NCBI GenBank assembly: GCA_003222395.1
Contig: QHWB01000039.1
Span: forward strand, 372,001-436,000
Length of the DNA stretch: 64,000 nucleotides
Source: Acidobacteriota bacterium
GTDB taxonomy: Bacteria; Acidobacteriota; Vicinamibacteria; Vicinamibacterales; CAVVIG01
Reading direction: 5' to 3'
The notes beneath the pieces were generated by a model. That model searched no databases. It was not told the origin of the DNA and saw only the letters and a program-made list of their open reading frames with translations. This document shows positions 1 to 64,000 of this stretch, one piece after another. The first letter of the stretch is position 1. Each line of letters starts with the position of its first letter. Position numbers and translations under genes: made by a program.

Positions 1-689
1 AGATCCTTGTTGTCGAGATTGCCGCCATGCTTTCCGGGTTCGCGGCTGCCGATGCGCGCCGCGCCTGCCGGCGGCGCCACGCCAATCGTGCCGAAAAACG
101 GCGCCATCGAGATGGAAGCGCCGGCGAACTGCAACTGCGCCGCGCCCGGCGGCCACCGTATGAGGCGCAGCGCAGGCGCCGTGAAATCGTCGGGCAATGC
201 GCCGCCGCCTGGATTGATGGCCTCGACGCCGAACGGATGAAGGAACGCGATCGCGATGATCTCGACTTCGAGCGCATCGCCGGGCTCCGCGCCTTCGACG
301 AAGATCGGACCGGTCAGCGGGTGCGGTCCGGCCGTCTTGTCCGTGATCGCCGCCTCGACGGCCTTCAGCGACGCCGGAATCTCGTCGTCTTTGACGCCGG
401 CGTCCTTCAGCCGCTGTACGCCGCGCGCGATCATCGTCTCGACGCGCACGCGATCGCCGGCTGCGATCCGCAGCGCCGGCGGGAGGCGCGCGTCGAAGTA
501 GCCCCAGTGCACGTGCGAGGGCGTAAGCGGAAGATCGTGTACGCGGCCCTGGAAAGCGGTCTCGCGGACCTGAAAGGAGCGCGCCACACGTTCGGCCTGC
601 CGAGACGACGGCACCGCGTCGGTGCGCGCCACATTCGAGTTGTTTTGAGCGGTGAGGAGGGCGGCGACAACGATCAGTATCTGCTTCAT
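1..689 (-). CDS. acetamidase/formamidase family protein, exported (truncated by window edge)
   Basis: The reading frame is open through the left edge, so only the first 229 codons are visible; the family is usually a little over 300 residues. Family hallmarks seen: HVHWGYFDARLPPALRI, which contributes metal-binding histidine, TGPIFVEGAEPGDALEV, APFFGTIGVAPP, and PGKHGGNLDNKDL just before the edge. The family hydrolyses formamide or acetamide to ammonia and the carboxylic acid with a divalent metal. The N-terminus MKQILIVVAALLTAQ looks like a Sec signal peptide, so this copy is probably periplasmic, and its true substrate is unknown. The ATG at 689 is the only start that includes the signal peptide. 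Confidence 0.85.
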   Translation of the reverse strand, partial: MKQILIVVAALLTAQNNSNVARTDAVPSSRQAERVARSFQVRETAFQGRVHDLPLTPSHVHWGYFDARLPPALRIAAGDRVRVETMIARGVQRLKDAGVKDDEIPASLKAVEAAITDKTAGPHPLTGPIFVEGAEPGDALEVEIIAIAFLHPFGVEAINPGGGALPDDFTAPALRLIRWPPGAAQLQFAGASISMAPFFGTIGVAPPAGAARIGSREPGKHGGNLDNKD

Positions 690-780
690 GGGTTCACATG
701 AGTCGAGAGCGACCACGTGCGAATTATACTGACCGCCTTCCACCGGGAGGTCTCCATGCAGCTGCATCTGGCCGAACGCA

Positions 781-870
781 CTGAACGTCACCAGGCGCAT
801 CCACGATCTGCGGGCGATCACGAAGCTGTTGACGGTGTTCGAGACGTTCGACAGCGAGGCGGAGGCGTGA
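781..870 (+). pseudogene. 3' remnant of a STAS-domain (anti-sigma factor antagonist-like) gene
   Basis: In one plus-strand frame ending at the TGA at 868-870 the translation is NVTRRIHDLRAITKLLTVFE followed by TFDSEAEA. This resembles the C-terminal helix of STAS proteins (typical form LTKRIHDLLxITKLLTVFDxFDSExxA). Upstream in that frame the similarity stops abruptly and no start or STAS core is present. I read it as the tail of a deleted gene. It occupies the otherwise empty 236 bp between the acetamidase and the protease. Confidence 0.5.
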
Positions 871-925
871 CCAGTTTCTCGATTGCGGGAGTGTGACGGG
901 ACTTCGGGATTCGAACCCCGAACCT

Positions 926-1879
926 TTATTGTTGTTCCGCGACAATCGCCTGCTGCGTCTGCTGCACGGGCGCCTCGAACGACGGCAGCTTGCGCAGCAT
1001 CTCGGCGCGCAGCGGAAGAATGAATGAGAAGCGATAATCACCCTGCATGCGGCCGATCGGGATGCCGACGAGATCGCCGTGCTGGTTCAGCACGCCGCCG
1101 CCCGACACGCCGGGGTGGCCGTCGGTGAGGCAGGTCACCAGGCCGTTCGACGTCCGCTGGCCGACGTAGCCGGTCGAGAGGATGATTCCCTTCGAGTAGT
1201 CGTTGCCGAGCCGGAAGATCGGATCGGCGAAGTCGTAGGCGAACGACGTATCGAGATGCAGCGCCGGTAGATCGACTTCTTTCGTCTTGATGATCGCCCA
1301 GTCGCCGCTGTGGACCTCCACGTCGGCATCGCCCGTGTCGACGACCTTCGCTGAAATTTCTTTCCCCTGATACATCACCTTGACCGACGCGATCCGCCGC
1401 GACGACTGGCGGTCGTCGTCTTCTCGGAGCGCGACGACCGCGTGCTTGACGGTGATGAAGTAGCCGTGTCCGAGATAGCCGGCCGTGCCGTAATTGGTCT
1501 TGCCGAAGTTGTCGTACGAGTAGAGCTCGACGAAGCTGGTTCGGCGCTGACGCAGCAGCTGCACCGGCAGCAGCCCCATCTCGCTCTGCAGCTCCTGCTT
1601 GATCTCCGCCATCATCTTTGCGCGCGATCCGGTCGTCGGTCCGTCGGCGTCGTCCTTCGGCCTTGACGTCCGGCCGATCGTCGCCGCGGGCACGACCGCG
1701 TCGGTAGTCCGCGCATGTCCGAGCTCGCTGCGCACTTCGGCACGAAGCGCCTGCAGCTCGCGCTCGTACGATGCCTGCGCCGCCGCGTCGTGGCGGCGCG
1801 CGTGCAGAATGCCGAGCGTGAAGCCGGAGATCGCCGTGGCGGCGAGGGAGGTGATGAACACGAGGCGCCGAGAAATCAT
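926..1879 (-). CDS. membrane-anchored trypsin-like serine protease
   Basis: A 317-residue protein with one N-terminal membrane segment (VFITSLAATAISGFTLGILH), then a short coiled region (about 35-90) and a chymotrypsin-fold protease domain. The catalytic triad is visible: His in GYFITVKHAVVAL (about 146), Asp in SGDWAIIKTK (about 193) and Ser in PGVSGGGVL (about 259). No PDZ domain follows, unlike DegP/HtrA. I chose the ATG at 1879 because GGAG lies 6 bp upstream; a TTG four codons earlier is also open. Its transcript leader carries a GEMM-like element, so expression may respond to a cyclic dinucleotide. The substrate is unknown. Confidence 0.8.
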   Translation of the reverse strand: MISRRLVFITSLAATAISGFTLGILHARRHDAAAQASYERELQALRAEVRSELGHARTTDAVVPAATIGRTSRPKDDADGPTTGSRAKMMAEIKQELQSEMGLLPVQLLRQRRTSFVELYSYDNFGKTNYGTAGYLGHGYFITVKHAVVALREDDDRQSSRRIASVKVMYQGKEISAKVVDTGDADVEVHSGDWAIIKTKEVDLPALHLDTSFAYDFADPIFRLGNDYSKGIILSTGYVGQRTSNGLVTCLTDGHPGVSGGGVLNQHGDLVGIPIGRMQGDYRFSFILPLRAEMLRKLPSFEAPVQQTQQAIVAEQQ

Positions 1880-1891
1880 TCTGTACTCCAA

Positions 1892-1993
1892 GTTCGGCAG
1901 CTAAACCACCGTCCCCCAGCCTGCAGACGAGCTGCCGGCCGCGGTAGGTTTACAGCTTTGCGTTCCCGCACACGGCGGGATTGCCCTTTCGCT
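1892..1993 (-). promoter_or_regulatory. candidate c-di-GMP-I (GEMM) type riboswitch
   Basis: Read on the minus strand, the leader contains the strings that define GEMM aptamers in order: AAAGGGCAATCC, a small hairpin CCCGC-CGTGT-GCGGG, then ACGCAAAGC, then AAACCTACCG, and a closing 3' strand GGTTTAGCTGCC that pairs with GC(T)GTAAACC. The aptamer ends three nucleotides before the GGAG of the protease gene, so an expression platform hiding the ribosome site is plausible. The usual GNRA tetraloop of the first stem reads CGTGT here, a deviation. Call by eye only; not tested against the Rfam model. Confidence 0.6.
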
Positions 1994-2084
1994 TGGAAAG
2001 CGCTGAGCTATTTACAGTTGGTCGGTTGAGCGAGCTAAGTCAACTGTAGCAACCGTCCCGAAGAGTGTCAAGCTGATCTCGTCT

Positions 2085-2255
2085 TTACGATCGTTTTTTC
2101 AATTTTGTAAGCGCCCAGCCCGCGGCAAACACTCCGACGCCAACAGCAAACAGCCGCGCGTCGGGGCCCATTGGTCCGGCCGTGAAAATATCGACCAAGA
2201 GCAGCCACATCCCCATGAGTTGCGCGAGTCGGCCGGTGTAGTAGATGGCCGTCAT
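2085..2255 (-). CDS. small hydrophobic membrane protein, 56 aa
   Basis: Unrecognised small gene 36 bp downstream of mutL, same strand. The translation begins MTAIYYTGRLAQLMGMWLLL and ends in the basic tail TKLKKRS. Two membrane segments are apparent: about residues 8-25 and 33-50. Codon third positions are mostly G/C as in its neighbours, supporting coding. The purine run AAGAAAG just before the ATG is a weak ribosome site. It has the shape of small hypothetical membrane proteins often left unannotated; no function can be assigned. Confidence 0.6.
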   Translation of the reverse strand: MTAIYYTGRLAQLMGMWLLLVDIFTAGPMGPDARLFAVGVGVFAAGWALTKLKKRS

Positions 2256-2291
2256 CTTTCTTTTTCGGATCCTGCCAGCAGCTTTGCCGCG

Positions 2292-4049
2292 CTAGATGCG
2301 ATCAAAATTTTTCTCGATTTCGCGGCGGGTCAGACGGAGCATCACCGGCCGTCCGTGCGGGCAGACCGTTGAGTACGCGGTCGCTCGCAGCTCGTCGAGA
2401 ATATGCGTCATTTTTTCGTACGTAAGCGGGTAGTTCGCCTTCACCGCCGCGTGACACGCCGTCGTGGCCGCGATGCGCTGCAGCGCGTCCTGCACCTGCG
2501 CGCCCCGATCGAGCCCCTCGAGATCCTCGGCGAGCGCGAGCAGCGCCTTCGAGCAGTCCTCGGTCCTCAGCAGTGCCGGAACTGCCGTTATCTTCACCGT
2601 CGCGGCGCCGAAGCTTTCGAGCTCGAAGCCAAAGCGTTCCAGCTCGCGCGCGCGGTTCACCAGCGCCTGATGCGCCGACGGAGCGAGATCCAGCACGATC
2701 GGCACCAGCAGCCCTTGCGACTCGAGCCGTCCCGCCGTCAGCTTCTCCATGACGCGCTCGAACAGCACGCGCTCGTGCGCGACATGCTGATCGATGATCG
2801 CAACGCCGTCATCGTCGACGGCGATGATGAACGTATCGCGGAACTGTCCCAGCGGGATCAGGGGTTTGATGTCGACGGAGACAGCAACCGCAGCATTCGC
2901 GGAGATCGCAGAGAATGAGTGGCTCTCCGCGCCCGGCGTGCTCGGCGCCCGGCTTGCTTCCTGCGGCACCCATCGATTCGGATACGCGCCGCCCAGGACA
3001 CCTGGAAGCGTGCTCGCCGCGGGAATTCGTGTTTCCACCTCCGGTCGAAGCTGCAGGAGCGGCACGCCGCTGTGGCCGAGCGCGTCCATCAGCGCGCGGC
3101 GCACGACTTCGTGGACGAGCGACTGATCGCGGAACCGGACTTCCGCTTTTGTCGGATGCACGTTGACGTCGACGGCGTCCGGCGCCATCTCGATGAACAG
3201 GTGCACCTCGGGGCTGCGCTCCTTGATCGACGCCTGGCTGTACGAGTCGATGATCGCGTGCGCGATCGTGCGATCCTTGATGACGCGGCGGTTGACGAAG
3301 ACGTTCTGCGGGCCCCGCGTCGGGCCCGTGTCGGCGAGCGCGGCGATGAATCCGGTCAGCCGCAGACCGCCCGCCTCCTTCCTGACCTCTATCAGATCGG
3401 TCCGCTCGCCGTATAGCTGATACAGCCGATCGCGCAGCGATGCGGCCGGCGGACATTGCAGCACAACCCGTCCGGCGCTGGTCAGCGTGAATCCAACCGC
3501 CGGACAGGCGAGCGCGAGCTGCGTGACGATGCGCGAGACCTGCGCCGATTCGGCGGCGTCGGACTTCAGGAACTTCCGCCGCGCGGGAAGGTTGTAGAAG
3601 AGGTCGTTGACTTCGACGATTGTCCCTTCGGCGGCGCCGATTTCGACGACCGATCCGACCATGCCGCCGTTCACGCGGATTTCGGTTCCGCTCTGCCGAC
3701 CGCGCGCGCGGCTGCGGAGGACGAAATGCGAGACCGAGGCGATCGACGGCAGCGCTTCGCCGCGGAATCCCATCGTCCGGATCGCCGCGAGATCGTCGGC
3801 ACGGCGAATCTTGCTCGTGGCGTGGCGCTCTATCGCAAGCCGCGCGTCTTCCGGCTCCATGCCTTCGCCGTCGTCCTCGACGCGGACGTGCTTCTTGCCG
3901 CCGAGCTCGGTATGGATCGCGACACGCTGCGCGCCGGCGTCGATCGCGTTTTCGACCAGCTCCTTGACGACCGACGCCGGACGTTCGACGACCTCGCCGG
4001 CCGCAATTTGGTTCGCGAGATCGTCTGAAAGGCGATGAATGCGCGCCAA
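2292..4049 (-). CDS. mutL: DNA mismatch repair protein MutL
   Basis: A 585-residue MutL. The GHKL ATPase core has ELVENAIDAGA, DDGEGM, RHATSKI and GFRGEALPSIASVS. The C-terminal half has DQHVAHERVLFE (close to DQHAxxExxxxE), ACHAAVKA and CPHGRP, which are the metal-binding motifs of the nicking endonuclease class of MutL used by bacteria without MutH. I take the TTG at 4049, because MARIHRLSDDLANQIAAGEV matches the canonical MutL start and AGGA lies 8 bp upstream. The open frame continues to 4235, but that part is translated REP repeat. Confidence 0.95.
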   Translation of the reverse strand: MARIHRLSDDLANQIAAGEVVERPASVVKELVENAIDAGAQRVAIHTELGGKKHVRVEDDGEGMEPEDARLAIERHATSKIRRADDLAAIRTMGFRGEALPSIASVSHFVLRSRARGRQSGTEIRVNGGMVGSVVEIGAAEGTIVEVNDLFYNLPARRKFLKSDAAESAQVSRIVTQLALACPAVGFTLTSAGRVVLQCPPAASLRDRLYQLYGERTDLIEVRKEAGGLRLTGFIAALADTGPTRGPQNVFVNRRVIKDRTIAHAIIDSYSQASIKERSPEVHLFIEMAPDAVDVNVHPTKAEVRFRDQSLVHEVVRRALMDALGHSGVPLLQLRPEVETRIPAASTLPGVLGGAYPNRWVPQEASRAPSTPGAESHSFSAISANAAVAVSVDIKPLIPLGQFRDTFIIAVDDDGVAIIDQHVAHERVLFERVMEKLTAGRLESQGLLVPIVLDLAPSAHQALVNRARELERFGFELESFGAATVKITAVPALLRTEDCSKALLALAEDLEGLDRGAQVQDALQRIAATTACHAAVKANYPLTYEKMTHILDELRATAYSTVCPHGRPVMLRLTRREIEKNFDRI

Positions 4050-4083
4050 ATGTTTTGTCCTGCGGGCGTGGCCCGCTTGCGAT

Positions 4084-4150
4084 CGCTCGGCTGAAAGCCT
4101 CGCGCTACACGACGATTCGACATCGTAGCGCGAGCCTTTCAGGCGAGCGA
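4084..4150. repeat. REP-like palindrome (GTAGCGC family), upstream of mutL
   Basis: Two inverted arms, GCTCGGCTGAAAGCCTCGCG and CGCGAGCCTTTCAGGCGAGC, flank a short spacer with inner ends GCGCTAC and GTAGCGC. Lies between corA and mutL. Related copies are at about 11957, 18908, 30344, 45207, 50291 and 52445. Confidence 0.75.
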
Positions 4151-4162
4151 CTGTGATAGCGT

Positions 4163-5128
4163 TCAGATCCACCGCCTGCGCCGGAAGACCATCAGCATCG
4201 CGATCACCACCGCGGTCATGATGCCGAACACCCACCAGAACTGCGCGGCCTGGCTGCCCGGAAAGCGCGGCAGCGGTACGTTCATTCCCCAGATACCCGT
4301 CAGCAGCGTGAGCGGCATGAAAATCGTCGCGACGACGGTCAGCACCTTCATCACCTCGTTGAGCCGGTTGCTCACGTTCGACAGATGCGCGTCGAGCATG
4401 CCCGTGATCCGATCCTGAAACATGATCGCATCGTCGGCGACGCGCACGAGATGATCGTAGATGTCGCGGAACCTGAACGACATCTCGGTGCTGATGTCGA
4501 CGAAGTCGCGGCGCGCGAGACGGGCGATGACGTCGCGCTGCGGCGTGATGATGCGCCGCAGCCGCGCAACCTGGCGCTTTTCATCGAGGATGGCCTTGGC
4601 GAGCGCCGGCTTCGGATCCTCGAAGATTGCCTTCTCGAGATCGTCGAGCCGGTCCTCGAGCTTGTCCACTTCGGGGCGATAGCGGTCGACCATCGCATCG
4701 ACGATGCGATGCAGCAGCGCCACGGGGCCGTCGGACAGGATTTTCGGATTGCGCGTCGCGTGCTCGCGGAGATCGGCGATCGACATCGAACGGCCGTCGT
4801 GCACGGTGACGAGATACGTCTGGCCGAGAAAGAAATCGATGTCGTGCGTGTCGAAGCAGCGCTCGTGTGCCTGATAGGCGATGCCGTGCAGGATGATGTA
4901 GAGGTATCCGTCGTACGCCTCGACCTTCGGAAACTGCAGCGCCGACATCGCGTCCTCGACCGAGAGCGGGTGAAACGCGAACGTGTCGCTCAGTATCAAG
5001 CATTCCGGGATGGAGGGCGCCGCCAGATCGACCCACACGACGACACCGGCCGCCGGATTGAGCCAGCCACGATCGATGCTCGTGACCTGCTCGGTCCGGC
5101 CGTTCCGGTGGACGAAAATCGTGACCAT
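4163..5128 (-). CDS. corA: CorA-like magnesium/cobalt transporter
   Basis: A 321-residue inner-membrane CorA/MIT-family channel. It has a cytoplasmic domain, a long helix region and two C-terminal transmembrane segments. The first segment ends in GIWGMNVPLP, which contains the signature GMN filter. The C-terminus is basic (FRRRRWI), as is usual. The start is set at the ATG at 5128 (MVTIFVHRNG). The frame is open a further 31 codons, but that part only translates the GGGATTC repeat tract. The gene follows ppdK on the same strand after 82 bp made almost wholly of inverted repeats. Confidence 0.9.
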   Translation of the reverse strand: MVTIFVHRNGRTEQVTSIDRGWLNPAAGVVVWVDLAAPSIPECLILSDTFAFHPLSVEDAMSALQFPKVEAYDGYLYIILHGIAYQAHERCFDTHDIDFFLGQTYLVTVHDGRSMSIADLREHATRNPKILSDGPVALLHRIVDAMVDRYRPEVDKLEDRLDDLEKAIFEDPKPALAKAILDEKRQVARLRRIITPQRDVIARLARRDFVDISTEMSFRFRDIYDHLVRVADDAIMFQDRITGMLDAHLSNVSNRLNEVMKVLTVVATIFMPLTLLTGIWGMNVPLPRFPGSQAAQFWWVFGIMTAVVIAMLMVFRRRRWI

Positions 5129-5131
5129 GTC

Positions 5132-5210
5132 GCGATTCGGGATTCGGGATTCGGGATTCGGGATTTGCAGGCATTCGCCAAACTGCGAATCCCGAATCCC
5201 AAATCCCGAC

Positions 5211-5211
<1 letters not shown>
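5132..5211. repeat. inverted CGGGATT tandem-repeat tract between ppdK and corA
   Basis: Arm one (5132-5167) is four or five copies of the 7-mer CGGGATT. Arm two (5184-5211) has the reverse complement, as in GAATCCCGAATCCC. The arms can fold into a long hairpin in the ppdK-corA transcript. A related single-orientation tract is at 7911-7946 inside the start of ppdK. Confidence 0.85.
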
Positions 5212-7994
<2,783 letters not shown>

Positions 7995-8055
7995 TGCAAA
8001 TGCTCCGGATCGAAGCGATTAGCTTCAAGTTTGTATCGATGATGCGCGGCCTCAG

Positions 8056-10293
8056 CTAGCCGGACTGGCCAGCAAATGCCGACGGGTCGCCCACGCGCGC
8101 CACGACGTCTCGAAAATCGCGCAGTAACGAGAGGCGGCCGGTCCGCAGTCTTTCGTCGGGGACGACGACGCGCACTTGATCAAAGAAGTTCGCGATCTGA
8201 GGCTGAATCGATCCGACCGCCTCGATCGCTTTTCGTGCGGAACCCGTCGCAAGCGCTGTTTCTATTTCCGCAGACACTCGATCAACGGCTTTCCGGAGAT
8301 CAACTTCGGCCGTCTCGGTCAGAAGCGCCTGCTGCTCGCTTCTCGACAACGGCGTGGCAACAGAAACCCATTCGCGTTCGACGATGTTGTTCGCACGTTT
8401 ATGAGCTTCGGCCGCGGATTTGAATACTGCCGTGCCCACGATCCGCCGCCATTCGTGAGCCAAAGCCATCAGGACCGCAGGGTTGACTTGTTCGATTCGA
8501 CCGAGATCGCCGGTGACGACCTGGATTTCCTCGTAACCAAGGTCGCGACTCTGCATCACGTGGCGGAGTCGATCGGTCATGAATTCACGGAATACGTTTG
8601 CCCTTTGTCCCACCGGATAATCGACGTCGTTGAGACGGCACGCTTCTTCCAGAAACGATCGGAGCGATCGCTTCGTGAACACACCGGTCAGGTTCTCGAG
8701 ATCCACGAGCAGGCGTATCACGCCGTTGCCGGCACGGCGCAAACCGTACGGGTCGCGGGAGCCGGTGGACTGTTCGGTTGCTTTGATCATCAATCCAGCA
8801 ATCGTGTCGAGCTTGTCGGCCAGCGAGACGGCCGCCCACGTGACGGCCGCTTTTCCAAGCTGCGCTCTCGTCGGCGGCGCGTCGGCTTCCACGCCGACCG
8901 GGAGGTAGTGGAAATAGATTGCCTTCCACACTTCTTCGGGCAACCGTTCCACGCGCGCGTAGATCCCACCCATCGTGCCCTGAAGCTCGGTGAACTCGCG
9001 GACCATGTCGGTCGTAAGATCCGCCTTCGCGAGCCGGGCCGCGACGGCGGCATGCTTCGCCGTCGCCTGGTCCGCGGCGAGCGCTTCCCGGGCGATCCAT
9101 TCGGCCAGCCGCTCGATCCGTTCCGCTTTCTCCTGGTACGTTCCGAGCTTCTTGTGAAACAGCAGCGTCGAGAGACGAGCGACCTTGGATTCGAGCGTCG
9201 TCTTGCGATCCGCTTCCCAGAAGAAGCGCGCGTCGCGCAGGCGCGCGCTGACGACCCGCTCGGCGTTGCGGGCGATGGTCCGTTCGTTGTCCGGCTCGGT
9301 GTTGATCACCGCGAGGAACGCATTCTTCAGCTTCCCGTCGTCGCTCTCCACCGGAAAGTAATGCTGATGGTGGATGAGCGTTGTCGTCAGCACTTCGTCC
9401 GGCAGCTCGAGGAACTCGGTCGCGAATGTTCCGGCGACGACCGACGGATATTCCACGAGGTCCGGCACTTCCTCGAGCAGGCCCGAGTCGGTTCGAACGG
9501 TGCGCGACACGCGCCCCTGCAGGCGCTGCGCCTTCGCGTCCAGCTCGCGCGCGATCTTGTTGTGTCGCTCCGCGCGTTCGAGGATGACGAAATTCTCCAG
9601 CAGCCGCGCGCGGTATTCGTCGAACGATCTCACTTTGATCGCGCGTCCCGCCCGGCCGCTCGTCGTGAGGAAGCGGTGGCCGTACGTGACGGCACCAGAC
9701 GGCACGTCCTGCACCTGCCCGGTCTGCGCCGCGGATGCGCGCGTGATGTTGAAGGGCACGACGCGCCCGCCGTACAGAAACAGGATCCAGCGAATCGGCC
9801 GCCCGAACAGCAGCTCGCCCTTGCCGTCCTCGAGCGTTGCGTCCCAGCGCATCGCCTTCGGAAACGAGAGCCCGCGGAGCGTCCCCGTCAGGACGTCCGG
9901 CAGCACGTCGACCGCCGCCCTGCCACGCTGACGTTTGCGGAACGCCAGGTACTCCCCTTTGGGCGTCTGAACGCGCTCGAGCGCCGCGACGTCGACGGCG
10001 TTCTTGGTCGCGAAGCCGACGGCGGCCGGCGTCGCGGTGCCGTCCGGCTGGAACGCCGCGGAGACCGGCGGTCCGTTCACCAGCTCCTCCAGATCGGTCT
10101 GGCGCTCGGGAACGCGGACGATGCGAACCGTCAGCCGCCGAGGGGTGCTGAACGTTTCGGCCGGCGACTCGGGTTGAAGACGATGCTCGCGCAATTGCGA
10201 CACGACGATCTCACCGACGTCATTGGTCAGCGCCGGCAGCCAGCTCGCGGGGATCTCTTCGCAGCCGATCTCGAGCAGCAGTTCGCGATCCAC
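8056..10293 (-). CDS. glyS: glycyl-tRNA synthetase beta subunit
   Basis: A 745-residue beta subunit of the bacterial alpha2beta2 GlyRS. The start is the GTG at 10293 (VDRELLLEIGCEEIPASWLP matches the family N-terminus), 4 bp after the glyQ stop. The longer open frame to 10347 only overlaps glyQ. Recognisable segments include RDARFFWEADRK, GIYARVERLPEEVW and SLADKLDTIAGLM, and the C-terminal DALR-like tRNA-binding region. Works with GlyQ to charge tRNA-Gly. Confidence 0.96.
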   Translation of the reverse strand: MDRELLLEIGCEEIPASWLPALTNDVGEIVVSQLREHRLQPESPAETFSTPRRLTVRIVRVPERQTDLEELVNGPPVSAAFQPDGTATPAAVGFATKNAVDVAALERVQTPKGEYLAFRKRQRGRAAVDVLPDVLTGTLRGLSFPKAMRWDATLEDGKGELLFGRPIRWILFLYGGRVVPFNITRASAAQTGQVQDVPSGAVTYGHRFLTTSGRAGRAIKVRSFDEYRARLLENFVILERAERHNKIARELDAKAQRLQGRVSRTVRTDSGLLEEVPDLVEYPSVVAGTFATEFLELPDEVLTTTLIHHQHYFPVESDDGKLKNAFLAVINTEPDNERTIARNAERVVSARLRDARFFWEADRKTTLESKVARLSTLLFHKKLGTYQEKAERIERLAEWIAREALAADQATAKHAAVAARLAKADLTTDMVREFTELQGTMGGIYARVERLPEEVWKAIYFHYLPVGVEADAPPTRAQLGKAAVTWAAVSLADKLDTIAGLMIKATEQSTGSRDPYGLRRAGNGVIRLLVDLENLTGVFTKRSLRSFLEEACRLNDVDYPVGQRANVFREFMTDRLRHVMQSRDLGYEEIQVVTGDLGRIEQVNPAVLMALAHEWRRIVGTAVFKSAAEAHKRANNIVEREWVSVATPLSRSEQQALLTETAEVDLRKAVDRVSAEIETALATGSARKAIEAVGSIQPQIANFFDQVRVVVPDERLRTGRLSLLRDFRDVVARVGDPSAFAGQSG

Positions 10294-10297
10294 CCGC

Positions 10298-11200
10298 TCA
10301 GGCCTTTCCGCTTTCCGATACGACTTCGGCGGGCGGCTCCGCGTCACCGGAGACGTAGGCCCTGGCGATGCCGACTGCCAGCTTGCGGACGCGGAGGATG
10401 AACGCGGTGCGCTCGGTCACGCCGATGCTGTTGCTCGAGTCGAGGATGTTGAACAGGTGCGAGCACTTCAGCGTGTGCTCGAGGGCGGGCCAGACGAGAC
10501 CCGATGCGAGCAGCGACTCGGCGAGCCGAAAGTACTCGTCGAACAGCCGGCGATGAAACGGGCCGAACTCGCCCGCGGGAAAATCGAGGCCGCTGTTGAA
10601 GACGTACCTCGACTGCTCCACTTCGTCGCGCAGCCGCACGTCGCGATACTTCACGCCGGCCGCCCACTCCAGGTCGTACACGCTGTCGACGCGCTGGAGC
10701 ACCATCGCGATGCGCTCGAGGCCGTACGTGAGCTCCGCAGAAATCGGCGCCAGCTCCTGGCCGCCGGCCTGCTGGAAGTAGGTGAACTGCGTGATCTCCA
10801 GTCCGTCGAACATCACCTGCCACCCGATGCCCCAGGCGCCGAGCGTCGGCGATTCCCAGTTGTCCTCCTCGAAGCGGATGTCGTGCTGGCGCGGGTTGAT
10901 GCCGACCGACTCGAGGCTTTCGAGATAGATCTGCTGCACTTCGTCGGGCGCCGGCTTGAGCAGCACCTGGAACTGATGGTGCTTGAACAGGCGCTGCGGA
11001 TTCTCGCCGAAGCGCCCATCGGCTGGTCGCCGTGAGGGCTGCACGTACGCGACGTTCCAGTGCGCCGGCCCGAGCACGCGCAGAAATGTTTCGGGATGCA
11101 TCGTGCCGGCGCCGACCTCCACGTCGAGCGGCTGCTGCAGCGCGCAGCCGCGCGACGCCCAGAACTCGGACAGCTTGAGGATGAGATTCTGGAAAGTCAC
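10298..11200 (-). CDS. glyQ: glycyl-tRNA synthetase alpha subunit
   Basis: A 300-residue class II catalytic subunit. The N-terminus reads [14 protein letters not shown], with [19 protein letters not shown] and RYGENP-type motif 2 region ([14 protein letters not shown]) following. The start is GTG at 11200, overlapping the recO stop as GTGA, with AAGGAC about 8 bp upstream. It needs GlyS for tRNA binding. Confidence 0.97.
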
Positions 11201-11853
11201 GAGCGTCGTCCTTCGGAAAACATGTCGCGCAGCACGCGAACCGATTTCAAGTCCTTCTCCAGATGCATGGTGATCAGCGCGCGATGCGCGGCTTCGAGCT
11301 CACGCAGCGCCCCCGCCGGCACCGGAGAATCGCCAAGCGCGAACGGGCTCGACGAGCGCGCGCGTTCGAGGAAGCCGCGCGCGTGGTCCGACAGGCGTGG
11401 ATCCGGCTCGTAGATGCCCTGCAGCCGCAGCAGCCAGTACTCGAAATACCGCGCCAGAGGGTCGATTGGCACGCGCGCGGCCATGGCGTCGACCATCGAC
11501 GCGCCGAGCCGGAACAGCGTCTCGTTCGGATCGGCCTCCTGCGCCCACTCGTCGATCAGCTCGGCAAAGTACTCCACGTATCCGAGCGATTCGCCGTCAA
11601 TCACCGTCATCGGCGACCGCATCGGCTCCACGTAGTCGAGCCGCACGAGATCGCGCCGTTCGCGTTCGAGGTAGCCGACGCGGCCGCAGGTCAGCGGTTC
11701 GAGCGCGCCGCCGAAGCGGCGCCGGCTCTGGCGCGCGTTCTTCGCGACGCCGCGCTTCTTGCCGCGGTCCCGCGTCAGAAACACCACAATCCGGTCCGAC
11801 TCACCGAGCTTGTAGGTCCTGAGAATCAATGCGTCGGTGGTGTAAAGCGGCAT
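11197..11853 (-). CDS. recO: DNA repair protein RecO
   Basis: A 218-residue RecO that helps load RecA on SSB-coated DNA with RecR. The N-terminal OB fold is clear ([20 protein letters not shown], then [20 protein letters not shown]). I see no CxxC pairs, so the zinc site found in some RecO proteins is missing. The ATG at 11853 fits the family start; the frame stays open to 11991 without similarity. The position between era and glyQS is common in bacteria. Confidence 0.93.
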
Positions 11854-11956
11854 CCAGAGGCGGGCTACAACTGTACTATAGGAACGCCCGATTGCGGGCC
11901 TGCCGCCTTCGCACCTTCGGCGCTTCGACGAGGCCGGGCCATAGCTCGCAGGATCA

Positions 11957-11995
11957 TCGGGCGAGCGTAAGGCCGGAAAGGCCCGCGCCACGACC
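11957..11995. repeat. REP-like palindrome (GTGGCGC variant) between era and recO
   Basis: Reads CGAGCGTAAGGCCGGAAAGG then CCCGCGCCAC on the plus strand, a degenerate single copy of the family described at 30344-30402. Confidence 0.5.
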
Positions 11996-12009
11996 CCATC
12001 CGATCGAGT

Positions 12010-12891
12010 TCACATCCCCAGGTCGGTCAGCACGCGCTCGTCTTCGCGCCACTCCGACTTCACGGCTACCCGCAGATCGACGAACACGCGCGTCCCGAAG
12101 AAGCGCTCGAGATCTTCGCGCGCCGCCGTCCCGATGCGCTTGATCATCTCGCCGCGGCGGCCGATCACGATCGGTTTCTGCGACTCACGCTCGACGAGGA
12201 TCGTGCAATAGAGCTTGAGCAGAGAACTTGTTGTCTCTGGCTCTTCGAAACGGTCCACGAGGACCGCGCTCGAGAATGGGATTTCGTCGCGCGTGAACTG
12301 CAGCACCTTCTCGCGGACGATCTCTGCGGCGAGGAGCCGTTCCGGCTGATCCGTCAGGTAGTCGGTTGGATAGAGAGGCTCTCCCTCCGGCAAGCGGTCG
12401 ATGATCGCGCGCTCCAGCCGATCGACGTTCTCCCCCGTCGCCGCCGACACCGGTACGATCTCGGCAAAGAGGCCGCTCTTGCCATGCTCGTCGATCATCG
12501 GCAGCAGACGTGAGCGCCTGATCAAATCGACTTTGTTGAGGATGAGAAAGACGGGCGCCGCGACGTTCCTGACGAGATCGAGAACGAACTGCTGCCCCCT
12601 GCCGCCCGCTTCCGACGCGTCCACCACGACGCCAAGAATGTCGACCTCGCGAATCGTATCGATGGCCGCCTCCACCATGCGGACGTTCATCCGGTGCAGC
12701 GGACGATGAATGCCCGGCGTGTCGAGAAACACGACCTGCGCATCCGGATAGTTCCTCACTGCGAGAATGCGGTTCCTCGTCGTCTGCGGTTTGTCCGAAA
12801 CGATCGCCAGCTTCGTCCCGACGAGCCTGTTGAGGAGCGTCGACTTCCCGGCGTTCGGTCGGCCGATCAGCGATACGAAGCCGGACTTCAT
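12010..12891 (-). CDS. era: GTPase Era
   Basis: A 293-residue Era, the essential GTPase for 16S rRNA/30S maturation. G1 is GRPNAGKST, G3 is DTPGIHRP and G4 is NKVD. The C-terminal KH domain contains VIGRRGEMIKRIGTAAREDL. The ATG at 12891 gives the canonical start MKSGFVSLIGRPNAGKS. The frame extends upstream to 13095, but the preceding residues (LPVLPVPPVLP) translate a GGCAGGACA repeat. Lies 43 bp after the corC-like gene. Confidence 0.97.
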   Translation of the reverse strand: MKSGFVSLIGRPNAGKSTLLNRLVGTKLAIVSDKPQTTRNRILAVRNYPDAQVVFLDTPGIHRPLHRMNVRMVEAAIDTIREVDILGVVVDASEAGGRGQQFVLDLVRNVAAPVFLILNKVDLIRRSRLLPMIDEHGKSGLFAEIVPVSAATGENVDRLERAIIDRLPEGEPLYPTDYLTDQPERLLAAEIVREKVLQFTRDEIPFSSAVLVDRFEEPETTSSLLKLYCTILVERESQKPIVIGRRGEMIKRIGTAAREDLERFFGTRVFVDLRVAVKSEWREDERVLTDLGM

Positions 12892-12986
12892 CGGCAGGAC
12901 AGGCGGGACGGGCAGGACAGGCAGGATGGAAAAGTCATACCTTGTACGACTTCGCTTCCGTGTCCTCCGTGTCTTCTGTAGTGGCG
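12892..12986. repeat. two short repeat words at the corC-like/era junction
   Basis: 12892-12929 is a tandem of GGCAGGACA-type units. 12957-12986 holds CCGTGTCCTCCGTGTCTTC, translated on the minus strand as the TTEDTEDTE tail of the CorC-like protein. The two words are unrelated in sequence. Confidence 0.7.
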
Positions 12987-14215
12987 ATGTTCTTGTAGAT
13001 CCGCACCTTGCTGATGCGGCGCCGCTCGGCGTCGATGATCTCGACGACGAGGCCGTCGATATCGAAGCGCTCGCCGACGCCCGGCACGCGTCCAATCTTC
13101 GACATCAGGAAGCCGCCAACGGTCTCGAATCCTTCCCGCTCGATTTCCACATTCAACAGCTGCGCCACTTCGTCGACGTTGACCTTGCCCGTGAACAGGA
13201 AGCGGCCGTTTCCCTCGTCGACGATCGGCTCGGACTCGACGTCATACTCGTCGCGAATCTCGCCGACGATTTCTTCGAGGAGATCCTCGATCGTCACGAG
13301 CCCGGCCGTGCCGCCGTATTCGTCGACGACGATGGCGCACTGCGTCTGCTGACGCTGGAACTGTTTCAACAGCTCGGGAACACGCTTCGTTTCGGGGACG
13401 ACGGAAGCGGGACGGACGAGCGGCCGAATCGGCGACGAATCGTGCGCGCGCGGGCCGAGCGCGAACACGTCTTTGACGAACACGAATCCGGCGATGTTGT
13501 CGAGGCTGTCCTTGAACACCGGGAACCGCGAGTACTCCTGCTCCTGAAAGAGCGCTCTCAAATCGCCGATCGTCGCATCGTCACGGATCGCGACGACGTC
13601 GGGACGCGGCGTCATCACCTCGCGCACGAGCGTATCGCCGAAATCGACGATGCTCTGCAGTAGCCGCCGCTCCTCGCCCTCGATCAATCCTTCCTGCTCG
13701 GCCGTGTGGATGTAGGCCTTGGCGGCGAGGTTCGCCTCCTCGGCGGCTTCGTCGGGTGTAATCGGCGTCGCGGGCGGACGCTTCGCCGTAGCGACCGATC
13801 GGGCAATCCAGCCCGTGATGGGACTGAGGCCTTTGGCAACCGGCGAGAATGTCGGCAGCAGGATTTCGAGGACGCGCTCGGGATCGCGGCCGACGATCAG
13901 CAGCGGCAGCAGCAGTTCGCACACGAGCACGAAGCCGGCCAGCGAGATCAGCACGAACGTCAGCTTGTGCGCGCCGTCGACGCCGATCAGCTGCGCGATC
14001 AGCGCGGTCGCCGCGCCGGTGACGAGTCCGAGCAACAGGCGAACCGGCACGAACAGCAGCAGCGGATCGTCGAGGTAGTCGCCGAGCGCGCCCGGCCGGT
14101 TGCTCCGCTCGGCGACGAGGCGCAGCGACAGCCGCATCAGCGCGGAGAACGCGGCTTCGAGTGCGCCGAGATAGATCGCGGCGCAGCCGAGCAGAAAAAG
14201 GAGCAAAGGAATCAT
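12935..14215 (-). CDS. CorC/HlyC-type transporter-like protein (CNNM/DUF21 + CBS pair + CorC_HlyC)
   Basis: 426 residues. The N-terminal DUF21 membrane domain has about four hydrophobic segments ([17 protein letters not shown] onward). Then come two CBS domains (from VMTPRPDVVAIRDDATIGDL) and a C-terminal CorC_HlyC domain (about 330-405). The family is linked to Mg2+/Co2+ efflux; 'hemolysin' names are historical. The start codon overlaps the ybeY stop as ATGA, so translation is likely coupled. The last 15 or so residues (TTEDTEDTEAKSYKV) come from a repeat and are not part of the family. Confidence 0.92.
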   Translation of the reverse strand: MIPLLLFLLGCAAIYLGALEAAFSALMRLSLRLVAERSNRPGALGDYLDDPLLLFVPVRLLLGLVTGAATALIAQLIGVDGAHKLTFVLISLAGFVLVCELLLPLLIVGRDPERVLEILLPTFSPVAKGLSPITGWIARSVATAKRPPATPITPDEAAEEANLAAKAYIHTAEQEGLIEGEERRLLQSIVDFGDTLVREVMTPRPDVVAIRDDATIGDLRALFQEQEYSRFPVFKDSLDNIAGFVFVKDVFALGPRAHDSSPIRPLVRPASVVPETKRVPELLKQFQRQQTQCAIVVDEYGGTAGLVTIEDLLEEIVGEIRDEYDVESEPIVDEGNGRFLFTGKVNVDEVAQLLNVEIEREGFETVGGFLMSKIGRVPGVGERFDIDGLVVEIIDAERRRISKVRIYKNIATTEDTEDTEAKSYKV

Positions 14216-14673
14216 TTGCGCGTCTCTGGAAGAGAACGTCGCTGAATGAGACCATCGATGCCGGCGCGCGTCAGCAGGCGCTGTTCGAGCCGACGCATCT
14301 CGCCGCGGTCGCGCTCGTGGTCATAGCCGATCAGATGCAGCAAGCCGTGGAGCGCGAGCACTCTCAGCTCGGTCGCAAACGAATGTTGTCGGTCGCGAGC
14401 CTGTCGCGCGGCCACGCCCTTCGCGATGGCGATATCGCCGAGGAAGTCGCGCTCTTTGCTTGGGAAGGTGAGGACGTCGGTCGCGTAGTCCCTGCGCCGG
14501 TACGTACGGTTCAACGAGCGGATGCGGCGATCGCTCACGAGGGCGATGCTGACGGCACCGCGCGCGCGCCGCGGCGCCACGCGGCGCAGCCACAGAGCCA
14601 GGCCGGTCGCACGCAGCGGACGTCCGCGCTCGTCGGACACGCTGACGCGCAGACCTTGCTCACGTTCACCCAT
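14212..14673 (-). CDS. ybeY: endoribonuclease YbeY (rRNA maturation factor)
   Basis: A 153-residue zinc-dependent RNase for 16S rRNA 3' processing and 70S quality control. The metal-binding motif is intact: [14 protein letters not shown] (HxxxHxxxxxH). The start is the ATG at 14673 ([12 protein letters not shown]), which overlaps the phoH stop as ATGGGTGA. The open frame continues upstream through phoH and its repeat with no similarity. The phoH-ybeY-corC-era order is widely conserved. Confidence 0.95.
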
Positions 14674-15715
14674 GGCGCGGTTCGGCCAGCGCACCACGTC
14701 CTGAGCCCGCCTGCCCTGAGCCTGTCGAATGGGCCTGCCCTGAGCCTGTCGAAGCGGTCGAAGGACGCCCGTTGCCGTTCGTGAACGCCTCGTACGCCCT
14801 GACGATCTGCTGCACCAGCTTGTGACGCACGACATCGCGCTCGTCGAACGAAATGAACGAGATGCCGTCGATCGCGTTGACGACTTTCATCGCCTCGACG
14901 AGCCCCGACATGCGTCCGGTCGGCAAATCGATTTGGGTGATGTCGCCGGTGATCACCGCTTTGCTCCCGAAGCCGAGGCGCGTCAGGAACATCTTCATCT
15001 GCTCGCTGGTCGTGTTCTGCGCCTCGTCGAGAATCACGAATGAATCGTTCAGCGTCCGGCCGCGCATGAACGCAATCGGCGCGATCTCGATCGTGCCACG
15101 CTCGATGTAGCGCGCCACCCGCTCGACGTCGAGCATGTCGTAGAGCGCGTCGTACAGCGGCCGCAGGTATGGATTCACTTTCTCCTGCAGATCGCCCGGC
15201 AGGAAGCCGAGCTTCTCGCCCGCTTCGACGGCCGGGCGCGCGAGGATGATGCGGCTGACTTTCTTCGCGACGAGAAACGCGACGGCCTGCGCCATCGCGA
15301 GGTAGGTCTTGCCGGTGCCCGCCGGTCCGATGCCGAATACGATGTCGTTCTGCTCGATCGCGTCGAGGTACCGGCGCTGATTGACCGTCTTGGGCGCGAC
15401 ACGGCGCTTGCCGGCCGGCGTGAGGCTGCCCTTCAGGAAATGGTCGCGGATGTCGACCGCGGTGTCGTGCGCGATGAGCTCCGACGCGGTCTTCACGTCG
15501 GCGTTCGAGAGCTTATAGCCGTCGCGCAGCAGCGACGACAACTGGCCGATGACCCGGTCCACTTTGTCGAGATCGGGCGTGTCGCCCTCGACCAGGAGAT
15601 CGTGACCCTGCGTGCGGATGCGGACGTTGAAGAGCGATTCGAGATGTTTGAGGTTCTCGTCGTAGGAGCCGAACAGCGTTTCAATCCCCTCTTCGGGGAC
15701 CGTGATTCTTTTCAT
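14666..15715 (-). CDS. phoH: PhoH-like ATPase
   Basis: A 349-residue PhoH/YbeZ ATPase partner of YbeY. It has an N-terminal KH-like region (about 20-110), Walker [16 protein letters not shown] and Walker [13 protein letters not shown]. Its last 35 residues ([20 protein letters not shown] onward) are Gly/Ser/Gln-rich and encoded by the CCTGAGCCTGTCGAA repeat at 14699-14755. Because of that repeat the gene runs into the ybeY start. Confidence 0.95.
14699..14755. repeat. GCCTGCCCTGAGCCTGTCGA repeat in the 3' end of phoH
   Basis: Two close copies of GCCTGCCCTGAGCCTGTCGA plus a partial third (GTCCTGAGCCC). They are translated in frame as STGSGQA units at the PhoH C-terminus. The TTCGACAGGCTCAGG word recurs in many unrelated bacterial genomes, to my knowledge. 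Confidence 0.8.
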
Positions 15716-15779
15716 TCGAGAGGCTGTCTTGCCGCTATCTCCTTGCGTTGCAAAGGGTTAAGGCATCATTATACCGCGG

Positions 15780-17543
15780 CTACGGCTGCACCTTCAAGTG
15801 GAGCTCCTTCAGCTGTTTGGCGTCGACCGGCGAGGGCGCGTCGCTCATCAGATCGACGGCATTCGCGGTCTTGGGGAACGCGATGACCTCGCGAATGGAC
15901 GACTCGCCGCACAGAATCGCCACGATGCGGTCCACTCCAAGCGCGATGCCACCGTGCGGCGGAGTCCCGTACGCGAGCGCTTCGAGGAAGAAGCCGAAGC
16001 GCAGCTTCGCTTCCTCGTCGCTGATGCCGAGCCGCTGGAACATGCGCGACTGCAGCGCCGCGTCGTGAATACGGATGCTGCCGCCGCCGATTTCGGAACC
16101 GTTGAGCACCAGGTCGTACGCTTTCGCACGCGCCGCGCCCGGATCGTTGTCGACCTTGTCGATGTCTTCGTCGAGCGGCGAGGTGAACGGATGATGCATC
16201 GAATACCAGCGTCCGTCCTCCTCGTGATACTCGAGCAGCGGAAACTCGGTGACCCACAGGAATTCAAACGAGTCCGGTCCCGCGAGGTTTTCTTTTTTCG
16301 CGATCGCCAGCCGCAGTTGACCGAGCAGCTTCGACGTGTTGTCTGCCGGCCCGGCCGCCATCAGTAGCAGATCGTCTTTCGAGGCGCCGGCGCGTTCGAG
16401 CGCGGCGCGAAGCGTCGCCTCGGTGAGCGCCTTGACCGAGCTCGTCGGCGGCTCGCCCGGACGCACCCAGATCAAGCCGCTGAACCCCATCTGCTTCGCC
16501 TGATCGACGAGCACGTCGATCTGACTGCGCGTATATCTGTTGCCGGCAGTGACGGCGAATCCGCGGACGACGCCGCCGTCGGCGACGATTTGCTTGAAGA
16601 CGCGAAACTCGGAGTCGCGGAAGACTTCCGAGAGATCGCGAATTTCGAGACCGAAGCGCAGGTCCGGCTTGTCTGAACCGTACTTCGCGATCGCGTCGGC
16701 GTACCGCATGCGACGAATCGGCAACGCGACGTCGCGACCGATTTCCTTGAGGATCGTCTGCATCAGCGGCTCGATGAGGCCGTAGACGAGCTCGGGGCGC
16801 GCGAACGACATCTCTACGTCGATCTGCGTGAACTCCAGCTGGCGATCGGCGCGCTGATCCTCGTCGCGGAAACACTTCACGATTTGGAAGTACCGGTCCA
16901 TCCCGGAGATCATCAGGATCTGTTTGAAGATCTGCGGTGACTGCGGCAACGCGTAGAACTCGCCCGGGTGAATGCGGCTCGGCACCAGGAAATCGCGGGC
17001 GCCTTCAGGCGTCGACTTCGTGAGAACCGGCGTCTCGATTTCGAGGAAGCCATTTGCGTCGAAATACTTCCGCACCGCCATCGTCACGCGGTGACGCAGG
17101 CTCATGTTGTACTGCAGTCGCGGGCGGCGCAAATCGAGATAGCGATATTTCAAACGGACGTCTTCGGAGACGGGCGAGTCTTCGGCGATCTGGAACGGCG
17201 GCGTCTTCGCTTCGTTCAGAATCCGGATGTCGCGCGACAGGACTTCCACCTCGCCCGTGGCGAGCTTCGGGTTGATCGTGTCCTCGGACCGTCGCTGCAC
17301 GACGCCCGAGACGCCGATCACGAATTCGGAGCGCAGCCGTTTCGCGACGCCCATCAGCGCCTCGTTCTCGCGGACGACCACCTGCGAGATGCCCGCGCGG
17401 TCGCGGATGTCGATGAACGTCACGCCGCCGAGATCGCGGATGCGGTGCGCCCATCCCAGCAGCACGACCTCCGCGCCGACGTCGTCGGCGCGCAGCGCGC
17501 CGCACGTATGAGTGCGGGTCAGGTTGCCTAACGGTTCGGCCAC
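15780..17543 (-). CDS. aspS: aspartyl-tRNA synthetase
   Basis: A 587-residue class IIb synthetase: N-terminal OB anticodon domain (VVLLGWAHRIRDLGGVTFIDIRD), bacterial insertion domain, and class II motifs. Motif 2 includes FRDEDQRADRQLEFTQID and motif 3 GIALGVDRIVAIL, with GSEIGGGSIRIHD between. Starts with GTG at 17543, 4 bp after hisS; GGAGG lies about 12 bp upstream. Whether it also charges tRNA-Asn cannot be told here. Confidence 0.97.
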   Translation of the reverse strand: MAEPLGNLTRTHTCGALRADDVGAEVVLLGWAHRIRDLGGVTFIDIRDRAGISQVVVRENEALMGVAKRLRSEFVIGVSGVVQRRSEDTINPKLATGEVEVLSRDIRILNEAKTPPFQIAEDSPVSEDVRLKYRYLDLRRPRLQYNMSLRHRVTMAVRKYFDANGFLEIETPVLTKSTPEGARDFLVPSRIHPGEFYALPQSPQIFKQILMISGMDRYFQIVKCFRDEDQRADRQLEFTQIDVEMSFARPELVYGLIEPLMQTILKEIGRDVALPIRRMRYADAIAKYGSDKPDLRFGLEIRDLSEVFRDSEFRVFKQIVADGGVVRGFAVTAGNRYTRSQIDVLVDQAKQMGFSGLIWVRPGEPPTSSVKALTEATLRAALERAGASKDDLLLMAAGPADNTSKLLGQLRLAIAKKENLAGPDSFEFLWVTEFPLLEYHEEDGRWYSMHHPFTSPLDEDIDKVDNDPGAARAKAYDLVLNGSEIGGGSIRIHDAALQSRMFQRLGISDEEAKLRFGFFLEALAYGTPPHGGIALGVDRIVAILCGESSIREVIAFPKTANAVDLMSDAPSPVDAKQLKELHLKVQP

Positions 17544-17547
17544 GCGA

Positions 17548-18897
17548 TCAACGTCCTCCGTCTGTCTGTTGCAGCCGCGACCGAATCGTCGCTCCCAGCT
17601 CGCTGCGACGCACCGACGCCTGCTCGCCGCTCCGAAGATCTTTCAGTCCGACTTCGCCCCGCGCCCGCTCGTCGTCTCCGAGGATCGCGACGAACGGCGC
17701 GTTGCGGGCCGAAGCGTATTTGAACTGCTTGGCAAGTCTATCCGCTTCGGGGTACACGTCGACGCGAAGTCCGCTCCTACGCAGCTCCCGTGCGAGCCTC
17801 AGCGCCTCGTCCCGCGTCTCGTGATTCCAGATCGTCACCAGGACGTCGATTCCTGCACGGGCGACGGCGTCGGGAATCATGCTGCGTTCGGTCATCACGA
17901 CGATGATGCGCTCGAGGCCAAACGAGAAGCCGCAGGCCGGGATGTCGCGGCCGAGAAACATGCCGACGAGGCCGTCGTACCGGCCGCCGCCGCCGAGACT
18001 GCCCGCAAGCTGCGCAACCGAGACTTCCATGATCGCGCCGGTGTAGTACGAGAGCCCGCGGGCCAGACTGAGATCGATACGCACGCGGCCGGCCGCTGGC
18101 GTGTCCCCGACCAGCGCGACGATCTCGCGCAGGTTCATCACCGACGAATCCTGCGGAAGCGTCCGCTCCAGCCGTTGCAGCGTGTCCTCAGGCCGTTCGC
18201 TCTCGGGTTGATGGAACGACGCCAGACACCGTTCCGTCGCGGCGGGGTCGATCCCTCGCGCCCTGAACTCGTTCGCGACGCCCTCGATGCCAACCTTGTC
18301 CAGTTTGTCCAATGCGACGAGCGCGTCGTTCTGCTGCGACGCCCACACGCCCGCGGCATTCAGGAGCCCGGACAATACGAGGCGGTGGTTCAGGCGCACG
18401 GAAAAATCCTCAAATCCGAGCCGCAGCAGCACGTCCGAGACGGCGCCGAGGATTTCAGCTTCGACGGTCGGCGCAGTCGTGCCAATCACGTCGACGTCGC
18501 ACTGGTAGAACTCGCGAAAGCGGCCGCGCGCCGGGCGATCGGCGCGCCAGACCGGCTGGATCTGATATCGCTTGAAGAACCGCGGCAGCTCGTTCTGATA
18601 CTGCGCGACGACTCGCGCGAGCGGAACCGTGAGGTCGTAGCGCAGCGCGAGATCGGCTTCGCCCGTGTGTTCGTGCTCCCCGCGCTTGAGAATCTTGAAA
18701 ATGAGCTTGTTGCCTTCTTCCCCGTACTTTCCGAGCAGCGTCTCGATGTTTTCGAACGCGGGCGTCTCGAGCGGCTCGAACCCGTAGCGCTCGTACACAT
18801 CTCGGACGATGCCGATCACGTGCTCGCGCCGGCGGATGTCGTCGGCAAGAAAGTCGCGCGTGCCGCTCGCCGGCCTCGTTGACTGGGTAACTGCCAT
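17548..18897 (-). CDS. hisS: histidyl-tRNA synthetase
   Basis: 449 residues, class IIa. Motifs include GTRDFLADDIRRRE, ALRYDLTVPLARVVAQY, VWRADRPARGRFREFYQCDVD (motif 2), GGGRYDGLVGMF and GFSFGLERI (motif 3). The anticodon-binding domain is at about 345-445. First gene of a hisS-aspS pair. The ribosome site upstream of the ATG is weak (CAGGTA). Confidence 0.97.
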   Translation of the reverse strand: MAVTQSTRPASGTRDFLADDIRRREHVIGIVRDVYERYGFEPLETPAFENIETLLGKYGEEGNKLIFKILKRGEHEHTGEADLALRYDLTVPLARVVAQYQNELPRFFKRYQIQPVWRADRPARGRFREFYQCDVDVIGTTAPTVEAEILGAVSDVLLRLGFEDFSVRLNHRLVLSGLLNAAGVWASQQNDALVALDKLDKVGIEGVANEFRARGIDPAATERCLASFHQPESERPEDTLQRLERTLPQDSSVMNLREIVALVGDTPAAGRVRIDLSLARGLSYYTGAIMEVSVAQLAGSLGGGGRYDGLVGMFLGRDIPACGFSFGLERIIVVMTERSMIPDAVARAGIDVLVTIWNHETRDEALRLARELRRSGLRVDVYPEADRLAKQFKYASARNAPFVAILGDDERARGEVGLKDLRSGEQASVRRSELGATIRSRLQQTDGGR

Positions 18898-18907
18898 TAC
18901 CTGATTT

Positions 18908-18955
18908 TCAGCCTTTCAAGGCCGCCGACGGGCCTCAAAGGCCGCGCCACAGATC
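18908..18955. repeat. REP-like palindrome (degenerate) between carbonic anhydrase and hisS
   Basis: Minus strand reads GTGGCGCGGCCTTTGAGGCC, then CGGCGGCCTTGAAAGG, matching the core of the GTAGCGC family. Confidence 0.5.
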
Positions 18956-18968
18956 CTCAATCTGCGCC

Positions 18969-19475
18969 TCACGGCATGTACTCCAGTCGATAGCCGACAT
19001 ACCGGTCGGCGTAAAGCTGGATATCTGCGATTTCGGCCTGCGTCAGAAGTCGCTTCACCTTTCCCGGACTGCCCGTGACCAATGATTTCGACGGCACGCG
19101 CATGTTCTCGGTGATCAGCGTCCCGGCGGCGACGATTGACCCGGATCCGATGCGCGCGCCGTTCAGCAGGATCGCGCCGATGCCGATCAGACACTGGTGC
19201 TCGATCGTGCAGCCGTGGATGACCGCCGCGTGGCCGATCGTCACGTTGTCGCCGATCGTCGTCTCGTGCGTGCCGGTCATGGCGTGCACGACGGCGCCGT
19301 CCTGGACGTTCGTGCGGCGGCCGACCCGGATCACATTCACGTCGCCGCGGACGACGGCGCACATCCAGACACTGCTCTCCTCGCCGATCTCCACGTCGCC
19401 GATGATCTGCGCGCTTTCGTCGATGAACGCGGTGGGATGGACCCGGGGCGCGGTCCCCCGGTACGGCCGAAGCAT
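18969..19475 (-). CDS. gamma-class carbonic anhydrase-like left-handed beta-helix protein
   Basis: 168 residues with hexapeptide repeats throughout (IIGDVEIGEESSVWMCAVVRG, VQDGAVVHA, TIGHAAVIHGCTI). The three metal-ligand histidines of the gamma-CA/PaaY/YrdA family are visible: VVHA, IGHAAVIHGC. It is expected to be a trimeric zinc or iron enzyme in the cytoplasm, but CA activity of this subgroup is often unproven. The start could be ATG 19475 or ATG 19484 (MRWMLRPYRG). A perfect TATAAT overlaps the 19484 ATG, which favours the inner start. Confidence 0.9.
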   Translation of the reverse strand: MLRPYRGTAPRVHPTAFIDESAQIIGDVEIGEESSVWMCAVVRGDVNVIRVGRRTNVQDGAVVHAMTGTHETTIGDNVTIGHAAVIHGCTIEHQCLIGIGAILLNGARIGSGSIVAAGTLITENMRVPSKSLVTGSPGKVKRLLTQAEIADIQLYADRYVGYRLEYMP

Positions 19476-19532
19476 CCAACGCATTATACCGTCCGAAAAT
19501 GGCTGGCCGGCCGGCAGCCGATCGCGTACTGT

Positions 19533-19910
19533 TTGCCGCATGACGCCCACGAGACCGACCTTGCGACGCTGCGCGAGCTCAACGAGGCCTACATACGATC
19601 CGTGCAGACTTCGGACGTGCAGCGGTTCGAGCGGCTGCTGGCAGCCGACTTCCTCTGCTCTCTGCCCGACGGCACGCTGATCGATCGCAAACATTTCCTC
19701 GAGCGCACGGCCGCTCCGGTCAACGTTTCCAATCTCGCCGCGCACGACATCAACGTGCGGATCCTGGGCGACGTCGCCATCGTTCACGCGAGGACGACCT
19801 ACACCATGGACGATGGCCGCGCCGGCTCGGGCCGTTACACCGACGTCTGGGCGCGGCGCGGCGGTCAATGGGTCGCGGTCTCGGCGCACGTGACGCGCAA
19901 CGCCTCCTGA
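19533..19910 (+). CDS. NTF2-like (SnoaL/DUF4440-type) protein
   Basis: About 125 residues. The sequence LRELNEAYIRSVQTSDVQRF, then LAADFLCSLPDGTLIDRKHFLE and GRYTDVWARRGGQWVAVSAH, is the standard cone fold of DUF4440/SnoaL-like proteins. The family includes isomerases, hydrolases and non-catalytic binders, so no reaction can be named. It is divergent from the carbonic anhydrase. No ATG lies in frame between the promoter region and the conserved part; TTG at 19533 is the best start but has no clear ribosome site. Confidence 0.7.
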   Translation: MPHDAHETDLATLRELNEAYIRSVQTSDVQRFERLLAADFLCSLPDGTLIDRKHFLERTAAPVNVSNLAAHDINVRILGDVAIVHARTTYTMDDGRAGSGRYTDVWARRGGQWVAVSAHVTRNAS

Positions 19911-19919
19911 GCCGCTGGA

Positions 19920-21929
19920 CTAACGCAATCGTTGCCGCGCGGCGTTTCTGATCTCCGGCGGCGTCGCCGCATTCGATGCCAGGCGCCGGTACTCGGCTGC
20001 CGCCTCCTCGCGGCGACCGAGCCGTTCGAGCGTCCGCGCGAAATCGAGCCGCACGTCGTCGTAATCGGGCCGCAATCGAAGGGCTTGCGCGTACGCCGCC
20101 GCTGCGGCGTCGAATCGATTGCGCCCGGCGGCGACCGCAGCGCTCGCCGCATGCGCGTCCGCGCTGTCGGGGTGCAGTTCCAGCGCGCGGCGCACTTCGG
20201 CGTCCGCTTCGTCGAGCTTGCCGGCCGTAATCAGCGCCCGCGCGAGGCCAATCCGAAACAACGCGTTGACCGGCTCGATCTCGATCGCCATCTGCAATTC
20301 CCGGACGGCTTCGTCGAGGCGCCCGCGTCCGGCGAGCAGCCCGCCGCGCAGCTCGTGCGCCTCGGCGTCGCGCGGATCGATCGCGAGCGCGGCGTCTTCC
20401 TCCGCGACCGCTCGATCGACGTCGCCGAGCCGTGAGAAACAGACGGCGATTCGATGGTGCGCATCGGCGCTCGGAGGCACGAGCTCCGCGTACCGTCGGT
20501 ACGTGGCGATCGCATCGCGGTAATGCCCCTGCTCCATTTCCGCGTTCGCGAGAACGATCGTCGCAAACGCGTTGTCCGGATCGCGCGCCAGCGCGCCGCG
20601 CGCGATGCGCTCGCCCTCGGCCGGGCGGCGCTGCTCGACCGCGGCGTTCGCCCGGCGGATCTGGTTGAAGACGCCGATCATATCTTTCGGATCGCGCCAT
20701 CCGCTCTCGGGCGTTCGCGCCACGCCGGATTGGGCGGCGCCGATGTACCCGAGCGCGGCGAGCTTCTGCGCCGTGTCGCGCTCAATGGGACGCCGGTTCA
20801 TGACACCTGCTCTGCCGCCCGTCAACTGATCGAGCGCCCGCCGCAGCGCCGCCACGCGCGCCGCCTCGAGCGGCGCGAGATTCATTTGTTCGCCGGGATC
20901 GATGGACAGGTCATAGAGCTCCGGCGCCGGCGCGTCGATGAACTTCCACCGGCCGTCCTGAATCGATCGCAGCGGCGCCCAATTCATGTAGAAGAGTGGA
21001 AAGTATGTTTCGCCGTACGCCGACTCGGGACCGATGCGACCGCCGCGCGCGAGCGCCGCAAGGCTCTGCCCCTGCGCCGCGGGCAATGCCGGCCGGCTCG
21101 CCAAATCGAGGAGCGTCGGCGCGAGGTCAATCGCGCGCACGACCGCGGGCACGCGCCGGGGCGGCAGGTGTCCTCGCCAGGCCACCATCATCGGCACCCG
21201 CAGCACCGATTCGTAGACGAACATGCCGTGCGTCGCCTCGCCGTGCTCGGCCAGGCTCTCGCCGTGGTCGCCCACGACCGCGATGATCGTCGACGTACGA
21301 AGGCCGAGCGCATCGACGCGATCGAGCAGACGGCCGACCATCGCGTCGTCGAAGGCGATTTCGCCGTCGTACGCCCGATCGGGAAAGGGTTCGCGGAACG
21401 GCGGCGGCGGATCGTACGGGTCGTGGGCATCGTACAGGTGGACCCACATGAACAACGGCGTGCCGAGCGTGGCGTGCGCCGTCAGCCAGTCGGCGGCGGC
21501 GGCGATGGTCCGATCCCCGCGGCGCTCGAGCGACACGCGATCGTCGTACTCGTCGAATCCGCGCGCCAGACCGTAGCGCTGATCGAGCACGAACGCGCTG
21601 ACGAACGCGGCCGTGCCGTAACCAGCGCTTCGAAGTGCGGTCGCCAGCGTCGGCAGGCGATCGCTCAGACTGAAGTTCCCGTTGTTCCGGACGCCGTGCA
21701 TGAAGGGATACATGCCCGTGAACAGCGACACGTGCGCCGGCAGCGTGATCGGCGCCGCCGCAACGGCATGTTCGAACACGACGCCCTGCGAGGCGAGTCG
21801 ATCGAGATTGGGCGTGCGCGCCTCGCGATCGCCGTACGTGCCGAGATGATCGGCGCGCGTCGTGTCGAGCGTGATCAGGAGGATGTTCGGCGGCGTCGGC
21901 GCGGCCGGCCTGCAGCCGGCCGCGCACAT
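19920..21929 (-). CDS. sulfatase-like alkaline-phosphatase-superfamily protein with C-terminal TPRs
   Basis: At least 669 residues. The N-terminal 370 form a sulfatase-fold domain (ILLITLDTTRADHLGTYG, VVGDHGESLAEH). The place of the formylglycine Cys/Ser reads ITLPAHVSLFTG, so Thr replaces Cys and His replaces the motif Arg. Thr nucleophiles are known in phosphoethanolamine transferases of this superfamily, so a non-sulfatase reaction is possible. Residues about 430-660 hold five or six TPR units. The first in-frame ATG is at 21929, but upstream codons give KTLAIVLT-MCAAGC, a lipoprotein signal with lipobox. A start at the ATC at 21959, 7 bp after AGGAGG, would include it. Confidence 0.85.
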   Translation of the reverse strand: MCAAGCRPAAPTPPNILLITLDTTRADHLGTYGDREARTPNLDRLASQGVVFEHAVAAAPITLPAHVSLFTGMYPFMHGVRNNGNFSLSDRLPTLATALRSAGYGTAAFVSAFVLDQRYGLARGFDEYDDRVSLERRGDRTIAAAADWLTAHATLGTPLFMWVHLYDAHDPYDPPPPFREPFPDRAYDGEIAFDDAMVGRLLDRVDALGLRTSTIIAVVGDHGESLAEHGEATHGMFVYESVLRVPMMVAWRGHLPPRRVPAVVRAIDLAPTLLDLASRPALPAAQGQSLAALARGGRIGPESAYGETYFPLFYMNWAPLRSIQDGRWKFIDAPAPELYDLSIDPGEQMNLAPLEAARVAALRRALDQLTGGRAGVMNRRPIERDTAQKLAALGYIGAAQSGVARTPESGWRDPKDMIGVFNQIRRANAAVEQRRPAEGERIARGALARDPDNAFATIVLANAEMEQGHYRDAIATYRRYAELVPPSADAHHRIAVCFSRLGDVDRAVAEEDAALAIDPRDAEAHELRGGLLAGRGRLDEAVRELQMAIEIEPVNALFRIGLARALITAGKLDEADAEVRRALELHPDSADAHAASAAVAAGRNRFDAAAAAYAQALRLRPDYDDVRLDFARTLERLGRREEAAAEYRRLASNAATPPEIRNAARQRLR

Positions 21930-21951
21930 CGTCAGGACGATCGCGAGCGTT

Positions 21952-24900
21952 TTACTGATCGGTGGGCCTCCTCGGCACCTGCGACACGACGTTCGGCAGA
22001 TTCGCGCGCCGGAGCATGTCGTTGAACGCCGCGAGATCGCGATTCAACACATCCGTCAGTTGACCCTGCGAAGCCTTCAGCTTGTCCGCGAGATCCTTCG
22101 CCACGGCGAGCTGCTGATTCGTCGGCTTGAAGTCGCCGCCCTGCAGACCGTTCGCAAGATAGCCGAACTTCTGCACCAGCTTCGATCCAAATCGCACGCC
22201 GTCCTGTCCGCGTCCCGTCGCGCGCAGCTCGACGAGCGATCCCTCGACGCCAGCCAGTTTCTGATCGAGCTCGTCGGCAGCCCTTCGAAGCTCCGTGTCC
22301 TGGATCAGGTTCTTCAGGTTCGCAATCTGATGGCGAATCAGCTCGGAGCTGTTGACCGAGTCGACTGCGCCGTCGAGATCGCGGCGTACCGACGTCAACA
22401 GCTGCTGCTGCGCTGCGATGTCGGCTTCGGTCCCTGCCGAATGCGGATCCTTCAGCACGCGCAGTGGCTGGGTGTAGTCGCGTCCGCCGACCGACAGCTT
22501 CACGGTGTACGTGCCGGGCGGCTGCAGAATGGCCAGTCCACCGCCGCCCGCGCCGAAGCCGCCTTCGCTTTCGCGGATCCCGTCCGGTCCGACCCGGATG
22601 TCGGGCGCATACAACGGGCTCGTCCTGAACACCACACGCTTCGACGGCGCATCGCGAAGATCCCAGTAGACGCGATGGATCCCTGGGCTTCGCGGCCCGT
22701 CCAAGCTCCGAACCGTTTGTCCTTTTGCGTCCTGAATCGTGACGGTCACGTTCCCGTTCGCCGCGGACTTCAGGTAGTAGCTGATGCCGGCGCCGTAGGG
22801 AGGATTCTCGCCAACCGTCGGATCGTCGTAGGGCGTCGCCGGCGCGGTGATCGCTCGGAACCGGTACGCGGGACGCGGCGTGAAGAGATGCGCGTCGGCG
22901 TTGAGCACCTGCGGCGTCAGATCGCGCAGCGGCGTCACGTCGTCGAGGATCCACGCGCCGCGGCCGTAGGTCGCGAGCACCAGATCGTTGAACTGCTCCT
23001 GCACGACCAGCCAGTACGCCGGCGCGTGCGGCAGGTTCAGCTGGAGCGACTGCCAGGTCTCGCCGTCGTCGAACGACACGTACACGCCGTTCTCCGTGCC
23101 GAGATACAGCAGGCCGCGCTTGACGGGATCTTCACGGACGCAGTGCGCGTAACTGAGCATCGTGTGCGGGATGCCGTTCGTGATCAGCTTCCACGTGTTG
23201 CCGAAGTCGTTGGTCTTGTAGACGAACGGATCGCGGTTGTTCACCTGGTGGAAGTCGATGGCGACGTACGCGGTTCCGGCGTCGTGGCGCGACGGATCGA
23301 TGTTGCCGACCGTGCCCCACGGCGGGAGGTTCGGGATGTTCTTCGTGACGTTCGTCCAGGTCTTGCCGCCGTCACGCGTCACCTGCACGAGACCGTCGTT
23401 GGTACCGACCCAGATTACGCCCGCCTGTTTCGGCGACTCGGCGATGGCGTGAATGACGCTGCCGTATTCGACGCCGATGTTGTCGGGCGTCAGGCCGCCG
23501 GAGCTCTGCTGCCGGCTCTTGTCGTTCAGCGTCAGATCGGGGCTGATTTCCTGCCAGCTCTGGCCGCCGTCAGTCGACTGATGCAGGTACTGGCTGCCGA
23601 TGTAGATCTTGTTGTGATCGTTCGGCGAGATATGGAATGGCGCGTCCCACACGAAGCGGTATTTCAGATCCGCTGCCGGTCCATTCTCGTTGTCCGGCCA
23701 GACTTCGACATCGCGCAGCTGACGCCGGCTCTCCTCGTACCGGACGACGATGCCGCCGACGCTGCCCGAACCGGACGCCGTCGACCAGATGATGTTCGGA
23801 TCGACCGGGTCTGGAGTGGCGAAGCCGCTCTCGCCGCCGCCAATCGCATGCCACATGCCGCGCGCGATTCCTCCTCCGCGGCCGCCACCGCCGCCGCGAC
23901 CGCCGCCTTCGTCGAGCCTGCTGTTGCTCGGACCGCGGTACGACGGACCATCCTGTTTGTTGGTGTAGAGATAGTAAGGAATCTGGTTGTCGACGGTGAC
24001 GTGATACAGCTGCGCGTTCGGCAGCCGCTGCTTCAGCCAGGTGCGGCCGCGCGTCTGAGAGATCGACACGCCTTGATCGTGTCCGACGATCATCCTGTTG
24101 CCGTTCGTCGGATCGACCCACATGTCGTGATGATCGCCGCCGGGCGCTTCGAGACCGGTCTGCGGCACCAGCGTCGCGCCGCCGTCGATCGATTTGCTGT
24201 ACGAGGCGTTGAGATAGTACGTCTCGTTGTCGTTGTCGGTCGACACCGCCATGCGCGCGTAGTACGCCGTGCGGCCGAGAACGTTGCGGTCTGCGTTGAC
24301 CATCCTCCAGTTCTCGCCGCCGTCATCGGATCGCCAGAGCTGTCCGCGATCCGTTTCCTGACCTTTCCACGGAATGCCGTCGCCAGTTTCGATTGTCGCG
24401 TAGACGCGATTCGGATTCGAATGCGCGGTGGCCGGCATCACTTTGCCGACCGGCTTCGTCGGCAGCCCGTGCCCCTCGAGCTTCTTCCACGTCGCGCCGC
24501 CGTCGCGCGACATGAACAACCCGCTGCCGGGTCCGCCGCTCTCGCGCCCCCAGGTATGGATCTCGATCTGCCACATCCCGGCGAAGAGGATCCGCGGATT
24601 GCTCGGATTCGCCGCGATCTCCGAACAGCCGCTGTTTTCGTCGACGAAGAGCGTCCTCTGCCAGGTGGCGCCGCCGTCAGTTGTCCGGAAGACGCCGCGC
24701 TCGGGCTGCGGCCCGTACGCCGTGCCCAGCGCGCATGCGAGAACGATCTGCGGATTGGTCGGATCGACGACGATGCGGCCGATGCGGCCGGTCTTGTCCA
24801 GACCCATGCGCGTCCACGTCTTGCCGGCGTCCATCGACTTGTAGATGCCGTCGCCGATCGAGATATGGCTGCGAATCCACGCCTCGCCCGTTCCGGCCCA

Positions 24901-25212
24901 GACGATGTTCGGATCGGACGGCGCAACGGCGAGCGAGCCGATCGACTGCGCCGACTGCTCGTCGAAGATCTGCTGCCAGTGGACGCCGCCATCGACGGTC
25001 TTCGCGACGCCGCCCGACGCGCTGCCTGCGTAGTACACGAGCGGATCGCCAGGAACGCCGACGACGGCGGAGATGCGATTGCCTTCAGGTCCGACGAACC
25101 GCCAGCGGAGCTGACTGTAGATGTCCGGTGCGACCCGCGCCGATTGTCCCTGCGCGAGAAGAGCCGCGCACACGGGCATGGTCGCAATCAGAACGAGCAG
25201 CAGTTTTTTCAT
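21952..25212 (-). CDS. exported VPS10/sortilin-like BNR beta-propeller protein
   Basis: 1086 residues. The start MKKLLLVLIATMPVCAALLAQ is a Sec signal peptide, with GAGG 8 bp upstream of the ATG. The mature part is built of Asp-box/BNR repeats (TVDGGVHW, SMDAGKTW, TTDGGATW, SRDGGATW, TRDGGKTW, SFDDGETW), giving one or two propellers, followed by a helical C-terminal region (about 890-1080). Proteins of this kind are frequent in Acidobacteria and Bacteroidetes and often annotated as glycosyl hydrolase or sortilin-like, but I see no catalytic motif. It lies directly downstream of a TonB receptor, and a role in substrate capture is inference. Confidence 0.85.
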   Translation of the reverse strand: MKKLLLVLIATMPVCAALLAQGQSARVAPDIYSQLRWRFVGPEGNRISAVVGVPGDPLVYYAGSASGGVAKTVDGGVHWQQIFDEQSAQSIGSLAVAPSDPNIVWAGTGEAWIRSHISIGDGIYKSMDAGKTWTRMGLDKTGRIGRIVVDPTNPQIVLACALGTAYGPQPERGVFRTTDGGATWQRTLFVDENSGCSEIAANPSNPRILFAGMWQIEIHTWGRESGGPGSGLFMSRDGGATWKKLEGHGLPTKPVGKVMPATAHSNPNRVYATIETGDGIPWKGQETDRGQLWRSDDGGENWRMVNADRNVLGRTAYYARMAVSTDNDNETYYLNASYSKSIDGGATLVPQTGLEAPGGDHHDMWVDPTNGNRMIVGHDQGVSISQTRGRTWLKQRLPNAQLYHVTVDNQIPYYLYTNKQDGPSYRGPSNSRLDEGGGRGGGGGRGGGIARGMWHAIGGGESGFATPDPVDPNIIWSTASGSGSVGGIVVRYEESRRQLRDVEVWPDNENGPAADLKYRFVWDAPFHISPNDHNKIYIGSQYLHQSTDGGQSWQEISPDLTLNDKSRQQSSGGLTPDNIGVEYGSVIHAIAESPKQAGVIWVGTNDGLVQVTRDGGKTWTNVTKNIPNLPPWGTVGNIDPSRHDAGTAYVAIDFHQVNNRDPFVYKTNDFGNTWKLITNGIPHTMLSYAHCVREDPVKRGLLYLGTENGVYVSFDDGETWQSLQLNLPHAPAYWLVVQEQFNDLVLATYGRGAWILDDVTPLRDLTPQVLNADAHLFTPRPAYRFRAITAPATPYDDPTVGENPPYGAGISYYLKSAANGNVTVTIQDAKGQTVRSLDGPRSPGIHRVYWDLRDAPSKRVVFRTSPLYAPDIRVGPDGIRESEGGFGAGGGGLAILQPPGTYTVKLSVGGRDYTQPLRVLKDPHSAGTEADIAAQQQLLTSVRRDLDGAVDSVNSSELIRHQIANLKNLIQDTELRRAADELDQKLAGVEGSLVELRATGRGQDGVRFGSKLVQKFGYLANGLQGGDFKPTNQQLAVAKDLADKLKASQGQLTDVLNRDLAAFNDMLRRANLPNVVSQVPRRPTDQ

Positions 25213-25231
25213 TTCATCATCCTCAGGTAGG

Positions 25232-25274
25232 GGCCGACCGACGTGTCGGCGCGGGCGGACACGCGGGTCCGCCC
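25232..25274. terminator. two adjacent hairpins between TonB receptor and VPS10 gene
   Basis: GCCGAC-CGACGT-GTCGGC and GGGCGGAC-ACGCGG-GTCCGCCC are perfect inverted repeats in the 76 bp between the genes. No T-run follows, so this could be a REP-like element or mRNA-processing hairpin rather than an intrinsic terminator. Confidence 0.4.
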
Positions 25275-25288
25275 CCACCAACGGTATT

Positions 25289-28231
25289 TCAAAATCGGAA
25301 TTTGAAACTGAATTGAAGCTGCCTCGAGCTCGTGCGATTGAACCGCGACAGGTAGTTCGGCGAATACAGCTGATTCGCGCCGATGTTCCACTGCGTCATC
25401 GCGCCGTTGTTGAACAGGTTGAACACGCTCAGACCGACCTCAGCCCGATATGGACCAGGACGGAATTCGCGGCTGACGTGCAGCTGCATGTACTTCTCGT
25501 CCTCGTTTCGCGTCTGGCCGTCGCTGCGGATCGGATTCGCCGCGCACGGCAGCGCCTCGGCGCCGCAGAAGCGGATCGTCGTCGCCAGCGGATTCTGCTG
25601 CGTCGTACCGTTGGCCAGCGTGACGAGTGCCGGTCCGAATACCGGATCGGCAGCTCTCAACTGCGTGACGACCGGACCGACCCACCCGCCCGCCTGAATG
25701 ACGTAGCTGACGCCGAGCCTGAAGCCGTACGGCGCGAAGTACTGACCGGCCATGCGGACCGAATACGGCCTGTACGCGACGCCCGATTCACGCCCGCCGC
25801 CGCTCAGGCTGTTCGTATCGCCGTTGCCGAACAGATACTGCGACAGATCGTGAATGTTCTCGAATGCGTCAGCCTGAATGAATCGGGCCGGGTCGGTCGG
25901 GCCCCACGTGCCGCGGATCGCGTGCCACTGCCGCGTGACGCTCAAGGTCCCCTGCAGATTGTGGGACAGATTCTTCGCCAGCGTCGCTTCGAGATTCGTC
26001 ATCTCGACGTACGCCCACGTTCGGTTGTTCTCCTGAAGAATCTGGCCGCGGTTCTGATCGACGAGACCGAAGCCTTTGAACGGCTGATTCGGTCCGGACG
26101 GGTAGATGCCGTTGATGTCGACGAGCGTGTAGCCGTCCTTCAGATTGCGGTGCGTCGCGGCGATGTCGAGCGCCACGCGTCCCGGGAACTGTTTCGCAAA
26201 CCCGACGACGATTTCGTCGACGTACGGGTTGTGCAGGTTCTTGTTGAACTCCTGCGCGGAAATGTCGGGCGTGTTCTGCGGCGTCCCGATCGTGATGTCG
26301 TAGACGCCGTCCCCGCGAGTCGAGTACTTATCGGTCAACGTCGATCCGACGGGTACGCCCTGTGCGAAGGTGGTGATGTAGTCGCGGCCGTTCGTCTGCT
26401 CGTACAGCCGGCCGTAGCTCGCGCGCAACACGTTTCGCGCATCCGAGGTGACCATGTACGAGACGCCGAGCCTTGGTCCGATCTCTCTCGCGTTCTCGCG
26501 GACGACGTCGAAGATCTGATCGTGCCGCTTGACGTAGTTCACTCGCACGCCCATGCTCGCCGTGACGCGCGGCGTCGGCTTCCATGAATCCTGGACATAG
26601 AAGGCGACGTCGCGATCGCGGGTCGAGATCGTCTGCGCTACGGCCGGCGAACGGAATTGACGATGAAACGACACGAGGCCGGCGGCCGGATTGTTCGGAT
26701 CAACCTGACGAAACTCGTCGAGCACGAAGCCGTCGTTCGAATAGATTGTCGTCACATCGCGCGCCAGCCGCGGCGCGGCCCAGACGCCCGTCTTGAACTC
26801 ATGCGATCCACCCCACCCTTCCTTGAAGTACGTGAGGTCGCCGCGGAGCACGACCATCGACGCCGGCGACAGGCTGATCGACTGGACGTTGTTCCCCATG
26901 ACGAGCACTCCGGTGCCCGTGGGGACTCCACGCGAGATCGGCGCGGACTGGTGGATCGCCATCTGCGGGCCGGCGCCGCGCGACTCGGACAGCGTATTGC
27001 CGCCTTTGTTGTTGTACGAGCCTGAAATCGAAGTCGTGAGCCGGTTTGTCCACACCGACTGCAATTGACCCGAATACACGCCGCCGCCCGAGCTGCTGCA
27101 GCAGATCTGATCGAGGTCGCGCTCGCGGCCGCTCGAGCTGAGCGCGTGTTGGTACTGATAGAACACCGTCACCTCGTGCTCGAGGCTCGCGTGCGTCGTC
27201 ACCTTCGCGAACTGCTGATTGCCGCGCCTGTAGTTGTTGAACGACTGGAAATCGGGCCGGAACGTCGTCAGAAACGACAGGTCGAGCGGCAGCCGGCTGA
27301 CGCCGACGCCGAGATCCGAATAGCGATATGCGCCGAACGCCCAGATTTTATCTTTCCTGATCGGACCGCCGACCGACGCGTCCCATTGATTGATCGACTG
27401 GCTGGTCGGCGTGCCGCCGGGCGCGACGCTGTTCTGAGTGTTATCGCTGTTCCACCCGAACTTCGCGCCCTCATACTGCACGCTGCCCTTCAGCGCGTTG
27501 CCGCCGCGCGGCGCGATGACGTTCATCACGACGCTCGTGCCGGTCGGCGAGCTCGCGTCGACGCCGCCCAGCTTGACCTCCGCGTCGGCGACGGTCTCGG
27601 TGCCCATGTCGATCTGAAACGCGCTGGCGTCGTTGTACGTGCCGGCCGGCTGTCCCTCCAGCATGACGACGGTCGAGAACAGCGTCGTGCCGTGGAAGTA
27701 GTACATCCGCTGCCCGCTCGCGCCGTCCGAGTTCCGCGAGTTGACGCCGGGCGCCATGTCGAGCACGTCGCTGAACGCCCGGCGCGGGCTGATCGGCGCC
27801 GCGCGCAGAAGGTCGCCCTCGACCGTCAACGTCTTGGTCGGCAACCCGGTCGAAACCATCGGCGACTCACCGGCAACGGTGACCGTCTCCGACAGCGTGC
27901 CCACCTTCAGCTCGATGTCGACCGTGAAGGTGCTGCCCGCTCGCATCAGAATCCCTTCGCGCCGGAATGTCGCGAAGCCGGAAAGTTCAGCAGTGACCGT
28001 TAGGAGACCGGGCGGAAGGTTCTGCAGACGATAGTAACCGGCATTATCCGTCACGCCGACAACCGGCGCGAGGAGCGACGGTCCGGTGGCGGTGAGAGTG
28101 GCGCCGGGCAGGATTCCACCCTGCTCGTCCTTGACGTAGCCATTGAGGCTGCCCTGTCCCGATTGCGCCGCAGCCGAAGCGCTCGACAGAACACCGCCGA
28201 CGATGAGAAAAGCGCCGAGAGTCCGAACCAT
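25289..28231 (-). CDS. Oar-like TonB-dependent outer-membrane receptor with carboxypeptidase-like domain
   Basis: 980 residues. Signal peptide (MVRTLGAFLIVGGVLSSASA), then a carboxypeptidase regulatory-like beta-sandwich (LNGYVKDEQGGILPGATLTA, about 32-115), a plug domain (about 130-250) and a 22-strand barrel ending in Phe (LQFSFKFRF), the usual outer-membrane targeting end. AGGAGG lies about 10 bp before the ATG. The long open frame to 28357 is not part of it. Substrate unknown. Confidence 0.92.
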   Translation of the reverse strand: MVRTLGAFLIVGGVLSSASAAAQSGQGSLNGYVKDEQGGILPGATLTATGPSLLAPVVGVTDNAGYYRLQNLPPGLLTVTAELSGFATFRREGILMRAGSTFTVDIELKVGTLSETVTVAGESPMVSTGLPTKTLTVEGDLLRAAPISPRRAFSDVLDMAPGVNSRNSDGASGQRMYYFHGTTLFSTVVMLEGQPAGTYNDASAFQIDMGTETVADAEVKLGGVDASSPTGTSVVMNVIAPRGGNALKGSVQYEGAKFGWNSDNTQNSVAPGGTPTSQSINQWDASVGGPIRKDKIWAFGAYRYSDLGVGVSRLPLDLSFLTTFRPDFQSFNNYRRGNQQFAKVTTHASLEHEVTVFYQYQHALSSSGRERDLDQICCSSSGGGVYSGQLQSVWTNRLTTSISGSYNNKGGNTLSESRGAGPQMAIHQSAPISRGVPTGTGVLVMGNNVQSISLSPASMVVLRGDLTYFKEGWGGSHEFKTGVWAAPRLARDVTTIYSNDGFVLDEFRQVDPNNPAAGLVSFHRQFRSPAVAQTISTRDRDVAFYVQDSWKPTPRVTASMGVRVNYVKRHDQIFDVVRENAREIGPRLGVSYMVTSDARNVLRASYGRLYEQTNGRDYITTFAQGVPVGSTLTDKYSTRGDGVYDITIGTPQNTPDISAQEFNKNLHNPYVDEIVVGFAKQFPGRVALDIAATHRNLKDGYTLVDINGIYPSGPNQPFKGFGLVDQNRGQILQENNRTWAYVEMTNLEATLAKNLSHNLQGTLSVTRQWHAIRGTWGPTDPARFIQADAFENIHDLSQYLFGNGDTNSLSGGGRESGVAYRPYSVRMAGQYFAPYGFRLGVSYVIQAGGWVGPVVTQLRAADPVFGPALVTLANGTTQQNPLATTIRFCGAEALPCAANPIRSDGQTRNEDEKYMQLHVSREFRPGPYRAEVGLSVFNLFNNGAMTQWNIGANQLYSPNYLSRFNRTSSRQLQFSFKFRF

Positions 28232-28283
28232 CGCGCCGGCCCTCCTTTTTCTTACCGCGTGGGGCCCATCTTTATTTATCGAT

Positions 28284-29435
28284 TTATCGCGGCGGGGACC
28301 CCACCCCGCCGCTGTTGCTCGGCGCATGCGCGCCTCGCAACGGCTCAAGGCTGCCACGCGCTCGCGGCGTAAAGGGCCCGGGGGCGAGCCTGATGGCGCC
28401 GCCGAACGGATCGGTTCCGACCTTGTAACGCGCCGCGACGCTCATCGTCTTCAAATCGACGACGACGACGTCGCCCATGCCCGATTCCATCACGTACAGC
28501 TTCGTGCTATCGGGCGAGAACAGCGGAAAGCCCGGTCCCCTGCCGATCTTGATCGTCGCGAGCAGCGTCTTGCCCATCGCGTCGACGACCGCCACGTCCT
28601 GCGATTCGCTGTGCGGCGACGCCGCGTACTTGCCGTCGGGCGATACGGCCATGCGGCCGGCGCCCTTGCCTCCCGTCTGAATCACCTTGACGACGCTGTC
28701 CGTCTTCGAGTCGACGACGGTCACCGATCCGTCGCCGTCCTCGTGGAACCAGACCTCGCCGTTCGGCGCGAACGCGACGCCGACCGGTCCACCCGCGACC
28801 GGAATGATCTTGAGAATGCGATCGGTCTTCGTGTCGATGACGACGACGCGGTTGTCGGTGCGGTGTGGATAGTACAGCTTGTCGGTGCCGGGCTGAATCT
28901 GCAGGTAGTGGCCGCCCTCGAGCAGCCGATCGATCTTCTTCAGCACTGTCGCGGCTTTGACGTCGTAGACGATGACGCCGGAGATGTCTGCGTTCTCGGT
29001 ACCGATGTACAGCTTCGTGCCGTCGTTGTTGAGGGCGAGCCCGTGCGGAGACGCCGAGGTGTTCGGTGGACTTGCCGGCGCGCCGTTGCGGCCCGCGCGC
29101 CGCGGCTGCGGAGAGCGTTTGAAGTACTCGCTCTCGATGCGTCCCTTTTCCCTGAACGTCGTCGCGTCGATGATCTCGACGAACGCGGCGGCCGGGAGCG
29201 ACGCGAAAATCGTCGATCCATCACCGGTGATCGCCGCTTCGTGCGGCTGATCCTGCGCCGCGAATTCATGAAGAATGCGGCCGCTCGCCGGATCGACCTC
29301 GTAGACGGTGTGATTCGAGTGGCTGAGGACGACGAGCGTGTGATCGGGCGCGGTCGAGTCCGTCGGCGCCGCGATCGCACGGAAGACCATCGTGAGAAAG
29401 GCGAGTCCGAAGGTCGCGCTTGGCGGCACGCGCAT
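28284..29435 (-). CDS. exported YVTN-family beta-propeller protein
   Basis: 383 residues. Signal peptide in MRVPPSATFGLAFLTMVFRA. It then has YVTN/PQQ-like blades of about 42 residues, such as TLVVLSHSNHTVYEVDPASG, RVVVIDTKTDRILKIIPVAG and VTVVDSKTDSVVKVIQTGG. Likely periplasmic or surface; the family has no common enzymatic activity. The ATG at 29435 is preceded by GGCAGGTGAGT. The last 20 residues run through a GC hairpin and look like read-through of non-family sequence. Confidence 0.85.
   Translation of the reverse strand: MRVPPSATFGLAFLTMVFRAIAAPTDSTAPDHTLVVLSHSNHTVYEVDPASGRILHEFAAQDQPHEAAITGDGSTIFASLPAAAFVEIIDATTFREKGRIESEYFKRSPQPRRAGRNGAPASPPNTSASPHGLALNNDGTKLYIGTENADISGVIVYDVKAATVLKKIDRLLEGGHYLQIQPGTDKLYYPHRTDNRVVVIDTKTDRILKIIPVAGGPVGVAFAPNGEVWFHEDGDGSVTVVDSKTDSVVKVIQTGGKGAGRMAVSPDGKYAASPHSESQDVAVVDAMGKTLLATIKIGRGPGFPLFSPDSTKLYVMESGMGDVVVVDLKTMSVAARYKVGTDPFGGAIRLAPGPFTPRARGSLEPLRGAHAPSNSGGVGSPPR
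28289..28312. repeat. strong GC hairpin overlapping the 3' end of the YVTN gene
   Basis: GCGGCGGGG-ACCCCA-CCCCGCCGC is a perfect 9-bp stem. AT-rich sequence follows on the minus strand (GATAAATCGATAAATAAAG), without a clean T-tract. Confidence 0.5.
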
Positions 29436-29524
29436 ACTCACCTGCCCTGGCGCTCGGAACGCCGCGAGCGCCGCGATTTTAGACGGCCGCCGGTTGTGAC
29501 GGCTCAGGAAGGCTGTCGTCCGCG

Positions 29525-30427
29525 TCAGCCGGCTTTTTTGATTCGGTACGAGCCGTCGTCGAAGCGCTCGCGATAGCTCGCGTGGCACGTCTGGCACGAC
29601 TGGTTCAGCGTGGCGACCGACTTCTTCGCCGCCTCCCAGTCGCCGCCGGTCGTCGACTGCTCGATCGCGTCGACGTGCTTGCGCGCGTCCTGCGCCAGCT
29701 TCATCGCTTCGGCGACACCCTTCTGCTTCCAGATCGACTCGGTCTCGGCGAACGCCTGCTTCAGCACGGCGATCTGCTGGGCCGCGACGTCGCTCTTCGA
29801 GGCATCCACCCCGCCGCGGAGCGCGGCGAACGCCGGCGCGATCTTCTTCATCCTCGCGTCGAGCGCTTTTTCTTCAGGCGTCTCGGGCGGCGGCAGGCGC
29901 ATCGCGAGGTCGACCGACTTGTCGTTGACCACGACCTTGGCGACGATCGCCGGACGCCCGCGATATTTTTCGATCGCGTCCGGCGGCAGATCGACCTGGT
30001 ACCCCTTCACTTTTTTCGCGATCTCCGCCGGGTCGAACCGCACGACTTCGCCGGCGACGGTCACGTACTTGTCCGGCTCGACGGGACCGTTGAGAATCGG
30101 CGCGAGCACGAGCACGTCCTTCGCGTCGTGTTTTGCGACGACCGGGCGCTGCTCGACGGCAAATGCCGAGCGCGACAGGACGCGGCCGACGGCGGCGGTG
30201 AGTGTTACGTTCTCGCCGACGTAGTGGTCCGAATTGCTCGCGAGCGCGTCGGCGGCGAGCGGCACGTACGGCTTGCCGGGCGGCGCGGGCGGCGGCTGCT
30301 GCGCGTGCGCGATTGAAAGCAACGCGACAACCGCAAGCGACGTGTAGCGCAGGCCTTCAGGCCTGCGAGCGGGCGTCGAGCAGCCCTGAAGGGCTGCGCT
30401 ACGAGTGAGCGTCAACATGAAACGCAT
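29525..30427 (-). CDS. exported cytochrome c'-like (class II) protein with N-terminal domain
   Basis: About 300 residues. The C-terminal helical domain ends in SCQTCHASYRERF, the CxxCH heme site near the C-terminus that marks class II cytochromes c. The preceding about 130 residues (YVPLAADALASNSDHYVGEN onward) form an OB-like domain. The signal peptide is interrupted: MLTLTR, then 18 or 19 residues coded by a REP element, then YTSLAVVALLSIAHAQ. Start is ATG 30427 or 30418; neither has a good ribosome site, and the ankyrin gene stop overlaps. Probably co-transcribed with the DUF1552/DUF1592 genes. Confidence 0.8.
   Translation of the reverse strand: MRFMLTLTRSAALQGCSTPARRPEGLRYTSLAVVALLSIAHAQQPPPAPPGKPYVPLAADALASNSDHYVGENVTLTAAVGRVLSRSAFAVEQRPVVAKHDAKDVLVLAPILNGPVEPDKYVTVAGEVVRFDPAEIAKKVKGYQVDLPPDAIEKYRGRPAIVAKVVVNDKSVDLAMRLPPPETPEEKALDARMKKIAPAFAALRGGVDASKSDVAAQQIAVLKQAFAETESIWKQKGVAEAMKLAQDARKHVDAIEQSTTGGDWEAAKKSVATLNQSCQTCHASYRERFDDGSYRIKKAG
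30344..30402. repeat. complete REP-like element inserted in a signal-peptide coding region
   Basis: 59 bp with perfectly inverted ends, GTAGCGC...GCGCTAC. Each arm is itself palindromic (GCAGGCCTGAAGGCCTGC in one; GCAGCCCTTCAGGGCTGC in the other), separated by a 13-bp spacer. This is the best-preserved copy in the window. Confidence 0.85.
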
Positions 30428-32235
30428 CTGTGGTTGTTCTTGGATCCAAGCTTCTCGAGCAGCGCGACGGTCTCCGGGAACGGCGACACGCGTTGAACCG
30501 GACCGTTCGCCATGTCGGCCGTCGTCTGACCGCTGCGGGCGACTGCGGTGACGTCGGCGCCCTTCGACACGAGATACAGAATCATCTCGTTGTCGCCGCG
30601 CGCCGCCGCGTGGTGCAGCGGCGTGTAGCCGTCGTTGTCTCGCGCGTTGACGTCGGCGCCGAGCTCCTCGACGAGGTACTTCACCGAAGGCATCCAGCCG
30701 CCGGGCGCGTGCCGATGCGCGTTGCCGGCGAAGCCTTCGCCGTACTCGACGCCGGCCGCGCCGTGCAGCGGGAACGCGCCGGGGCCGCCGTACGGAATCG
30801 GAATCATCGCCTGCGGCAGCGGTCCGCTCGTGCCGTCGGCGCCGGGAGCGCCGCCCTGCGGTCCGCGCCGGACGGGGCGCGGCGGCGCGATGGTCGGGAT
30901 GTTGGGGTCGGCGCCGTACGACACCAGGAGGCGCATCGCGTCGACGTCGGTTCCGTACGCCGCGCGCCAGAACGCCGTCGACCCGGTTGTATCGGCGAGA
31001 CCGCAGTTGCGATTGCCGCAGCCGCTGTAAACGAGATACCACGGGTGCGCCGTGATGCGCGTGTTGGGATCGGCGCCGCGATCGAGGAGCGCCTTCGCGA
31101 CGTCGAGATACGTCGCCTTCTGCCGCTCCATTTCCTCCGGCTGCGGATAGCGCGTCCTCGGCTGCCACTCCGTGTTAATCGCGGCCCACAGTGGCGTCAC
31201 GCCTTCGGTCTTGCTCGCGACGTTTGGATTGGCGCCGCGCTCGATGAGGAACATCGCCATGTCGAATTGGCCGTTCAACACCGCCATGAGCAGCGGGCTC
31301 GCGCCGTCGCCCGCGCCAACCTGATCGATCGGCGCGCCGCCGTCGACGAGCGCCTTCGCGGCGTCGACGTAGCCCTGACGCGCGGCATGCAGCAGCGCGG
31401 TGAGGCCGCCCTTGGTCGCGACCGGCGGATTGATTTCCTCCGGATCGAAGCCCGGTCGCAGGCTGTCATCGGCCGGCGCCGGGTCCTTGGGCGGGATCTG
31501 GCCGGAAGCGAGCAGTTCCCGCGCGGCATGAATCGCGGCCTGCGTCTGGAGCGCCGTTGGCTGTTGTCCCTTCGGCACCGTGGCGTCCAGAATCTTCTTC
31601 TGCAACGCCAGCGCGGCGCGATCGAGCGCGAGCTCATGGGCGATGTCGATCGTCCTCGTCGTGATCTTCGGATCGGCGCCGCGCGCCAGCAGCGTCCTGA
31701 TGGTGTCGACGCGATTCGCCGACGCCGCGAACATCAACGGCGTCTGCCCCCACTCGGTTTCCTTCGCGTTCGCGTCGGCGCCCGTGTCCAGGAGCAGCCT
31801 GATCACGTCCGTGCTTCCGGCGGCGGCGGCCAGGTGAAGCGGGGTGACGCTGGTCGTCGTGGTCTTCGCGCCGACATTTGCGCCCGCCTTCAGCAGCGCC
31901 TCCGCCACCGGGGCGCTGCCACTCCGGCTGGCGAGATGCAGCGGGGTGTACTGACCGATGCGCGTCACGGCCGCGACGTTCGCGCCCGCATACAACAGCA
32001 TCGTCGTCAACTCGACATCGCCGCGTTCGGCTGCAAAGTGCAGCGCGGTCATGCCGTCGCCGCGGCCGGCGTTCGCGTCGGCGCCCTGCTTCAGCAGCGT
32101 CCGCACGGCTGCGCGGTCGCCTCGCATCGCCGCATCGGCGACCGACGAGCCACCGGGCGCCGCACCGACGACCGCGGTCAACGAGAGGATCAGGAAGGTG
32201 ATCTGCCCCCGCCTCACACCGCGATGCTGTGTCAT
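30412..32235 (-). CDS. exported ankyrin-repeat protein
   Basis: 607 residues. Signal-like N-terminus (GQITFLILSLTAVVGAAPG) and about twelve ankyrin repeats: GMTALHFAAERGDVELTTML, YTPLHLASRSGSAPVAEALL, VTPLHLAAAAGSTDVIRLLL and others, with a longer insertion around 480-540. It probably forms a periplasmic protein-protein scaffold. The ATG overlaps the DUF1552 stop as ATGA. The partner is unknown, but the operon suggests the DUF1552/DUF1592 pair. Confidence 0.88.
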   Translation of the reverse strand: MTQHRGVRRGQITFLILSLTAVVGAAPGGSSVADAAMRGDRAAVRTLLKQGADANAGRGDGMTALHFAAERGDVELTTMLLYAGANVAAVTRIGQYTPLHLASRSGSAPVAEALLKAGANVGAKTTTTSVTPLHLAAAAGSTDVIRLLLDTGADANAKETEWGQTPLMFAASANRVDTIRTLLARGADPKITTRTIDIAHELALDRAALALQKKILDATVPKGQQPTALQTQAAIHAARELLASGQIPPKDPAPADDSLRPGFDPEEINPPVATKGGLTALLHAARQGYVDAAKALVDGGAPIDQVGAGDGASPLLMAVLNGQFDMAMFLIERGANPNVASKTEGVTPLWAAINTEWQPRTRYPQPEEMERQKATYLDVAKALLDRGADPNTRITAHPWYLVYSGCGNRNCGLADTTGSTAFWRAAYGTDVDAMRLLVSYGADPNIPTIAPPRPVRRGPQGGAPGADGTSGPLPQAMIPIPYGGPGAFPLHGAAGVEYGEGFAGNAHRHAPGGWMPSVKYLVEELGADVNARDNDGYTPLHHAAARGDNEMILYLVSKGADVTAVARSGQTTADMANGPVQRVSPFPETVALLEKLGSKNNHRCVSC

Positions 32236-33617
32236 AGCGCGAACTCCCCAGTGCTGTCGCCGAAGCTCTTCATGTCGTCGACGCCGAGGTTGTGCAGCAG
32301 GGTCAGCATCACGTTCGCCATCGGCGTGCCGTCCGGCGCCTTCACGGCGACGTTGCCTTTCAACATGCCGTTGCCGCGGCCGAAGAGGACGAGCGGGCAG
32401 CGCCGATGATTGTGGATGTTCGGATCGGCCATCGGCGATCCCCAGATGATGAGCGTCTTGTCGAGCAGGCTGGCGTCCCCGTCCATCGTCGTCTTCATCT
32501 TGTCGAGGAAGTACGCGAGCTGGCCGACGCGGAACTTGCAAATCTTGTTGAACTCGAGAATCCGCTCTTCGCGGTTGCCGTGGTGCGACGCGGGATGGAA
32601 CGGCTGCTTCGACTCGCACTCCGGGAAGACGCGGTTCTGCGCGTCGCGGCCCGTCTTGAACGACATGATACGGGTCATGTCGGTCTGCAGCGCGAGCACC
32701 TGGATGTCGAACATCAGCCGCATGTGCTCGGTGAACGAGTCGGGGACGCCGGCCGGCGCCTCGGGCAGCTCGCGCGGCTCGCCGCTCGTGTTGCGCGCTT
32801 CGACCGCCTGAATGCGGCGCTCCAGCTCACGCACGTTGTCGAGATACCGTTCGAGCCGCGCGCGGTCGGCGGCGCCGAGCTGTTTCCGCACCCGCTCGAC
32901 CTCGCCGCTCACCCAGTCGAGGATGCTGCGCCGCGTGATCTGGCGCGCCCGGCGATCCTCGCTCGACGTTCCCGCGCCGAAGAGCATCTCGAAGGCGACG
33001 CGCGGATCGCGAATCATCGGCAGCGGCTCGTTGGGCGACGCCCAGCTGATCGTGTCGGTGTACGCGCACGAGTAGTTGTAGGTGCAGCCGCCCGCCTGAT
33101 CGAGGTTCTCGATGCAGAACTGCATCGACGGCATCGGCGTCCCCTGACCGTAGCGCTTCGCGTACAACTGATCGAGCGAGGTGCCCGCCCACAGATCCGA
33201 TCCGTTGGTCTGCTTCGGATGCGACTGCGTGAGGAACACGGCGCTCGACCGGAAGTGATCGCCGCCGATCTCCGGCAGCGCGAGCGCTTCCGCATTGCGG
33301 ACGTCGGTGTTGCTGACGATCGTCATGTGATCGCGGAATGCCGCCAGCAAGGCGAGCGGGTTGTCGGCGACGAGCGTGAAGTCGCGGCCGGTCGTCTCCG
33401 GCGCAAACAGGTATTTGCTCGCGCCCCAGAGGTTGCAGCCGGCCAGACCGTGAACTTCCTCGATGCAGACCAGCCGCGTCCGCTCGGCGCCCGCCGCCGC
33501 CGACGCGACGATGCCTCGCGCGGGGACCATCGCGTCCAGGAACGGCAGCGCCACCGTCGCGCCCACGCCGCGCAGGAACGTCCGCCGAGGCATGTGCTTT
33601 CCAGTGATGAAGTCCAA
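32232..33617 (-). CDS. DUF1552 family protein with Tat-like signal
   Basis: 461 residues. The N-terminus KHMPRRTFLRGVGATVALPF is a twin-arginine-type export signal (RRTFLRG). DUF1552 features include EEVHGLAGCNLWGASKYLFAP, QLYAKRYGQGTPMPSMQFCIE and IIWGSPMADPNIHNHRRCP near the end. Starts with TTG at 33617, supported by AGGAG 8 bp upstream. The function of DUF1552 is unknown; in Planctomycetes and Acidobacteria it sits beside DUF1592 proteins, as here. Confidence 0.92.
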   Translation of the reverse strand: MDFITGKHMPRRTFLRGVGATVALPFLDAMVPARGIVASAAAGAERTRLVCIEEVHGLAGCNLWGASKYLFAPETTGRDFTLVADNPLALLAAFRDHMTIVSNTDVRNAEALALPEIGGDHFRSSAVFLTQSHPKQTNGSDLWAGTSLDQLYAKRYGQGTPMPSMQFCIENLDQAGGCTYNYSCAYTDTISWASPNEPLPMIRDPRVAFEMLFGAGTSSEDRRARQITRRSILDWVSGEVERVRKQLGAADRARLERYLDNVRELERRIQAVEARNTSGEPRELPEAPAGVPDSFTEHMRLMFDIQVLALQTDMTRIMSFKTGRDAQNRVFPECESKQPFHPASHHGNREERILEFNKICKFRVGQLAYFLDKMKTTMDGDASLLDKTLIIWGSPMADPNIHNHRRCPLVLFGRGNGMLKGNVAVKAPDGTPMANVMLTLLHNLGVDDMKSFGDSTGEFAL

Positions 33618-33648
33618 GGCTGTTCTCCTTGCTTGTCGCGTGGGGCCG

Positions 33649-36102
33649 CTACCTGCCCTGCCGATCTTCCGTTGTGGTTTGCACCTCGACGCGCTTCATG
33701 AGGAACGCGTCGCTCTTGATCACGCCCAGGATGAACGAGGACATCCGATAGTCGTTCGCCGACGCCGCCTTCACAATCGCGCGAATCGTCGGCTGGTCGA
33801 AATATTCTGTGCGGCGGCCCAGCGCGTACGCGAGAAGATTTTCGGTGAACGTTCGCACCAGGGGCTCGGGCCGCTTCATCAGCGCGGCGAGCAATTCGGC
33901 CGGCTTCGTGACGGGCGTGCCGTCGTAGAAATCGCCGCGGGTGTCGAGCGGCTGGCCATTCTCGCGCACCCGCCACTTGCCGGTGACGTCGAAGTTGTCC
34001 AGCGCGAGCCCAATCGGATCCATGAAGCGGTGACACGAATTACACGTCGGGTTCTTACGATGAATCTCCATGCGCTCGCGCGTCGTCAGCATCCGGCCGT
34101 CCTTCGATTCGCCGGTGTCGTCGAGCGGCGGCACGTCGGGGGGCGGCGGCGGCGGCGGCGTCCCCATCAGCACTTCCATCACCCATTTACCGCGCAGCAC
34201 CGGCGACGTCCGGTTGGCGAGCGAGGTCTGCACGAGGATGCTGCCCTGGCCGAGGAGCCCGCGACGCGTGTCGTCGGGATACGGCACGCGTCGGAACTGA
34301 TCGCCAGTCACGCCTTGAAAACCATAATGACGCGCCAGGCGCTCGTCAACGAACGTGTAGTCGGCTCGATAGAGATCGAGGACGCTGCGATCCTCGCGCA
34401 CGAGGCTGTTGAAGAACAGTTCCGTCTCGCGCCGCATCGAGGCGGCGACGTTGTTGTCGAAATTCGGATAGAAGTTCGGATCGGGATGAACCTTCTCGAC
34501 GTCCTGCAGTCGCAGCCATTGCGCGGCGAATCTCGATCCGAGCGCATCGGCCCTCGAATCGGCCAGCATGCGCCGAGCCTGCTTCTCAAGTGTCGGGCCG
34601 GTCAGCTTCCCCTGAGCGGCAAGCGCGAGCAGCTCGTGATCGGGCGGCGTGCCCCACAGGAAGAACGACAGGCGCGACGCAAGATCCGCGTCGGCGATGC
34701 GATATGCGCCGCCCGGCCGCGCGTCGCCGGGCTCGCGCTCCAGACGGAAGATGAAATGCGGGCTCGCGAGGATCGCCTCGAGGGCCGTGCGCACGCCACC
34801 TTCGAAGCCCTCCTTCGCGGCGCCAGTCTCGTAGAACGGCAACAGACGATCGATCTTGTCGCCGCTGAGCGGCCGACGGTATGCTTCGGCGCCGAGACGC
34901 GCGATGATCTGACGCGCGCACGGCTGCTCTTCGTTCGGCAGCGTCGGCCGGCACGTGAAGATCTTCTGGCGGCTCGGCGTGTCAGAAATTCCGGTGACCT
35001 TGAACGGTCCTTTGATGATCAGATCGCGGATATGCGGCAGCGTCGTGATGCCCGGACCGCCAGATCCGCCGCCGGCGAACGACCAGTCGTGCGGGCGGAT
35101 CAGATCTTCGTACGGCCCTTCGAAGCGGCGAACGAACGCAGCCGCAACCTGATGCTGCCCCGCGCGCACCAGAATCGCCTCCGTGCGCACGCCACGCGCG
35201 CCGCGCCCGTCGGCGCCGCCGGCCGGCTGCGTCTCGTACTCGAGCAGCGCCACGCGCTCGCCGTCGATCGAGATGTCGATGTCCTCGAACCGCGCGTTCG
35301 ATCCCGAGTTGAGCGTCACCTCGAACACGTATTCCGCGTCAGCGGGAAACACGTGATCGATCACGAGGCCGCCGCGCGTCCCGAACGGCGCGCCGTCGAC
35401 GTGATCCCACGGATGCTGCGACACGTAGCCCGGCGCGGTGTACATGGAATCGACCGCCGACGCATGACGATCGCCGACGGCCATGCGGCTGATCGCCGCC
35501 GCCGCGTTCAGATATGCCTCGAGCAGCGTCGGCGACAGCATCTGCGCGTCGGCGATGTTGTCGAAGTTGGCGCTCTTCTGATCGAGCGGCAGCCAGTTGC
35601 CCGCATCGACGTTGAGCGTCAGAAGATCCTTGATGGCGCGCGCGTATTCCGGCCGGTTGAGACGCTGGAACGTGCGCACGCCGGGGTTCGGCTTCGCGGC
35701 GGCGGCGGCATCGACCGCCGTCTCGACCGCCGCGATGAGCGTCTTCTGCGTGGCAGCGTCGGGACGCGCCGCGAGCGGCGGTGGCATCAGGCCGGCCTGC
35801 AGCTTGCGGATGACCTTTTCGCTCGTCTCCGCGTGCTCGGCCGCGCGCGAGACATCGAACGACTCGAGTGAGAGACCGCCGGTTTTGAGCTTGTCGTTGT
35901 GGCAACCGACGCAGTAGCGCTTGAGCACTGCGTTCTGCGCGTCGTGGTTGCTGGTTGCTGATTGCTGGTCGGCGATCGTTCGCCGCTGTTCGCTGCGGGG
36001 CGTCGGACGCGGCGGACCGGACGCGGGACGCTGGGCGATGGCCACCGCCACGAGCAGGCTCGCCCACATGCCGATGAGGAACACGAACCTGGTGTGTCTC
36101 AT
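33649..36102 (-). CDS. DUF1587/1595/1592/1588/1585 protein with planctomycete-type cytochrome c domains
   Basis: 817 residues. Signal anchor (FVFLIGMWASLLVAVAIAQ), a PSCyt1-type heme site in RYCVGCHNDKLKTGGLSLE (about 60), then DUF1587 (FQRLNRPEYARAIKDLL), DUF1595/DUF1592 (RLSFFLWGTPPDHELLALA), DUF1588 with a second site NPTCNSCHRFMDPIGLALDN, and DUF1585 at the C-terminus. It is exported and heme-binding; the substrate is unknown. Residues about 37-50 (ADQQSATSNH) are encoded by a TTGCTGATTGCTGG repeat. Start ATG 36102; TTG 36111 is an alternative. Confidence 0.92.
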   Translation of the reverse strand: MRHTRFVFLIGMWASLLVAVAIAQRPASGPPRPTPRSEQRRTIADQQSATSNHDAQNAVLKRYCVGCHNDKLKTGGLSLESFDVSRAAEHAETSEKVIRKLQAGLMPPPLAARPDAATQKTLIAAVETAVDAAAAAKPNPGVRTFQRLNRPEYARAIKDLLTLNVDAGNWLPLDQKSANFDNIADAQMLSPTLLEAYLNAAAAISRMAVGDRHASAVDSMYTAPGYVSQHPWDHVDGAPFGTRGGLVIDHVFPADAEYVFEVTLNSGSNARFEDIDISIDGERVALLEYETQPAGGADGRGARGVRTEAILVRAGQHQVAAAFVRRFEGPYEDLIRPHDWSFAGGGSGGPGITTLPHIRDLIIKGPFKVTGISDTPSRQKIFTCRPTLPNEEQPCARQIIARLGAEAYRRPLSGDKIDRLLPFYETGAAKEGFEGGVRTALEAILASPHFIFRLEREPGDARPGGAYRIADADLASRLSFFLWGTPPDHELLALAAQGKLTGPTLEKQARRMLADSRADALGSRFAAQWLRLQDVEKVHPDPNFYPNFDNNVAASMRRETELFFNSLVREDRSVLDLYRADYTFVDERLARHYGFQGVTGDQFRRVPYPDDTRRGLLGQGSILVQTSLANRTSPVLRGKWVMEVLMGTPPPPPPPDVPPLDDTGESKDGRMLTTRERMEIHRKNPTCNSCHRFMDPIGLALDNFDVTGKWRVRENGQPLDTRGDFYDGTPVTKPAELLAALMKRPEPLVRTFTENLLAYALGRRTEYFDQPTIRAIVKAASANDYRMSSFILGVIKSDAFLMKRVEVQTTTEDRQGR

Positions 36103-36142
36103 TCGGGCCAAGTCACTCTTGGCGCAAATGTTAAACGATTTT

Positions 36143-36156
36143 TACGAACCGGTTCG
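36143..36156. promoter_or_regulatory. 14-bp perfect palindrome, candidate LacI-family operator
   Basis: ACGAACCGGTTCGT lies in the 65 bp between the VOC gene and the DUF1592 gene, 41 bp before the latter's ATG. AACCGGTT centres are typical of LacI-family operators. It could control the DUF1592-DUF1552-ankyrin-cytochrome transcript. No regulator gene of that family is in the window. Confidence 0.4.
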
Positions 36157-36167
36157 TCTCCGTTTGT

Positions 36168-36749
36168 CTACTGCGTATTCCGGTTGAAGCTCGTTTGATT
36201 GCTGATTTGCAGATCCCAGCCATCCGGATCCGTCACGTGGAAGCTCTTGAAATTGTCGCCCACCATATCGGGCCGCGGGCTCAAGCCGCGCCGTTCCAAC
36301 TCGGCCTTCACCTTGTCCGTGTCCCACGGCTGCACGCCGTAGGAAATGTGGTTGATGACGCCGGTCAGCGGCGGCCGCCCGGGCTGTGACGGCTGCGCGT
36401 CGCCCGCGGGCTGACGGCGGTTGCGGATGATGATGCCGCCGACGTTGCCGATGCGCAGCGTCGCCTGGGTTTTGCCGTTGTCGTTCTGCACTTCCCATCC
36501 CATCAGGTTCTTGTAGAAGTCGACGCTCCGCTTGTAGTCGGAGACGGCGTAGGAGATGTGATCGAGCCACACGGTCTTCCACGGCGCGGGCGTGCCGGCG
36601 GCCGATACGGCGGCGGGCGCCTGCGCTGCGAGGGCCGCGCCGCCCGGCGCGGCGGCAGCCGCCGCGAGCGCAAGGCTCTGAATGAGCTGCCGGCGCGTCA
36701 TCTTTCCAGCTTCGTAGTCCTGGAGCAGTCGGGAGATCACCGGTTCCAT
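36168..36749 (-). CDS. VOC/glyoxalase-fold protein with export-like leader
   Basis: 193 residues. The N-terminus MTRRQLIQSLALAAAAAAPG (from residue 17) resembles a Tat signal preceded by a short helix. The C-terminal domain is a vicinal-oxygen-chelate fold: WLDHISYAVSDYKRSVDFYK, INHISYGVQPWDTDKVKAEL and DPDGWDLQISNQ, giving typical metal ligands His, His and an acidic residue in the second half. AGGAG is 8 bp upstream of the ATG. Reaction unknown. Confidence 0.85.
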   Translation of the reverse strand: MEPVISRLLQDYEAGKMTRRQLIQSLALAAAAAAPGGAALAAQAPAAVSAAGTPAPWKTVWLDHISYAVSDYKRSVDFYKNLMGWEVQNDNGKTQATLRIGNVGGIIIRNRRQPAGDAQPSQPGRPPLTGVINHISYGVQPWDTDKVKAELERRGLSPRPDMVGDNFKSFHVTDPDGWDLQISNQTSFNRNTQ

Positions 36750-36877
36750 TGCCGCTCTCCTTTCGTCGCCACGAAAAATCGCGGCCAGCGTGTCGCGCGA
36801 ATCGATGCCACGGCGACGTCAAAACGCAGAGCGCGCAGAGGCCGCGGCCCGCACAGAATCAGCGCGCACGCGTCACT

Positions 36878-39730
36878 CTAGTTGTTGTTCGCGGACTTGG
36901 CGGCGCCGGGCTTCGGGCTCGGACCGCCGCGGAACGTCATCAGATGATCGCGGATGGCGCGCATCTGCGCTTCGGCGTTGCCGTTCAACTCCGGATAGAA
37001 CGATTTCGGATAATCGGGCCAGAATGCCGGCATGCGCGTCCCGGGCAGGATGTCCGAGGGCTTCTTCAGCCAATCGAGAATCCAGTCCGGATTCAGCCGC
37101 TCCGGCGTCATGCGCAGATCGGGCGCGAGGTTCGACGTCGGCTGATCCTTTGGAACGGTGCCGAGCACGTGACACTTCTGGCACTGCAGCTTCTCGAACA
37201 GCTCCTTGCCAACAGGCTCGGTGTTCGAGGCTCGTACGATCTCGTGCGTCTGGAAGGGACCGATCGTGTTCGAGATCGATCCGAAGTAGCGGATGACGCC
37301 GTTCAGATTCTGATCGTCGAGACCGAAGGTCGGCATGCGGACGCTGAGCCACGGCCGGATCGTGATCGGGCCGCGGATGAACGCGTACAACCAATCGGCT
37401 TGTACGCGGGCGCCTTCCGGCGTCAGCATCGGCGGGCCGAGCGACGGATCCTCGACGAGCTTCACGAAGTCGCCGCCGCTTCCCTCGATGATGTGGCAGC
37501 CGACGCAGTTGCGCCGGTGCACCAGCGTGCGTCCGTTCTGCAGGAAGTCGTAGCGCGCCGAACGCGCGGGCATCGCGGCTGGCGGCTGGATGTCGCGCTG
37601 GAAGCTCATGATCGCCGTCACCAGCCGCTGGATTTCGTCGTCGGTGAAGTCGTAGTTCGGCATCCGCAGCTTCTCGAGCGGCTGCAGCACGCGCCCTTTG
37701 TCGAAGATGCGCGGATCGTGCAGCTTGGTCCTGAACCAGGCGATCTTCGACGTGTGCGGGATGTCGGTGATGAACGCGAAGTCGAGACGCGTGACCAGCT
37801 TGCTGCCCTCTTCGGACAGATCCGTGCCGATTGACTGCGCGTTTTCGAACCCTTTTATCTCGTGGCAGCTGAAGCAGCCGTACCGGCTGATGGCGCGCTG
37901 CCCGAGCTCGATCTGTTTCTGCTGCGCGTTCATCTTGGCCATCTGCGCGCGCGCATCGTCGAGCGGCATCACGTTCTTGAGGTAGTCGAGCAGGACCTCG
38001 TCGGCCGTCTTTGAATCCGGACTCGCTTTCCGCGGGTCTCCAGCGGAGCCCTTCAGCGTCGACAGGTACGTCGCCACGTCCGCCACCTGCGCATCGGTGA
38101 GCCGCAGGTTCGGCATATACGTCGCCGGGCTGTAGTGCTTCGGATCGCGGACCCAGTTGTAGATCCACTCGTACGACGTCTTGTTGCCGATGTTTTCGAG
38201 CGGCTGGCCGAAGGTGCGTCGCGGGCCGATCTCCGATCGCTTGCCTTCGCCGACGACGTGGCACCCCTGGCAGCCGATCGACTTGACGATCTGCTCGCCG
38301 TTCTTCGCGTCGCCGTGCGGCGGATCCTTCACCGCCGGCTCGTACTTTTCGGTGTTCGCGAAGAGATACGAGACGATCGCGTCGATCTCGACCTCGTTTC
38401 TGACCGCGTCTTCGGGCGAGCTGTTGTTCGAGTTGTAGAAGAACCTCGGCATCCACGTCGTCGGCTTCACCGCGCGCGGGTTCCTGATCCAGTTCTTCAC
38501 CCAGTCGAGCGACAGCTTGGAGTCGATCTTCGTGAGGATCGGACCGGGCTTGCGCATGTTGGTGTCGAAGCCTCGCGTCTTGTGGCACGCGTAGCAGCCG
38601 GCGCGCTCGAACGTGCCGTACGCGACATCGAGGTTGTCGGCGTGCGGGACGTAGACCTGCTGCTTGTGGCACTTCGCGCACGACGCTTCCGTCATCCTGG
38701 TCGGCAGCATCGGGTAGTCCCACAGGTGCGGCTCTTCCCAGTGATACTTCTTCTCCCACTCCTCCTTCTGCTTCTCGTCGCGTGGCGCGTGAGCGGCATC
38801 GCGGAAGCTGACCGACTGTCCCATCCCTTCATGGCACACGGTGCAGCCGACGCGATCGATCGGGTGCGGCGAGCTGCTTCCGAGAAACGTTTCCAGATTC
38901 GGATGCGTCGTGAACGGCTCCGGGTACTTCTCGTAGCCCTTCTTGTCGATCGCCAGATGACACGTCTGACAGCGATCCATCTTCGGCACGCGGATGAAGT
39001 TCACGTCGTCGACGACGTCCGGGAGGATGATCTGCTGGATCTTGATCGTCGGCGCCATGAAATCGAGCAGCGGAGCGTTTCTGACGTAATCCTTCACGAC
39101 GCTGGGCGCGATCACGTCGAGACGTTTCCGCAGCCGCGTCTGCTCGGCGTTCGTGTCTTCGATCTGCTTGCTCAGCGTGGCGGCCTGACCGGTGTACTGA
39201 CCGAGTTGCTTCTGGATCTCCGCCTTTTCAGCCTCGGCCTTCTGCCGTGCCAGCTCGAGATCGTCGAGCTTCTTCGCTTCCTCCTCGGCAATCTGTTGTT
39301 TGCGCGCGACGTTGCCGGTGCCGGCCGCGCGCGACGCCTCGAAGTCGTAGCGGTCCTGGTCGTAGGTCGCCTTCATGTACTGCATGTCGAGCGTGGCGCG
39401 CAGCAGCTTGTTGTCGGCCTCCTTCAGCTTCGCCTGCAGCTCGTCGACTTTCGCCCGGTTGGCCGCGACATTCTTCTCCGCGGCCTGGCGCTGCGCCTGC
39501 ATCTGCTGCAGCTTGGCGCGGTCGACCGAGCGCGATGCCTGCTGGAGCTGCGCCTGAGTCACCTGCAGTTCGAGGTTCGAGAAGCGCCGCTGCGTGGTCT
39601 TCCATTCACGGTCGTAGTCATCCCACACCATCCAGATGACCGACAGGAACAGGAACAGGCTGGACGCCGCGAAGACGACGTTCAGGAAGTCGACGTTGTA
39701 CGCGTGCCCGACGCCCTTCTTTTCAGCCAT
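36878..39730 (-). CDS. membrane-anchored coiled-coil octaheme cytochrome c of a Rieske/cyt b complex
   Basis: 950 residues with one N-terminal transmembrane segment (FAASSLFLFLSVIWMVW). A long Gln/Ala-rich coiled coil follows (about 50-215). Eight CxxCH sites follow: CQTCH (about 255), CTVCH (299), CAKCH (351), CYACH (380), CQGCH (488), CFSCH (620), CVGCH (743) and CQKCH (851). The last four are in repeated class-I-like cytochrome c modules. It starts 3 bp after the cyt b C-half gene and no cyt c1 or f gene is present, so it most likely accepts electrons from the Rieske protein. Much larger than any standard bc-complex cytochrome. Confidence 0.9.
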   Translation of the reverse strand: MAEKKGVGHAYNVDFLNVVFAASSLFLFLSVIWMVWDDYDREWKTTQRRFSNLELQVTQAQLQQASRSVDRAKLQQMQAQRQAAEKNVAANRAKVDELQAKLKEADNKLLRATLDMQYMKATYDQDRYDFEASRAAGTGNVARKQQIAEEEAKKLDDLELARQKAEAEKAEIQKQLGQYTGQAATLSKQIEDTNAEQTRLRKRLDVIAPSVVKDYVRNAPLLDFMAPTIKIQQIILPDVVDDVNFIRVPKMDRCQTCHLAIDKKGYEKYPEPFTTHPNLETFLGSSSPHPIDRVGCTVCHEGMGQSVSFRDAAHAPRDEKQKEEWEKKYHWEEPHLWDYPMLPTRMTEASCAKCHKQQVYVPHADNLDVAYGTFERAGCYACHKTRGFDTNMRKPGPILTKIDSKLSLDWVKNWIRNPRAVKPTTWMPRFFYNSNNSSPEDAVRNEVEIDAIVSYLFANTEKYEPAVKDPPHGDAKNGEQIVKSIGCQGCHVVGEGKRSEIGPRRTFGQPLENIGNKTSYEWIYNWVRDPKHYSPATYMPNLRLTDAQVADVATYLSTLKGSAGDPRKASPDSKTADEVLLDYLKNVMPLDDARAQMAKMNAQQKQIELGQRAISRYGCFSCHEIKGFENAQSIGTDLSEEGSKLVTRLDFAFITDIPHTSKIAWFRTKLHDPRIFDKGRVLQPLEKLRMPNYDFTDDEIQRLVTAIMSFQRDIQPPAAMPARSARYDFLQNGRTLVHRRNCVGCHIIEGSGGDFVKLVEDPSLGPPMLTPEGARVQADWLYAFIRGPITIRPWLSVRMPTFGLDDQNLNGVIRYFGSISNTIGPFQTHEIVRASNTEPVGKELFEKLQCQKCHVLGTVPKDQPTSNLAPDLRMTPERLNPDWILDWLKKPSDILPGTRMPAFWPDYPKSFYPELNGNAEAQMRAIRDHLMTFRGGPSPKPGAAKSANNN

Positions 39731-39733
39731 GAT

Positions 39734-40810
39734 TCAGATGTTGAAAAAGTATTCGCCGATGGCCACGATGTACTTCAGGTTGAAGAGCCACCGCGCGAGC
39801 ATCTTGATCGGCAGCGACATCATCATCACGAACAGGAACGCGCCGACGTAGTAGCGCGGGGCGCCGAGCTTCTCGTAATACGTCTTGAACACGCCCTTCG
39901 CCAGAATCACCGGCAGCGCGAACACGTAGAACAGCACCAGCAGAATCCCGAAGATCTCGCGAACGAACCATAGTTGCGGCAGGCCGGTGCGGAACAAGCG
40001 CACCCACACGTATTCCGAGAGGTTGACGTTGGTCAGCGCCGCGAGTTTATGGATGTCCCAGTACTCGAAGGGCCCGAAGAAGTTCCAGTTCGGGCCGCGG
40101 AGGAATGTGCCGAGCACGATCAGCGATGCCCACAACACGGCGAACCCGAAGAGGAAGATCGCGATCTCCGCCTTGCGCTCGCTGAACGTGTAGTAGCCGT
40201 TGCCTTTCGGGTTCTTGTCGATGTACGGGATGCAAATCAGTCCGACGATAATCAAACTCGGCAGGACGACTCCGGCGAGCCATGGATCGAAGTAGACCAG
40301 CATTTCCTGCAGCCCGAGGAAGTACCACGGCGCTTTCGACGGGTTCGGCGTATTGGCCGGGTTGGCCGGCTGCTCGAGCGGCGCCTTCAGGAAGATAGAC
40401 CAGACGATCAGAATCACCGAGCACGCGATGAGCGAAATCAGTTCGGTGTAGACGAGATCCGGCCAGACCCAGACGCGATCCGATTCGGCCTTCTCAATCG
40501 GCCCCTGCCCCGCGGCAATCCGCCGATCGTTCAGCACGCCTTCACGAATCGAAAACCAGACGAAGAACACGAGCAGGAAGATGAGGCCGACGATCGGCAC
40601 GTTGTCCGGCTTCGTGACGATGAGGCGGAAATTCGGATCGAAGGTGCCGAACAGAAAGAACACGCCGAGGAACGCGAGCAGACCGTAGCCGACCGCATTG
40701 GACGCGATCGCCTCGCGCTTCCACAACACGAGGACGAGCGCCGCGACCGCGAGCACGAAGAAGAGCCGCGGATCGGCGACGGCATTCACAATCCCTTTGA
40801 TGAAGCCCAT
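39734..40810 (-). CDS. cytochrome b C-terminal half (subunit IV-like), extended
   Basis: 358 residues and about eight membrane segments, longer than the about 160 of b6f subunit IV. The core SKAPWYFLGLQEMLVYFDPW aligns with the Qo-site loop, where the classical PEWY reads APWY. Two or three extra segments precede it (FFVLAVAALVLVLWK; GLIFLLVFFVWFSI) and more follow. GGAG is 7 bp upstream. Acts in quinol oxidation with the N-half. Confidence 0.88.
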   Translation of the reverse strand: MGFIKGIVNAVADPRLFFVLAVAALVLVLWKREAIASNAVGYGLLAFLGVFFLFGTFDPNFRLIVTKPDNVPIVGLIFLLVFFVWFSIREGVLNDRRIAAGQGPIEKAESDRVWVWPDLVYTELISLIACSVILIVWSIFLKAPLEQPANPANTPNPSKAPWYFLGLQEMLVYFDPWLAGVVLPSLIIVGLICIPYIDKNPKGNGYYTFSERKAEIAIFLFGFAVLWASLIVLGTFLRGPNWNFFGPFEYWDIHKLAALTNVNLSEYVWVRLFRTGLPQLWFVREIFGILLVLFYVFALPVILAKGVFKTYYEKLGAPRYYVGAFLFVMMMSLPIKMLARWLFNLKYIVAIGEYFFNI

Positions 40811-40818
40811 GTCTACTC

Positions 40819-40911
40819 CAAGTTCGAAGTCTGAACTACGAAGTACGAAGCCCGATCGCAGACTGACTTCAAACTTCGCACTTCAGACTTCGTACTTCAG
40901 ACTTCGTACTT
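40819..40911. repeat. inverted GAAGTACGAAGT repeat tract between the cyt b halves
   Basis: Arm one contains GTTCGAAGTCTGAACTACGA and AGTACGAAG; arm two has three units of CTTCAGACTTCGTA. They are inverted relative to each other and can form a long hairpin in the operon mRNA. The tract runs up to the stop codon of the N-half gene. Confidence 0.85.
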
Positions 40912-41725
40912 ACAGAGGTCCCGAAATCCCTCCGTCCTTGCGTACGCGCCAGAAATGAACCGCCATCAGCACGGCAATGACCAGCGGCAGGCCGACGCAG
41001 TGCAGCACGTAGAATCGCAGCAGCGCGCCTTCGCCGACGAACGTGCCGCCGAGCAGCGCGAACCGCGCGTCGTCGGCCGCGTGAATCAGCGGGACGTCGC
41101 CCAGCCGCAGCAGCGATGCGCCGGGACCTTCGTGACCGAGGAACGGCGTCGCGCGCGCCATGCCCGAACCGACGGTGATCGCCCAGATCGCGAGCTGATC
41201 CCACGGGAGGAGATAGCCGGTGAACGACAGCAGCAGCGTCAGCACGAGCATGACGACGCCGACCGACCAGTTGAACTCACGCGGCGGCTTGTACGACCCG
41301 GTCATGAAGACGCGGAACATGTGCAGCCACACGGTGATGACCATCGCGTGCGCGCCCCACCGGTGCATCTCGCGCATGATGCCGAGCGGCACGTGCTCGC
41401 GCAGCCCGACGATGTCGGTGTAGGCGTACTCGAGCGTCGGCCGGTAATAGAACATCAGCAGCAGGCCGGTGAGCGTCAGCGAGAGAAACAGAAAGAAACT
41501 CAGCCCGCCCATGCACCACGTGTAGCGAAGCTTCACGCCCGATTTCCGGATTCGCACCGGGTGCAGATGCAGAAAAACGTTCGACAGCATCACGAGCACG
41601 CGGTTGCGATCGGTGTTCGGCCGCTCGTGCCGGAAGACCGACGTCCACACCTGTGTCTCCGTCAGCCAGTTCCAGAATCTGGTGCCGGGACCTTCCTTCG
41701 GGGCAACGGTTTTCGTATCAGCCAT
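40910..41725 (-). CDS. cytochrome b N-terminal half (b6-like)
   Basis: 271 residues and four membrane helices. Helix B has the heme ligands in [19 protein letters not shown] (His pair spaced 14). Helix D has [19 protein letters not shown] (pair spaced 15, the b6f-type spacing rather than the 14 of mitochondrial-type bc1). With the separate C-half this is a split, b6f-like arrangement. It accepts electrons from quinol and binds two b hemes, perhaps a c_i-type heme; I cannot confirm the latter. Confidence 0.93.
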
Positions 41726-41726
41726 C

Positions 41727-41881
41727 TCAGCTCTCAGCTGTCAGCTTTCGGCTATCAGCTCGCTATCAGCTCGCTATCGGCTATCAGCGTTCCGGCCTGC
41801 AGCTTTCGGTTTATCAGCGCAACTGAAAGCTGAAAGCTGAAAGCTGAAAGCTGAAAGCTGAGAGCTGATAGCTGACAGCTA
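41727..41881. repeat. inverted AGCTGAAAGC repeat tract between Rieske and cyt b N-half genes
   Basis: Left part has CAGCTCTCAGCTGTCAGCTT and CTATCAGCTCG units. Right part has five or more GCTGAAA units ending GCTGATAGCTGACAGCT. The arms are inverted and fill the whole intergenic gap. Confidence 0.85.
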
Positions 41882-41886
41882 CCGAT

Positions 41887-42708
41887 TCACACCTTGAGAA
41901 ACGCTTCAGGATCCGTCCATTGTCCCAGCTCGTACTGGAAATGCCGCGACTTGTCGACGAGGATCTGCCCGTCGTCGGCCAACACCACGCGCGCGCGCTC
42001 GAGCGGCCGAGGCGTCGGCCCTTCGAAATTGATGCCGGTCAATCGATATCCGCTGCCGTGGCACGGGCACTTGAACTTGTTTTCCGCCGAGAGGTAATTC
42101 GGCGTGCATCCCAGATGCGTGCAGACCGTGATGAGCGCATAGAACCCGCTCGCGTGCTGAGCGATGTCGTCGGGAGTCCGTACGATCCAGATCCCAAACT
42201 TCTCTTTCCATCGCTCATCGACGCCCATGCCGTATTCGTTCGGGAAGCCGGCCTTGAACTGTTGCGGCGGCTCGTTGAGCACGTTGGGAAACATGAAGCG
42301 CCCGGTCGCGGCGAGCGCGGCGGCCGACGCCGCCGAGAACGCGCCCCAAGCGAGGCCCATCCACGCGCGGCGTGTGAGCAGCGGCGACGTGTCATCCGGA
42401 TCGCGCTGAGTCGCTTTCGCTGCTGCGGGCGCAGGCGTCTTGGCCGAAGCCGCGGCGGCCGTCGTCGTCTTGCCGGCGAGATCGGGAATCGGCGCAGCCG
42501 CGGGACGAGGCGCCACCGGGCGCACGGCGTGCGCGCCGGCGGCGGCCGGCGCCGGCGTCGTCGGTGTCGCCCCGGTCGCCGCCGCTGCGGCCGCAGTCGC
42601 GGGCGCGTCGCCGCCGCGCACGTTGACGTGCTGCGGCCTCGCGGCAGGATTCGCGCCCGTCGCGGGTGCGCTTGGTTGTATTCCGTCGGGTTTCTTGTCG
42701 TCAGCCAT
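41887..42708 (-). CDS. Rieske [2Fe-2S] protein
   Basis: 273 residues. An Ala/Pro-rich cytoplasmic extension of about 110 residues precedes a Tat-like anchor (LLTRRAWMGLAWGAFSAASA) and the Rieske domain with cluster-binding loops CTHLGC (about 198) and CPCHGSGY (about 216). It moves electrons from quinol to the cytochrome c partner. The long low-complexity N-terminus is unusual for the family. Between the HEAT protein gene and cyt b. Confidence 0.94.
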   Translation of the reverse strand: MADDKKPDGIQPSAPATGANPAARPQHVNVRGGDAPATAAAAAATGATPTTPAPAAAGAHAVRPVAPRPAAAPIPDLAGKTTTAAAASAKTPAPAAAKATQRDPDDTSPLLTRRAWMGLAWGAFSAASAAALAATGRFMFPNVLNEPPQQFKAGFPNEYGMGVDERWKEKFGIWIVRTPDDIAQHASGFYALITVCTHLGCTPNYLSAENKFKCPCHGSGYRLTGINFEGPTPRPLERARVVLADDGQILVDKSRHFQYELGQWTDPEAFLKV

Positions 42709-42722
42709 GTTTGAGAGAGGTC

Positions 42723-43619
42723 CTAGCCGATCATCTTGAGGGCTTCCAGCGCCGCACCGCGAACTTTCATGCTCTTGTCCTGCTGACTGAGTGTCGTCAC
42801 GATCGGTTTGAGCGCATCGTCTTTCAACGTCGCCGCCGCGCGCAGGCCGCTGATCATCACGTCAGCGACCGGATCCTGATCCGCGTCCTGACGGACCTCG
42901 CGCGTCACGGTCTTCTCGACGTAGTCGCGATCGAGCATCTGCCGGAGCACCGCGACGCCTTCGTGCCTGCCGTGCCGCGCGAGCGCGACGGCCGCGTTCC
43001 ATCGCACGTCCGGCGCGCCGTCCTGCAGCCCGGTGCGAAGCGTGTCGATCTGCGCGTCGCCCGGCAATGCGCCGAGCGCATAGATGACCATCTTGCGAAT
43101 GCCGGCGTCGCCGTTCGGCGCCGTATAGAGCGGAATCAGCTTCGACACGACCGCGGGATCGCCCGACGACCCGAGCGCCCAGATCACGCTGATGCGCGTT
43201 TCGCTGTCCTGATCGTCGAGCGCGCGGGTCAGATCGGCGACGGCGTCGGGCGGTAGCGGCGGATCGAGGCGGCCGATCGCGAGCGCCATATACCGGCGCA
43301 CCTGCGCGTCGTCCTTGGATTCCTGGAAGGCGCGCACGAGCGCCGGCGCGAGCGTCCGGTCGGCGCGGACCTTCGGATCGGCCATCAGGCGCGACAACTC
43401 GTACGCCGCCGGCCACCGGCGCGTCGATCCGCCATTGCGAATCTCGTTCAGGTAGTCCTGCGGTTGGCGATCGTCGGCCAGCAGCGAGCGGAACCCGACG
43501 TACACGCTGACCGTGATTCCAACGACGGCCAACGGAATGAGAAAGAATTGAACCGCTAATGCCGGCGCGGCGACCAGAGAATTGCGCGTCGCGGGCTCGC
43601 GCTCGACGAGTTTATCCAT
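42723..43619 (-). CDS. membrane-anchored HEAT-repeat protein of the Rieske/cyt b operon
   Basis: 298 residues: one N-terminal membrane segment (LAVQFFLIPLAVVGITVSVYV) and about seven HEAT/PBS-lyase-like repeats (DSETRISVIWALGSSGDPAV, DAGIRKMVIYALGALPG, APDVRWNAAVALARHG). First gene of the operon, so likely an assembly factor or accessory subunit of the complex; this is inference from context. The start is ATG 43619 (MDKLVEREP). Confidence 0.82.
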   Translation of the reverse strand: MDKLVEREPATRNSLVAAPALAVQFFLIPLAVVGITVSVYVGFRSLLADDRQPQDYLNEIRNGGSTRRWPAAYELSRLMADPKVRADRTLAPALVRAFQESKDDAQVRRYMALAIGRLDPPLPPDAVADLTRALDDQDSETRISVIWALGSSGDPAVVSKLIPLYTAPNGDAGIRKMVIYALGALPGDAQIDTLRTGLQDGAPDVRWNAAVALARHGRHEGVAVLRQMLDRDYVEKTVTREVRQDADQDPVADVMISGLRAAATLKDDALKPIVTTLSQQDKSMKVRGAALEALKMIG

Positions 43620-43664
43620 GTAACCGGGAGTTGCGTGAGTGCCCGGAACGTCCGAGGCGTGCAA

Positions 43665-43694
43665 GTTTTACCATCTGTTTCCTTTAACGGTCAA
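43665..43694 (-). promoter_or_regulatory. candidate sigma70 promoter of the Rieske/cyt b operon
   Basis: On the minus strand TTGACC (43689-43694) and TAAAAC (43665-43670) are spaced by 18 bp. The expected transcript start is near 43658, about 39 bp before the HEAT gene ATG. Motif match by eye. Confidence 0.45.
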
Positions 43695-43725
43695 GGGAGT
43701 GCTGTCGCGCGTGAGTCTATGGTAC

Positions 43726-43992
43726 TCACTTTCGCCGCCTTGCGGTGGAGCTCAACGGTCGTGCTGCAGCCCGCGCGTTCAGGAAGGTCGAATCCTTCCG
43801 GCCGTCGTTGTCGAAGTCGATCCACGATACCTGCCGCGTCTCGCCTTTCACGTCGACGCCGACGTCGCGCGCGACGTCGATGAATCGCTTGCCGTCGTAT
43901 CGAGGCCGCGCACATAGAACTGGCCGGTCTCGTTCGTGACGCCGGTTCGTGTCGTGTTGGTTTACGAAAAGTACTGCTGCAAACAGAAGCGT
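43726..43992 (-). pseudogene. remnant of an FG-GAP/VCBS (CRTAC/ASPIC-type) secreted protein gene
   Basis: In the frame ending at the TGA 43726-43728 the translation includes RYDGKRFIDVARDVGVDVKG, then ETRQVSWIDFDNDGRKDSTF. This is the opening VCBS/FG-GAP segment of ASPIC/UnbV proteins (RFxDVxxxxGVxxxxxxxxxxWxDxDNDGxxD). Upstream in frame is RTLLFAAVLFVNQ, like a signal peptide. There is no start codon, and the body of the gene (several hundred residues) is absent. It lies in the 538-bp gap between the HEAT gene and ilvC. The rest of the gap (43993-44157) shows nothing recognisable. Confidence 0.55.
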
Positions 43993-44157
43993 TCGCGATG
44001 TGGGACGAGGGGAGAAGAGCTCGACGAGCGCAATCGTCCCGGCTCGCGGCGATCACGTGTCGAGCGAATTGTGGGAGTCCCGGCGGCCGAGTGTCGCAGA
44101 GCGTGCAGACCAGCGTCTCCGCATCCTCTGCGATCGTCGCGCGGGCCTTTGCGCAGA

Positions 44158-45189
44158 TTAGCGGCTTGTGCTCGCCGGCTCGGTCGTCTCGATGGTGACC
44201 GGTTTGAGAAACGGCATCAGCTTCCGCAGGCCGGCGCCGACCTGTTCGATGAGCTGCGTCTGCTCCTGGTGCCGCTTCTTGTTGAACCAGGGACGTCCGT
44301 TTTCGTTTTCCGCTACCCAGTTCTTCGCATACGTGCCGTTGCGAATCTCGTCGAGCATCCGCTTCATCTCCTGACGTGTCGCGTCGGTGACGATGCGCGG
44401 GCCGCCGGTGTAGTCGCCGTGCTCGGCGGTGTCGCTGATCGAGTAGCGCATGTAGTTGAGACCACCCTGATAAATCAGGTCGACGATCAGCTTCATCTCG
44501 TGCAGGCACTCGAAGTACGCGATCTCGGGCTGATAACCGGCGTCGACCAGCGTCTGGAAGCCGGCTTTGATCAGCTCGCTGACGCCGCCGCACAGAACGG
44601 CCTGCTCGCCGAACAAATCGGTCTCGGTTTCTTCCGCGAACGTCGTTTCAAGAACGCCGGCGCGCGTCACGCCGATGCCCTTGGCGTACGACAGCGTGAG
44701 CGCGCGCGCGTGACCGGTCGCGTCCTGATGGATCGCGATCAGCGCCGGCGTGCCGGCGCCTTCCACGAACAGCTCGCGGACGCGGTGTCCCGGCGACTTC
44801 GGCGCCACCATCGACACGTCCACGTCGGACCGCACGTTGATCGTGCCGAAGCGGATGTTGAAGCCGTGCGCGAACATCAGCACGCTGCCGGCCGACAGGT
44901 TCGGCTCGATCTCTTCGCGGTACACCTTCGGCTGCGTCGTGTCGGGGATGAGCATCATCACGACGTCGGCCCACTTGGTGACTTCGGCGACGTCACCGAC
45001 CGCGAGACCCGCGGCTTGTGCCTTGGCGCGCGACCGGCTGGTCGCCGGAAGCCCGACCTTCACGCTGACGCCGCTGTCCTTCAGGTTCAGCGCGTGCGCG
45101 TGGCCCTGGGAGCCGTAGCCGATGATCGCCACCTTGCGGTCGCGGATCAGTGAGAGGTCAGCGTCTTTGTCGTAGAACAGCGTTGCCAT
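44158..45189 (-). CDS. ilvC: ketol-acid reductoisomerase
   Basis: 343 residues, class I (short) KARI: N-terminal Rossmann domain with [17 protein letters not shown] and the beta2-alphaB loop SRSRAKAQ, favouring NADPH, and a C-terminal knotted helical domain with [17 protein letters not shown]. It converts acetolactate/acetohydroxybutyrate to dihydroxy acids in valine and isoleucine synthesis. The start has AGAGGA 6 bp upstream. Last gene of the attenuated pheA-ilvDBNC run, with a REP-like palindrome between it and ilvN. Confidence 0.97.
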
Positions 45190-45206
45190 GAACGTCCTCT
45201 TCTTTA

Positions 45207-45234
45207 TGTGGCGCGGGCCTTCGAGGCCCGCGAT
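45207..45234. repeat. REP-like palindrome between ilvN and ilvC
   Basis: TGTGGCGCGGGCCTTCGAGG followed by CCCGCG: a single-arm copy of the GTAGCGC/GTGGCGC family, core GCGGGCCTTCGAGGCCCGC. Confidence 0.7.
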
Positions 45235-45235
45235 C

Positions 45236-45787
45236 TCAGACCGAGCAGTCGCTCACATCGCCGCGGCCATCCGAACCGCTGCGCACCCGCATCTGCGCGC
45301 GACGCGACGGGACGTTGCCGCGCGCCATCGCGACGCGGCCGGTCCGCACCATTTCAATCACGCCGTACGGCCGCAGCACTTCGAGCAGGCTGTCGATCTT
45401 GTCTTCCGTGCCGGTCGTCTCGATGACGAGCGACTCGGGGCTGACGTCGACGATCCGCGCGCGGTACACGTCGACGAGCTGCATCACCTGCGTGCGCGCC
45501 TCGCCGGTCGCCGCAACCTTTATCAATGCGAGGTCGCGCGAGATGGACGGCGCCGTCGTGATGTCCTCGACGCGCCGCACCGGCACCAGCTTGTAGAGGT
45601 GTGCCTCGAGCCGCCGCGCGCCGTATTCGTCGGTGTCGACGACAACCGTCATCCGCGAGACGCCGGGCGTCTCGGTGTGACCCACCGTCAGCGACTCGAT
45701 GTTGAACGCGCGCCGCCGGAACAGCGACGCGACGCGGTTCAGCACGCCGGGCTTGTTCTCGACGTAGACGGCAAAGGTGTGCACCAT
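45236..45787 (-). CDS. ilvN: acetolactate synthase small (regulatory) subunit
   Basis: 183 residues. N-terminal ACT domain ([20 protein letters not shown], then [12 protein letters not shown]) and the ALS_ss_C domain (about 80-160). It confers valine feedback sensitivity on IlvB and is downstream of it. The last 20 residues ([20 protein letters not shown]) are non-conserved and run towards the REP copy. Confidence 0.95.
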
Positions 45788-45810
45788 GGCTGCTTCTTAA
45801 ATGCGTTCGC

Positions 45811-45847
45811 GTCTTTCGTGCGTTTCGTGTTTTCGTCCGTTTCGTGG
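45811..45847. repeat. TTTCGTGCG short repeat between ilvB and ilvN
   Basis: Four units related to CTTTCGTGCGTTTCGTG fill the gap between the ilvB stop and the ilvN start. A similar CCTTTGTGTCGTTCGTGTCG word lies at 53301-53333. Confidence 0.6.
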
Positions 45848-47557
<1,710 letters not shown>

Positions 47558-47569
47558 ATTTCCTCTGAA

Positions 47570-47711
47570 ATTGCAGATTGCTGATTTCTGATTGCTGATT
47601 GGATTGCTCATTGACTCGACCAATCAATCACCAATCAATCACCAATCAATCACCAATCAATCACCAATCAGCAATAACAATCAGAAATCAGAAATCAACA
47701 ATCAGCAATAT
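47570..47711. repeat. inverted TGATTGC / CAATCA repeat tract between ilvD and ilvB
   Basis: Left arm has TTGCAGATTGCTGATTTCTG units. The centre is five copies of the 11-mer ACCAATCAATC. The right arm has CAATCAGAAATCAGAAATCA and AACAATCAGCAATA. The arms are inverted, so the ilvD-ilvB message can form a long AT-rich stem. AT content here is far above the surrounding genes. Confidence 0.9.
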
Positions 47712-47713
47712 CG

Positions 47714-49417
47714 CTAACCCGTCACCGCACCCGTCGACGCGGACGACACCAGCTTCGCGTATTTCGCCAGCACGCCGGACGCATACCGGGGCCTCGGCGT
47801 CTTCCATTGGGCGAGGCGCTCCTGTACGACGTTATCGGCAACTTCGAGGTCGAGCCTTCGGTTCGTCACGTCGATGACGATCGTGTCGCCGTCGCGCACC
47901 GCCGCGATCGGGCCGCCGCGCGACGCTTCGGGCGCGATGTGGCCCACCATGAAGCCGCGCGTGGCGCCGGAGAATCGACCGTCGGTGACGAGGGCGACCG
48001 AATCGCCGAGCCCCGCGCCGACGATTGCGCCGGTCACGGCGAGCATCTCGCGCATCCCCGGGCCGCCGCTCGGTCCTTCGTAGCGAATGACGATGATGTC
48101 GCCCGCCTTGATCTGCTGATGCTGGACGGCATCGAACGCCGCTTCTTCGCTGTCGAAGACACGCGCGGCCCCGCGCTGCTGCAGTCGATCGGCGCCGGAA
48201 ATCTTCATCACCGCGCCCTCGGGCGCGAGGCTGCCGCGCAGAATGACGAGGCCGCCGGTCGGCTTCAGCGGACGAGCCACCGGTCGCACGACTTCCTGAC
48301 CCGGCGTCTCGACTGCCGCAGCGGCTTCTTCTGTGAGCGGGCGGCCCGTCACCGTCGGCGACTTGCCGTTAATCGCGCCCGCCTCGACGAGCCGCTTGGC
48401 CACCAGCGGACTCCCGCCGGCGGCATGCAGATCGGTCGCAACGAATCGTCCCGACGGTTTCAGGTCGGCGAGCAGCGGCGTGCGCGCGCTGATGCGATCG
48501 AAATCGGAGAGCGAGAGCTCGATGCCTGCTTCGTGCGCGATTGCGACGAGATGCAGGACGGCGTTGGTCGATCCGCCGGTCGTCGCGACCGACGCGATCG
48601 CGTTTTCGAGCGCCGAGCGCGTGATGATGTCGCGCGGGCGGAGATTCCTGCGGAGGAGATCCATGACGCGCTCACCGGCTGCGCGCGCGACGGCCTTCTT
48701 CTTCGGATCGTTGGCCGGCACGCTGCCGCTCCCGAGCGCGGCGATGCCGAGGAATTCGAGCGCGATCGCCATCGTGTTCGCGGTGAACTGGCCGCCGCAG
48801 GCGCCGGCGCCTGGACACGCCGCGTCCTCGAGCCGGCACAGATCGGCATCGCTGAGCGTGCCGGCGGCGTGCGCGCCGACCGCCTCGAACACGTCCTGGA
48901 TCGTGACGTTCTTCCCGTTCCACGCGCCGGGGGCGATCGATCCGCCGTAGAGCGCGACGCCCGGGATGTTCAGCCGCGCGAGCGCCATCGCCGCCGCCGG
49001 AATCGTCTTGTCGCAGCCGACGAGCACGACGAGACCGTCGAAGCCGTTGCCGCGCGCGACCAGCTCGATCGAGTCGGCGATGACTTCGCGGCTCACGAGC
49101 GAGGCGCGCATCCCTTCGGTACCCATCGTGATCCCGTCGGAGATCGAGACGGTGTTGAACTCCATCGGCGTGCCGCCGGCGCTGCGGACGCCCTCTTTCA
49201 CGTCGACGGCGAGATCGCGCAGGTGGTAGTTGCACGGACCGATCTCGATCCACGTGTTGGCGACACCGATGAGCGGCTTCTTGAGATCGGCGTCGGTGAA
49301 GCCGACGGCCTTCAGCATCGCGCGCGCGGGAGCGCGATGCGCGCCGGTGGTCAGCGGATTCCCACCCAACCGCGCAGAGTCCGCGCGGTTGGGGGCCGGG
49401 GTGAATCCGTCGCTCAC
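47714..49417 (-). CDS. ilvD: dihydroxy-acid dehydratase
   Basis: 567 residues, Fe-S dehydratase of the IlvD/Edd family. Cluster cysteines are in [11 protein letters not shown] and [16 protein letters not shown]; a third is expected near the N-terminus ([12 protein letters not shown]). It yields 2-keto acids for Val, Ile and Leu. Starts with GTG at 49417, overlapping the pheA stop as GTGA. The preceding frame to 49945 is the shadow of pheA. Confidence 0.97.
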
Positions 49418-50268
49418 GAAACCACCTCGAACGGATCGGGCAGCCAGCCTTCGTGCGATTTCCAGCTCGCGTACGAGCCGAGCGTCCGCAGCGTCGGCGC
49501 GAACTCGGCGAGGTGCGCCAGCGCGCGCGCGCACGGCAGGTCGTCGCGCGCCGCCGCCACGTCGGCGTAGAACAAATATTCCCAGGGACGTCCCGGAATC
49601 GGCCGCGACTCGAGCTTGGTGAGATCGACGCCGCGCAGCGCGAACACGCTCAGCGCCTTGAACAGCGACCCCGGCTCGTTCGGCACCGAGAAGACGATGG
49701 TCGTCTTGTCGGCGACGGCGTTCTTCAGCGGCCGCCGGCTGATGACGAGAAAGCGCGTGATGTTGTCGTCGTAGTCCTGGATCGACGAGGCGAGCGGCGT
49801 CAGGCCGAAGACCTCGCCGGCGCGCGCCGACGCGATCGCCGCGGCGTCGGGCTTGCCGGCGTCGGCCACCATCTTCGCGCTGCCCGCGGTGTCGTAGGTC
49901 GCGATGATCTCGACGCCGCTCAGCGTGCGCAGGAAGCGTTCGCACTGAGCGAGCCCCTGCGGGTGCGAGTACACACGCTTCAGGCCGCTGAGCGACGCGC
50001 CGGGAATCGCCAGCAGATGATGCACCACCGCGAGCTCGACCTCGGCGACGATCGGCAGCTCGTGCTGCAGCAGCAGGTCGTAGTTGCGATGGATGCTGCC
50101 GCCAATCGAGTTCTCGATCGGCAGCACGCCGTGCGTCGCCGGACCGGCGTCGACGGCGGCGAAGACTTCCTCGAAGCTATGGCACGGAATGAGGTTCGCC
50201 TCCAGGTCCACCCGTCTGGCCGCTGCTTCGCTGAACGCCCCCGGCTCGCCCTGATATGCGATCTTCAT
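49414..50268 (-). CDS. pheA: prephenate dehydratase
   Basis: 284 residues, monofunctional (no chorismate mutase domain). N-terminal PDT domain: [33 protein letters not shown] and [11 protein letters not shown]-terminal ACT domain: [20 protein letters not shown] then the ESRP motif that binds phenylalanine for feedback inhibition. The start ATG has GGGAGAG 7 bp upstream. It is the first structural gene after the attenuator, ahead of ilvD. Confidence 0.96.
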
Positions 50269-50290
50269 AACGTCTCTCCCGCGTCTCCGC

Positions 50291-50337
50291 CGCTCGGCTG
50301 AAAGCCTCGCGCCACAAGTTCGGCTGAAAGTCTCGGG
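50291..50337. repeat. degenerate REP-like arms between the attenuator and pheA
   Basis: Two direct copies of TCGGCTGAAAG(C/T)CTCG, with GCGCCAC between, are single-orientation remnants of the GTAGCGC family. They lie in the leader after the terminator. Confidence 0.6.
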
Positions 50338-50347
50338 ACCGTACATC

Positions 50348-50380
50348 AAAAAGGGCCATCATCTCTTGGATGATGGCCCT
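50348..50380 (-). terminator. intrinsic terminator of the pheA-ilv attenuator
   Basis: Minus strand: AGGGCCATCATC, loop CAAGA, then GATGATGGCCCT, is a perfect 12-bp stem whose last bases run directly into TTTTT. It lies 24 bp after the leader-peptide stop and 80 bp before pheA, so it can only be conditional. GGATGATG over the leader stop codon is complementary to CATCATCC in the 5' arm, giving an antiterminator. Confidence 0.85.
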
Positions 50381-50403
50381 GGTCTCACGCGTCCCTGGTG
50401 ACA

Positions 50404-50460
50404 TCATCCCCATCTATACGGGGGGCTAAAGACGACGATGGAGACGACAACCGCGATCAT
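50404..50460 (-). CDS. attenuator leader peptide, Val/Ile-rich (18 aa)
   Basis: ATG at 50460 to TGA at 50404 encodes MIAVVVSIVVFSPPYRWG: five Val and two Ile in the first ten residues, then single Phe, Tyr and Trp. The Val run precedes the antiterminator segment, so a ribosome stalled for Val-tRNA or Ile-tRNA would free it. The peptide itself is expected to have no function. There is almost no ribosome site; the predicted transcript starts only a few bases upstream. Confidence 0.75.
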   Translation of the reverse strand: MIAVVVSIVVFSPPYRWG

Positions 50461-50472
50461 CGGAACTCGAAG

Positions 50473-50502
50473 ATTAAACACCTCGGCCGGTCTAGTAGTC
50501 AA
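50473..50502 (-). promoter_or_regulatory. candidate promoter of the pheA-ilvDBNC operon
   Basis: TTGACT (50497-50502) and TTTAAT (50473-50478) are spaced 18 bp on the minus strand. Start expected near 50466, about 6 nt before the leader peptide ATG. A second, isolated TATAAT lies at 50521-50526 without a -35. Confidence 0.5.
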
Positions 50503-50530
50503 ATTGATAATCTTTACTAGATTATAAATT

Positions 50531-52546
50531 CTACTGCACCAAAGGCAGCTCGATGAAGCTCGCCTCGCCCGGACCATGATAGATCCGCTGGGTCGCCTTT
50601 CGGAAATCCTCCGGGCGCGCGAAGAAGATATTGCGTACGAAGGTTTGCGGGTTGCGGTCGTAGAGCGGGAACCAGCTCGATTGCACGTGCACCATCAGCC
50701 GGTGGCCGGGCAGAAACACGTGATTCGCCGTCGGCAGCGCGAACTTATAGAGGAGCGGCGTGTTCGGGGCGATCGCTTTCGCCGTTTCGAAACCTTCACG
50801 GTATCGGCCGCGCAGGATGTCGCCGGCGATCATGAGCTGGTAGCCGCCCATTGCCGGCTGCATGGCGACTTCGTCCGGATACACGTCGATCAGCTTCACG
50901 ACCCAATCCGAGTCGGTGCCGCTCGTCGACGCGACCAGATTCACGATCGGTTGCCCGCTGATCTTCACCGCTACGGCGAGGACATCCGAGGCGAATACCG
51001 CGACGTCCGGCCGGCCGGACGCCTCGCGCTGATCGTCCACGAGCCAGCGTGCCCAGAACGATCCGCCGGCCGGCTGAATCGGCCGCGAGCGGAACGGGAC
51101 CGGTTTCGCGGGATCTGAGACGTACTCGTCGAACGGCGCATCAGCCGCCGCGGGTGCCGTAAACCCCGCTTTCGAACCTGCGGTCAGGTACAGCGGTGTC
51201 GGTTTGATCGTGCAGCCGGTCGCGCACCCGGCCGGCCACGCCGGCAGCCGGCGCCATACGTTCGTGCCGGTCTCGTACACGGTCACCGGCGCCACGTCCA
51301 TCGGCGGCGCCGCATCCTTCAAATAATGATCGAGGAACGGCCGCAGGATCTCCTTCCGGAAGTACAAGGCCGTATCGCTGTTGAACTTCAGCGCGCCAAG
51401 CGTGCTGCCGTCGTAGATTTCCTGACCGTGATGCCATGGCCCCATCACGAGAAACACCTTGTCGTTGCCTGTGTCTTTCGGCTCGATGGCTTTGTAGACG
51501 GCCGGCGCACCGTAGATGTCCTCCTGATCCCAGAGGCTGTGCACGAGCATGACGGGCACTGTGAGCGGCTGCGCCGCGAGAATCCGGTCCACCGCCTGGT
51601 CGCGCCAGAACGCGTCGTACGCCGGATGCTCGAGCAGCTTCTGCCAGAACCCAATCTGCTCGAGGCCGTGCCTGCGCCCGAGCTCGCCGGCCGATCCGCT
51701 CTCCATGTACAAGTCGTAGTCGTCGTGATAGCCGGTCCACCACTTCGCGTCGTTCTCGCGCGTCGCTTCCTGCTCGTAGATGTAGGGCATCATCTGCTGC
51801 CGGAACGCGCCGTTGTGGAACCAGTCGTCGCCCATCCAGCCGTCGACCATCGGGTTCATCGGCACGGACACTTTGAGCGCGGGATGCGGGTTGACGAGCG
51901 CCATCAGCGGCAGGAACCCGTCGTACGAGATGCCGAGGATGCCGACGTTGCCGTTGGTTTCCGGCACGCTCCGCACGAGCCATTCGATCGTGTCGTACGT
52001 GTCGGTCGCGTGATCGACCGGCGTCGGATTCTGCGGTCCGTGCAGCGGCCGGTTCATCACGTAGTCGCCTTCCGATCCGTACTTGCCGCGGATGTCCTCG
52101 ACGACGCGGATGTAGCCGCCCTCGACGATCACGTCGGACGCGTTGTCATACCCGTCGAGGATGGGACCGAGATGCGCGCTCTGCGCGTGGCTCGTCAGCT
52201 CCGTGGCGTTGTACGGAGTGCGCGTGAGAAGAATGGGAGCGGACTTTTTTCCCAGGGCTCCTTTCGGCACGAGGATGACGGCGTGGAGCTTCACCCCGTC
52301 GCGCATCGGAATCCTCACGTCGCGGCGCTCGTAGTCGAACGCGTCGGTCACCGGCGTGAACAGCCGCGGCGTCTCGCTCGGCAGCTGCGGATACTGCGCC
52401 GTCTGCGCAAGCAGCGGCACGACGACGACGGTCGCGACCAGCAGTCGCTCGGCTAAAGCCTTCGCGCTACACAAAGCCGTCGCGCTACACCAGGCCTTCG
52501 GCCTCCACAGCGTCTTCGGCCTCCACGGACTCGTCGCGCTCCACAT
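50531..52546 (-). CDS. exported X-Pro dipeptidyl-peptidase S15 / CocE-NonD family hydrolase
   Basis: 671 residues. Alpha/beta-hydrolase with Ser in GILGISYDGFLPLMA, Asp in HSLWDQEDIYG and His in GPWHHGQE, followed by the C-terminal jelly-roll (about 450-670, VYETGTNVWRRLPAWPAG). The family hydrolyses N-terminal Xaa-Pro, ester or acyl bonds. The ATG at 52546 is 2 bp after the dcd stop with GAGG upstream. Residues 2-35 (repeated RPK and CSA units) come from REP-like repeats placed ahead of the hydrophobic signal LLVATVVVVPLLAQ. Confidence 0.9.
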   Translation of the reverse strand: MWSATSPWRPKTLWRPKAWCSATALCSAKALAERLLVATVVVVPLLAQTAQYPQLPSETPRLFTPVTDAFDYERRDVRIPMRDGVKLHAVILVPKGALGKKSAPILLTRTPYNATELTSHAQSAHLGPILDGYDNASDVIVEGGYIRVVEDIRGKYGSEGDYVMNRPLHGPQNPTPVDHATDTYDTIEWLVRSVPETNGNVGILGISYDGFLPLMALVNPHPALKVSVPMNPMVDGWMGDDWFHNGAFRQQMMPYIYEQEATRENDAKWWTGYHDDYDLYMESGSAGELGRRHGLEQIGFWQKLLEHPAYDAFWRDQAVDRILAAQPLTVPVMLVHSLWDQEDIYGAPAVYKAIEPKDTGNDKVFLVMGPWHHGQEIYDGSTLGALKFNSDTALYFRKEILRPFLDHYLKDAAPPMDVAPVTVYETGTNVWRRLPAWPAGCATGCTIKPTPLYLTAGSKAGFTAPAAADAPFDEYVSDPAKPVPFRSRPIQPAGGSFWARWLVDDQREASGRPDVAVFASDVLAVAVKISGQPIVNLVASTSGTDSDWVVKLIDVYPDEVAMQPAMGGYQLMIAGDILRGRYREGFETAKAIAPNTPLLYKFALPTANHVFLPGHRLMVHVQSSWFPLYDRNPQTFVRNIFFARPEDFRKATQRIYHGPGEASFIELPLVQ
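52445..52543. repeat. REP-like repeat array within the 5' end of the S15 peptidase gene
   Basis: Contains GCTCGGCTAAAGCCTTCGCG, CTACAC, GTCGCGCTACACCAGGCC, TTCGGCCTCCACAG and a second TTCGGCCTCCACGG: several half-copies of the GTAGCGC family in tandem, all translated. Confidence 0.7.
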
Positions 52547-52548
52547 GA

Positions 52549-53103
52549 TCAAAGCCTCGGCAGCGTCACGCCGCGCTGCGCCTGATATTTCCCTTTCTTG
52601 TCCTTGTAGGAGACGGCGCACACCTCGTCGCTCTGGAAGAACAGCACCTGCGCGATCCCCTCGTTGGCGTAGATCTTCGCCGGCAGCGGCGTCGTGTTCG
52701 AGATCTCGATCGTCACGTGCCCCTCCCATTCGGGCTCGAACGGCGTGACGTTGACGATGATGCCGCAGCGCGCGTAGGTGGACTTGCCGAGGCAGATGGT
52801 GAGGATGTCGCGCGGAATGCGGAAGTACTCGATCGTGCTGGCGAGCGCGAACGAGTTCGGAGGAATGATGCAGACGTCCGCCTTGATGTCGACGAACGAT
52901 TTGGGATCGAAGTTCTTCGGGTCGACGATGGCGTTGAAGACGTTGCTGAACACTTTGAACTCGTCGCCGACGCGCACGTCGTAGCCGTACGACGACAGGC
53001 CGTACGAGATGACGCCGGTGCGCACCTGATCGTCTACGAACGGCTCGATCATCTTCTGCTCCAGCGCCATGCGCTTGATCCAGTGGTCAGGTTTGATTGA
53101 CAC
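52549..53103 (-). CDS. dcd: dCTP deaminase
   Basis: 184 residues. Trimeric dUTPase-fold deaminase: [31 protein letters not shown] with the catalytic Glu region ([17 protein letters not shown]). It makes dUTP from dCTP for thymidylate synthesis. Starts with GTG at 53103, 3 bp after the DUF2905 stop. Confidence 0.95.
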
Positions 53104-53106
53104 AGC

Positions 53107-53301
53107 TCACCGTCTGAAAAGCGCCAGAAGGAGCGTAAGGATGATACTCAACAGGATCGACGTCGCGAGCGGGAAGTAGAACGAGAAGCTCCCGCGTTTC
53201 ACGTAGAAGTCGCCAGGCAGCCGGAAGAACGGCACGCCGAGCATCATCAGGAGGCCGAGGCCCGAGATGACCAGACCGATCACAACGAGCGTCTTGCCCA
53301 T
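53107..53301 (-). CDS. DUF2905 family small membrane protein
   Basis: 64 residues, two membrane segments (VVIGLVISGLGLLMML; FPLATSILLSIILTLLLALF) around the conserved GRLPGD-type turn FFRLPGDFYVKRGSFSFYFP, the DUF2905 signature. Function unknown. The ATG follows AAAGGACACAAAGG; the first AAAGGA is well spaced. Confidence 0.9.
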   Translation of the reverse strand: MGKTLVVIGLVISGLGLLMMLGVPFFRLPGDFYVKRGSFSFYFPLATSILLSIILTLLLALFRR

Positions 53302-53339
53302 CCTTTGTGTCCTTTGTGTCGTTCGTGTCGAATGAAGGT

Positions 53340-53756
53340 TCAAACGAGATCGATGCCGGGAAAGAAGTATCCAATCTCGTACGCCGCCGTGTCGGGCGCA
53401 TCGGATCCATGCGTCGCGTTGCGCTCGATCGACTCCGCGAACTCCTTGCGGAGCGTGCCGGCATCCGCCTTGGCTGGGTCGGTCGCACCCATCAGCATGC
53501 GCCACTTCTTGATTGCGTCGGCCGATTCGAGCACCATAACGATTGCGGGACCCGACGACATGAACGACGTCAGACTAGCGAAGAACGGCCGTTCTCGATG
53601 CACCGCGTAGAAGCCTTCCGCCTGCTTCCTGGTCAATTCGACCCGCCGCATGGCACGAATCTGGAATTGCGCTTCCTCGATGCGTTGAATGATCGTGCCG
53701 GTCAGCCGTCTCGCAACGGCATCGGGTTTGATGATCGCCAACGTTCGTTCGGTCAT
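53340..53756 (-). CDS. ndk: nucleoside diphosphate kinase
   Basis: 138 residues with [16 protein letters not shown] at the start and the active-site His in NATHGSD. Balances NTP/dNTP pools, fitting its place beside dcd. A TATAAT at 53763-53768 lies only 7 bp upstream of the ATG, so the transcript may be nearly leaderless, or the real -10 serves another start. Confidence 0.96.
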
Positions 53757-53794
53757 CCGCCGATTATACAAACTCAGCCCTAGGGAGAAGGCCC

Positions 53795-53986
53795 GTGACA
53801 GCGATGGCAGACAAGCAGCAAGGCGACCCCGACGTCCACAAGGGCGCGATCGAAGGCGATCGTCCCGACGACGAGCAACTCGGCAATCCGCACGGCGACG
53901 GCATCAACGACGACGGACTGCCTGACGATCCCCTTGCGATCGCCGAAGACGAAATAGGCGCGAACGAGGATCAGACACAGGGCTGA
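53795..53986 (+). CDS. small acidic hydrophilic protein
   Basis: 61-63 residues starting at GTG 53795 ([20 protein letters not shown]) or ATG 53804. Rich in Asp, Glu, Asn, Gly and Gln, with no hydrophobic segment: probably cytosolic and disordered. AGGGAG lies 7 bp ahead of the GTG. Codon bias matches real genes. Divergent from ndk. Not recognised. Confidence 0.55.
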
Positions 53987-54033
53987 AGCGGATCGTCGCC
54001 GGCGCCGATGGTCGCCGGCTCGCGGAGACTCGC

Positions 54034-54930
54034 ATGACACGATCGATCGTATTGGCGACGCTCGTCGCGTTCGGCGGACTGACGGTTGGCATAGCGCAAG
54101 AGTTCCGGCCGGTGCGCCCGCCGCTGCCGGACGCCGTCAAGATCAAAGACAACCTGTACGTGATCGGGGCGTCGACGCCGGGTAACGACTTCACCGGCGG
54201 CAACACCGTCATCCTCGTCACCGACTCCGGCGTCGTCCTCGTCGACACGAAGCTCTCGGGGTACGGAGCGGTGATTCTCCAGAAGGTGAAGAAGGTCACC
54301 GACAAGCCGGTCACGACAATCATCAACACGCACACGCACGGCGATCACGTCGGCAGCAACGAAGGATTTCCGGGGAGCGTCGACATCGTCGCTCAGGAAA
54401 ACACCAAAGCCAACATGGCGAAGATGACGGCGTTCCAGGGCGCGAACGCGTCGTTCCTGCCGAAGCGGACCTTCAAGGACAAGCTGACGATCGGCAGCGG
54501 CAACAATCGCGTTGATCTCTATTACTTCGGCCCCGGACACACCAACGGCGACGCGTTCGTCGTCTTTCCGTCTGTGCGCGTGCTGCAGACGGGCGACATG
54601 TTCGCGTGGCGCGATGCGCCGGTCATCGATCGCACTCAAGGCGCCAGCGGCGTGGAGTTTCCGAAGACGCTCGCGAAAGCGCTGGCGGCAATCAAGGACG
54701 TCGACGTCGTGATTCCAGGCCACAGTCCGGCGACGACGCTGAAAGATCTCGCGCAGTATCAGAAGTTCACCGCCGACTTCGTCTCCGCCGTCCAGTCGGC
54801 GATCAAAGCCGGAAAGAGCGCTGAAGAGGCCGCGAAGACGATCGACTTGACGGCGAAGTATCCGGGCTACACGAAGGAGCGCTACGCGCCTGCGATCGCG
54901 GCTCTATACGAGGAGCTCAAGAAGTCATAA
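54034..54930 (+). CDS. exported metallo-beta-lactamase-fold hydrolase
   Basis: 298 residues. Signal peptide (MTRSIVLATLVAFGGLTVGI). The MBL fold has the metal site HTHGDHVG, further ligands in FGPGHTNGD and IPGHSP. It resembles the periplasmic MBL proteins near class B3 and quinoprotein-relay types; beta-lactam hydrolysis should not be assumed. CGGAG lies upstream of the ATG. Confidence 0.9.
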   Translation: MTRSIVLATLVAFGGLTVGIAQEFRPVRPPLPDAVKIKDNLYVIGASTPGNDFTGGNTVILVTDSGVVLVDTKLSGYGAVILQKVKKVTDKPVTTIINTHTHGDHVGSNEGFPGSVDIVAQENTKANMAKMTAFQGANASFLPKRTFKDKLTIGSGNNRVDLYYFGPGHTNGDAFVVFPSVRVLQTGDMFAWRDAPVIDRTQGASGVEFPKTLAKALAAIKDVDVVIPGHSPATTLKDLAQYQKFTADFVSAVQSAIKAGKSAEEAAKTIDLTAKYPGYTKERYAPAIAALYEELKKS

Positions 54931-54958
54931 CCCCCACGAAGGGGGAAAAAGCCGAGCA

Positions 54959-55053
54959 ACCCCCACCGATGGGCCATTCCGCCCATGATCCTCCTGCCGT
55001 AACCTTCACAGCGTTCCGAACCCCTGAGCAATCCGTTTCGACGGGAGCGACAT
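54959..55053 (+). promoter_or_regulatory. conserved upstream element, copy 1
   Basis: ACCCCCAC, GCCATTCCGCCC and CCTCCT occur in the same order and spacing here and at 62964-63055, about 93 bp before each acidic-protein GTG. In this copy ATGGGC-CATTCC-GCCCAT forms a 6-bp stem. Surrounding bases have diverged, so the shared blocks suggest an operator or structured leader. A CCCCC-ACGAA-GGGGG hairpin precedes it at 54930-54946. Confidence 0.5.
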
Positions 55054-55434
55054 GTGACAGGCACGGCCCTGAAGAGGACCTTCGGGCTTCGATTACTCTC
55101 GTTGCTGCCGGCGCTGGTCGTGGGAGGCGTCGTCCTCCTCGCGGCGCCGCCGGTCCCGGGGGACGGTGCCGTCTTCAGCCTCGCGTCTCTCCATCTTCAG
55201 GACTTTCGCAGCGCCGCATCGGACGACGGTCTCTGGTCGATTGCCGTCAAGGACAACGATCCGGATTCACCCGACGACGACGACAGCGACGACAGTCCTG
55301 ACGCGCTGATGATTGCGGCAGCGCCGGTCGTCACCGATTCGGCGCACGAACACGAAACAGCACATGCACCTTTCGTCGAATCTCCAATTCAGCGCGCGTC
55401 GGATCATCACGCGCTGCGCGCTCCGCCTCAGTAG
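55054..55434 (+). CDS. exported Asp-rich small protein, copy 1
   Basis: 126 residues starting at GTG (GGGAG about 7 bp upstream). The N-terminal hydrophobic stretch LLSLLPALVVGGVVLLAAP is a signal or anchor. One acidic module follows: WSIAVKDNDPDSPDDDDSDD then SPDALMIAAAP, and a C-terminal tail IQRASDHHALRAPPQ. The paralogue at 63056 shares the start (AAGAGGACC codons), the module and the tail. Asp runs suggest calcium or other cation binding; this is inference. No known family recognised. Confidence 0.75.
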   Translation: MTGTALKRTFGLRLLSLLPALVVGGVVLLAAPPVPGDGAVFSLASLHLQDFRSAASDDGLWSIAVKDNDPDSPDDDDSDDSPDALMIAAAPVVTDSAHEHETAHAPFVESPIQRASDHHALRAPPQ

Positions 55435-55674
55435 TTCCCGCTTCACGCAATCAGTCCGTACTCAGCGCTAGCTCTGTAACCGAGCCTCACGTATCGGCCG
55501 TGCCCTGAAGCGCCGCGTCGCTGCAGGCGTGTCGGTCGACGTGTGCTCGTCGTGCGTGCTTTCGCAACGGAGTTCTGTCGGCAATTGAAAAGAGAGGAGT
55601 CGATGACGCGATCCGATCAGCTCAGTGAGGGGTGTTTCCCGGCGGCAATGCGAATTTTCGGTTGGAGGAAAACC
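55435..55674 (+). repeat. duplicated intergenic segment before the giant protein, copy 1
   Basis: 240 bp between the acidic protein and the giant protein start. It shares with 63713-63941 the blocks TAGTTCC, GGTCGACGTGTG, TCGGCAA.TGAAAAGAGAGGAGTC.ATG and GGAGG...ATGAG. No gene of its own is apparent. Confidence 0.65.
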
Positions 55675-58600
55675 ATGAGAGTACCGAAGTTGTTGACGTG
55701 TCGCCGATCTCCGTCGGCGAAACGTTCCGCGATCGTGACCGCGATCGCGATGATGATTTGGAGCGTCGGCGGGCCGTTATTGGTGCCGCAGCCGGTGCAG
55801 GCGCAGACCGCACCCATCGGAAACGGGTTCGTGCTCGACGTCGAAGACCTGCGGTTCATCTTCAAGCAAATCCAGGTTGCGCAGAACCATGCGACGCCGC
55901 CGAGCGCCACCTGCCCGACGTGCGGCACGCTGCTCGGACCTGGACCGAATCAGGTAAACGCGCAGGCGGCGCCCTTTGGCGGTGCGGCGGCGGCACAGCT
56001 CCCGATGGGGCTCCGGACCGTCGACGGGAGCTACAACAACCTCATTCCAGTCCCCGATCAGCATCTGTTTGGGGCGTCGGACCAGCTCTTCCCGCGCCTG
56101 ACGACTCCGGTTTTCCGCGCCGCCGAGGCCGGGACGTCGTACACGCAAACGTCCGGAAACGTCATCGACTCCCAGCCGCGTATCATTACCAATCTGATCG
56201 TCGATCAGTCGGCGGCCAACCCCGCGGCCGTCGCGGCAGCCACGAACCCGTGCGGTTCCGGCGGCTTCGTCTGTCAGGGCACGGCAGCGCCCGATCCGGA
56301 CTCCGGTGCGCTGTTCATCCCGAACATCACGCCGAACTTCGGGCTCTCGGCGCCGTTCAACCTGATGTTCACCTTCTTCGGCCAGTTCTTCGACCACGGC
56401 CTGGACCTCGTGAACAAGGGTGGCAACGGCAACGTGATCATGCCGCTGCAGGCCGACGACCCGCTGTTCGTCCCCGGCAGCCCGAACAATTTCATGGTGA
56501 TGGCCCGCGCGACGCTGCAGCCGGGTCCTGACGGCATCCTTGGAACCGCCGACGACCTCCACGAAAGCGTCAACCAGACGACGCCGTGGGTCGATCAGAA
56601 CCAGACCTACACGTCGCATCCATCGCATCAGGTGTTTCTGCGGCAGTATCAGATGGTCCTCGATCCGGCGACCGGCACTTTGAAACCGCTTCCCGACGGC
56701 AAAGTGCTCGACGGCGGCTTCTGCTCGCCGCGCGGCACCGGAATACCCGGCGACAACATCTGCAACATCGGCAACTGGGGCGAGGTCAAGGCGCAGGCGT
56801 CGACCAAGCTCGGGATCCATCTGGTCGATACGGACATCTTCGACGTGCCACTGGTGCTGACCGATCCGTACGGCCACTTCAAGCCCGGCCCGCACGGATT
56901 CCCGCAGCTCGTGATCGGGCCCGCCGCCTCGCCCACGCTCCTCGAGGGCGATCCGGCGGCTAACGGCGGCCTCGGGGTCGCCATCCCCGCCACGGCGCTG
57001 CACACCAATCATCAGTTCCTCAACGACATCGCGCATAACGCGGTGCCGAACCCGGGTCTGACCGGAGTTCGAGACGGAGTGATCTGCGACTTCCGCACCG
57101 TCCCGAGCTGTCAGCCGCCGGGCACGTACGACGGCGACCTGCTCGACGCGCACTTCGTCACCGGCGACGGCCGCGGCAACGAAAACATCGCGCTGACGAC
57201 GATGCACAACCTGTTTCACGCGGAGCACAACCGTCTGCGCGATTACATCGATCAGCTCATCCCGACGTTGTTGACGCCGACCGAAGTCGCGGCGTGGCAC
57301 GCGGTGGATCCGGGGTCGGGCTGGGCCTACGGCGAGCGCCTGTTCCAGGCGGCGCGCTTCGGCACGGAGATGCAGTATCAGCACCTCGTGTTCGAGGAGT
57401 TCGCGCGCACGGTTCAGCCGCTGATCAATCCGTTCCTCGGCGGCATCACGTCGATCAACGGCGTGATCTCGGCCGAGTTCGCGCACACGGTCTATCGACT
57501 TGGTCACTCGATGCTGCCTGAAGTTCTGGGACGCATCAACACCGACGGGTCGACGAACAATATCCGGTTGCTCAACGCCTTCCTCGCTCCGCAGAAGTAC
57601 AACGACGGCGGACCCGCCGGACCACTGCCCGCGGCGGCGGCGGCCGGGAGCATCATTCGGGGTCTCTCGCTGCAGGTCGGCAACGAGCTCGACGAGTTCG
57701 TCACCTCCTCGGTACGGAACACGCTGGTCGGCCTCCCGCTCGACCTGCCCGCGATCAACATCGCGCGCGGCCGCAGCGAAGGCATTCCGCCGTTGAACGA
57801 AGTGCGCCGGCAGTTCTTCCTCGCGACGCAGGATCCGGTCCTCAAGCCGTACGCGAACTGGACCGAGTTCGGCCTCGCCCTTAGACACTTCCAGTCGCTG
57901 CCGAACTTCATCGCGGCGTACGGCACGCATCCGAGCATCACGGCCGCGACGACCGTCGCGGCGAAGCGCGCCGCGGCGCAGGCGCTGGTGACGGCGGGCG
58001 ACCCGCTCCTGAACGCTCCGGCCGCTACGAGCGGTCTCAACAACGTCGACTTCTGGCCCGGCGGCATGGCCGAGAAGCCGAACGTGTTCGGCGGCCTGCT
58101 CGGGACGACCTTCAATTTCGTCTTCGAGCACCAGCTGGAGAACCTGCAGAACGGCGACCGGTTCTATTACCTGCAGCGCACCGACGGTCTGAACATGCGC
58201 GCTCAGCTCGAGGGCAACTCGCTCGCCGAGCTCGCCAGGCGCAACACGACCGCCGTCGACACGATGGACAAGATCTTCTCCACGGCGGATTTCAACTTCG
58301 ACGGCGCAGCGTTGATTGCGGCCGGATCGGCGCCGATCATCCTCGAACCGCTCGATCCCAACAGCGCCGAGATCCTGACGCTGGGCGACGGGACGAAAGT
58401 CTTCTTCGACCCGCTGCACCGCGGCAGGAACATCATGTTCAGCGGTGGACCCGGCGACGATCGATTCAGGGGGGATGTGGGCGACGACACCCTCTTCGGC
58501 AACGGGGGCAACGATCGCCTCGACGGCGGCGAAGGTGACGACACGATCCAGGGCGGTGACGGCGATGACATCCTCCTCGGAGGCAACGGCAACGACGTCC

Positions 58601-61089
58601 TCAAGGGCGGCCCCGGCAACGACGCGTTGAACTCCGGACCCGGGTTCGGCGGCGACATCCTTATCGGCGGAGACGGAAACGACTTCATGGTCGGCGGCGA
58701 CGACGGCGTCGAGTACTTCGCCGGCCCGGGCAACGACATCATCGTCGACGGCGCGATGCGAGCCGAGGCGATCGTCGGCGGACCCGGCGACGACTGGATC
58801 TACGACGGCGACGGTCACGACGGCGGTATCTTCGGCGACAACGGGAACATCTTCGACCTCCTCGCCGGCCTCGACCCGTTCGGCGGCGACGATGTGCTCG
58901 GCGGCGGTCCCGGGCAGGACAACCACTTCGGCGAAGGCGGCAACGACATCTTCCTGATGTCTGAAGGGAGCAACAAGTTCTTCGGCGATTACGGGTTCGA
59001 CATCCTCACGCTGCAGAACTGGCCGGCGCCGGAATTCGTGGAGTTGAACCTCCTCGCGCAACCAGGTGTGATCCTCAACTTCAACGATCTCCGGAACCGG
59101 TACCGCCTGGTCGACGGCGCGTCGGGGTGGGACCTCAACGATCACCTGGCTGGCGGCAATCACACAACCGCTCCGGGCGTGCCGATCGAGCTTCAGCTGA
59201 TCCCCGGCATGGAACTGACGCCGGATTACGCAGCGAAGGTGACCGGCCTGACCGAGCTGATGACCGCGTTCGGCCAGACGCTGCCATGGATTGGCGGCGA
59301 CTTACTGATGGGCGGCAACGGCAGCGACGTCCTCGAAGGCAAGGGAGGCGACGACTTGCTCGACGGCGACGTGTGGCTGCACGTGTCGCTCAAGGCGACG
59401 CTCAATGACGGCACCGTGAAGATCGTCGACGACCCGCGTCTGCTCGTCGACGACGTGTTCGCCGATCCGCAGCGGCTCAATCCGGGCAGCATCACGATCG
59501 TTCGCCAGATCGTGACGCCGGTGACTCCGCCAGCCGACTGCAATGGCAACCTTCCCGTCTTCAGCGCGACGGGTGCCGTCTCATTCGCGAATGCCTTAGG
59601 TCAACCCGTACCGGCGCCGCTCAACTGCGACGTCGCGGTTTACAACAATCCGCGGGCGGAGTACCAGATCACGGCGCTCGCAAACGGGAACGTGATCGTG
59701 GATCACGTTGTTGCCAGGGCCAAGAACCTCAAGTCTCCGGCTTACGAGGGCATTGACACTCTGCGGAACATCGAGCTGATTCAGTTCTCGGACGTGACGA
59801 TCGCGGCGCCGAAGTTCACGGATCGGATCGTGCCGAGCGTGATCGGCCTCACGCCAGCCGCAGCGGCAGCAAAGCTCGCGGCTGTCGGGCTGACCGTCGG
59901 AGTCACGACGAACGGCAAGGCCAACGTCACCAATCCGGTCCCGATTGGCAACATTCTGAATCAGAATCCCCCGGCAGGCACCGTCATCACGGCGGGCGGC
60001 GCGGTGGATCTCGTCATCTCGACCGGTATCCCGGTGCCGAACGTTGTCGGCTTGAATTATCCGGGCACGGTGATCAACGGTTCCGTGCATTCAATCACCG
60101 AGGCGGGCATGGTGGTCGGCACCATCACGACGGTGCTCAGCGCCACCGTTCCGGCTGGCGTGGTCATCAGCCAGAGTCCGTTGGCTGAGGTGGGTGCGAA
60201 CCTCGGAACGGCTGTCAATCTGGTGGTCTCCGCTGGAGGCACGACGGTGCCGAACGTGGTTGGAATGGCGCAGGCGCCGGCGTCTGGGCTGCTCACCACG
60301 GCGGGTCTGACGACAGGCACCGTTACGTTCCAGGCGAGCGCAACGGTCCCCGCCGGCAACGTGATCAGTGAGAACCCGGTGGCCGGTACGCTCGTGAAGC
60401 CCGGAACGCCGGTGAATCTGGTCGTTTCGAGCGGCGTGGCGCCGACGATCGCGGCGACGGTCTCGCGCAACTCGAGCGTTCAGGCGAGCACGATTACTTC
60501 GCCGTTGATCACTCCGGGGGCCAACACGCTGCTGGTGGCGTTGGTGGCAACGGATGCACCGGATCCGTGCTGTGCTCCGAACACGGTCGTCAACAGCGTC
60601 ACGAACAACGGCACAGCGTTGACGTGGACCAGATCCGTGCGTTCCAACGTTCAGCTCGGGACGTCGGAAATCTGGTGGGCGTTCACGCCGACCGCGCACG
60701 CGGCGATGAACGTGACGGCAACGACGAACAATCTCGTGGCGGCGTCACTGACCGTGATGGCGTTCACCGGTGCGTCTTCGTCGCTTGTCGGCGCCGCCAC
60801 GGCGGCGGTCAACGGTGCGAGCGGCCCGCCGGTGGCCTCGCTGGTCACGACGCGCGGCAACTCGATCGTGCTTGGCGTGGGGAATGACTGGGACTCGCCG
60901 CGTGTGATGATCGCGGGAACCGGTCAGACGATCATCAATCAATTCAACCCGACGGTAGGCGATACGTACTGGATGCAGCGATCGGGCGTCATCCCGGCAG
61001 CCAATACGAGCGTCACGATCAACGACAGCTACACCCTTCCGATGACGGATCGGTGGAACCTGGCGGTGGTTGAAATCCGGCAACCGTAA
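55675..61089 (+). CDS. giant exported heme peroxidase with RTX repeats and PASTA domains
   Basis: 1804 residues. Long signal peptide (IVTAIAMMIWSVGGPLLVPQ, mature near PVQAQ). Residues about 190-880 are an animal-type heme peroxidase/peroxinectin domain: distal His in FGQFFDHGLDLV (about 241), MHNLFHAEHNRLRD, and proximal His in AHTVYRLGHSML (611). Residues 923-1045 and about 1212-1232 are RTX nonapeptides (GGxGxDxLx; GGEGDDTIQGGDGDDILLGG) that bind calcium. Three PASTA domains follow (about 1382-1587; VPSVIGLTP, VPNVVGLNY, VPNVVGMAQ), then a beta-rich domain (1590-1804; GTSEIWWAFTP). GGAGG is 6 bp before ATG 55675; an in-frame ATG at 55603 with AGAGGAG would add 24 residues. Role unknown; extracellular oxidation or adhesion is plausible. 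Confidence 0.9.
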   Translation: MRVPKLLTCRRSPSAKRSAIVTAIAMMIWSVGGPLLVPQPVQAQTAPIGNGFVLDVEDLRFIFKQIQVAQNHATPPSATCPTCGTLLGPGPNQVNAQAAPFGGAAAAQLPMGLRTVDGSYNNLIPVPDQHLFGASDQLFPRLTTPVFRAAEAGTSYTQTSGNVIDSQPRIITNLIVDQSAANPAAVAAATNPCGSGGFVCQGTAAPDPDSGALFIPNITPNFGLSAPFNLMFTFFGQFFDHGLDLVNKGGNGNVIMPLQADDPLFVPGSPNNFMVMARATLQPGPDGILGTADDLHESVNQTTPWVDQNQTYTSHPSHQVFLRQYQMVLDPATGTLKPLPDGKVLDGGFCSPRGTGIPGDNICNIGNWGEVKAQASTKLGIHLVDTDIFDVPLVLTDPYGHFKPGPHGFPQLVIGPAASPTLLEGDPAANGGLGVAIPATALHTNHQFLNDIAHNAVPNPGLTGVRDGVICDFRTVPSCQPPGTYDGDLLDAHFVTGDGRGNENIALTTMHNLFHAEHNRLRDYIDQLIPTLLTPTEVAAWHAVDPGSGWAYGERLFQAARFGTEMQYQHLVFEEFARTVQPLINPFLGGITSINGVISAEFAHTVYRLGHSMLPEVLGRINTDGSTNNIRLLNAFLAPQKYNDGGPAGPLPAAAAAGSIIRGLSLQVGNELDEFVTSSVRNTLVGLPLDLPAINIARGRSEGIPPLNEVRRQFFLATQDPVLKPYANWTEFGLALRHFQSLPNFIAAYGTHPSITAATTVAAKRAAAQALVTAGDPLLNAPAATSGLNNVDFWPGGMAEKPNVFGGLLGTTFNFVFEHQLENLQNGDRFYYLQRTDGLNMRAQLEGNSLAELARRNTTAVDTMDKIFSTADFNFDGAALIAAGSAPIILEPLDPNSAEILTLGDGTKVFFDPLHRGRNIMFSGGPGDDRFRGDVGDDTLFGNGGNDRLDGGEGDDTIQGGDGDDILLGGNGNDVLKGGPGNDALNSGPGFGGDILIGGDGNDFMVGGDDGVEYFAGPGNDIIVDGAMRAEAIVGGPGDDWIYDGDGHDGGIFGDNGNIFDLLAGLDPFGGDDVLGGGPGQDNHFGEGGNDIFLMSEGSNKFFGDYGFDILTLQNWPAPEFVELNLLAQPGVILNFNDLRNRYRLVDGASGWDLNDHLAGGNHTTAPGVPIELQLIPGMELTPDYAAKVTGLTELMTAFGQTLPWIGGDLLMGGNGSDVLEGKGGDDLLDGDVWLHVSLKATLNDGTVKIVDDPRLLVDDVFADPQRLNPGSITIVRQIVTPVTPPADCNGNLPVFSATGAVSFANALGQPVPAPLNCDVAVYNNPRAEYQITALANGNVIVDHVVARAKNLKSPAYEGIDTLRNIELIQFSDVTIAAPKFTDRIVPSVIGLTPAAAAAKLAAVGLTVGVTTNGKANVTNPVPIGNILNQNPPAGTVITAGGAVDLVISTGIPVPNVVGLNYPGTVINGSVHSITEAGMVVGTITTVLSATVPAGVVISQSPLAEVGANLGTAVNLVVSAGGTTVPNVVGMAQAPASGLLTTAGLTTGTVTFQASATVPAGNVISENPVAGTLVKPGTPVNLVVSSGVAPTIAATVSRNSSVQASTITSPLITPGANTLLVALVATDAPDPCCAPNTVVNSVTNNGTALTWTRSVRSNVQLGTSEIWWAFTPTAHAAMNVTATTNNLVAASLTVMAFTGASSSLVGAATAAVNGASGPPVASLVTTRGNSIVLGVGNDWDSPRVMIAGTGQTIINQFNPTVGDTYWMQRSGVIPAANTSVTINDSYTLPMTDRWNLAVVEIRQP

Positions 61090-61104
61090 GTAATCGGCGT
61101 TTCC

Positions 61105-61134
61105 GCGGGGCAGGGTCCGGGGACTCTGCCCCGC
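61105..61134. repeat. GC hairpin between the giant protein and the LuxR-type gene
   Basis: GCGGGGCAG and CTGCCCCGC form a perfect 9-bp stem around a 12-nt loop, in the 55-bp gap. No T-tract follows; it may attenuate or stabilise the upstream message. Confidence 0.55.
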
Positions 61135-61144
61135 CGGAGTTTCC

Positions 61145-61873
61145 ATGCGAGTCATACACGACGTGGGAGACAGCAACGACAAGCCCACGATCGCCGTGCT
61201 CCTGGCGGGCGAGCATCTGCTCGTCCGCGAGGGGCTCCGCAAGCTGCTCGAAGGCGAACCGGGCATCGTCGTCGTCGGCGACGTCGCCGATCCACAGGAG
61301 GCGCTCACGGTGACACGGGCCGTCAAGCCGAAGGTCGTCATCGTCGCCTTCTCGGGCCGGCCGCTGATCCGGACGCTTCGATCGCTGCGGCAACTCGCGC
61401 CGGCCGGCGACTACGGCCGCGCGATCGTGCTCGCGGCTCGGATTACCGGCAAGCAGATGACACAGGCGCTGCAGCTCGGCGTCGCCGGCATCCTGTTGAA
61501 GGAAACGTCGGCGCGAACGCTCGTCGAACGGCTTCGGACCGTGGCCGCCGACGATCACGCCGGCCGCGCCGTTGACATGCAGAGCGAACCTACGCCCGCG
61601 ACCATTCGGACCTCAGATTCGACGGCGGCACCGGTACCGCACTTCAGCCTCACCTCGCGCGAGCTCGACATCGTCTCGGCGGTGCGGCGCGGCGAGAGCA
61701 ACCGCGCGATCGCGCGGCGGCTCGCGCTGTCGGAAGACACAGTAAAGCATCACTTGACGAGCGTCTTCGACAAGACCGGCGTCGCGTCGCGGCTCGAGCT
61801 GGCGCTGTTCGCCATGCAGCACGGCCTCGGCGAGGACGGCGTCGCGTTGAACACGTTCATGAACCAGAGGTGA
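61145..61873 (+). CDS. LuxR/NarL-type regulator with degenerate receiver domain
   Basis: 242 residues. Receiver-like N-domain (about 15-130) and LuxR HTH (about 168-228: LTSRELDIVSAVRRGESNRA, then IARRLALSEDTVKHHLTSVF). The receiver lacks the usual residues: the acidic pair reads LAGEH, the phospho-acceptor Asp is Ala in VVIVAFSGRP, and the Thr/Ser is Ala in VLAARIT; only Lys in GILLKETS remains. It is therefore probably not phosphorylated in the standard way. It lies inside the peroxidase locus and is a candidate regulator of both copies. Confidence 0.9.
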   Translation: MRVIHDVGDSNDKPTIAVLLAGEHLLVREGLRKLLEGEPGIVVVGDVADPQEALTVTRAVKPKVVIVAFSGRPLIRTLRSLRQLAPAGDYGRAIVLAARITGKQMTQALQLGVAGILLKETSARTLVERLRTVAADDHAGRAVDMQSEPTPATIRTSDSTAAPVPHFSLTSRELDIVSAVRRGESNRAIARRLALSEDTVKHHLTSVFDKTGVASRLELALFAMQHGLGEDGVALNTFMNQR

Positions 61874-61879
61874 CCACAC

Positions 61880-62506
61880 ATGCACTCTTTGAGTCTTCGA
61901 CCCATTCTGGCGCCGATGCTCGGCGTCGCGATCTGTCTCCTCGTCGGTCCACACCCCGGCGCCGCGTTGCGCACGGGTCCACTGCAGCGGTTCGGCGCAC
62001 GCGCGCTCAGCGTAGCCGACGGCAAAGATCATGGCCCGATCGACATTCTCGTCGATCACTGGTCGACTGACGCCGAATTCGATGCGCTGCAGCACACGTT
62101 CATCGATCACGGGGCGGAAAAGCTGCTTCCGGTGCTGCACCGACTGCATGAAAGAGCGGGCGTCGTTCTGCTGCCCGGCGTCCAGTCACTGGGAGAGCGC
62201 GTACGCCAGCCTACACCGAAGAATCTTCTGTTCGCGCGCGAGCGCGTCACCAAGGCGGGACGCCAGCTGATCTTCATCGCCGATCAGCACGTCGGATTCG
62301 GCGAACCGGCGATCTACGCGCGCGGAGAGTTGCAGGAGTTCAACCTGCTCGACATTCGCATCGGGCCGGACGGCAAGGGCGTTGGCAAGGTGGCCGGTGC
62401 CGACAAGGTGACGTACAACAAGCAGAGCAAAATGTTCGAAGTGGAAGACTACGGCAAGGCGCCGGCGCGGATCGTCGACGTCCACGTCGAGAAGATGACG
62501 CGGTGA
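61880..62506 (+). CDS. conserved secreted protein of unknown function
   Basis: 208 residues starting 7 bp after the regulator. Signal-like segment (LRPILAPMLGVAICLLVGPH). The mature part has IDILVDHWSTDAEFDALQHTF, a helical region, RQLIFIADQHVGFGEPAIYA, LLDIRIGPDGKGVGKVAGAD and VEDYGKAPARIVDVHVEK. I recall similar hypothetical proteins in Acidobacteria, without known activity. Likely periplasmic. Confidence 0.8.
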   Translation: MHSLSLRPILAPMLGVAICLLVGPHPGAALRTGPLQRFGARALSVADGKDHGPIDILVDHWSTDAEFDALQHTFIDHGAEKLLPVLHRLHERAGVVLLPGVQSLGERVRQPTPKNLLFARERVTKAGRQLIFIADQHVGFGEPAIYARGELQEFNLLDIRIGPDGKGVGKVAGADKVTYNKQSKMFEVEDYGKAPARIVDVHVEKMTR

Positions 62507-62522
62507 TGGTCGAGGTCGTGCG

Positions 62523-62927
62523 ATGAATCCCAAGCTCGCCTCAGCGATAGCAGGAATCGGACTCGTGGTGGTGGCCACGCCGGTCGTGGCCCACCACTCG
62601 TTCGCCGCCGAGTACGACGCAAACAAGCAGGTGACTGTCAAGGGCTCGGTGACGAGAATCGAATGGACGAATCCTCATACGCACGTCTACATCGACGTGA
62701 AAGACGACAAGGGCAACATGACCAACCTGAAGTTCGAACTGGCGAGTCCTCTGGTGCTCCTCCAGTGCGGTTGGACGGCACGTTTGCTCAATGTCGGCGA
62801 CGAGGTGACGGTCGAGGGCGCGATGGCGAAGGACGGGGCGAACAGAGCGAACGCGCGCGTGGTGACGCTGGCGGACGGCCGCCGCGTGTCGGCGGGATCA
62901 TCGGGAGGAGATTTGCCATCGAAATAA
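62523..62927 (+). CDS. DUF6152 family exported protein
   Basis: 134 residues. Signal peptide ending VATPVVA, then HHSFAAEYDANKQVTVKGSV and TRIEWTNPHTHVYIDV, which are the DUF6152 hallmarks of a small OB-like beta-barrel. GAGG is 7 bp upstream. Function unknown; the HHSF and NPHTH histidines could bind metal. Confidence 0.88.
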   Translation: MNPKLASAIAGIGLVVVATPVVAHHSFAAEYDANKQVTVKGSVTRIEWTNPHTHVYIDVKDDKGNMTNLKFELASPLVLLQCGWTARLLNVGDEVTVEGAMAKDGANRANARVVTLADGRRVSAGSSGGDLPSK

Positions 62928-62963
62928 ACCGCAACCGGATCGTTTTTGTGAATAGAAAGGCGG

Positions 62964-63055
62964 ACCCCCACTAACGAGCCATTCCGCCCGGACTAGTCCT
63001 CCTTTACTCTCACGTCCGTTCCCTTACACCTATTTTGTTTGGAACGGAGCGAGAC
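62964..63055 (+). promoter_or_regulatory. conserved upstream element, copy 2
   Basis: ACCCCCAC, GCCATTCCGCCC and CCTCCT in the same order as at 54959-55053, ending in a GGAG ribosome site before the GTG at 63056. The stem seen in copy 1 is partly lost here (AACGAGCC/GCCCGG). Confidence 0.5.
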
Positions 63056-63712
<657 letters not shown>

Positions 63713-63941
63713 TTCCGGCTCAGACGCTCGACTCGCGATCCGATTCGGCTCGTAGTAACGGAGCCGGACCAATCGGCTGTACCTCGCGGCGCCGCGTCGC
63801 CGGAGGTGCGCGCGGTCGACGTGTGCGCCAGCGTCATTTCATCGGCAACTGAAAAGAGAGGAGTCAATGCTCGAAATCGAAACGGGTCGGTCGGGGGTGT
63901 GTTTACACAGAAGCAACTCGGCTCAACGCTGGAGGCAGATC
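63713..63941 (+). repeat. duplicated intergenic segment before the giant protein, copy 2
   Basis: Same blocks as 55435-55674, including GAAAAGAGAGGAGTC before an in-frame ATG at 63867 and GGAGG before ATG 63942. Confidence 0.65.
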
Positions 63942-64000
63942 ATGAGTAGGTCGAAGTTCAAGTTCTTGACGTGTCGCCGTGGACGCTCGGCGAAACGTTC
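63942..64000 (+). CDS. second giant peroxidase/RTX-type protein, N-terminus only (cut by window edge)
   Basis: 19 codons: MSRSKFKFLTCRRGRSAKR. The stretch KxLTCRRxxSAKRS matches residues 5-18 of the giant protein at 55675 (KLLTCRRSPSAKRS), and the upstream DNA matches too. What follows beyond the edge is not visible, so domain content is inferred from copy 1. Confidence 0.7.
   Translation, partial: MSRSKFKFLTCRRGRSAKR

Follow-up and report, generated by a model that had tools for sequence, protein, structure and literature searches.

A probable ribosome-mediated transcription attenuator upstream of pheA-ilvDBNC and a family of related leaders in Acidobacteriota

The window analysed here, a 64-kb stretch of DNA (64,000 nucleotides), carries upstream of its pheA-ilvDBNC operon a site that we take, with a probability of about 0.9, to be a ribosome-mediated transcription attenuator. 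Along the minus strand, the gene of an S15-family peptidase is followed by TTGACT-18-TTTAAT, an 18-codon leader, a 12-bp terminator and pheA-ilvD-ilvB-ilvN-ilvC (Table 1). Both promoter-like boxes fall in the 70-nt gap that separates the stop of the peptidase gene at 50531 from the leader ATG at 50460. The anatomy described in the initial annotation, with leader, terminator and antiterminator ahead of pheA-ilvDBNC, was recovered base by base on the sequence of both strands, and the host, which that annotation described as looking like an acidobacterium, belongs to the order Vicinamibacterales (Acidobacteriota), judged by its closest relatives and its taxonomy. A detector scan of both strands for (i) a terminator, (ii) a region 2 ahead of it that can pair with its 5′ arm, and (iii) an ILV-rich ORF ending on region 2 returned this single site in the window.

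Table 1 Features of the pheA-ilvDBNC leader and operon in window coordinates
Feature	Position	Strand	Basis
AT-rich block TTTATAATCTAGTAAAGATTATCAA, inverted repeat ATAATCT-N5-AGATTAT, directly upstream of -35	50504..50528	-	conserved in same-family relatives
-35-like TTGACT	50497..50502	-	sequence; TTGAC in relatives (TTGGAC in a few)
-10-like TTTAAT, 18 nt from -35	50473..50478	-	TNTAAT in 18/18 same-family leaders, 8-13 nt before leader ATG
Leader peptide ORF MIAVVVSIVVFSPPYRWG, 18 residues, without Shine-Dalgarno	50404..50460	-	sequence; Val-rich leader kept in relatives
Control codons Val-Val-Val-Ser-Ile-Val-Val (codons 4-10)	50431..50451	-	sequence; Val enriched in 19 leaders
Region 1 GTCGTCTCCATC, pairs with GATGGGGATGAT at 50414-50403	50437..50448	-	predicted, RNA fold -16.9 kcal/mol
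Region 2 GGATGATG, antiterminator 5′ strand, over stop codon	50402..50409	-	covaries with region 3
Region 3 CATCATCC, common to antiterminator and terminator 5′ arm	50368..50375	-	conservation, covariation
Intrinsic terminator stem-loop, 12 bp, loop 5	50352..50380	-	terminator scan; pairs conserved in relatives
T tail of terminator	50351-50348	-	sequence
pheA, prephenate dehydratase with ACT domain	49414..50268	-	Pfam PDT, ACT; ATG 50268
ilvD, dihydroxy-acid dehydratase	47714..49417	-	Pfam ILVD_EDD
ilvB, acetolactate synthase large subunit	45848..47557	-	Pfam TPP enzyme domains
ilvN, acetolactate synthase small subunit	45236..45787	-	Pfam ALS_ss_C
ilvC, ketol-acid reductoisomerase	44158..45189	-	Pfam KARI_N/C

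The intrinsic terminator lies between the leader ORF and the first structural gene, and its annotated 12-bp stem with T tail was found as described; terminator-like sites are expected by chance at 0.5 per shuffled kilobase. The antiterminator postulated over the leader stop likewise holds, as region 2 is the exact complement of region 3 and the pairing covaries in relatives. It overlaps the terminator, and a ribosome that has reached the leader stop, a TGA at 50406-50404 (minus strand) inside region 2, is predicted to cover its 5′ strand. Predicted energies of -16.9 (1:2), -15.6 (2:3) and -21.4 kcal/mol (3:4) fit a three-state switch. In a fold that has a ribosome on codons 4-10 and still lacks region 4, the 2:3 stem forms.

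We fetched relatives with PheA as the query; same-family PheA proteins are 70-85% identical, and in same-family genomes pheA is followed directly by ilvD or ilvB. In most of these relatives the promoter block is followed by a leader that is rich in Val and ends ..G-stop, by region 2, and by GGCCATCATC..GATGATGGCC plus a T tract, as in VLVGVVVVVTVVRPTG (L020) and IPVLVVLIGRLSASG (L006), so that the comparison proposed in the initial annotation turned up both the Val-rich peptide and paired changes in both alternative stems. A hairpin kept where the leader ORF is lost, which had been named as evidence against attenuation, was not encountered: same-family relatives keep both, and L007, L010 and L014 are without both. 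In these three genomes the conserved promoter block stands directly at the pheA start codon of a pheA-ilvD operon, and the attenuator is therefore dispensable. Two records titled Bifidobacterium breve and Acidimicrobiia (L040, L041) hold pheA-ilvB regions whose PheA matches do not differ from those that genomes of the window's own family give, so their titles look wrong.

Structure statistics were derived from an alignment of 40 leaders. Terminator pairs are kept at 96.5% with double changes in 5 pairs, and antiterminator pairs at 89.2% with double changes in 4 pairs, against 19-58% paired in slid controls; these controls are the safer comparison, since covariation and conservation counts are inflated by related sequences and by the model trained on them. 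Two of the double-changed antiterminator pairs (columns 5-65 and 6-64) fall outside the terminator stem and use bases of the terminator loop, and the terminator cannot explain them. All three strands have changed together in L006 (TGACGG/CCGTCA/TGACGG), and in L166 regions 2 and 3 have changed together, along with the other arm of the terminator (GTGACG/CGTCAC).

The annotated 18-residue leader with its Val-Val-Val-Ser-Ile-Val-Val stretch is read from the codons ATG ATC GCG GTT GTC GTC TCC ATC GTC GTC TTT AGC CCC CCG TAT AGA TGG GGA TGA. Leader length varies from 18 to 47 residues among same-family relatives, and conservation is limited to the Val-rich stretch and the end, a pattern that suits a peptide whose codons are what matters. 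The run of end-product codons, Val/Ile, is conserved and frame-specific in a short leader ORF whose translation is predicted. Across 19 leaders (572 residues), composition is 24% Val, 9.3% Leu, 4.9% Ile, 3.7% Phe and 0.2% Tyr. Judged by these sequences, the conserved leader signal is valine and not phenylalanine, and pheA would thus be carried under branched-chain control. An in-frame ATG further upstream (50577, 57-residue ORF) was rejected as the leader start, since it falls ahead of the promoter and within the gene before it.

The promoter, taken alone, is the weakest part of the anatomy. The succession of TTGACT(18)TTTAAT and leader ATG is kept across the family, whereas a consensus scan called no promoter at the locus; in same-family leaders the -10 box reads TNTAAT, not TATAAT. 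All 18 same-family leaders having this box lack a Shine-Dalgarno-like tetramer and place their ATG 8-13 nt past it. In the window, 12 nt separate the -10-like box from the leader ATG, leaving room for a 5′ UTR of ~5 nt. Given the usual start-site spacing, the short distance would leave no 5′ UTR or one of a few bases. With no Shine-Dalgarno sequence present, the leader mRNA is probably leaderless or nearly so and starts at or a few bases before the ATG. The AT-rich block upstream of the -35 box recurs in same-family relatives in the form TTAT..(N)..GTAA..ATTATCAA, even in those without the attenuator, and is a candidate operator or UP element.

Conservation, covarying alternative stems and fold energies support the ribosome-mediated attenuation claimed in the initial annotation. 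From these parts, and from the match between leader codons and pathway that recurs across the wider family, we infer the start of the transcript, the stalling, the efficiency of termination and the signal in vivo. A nearly leaderless transcript would start at about 50467-50460, and a ribosome would translate the 18-codon leader. With ample charged Val-tRNA, it would reach the UGA and cover region 2 (GGAUGAUG), region 3 would pair with region 4, and RNA polymerase would stop at the U tract. With valine, or secondarily isoleucine, in short supply, it would stall at codons 4-10 and cover region 1, regions 2 and 3 would pair, and pheA-ilvDBNC would be transcribed. If the leader is not translated at all, pairing of regions 1 and 2 would favour termination.

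We built a covariance model (R1) spanning region 2 to the terminator and trained on ilv-type members. It gave two strong matches in the 7.7 Mb of the window's own genome, at the pheA-ilvDBNC locus and at G000:C47:55012-55088, on which count we rejected a dispersed repeat. Matches occur in 94 of 162 genomes of the order Vicinamibacterales. In the phylum-wide set 56 of 396 genomes have one, among them members of families that do not belong to the order; among 39 genomes of other phyla there were none at E<=0.001. We classed 142 distinct matches by homology of the downstream genes to reference proteins; the loci were partly hand-chosen and the frequencies are not unbiased. Behind these matches lie ilvD (20), ilvB (10), ilvN (9), pheA (9), homoserine dehydrogenase/aspartokinase (39), citramalate/isopropylmalate-type synthase bearing LeuA_dimer (6), threonine dehydratase (3), cysteine synthase (2), redoxin (1), a tetrapyrrole methylase, presumably siroheme synthase (1), glutamate synthase (2), LysR (5), MFS (2) and a class I tRNA synthetase, presumably IleRS (2); 31 remained without a class. 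Weak matches across the phylum (~28-39 bits) were read individually: L338, L344-L347, L349, L350 and L352-L355, without a sensible leader or gene, were treated as false, whereas L340, L341 and L343 look real despite similar scores.

The leaders differ with the operon that follows. Typical stretches are VVVVRSVGVIITP before ilvD, IIRIIAISIPGVITP before ilvB, TTIVITTTTCG and TMTRTTTITTG before aspartokinase/homoserine dehydrogenase, and CACPCCCPACC before cysteine synthase. Ile, Leu and Val make up 38% of residues in branched-chain leaders vs 15% in Thr/Met leaders, Thr and Met 29% in the Thr/Met class vs 8% in the branched-chain class, and Cys 30% in the Cys class (4 leaders) vs 1%, each difference with a permutation p of about 5e-5. 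The enrichment lies in the leader frame, with 38% ILV vs 17% and 8% in the other two frames of branched-chain leaders and 20% Thr vs 3% and 1% for homoserine dehydrogenase/aspartokinase. In the window's own family, the homoserine-dehydrogenase leaders (L246, L255, L294, L311) contain Thr but are also rich in Leu. In the curated cases the leader stop is either covered by region 2 or adjacent to it. As far as sequence can tell, the pheA-ilvDBNC attenuator is one member of an acidobacterial family that combines a stereotyped core (regions 2, 3 and 4) with differing leaders.

Several leaders of this kind touch on other pathways. Leaders with Cys runs (e.g. MLVRACACPCCCPACCRRQDVVYG) and the same core precede cysteine synthase, redoxin and tetrapyrrole methylase genes in L328, L357, L325 (f15) and L247, and are candidate cysteine attenuators. 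In the second attenuator of the window's own genome (L236:413-489) the leader, MAEMRPVTTNSLLSLVLILVGIRVPTCSG, is rich in Leu; downstream comes an ORF of 46 residues that ends GYGHGV (L236:603-743; attenuator and ORF together G000:C47:55012-55342). Small ORFs that follow Leu-rich or similar attenuators have the same ending in L314, L312, L317 and L303, with the variants GYGHGI (L243, L320), GYGFGV (L242) and GYGYGV (L261). LeuA-type 2-isopropylmalate synthases of the order (L396:1427-3046, L414:2957-4186 and others) are without the LeuA_dimer regulatory domain and also end GYGHGV, a motif pattern that 69 of the 162 genomes contain; a small Leu-attenuated protein with the tail of LeuA suggests a link to LeuA control. 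In other Acidobacteriota (L330, L333), Leu-rich attenuators stand before the gene of a small cupin protein with MEDENYLWGV at its end. Upstream of one homoserine dehydrogenase gene in the window's own genome there is a SAM riboswitch (RF00162, 76 bits; L365:1304-1448) in place of an attenuator.

The hairpin might simply be the terminator of the S15-peptidase gene, or an unregulated partial terminator, with the short ORF arising by chance. That gene lies on the same strand and ends upstream of the hairpin, and the match of region 2 to the terminator arm is by itself only modestly unusual, since a Watson-Crick run of 8 bp arose in 67 of 5000 dinucleotide shuffles. A conserved promoter and ORF, however, stand between gene and hairpin, the whole unit is kept in relatives having other upstream genes, region 2 covaries with the terminator from outside it, and leader codons fit the pathway across operons; we regard this explanation as very improbable. 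Sensing of phenylalanine would suit the position of pheA as the first gene, directly downstream, and the one Phe and one Tyr codon of the leader. It was rejected on leader composition, in which both residues are rare against valine, and outside the window's family the attenuator stands before ilvD or ilvB without pheA; we give it scarcely any credence.

A reading of the hairpins by an RNA-binding protein, a tRNA or a metabolite instead of a translating ribosome would account for a core unusually conserved across operons, as a binding element would be. The position of region 2 at the leader stop and the switching of leader codons with the pathway around a constant core speak against it, as does the lack of a riboswitch or T-box match in Rfam scans, and operons for Val, Thr, Met and Cys are hardly likely to answer to one and the same ligand; we hold it to be highly unlikely. 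Ribosome-mediated attenuation in cis is compatible with an additional role in trans of the terminated leader RNA or peptide. The mRNA released by termination would be small and leaderless, like rnTrpL of Sinorhizobium meliloti (PMC7298713); we consider such a role possible, if rather unlikely.

Outside the window's family, the attenuator is found mostly before ilvD or ilvB, and pheA therefore appears to have been recruited under an existing ilv attenuator within that family, a direction of change that we infer from this distribution. The common core across operons could reflect common descent or shared constraint. The odds seem to us even that an ancestral core was copied before many amino-acid operons of Acidobacteriota, with regions 2, 3 and 4 kept and only the leader recoded, giving a near-leaderless plug-in sensor for Val/Ile, Leu, Thr/Met or Cys. 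A phylum-wide family with a recognisable core provides annotators with a model and allows amino-acid specificity to be read from the leader. It also raises the question whether attenuators of different operons are independent inventions or copies of one module.

In Rfam scans of the region and its relatives, no leader family, T-box or riboswitch was matched (E<=1; E<=0.5), while the E. coli thr and leu leaders matched their own families as positive controls (RF00506 Thr_leader, RF00512 Leu_leader); conversely, R1 did not match E. coli thrL, ilvL or leuL. The mechanism is thus known and the sequence family apparently new. According to a 2010 survey of premature terminators, almost no acidobacterial attenuator had been given a function (PMC2965389), and a 2016 study includes leader genes of Acidobacteria in its leader-gene distance count, with no amino-acid attenuators assigned there in the accessible text (PMC4833913). 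Within partial literature coverage, which does not extend to the Lopatovskaya 2010 survey (cited in PMC4833913), we found no other report of an acidobacterial leader-peptide attenuator.

The acidobacterial locus resembles E. coli ilvL, ivbL, leuL and thrL (Rfam RF00512, RF00506) in a leader rich in amino acids of the pathway, a region 2 that stalling would expose, exclusive 2:3 and 3:4 stems and a terminator before the operon. Mycobacterial polycysteine leaderless ORFs stand upstream of cysteine genes. The Cys-run leaders of L328 and L357 are alike in preceding cysteine genes and differ in carrying the common terminator/antiterminator core; the term for the mycobacterial ORFs appears in PMC9031893 and PMC9094748. 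The ilvBNC attenuator of Corynebacterium glutamicum (leader MTIIRLVVVTARRLP) shares a Val-rich leader, three alternative hairpins and a branched-chain operon with our locus (PMC11857589), but belongs to another phylum. In S. meliloti, the trpL/rnTrpL leader transcript begins at the leader ATG and is subject to transcription attenuation, and rnTrpL and peTrpL act in trans (PMC7298713); this is a Trp operon of Alphaproteobacteria, and leaderless initiation is reported there, whereas at the acidobacterial locus it is predicted. Unlike classical Proteobacteria attenuators, the acidobacterial same-family set has no Shine-Dalgarno sequence before the leader, and whereas each E. coli operon has an attenuator family of its own, Acidobacteriota use one core for many operons.
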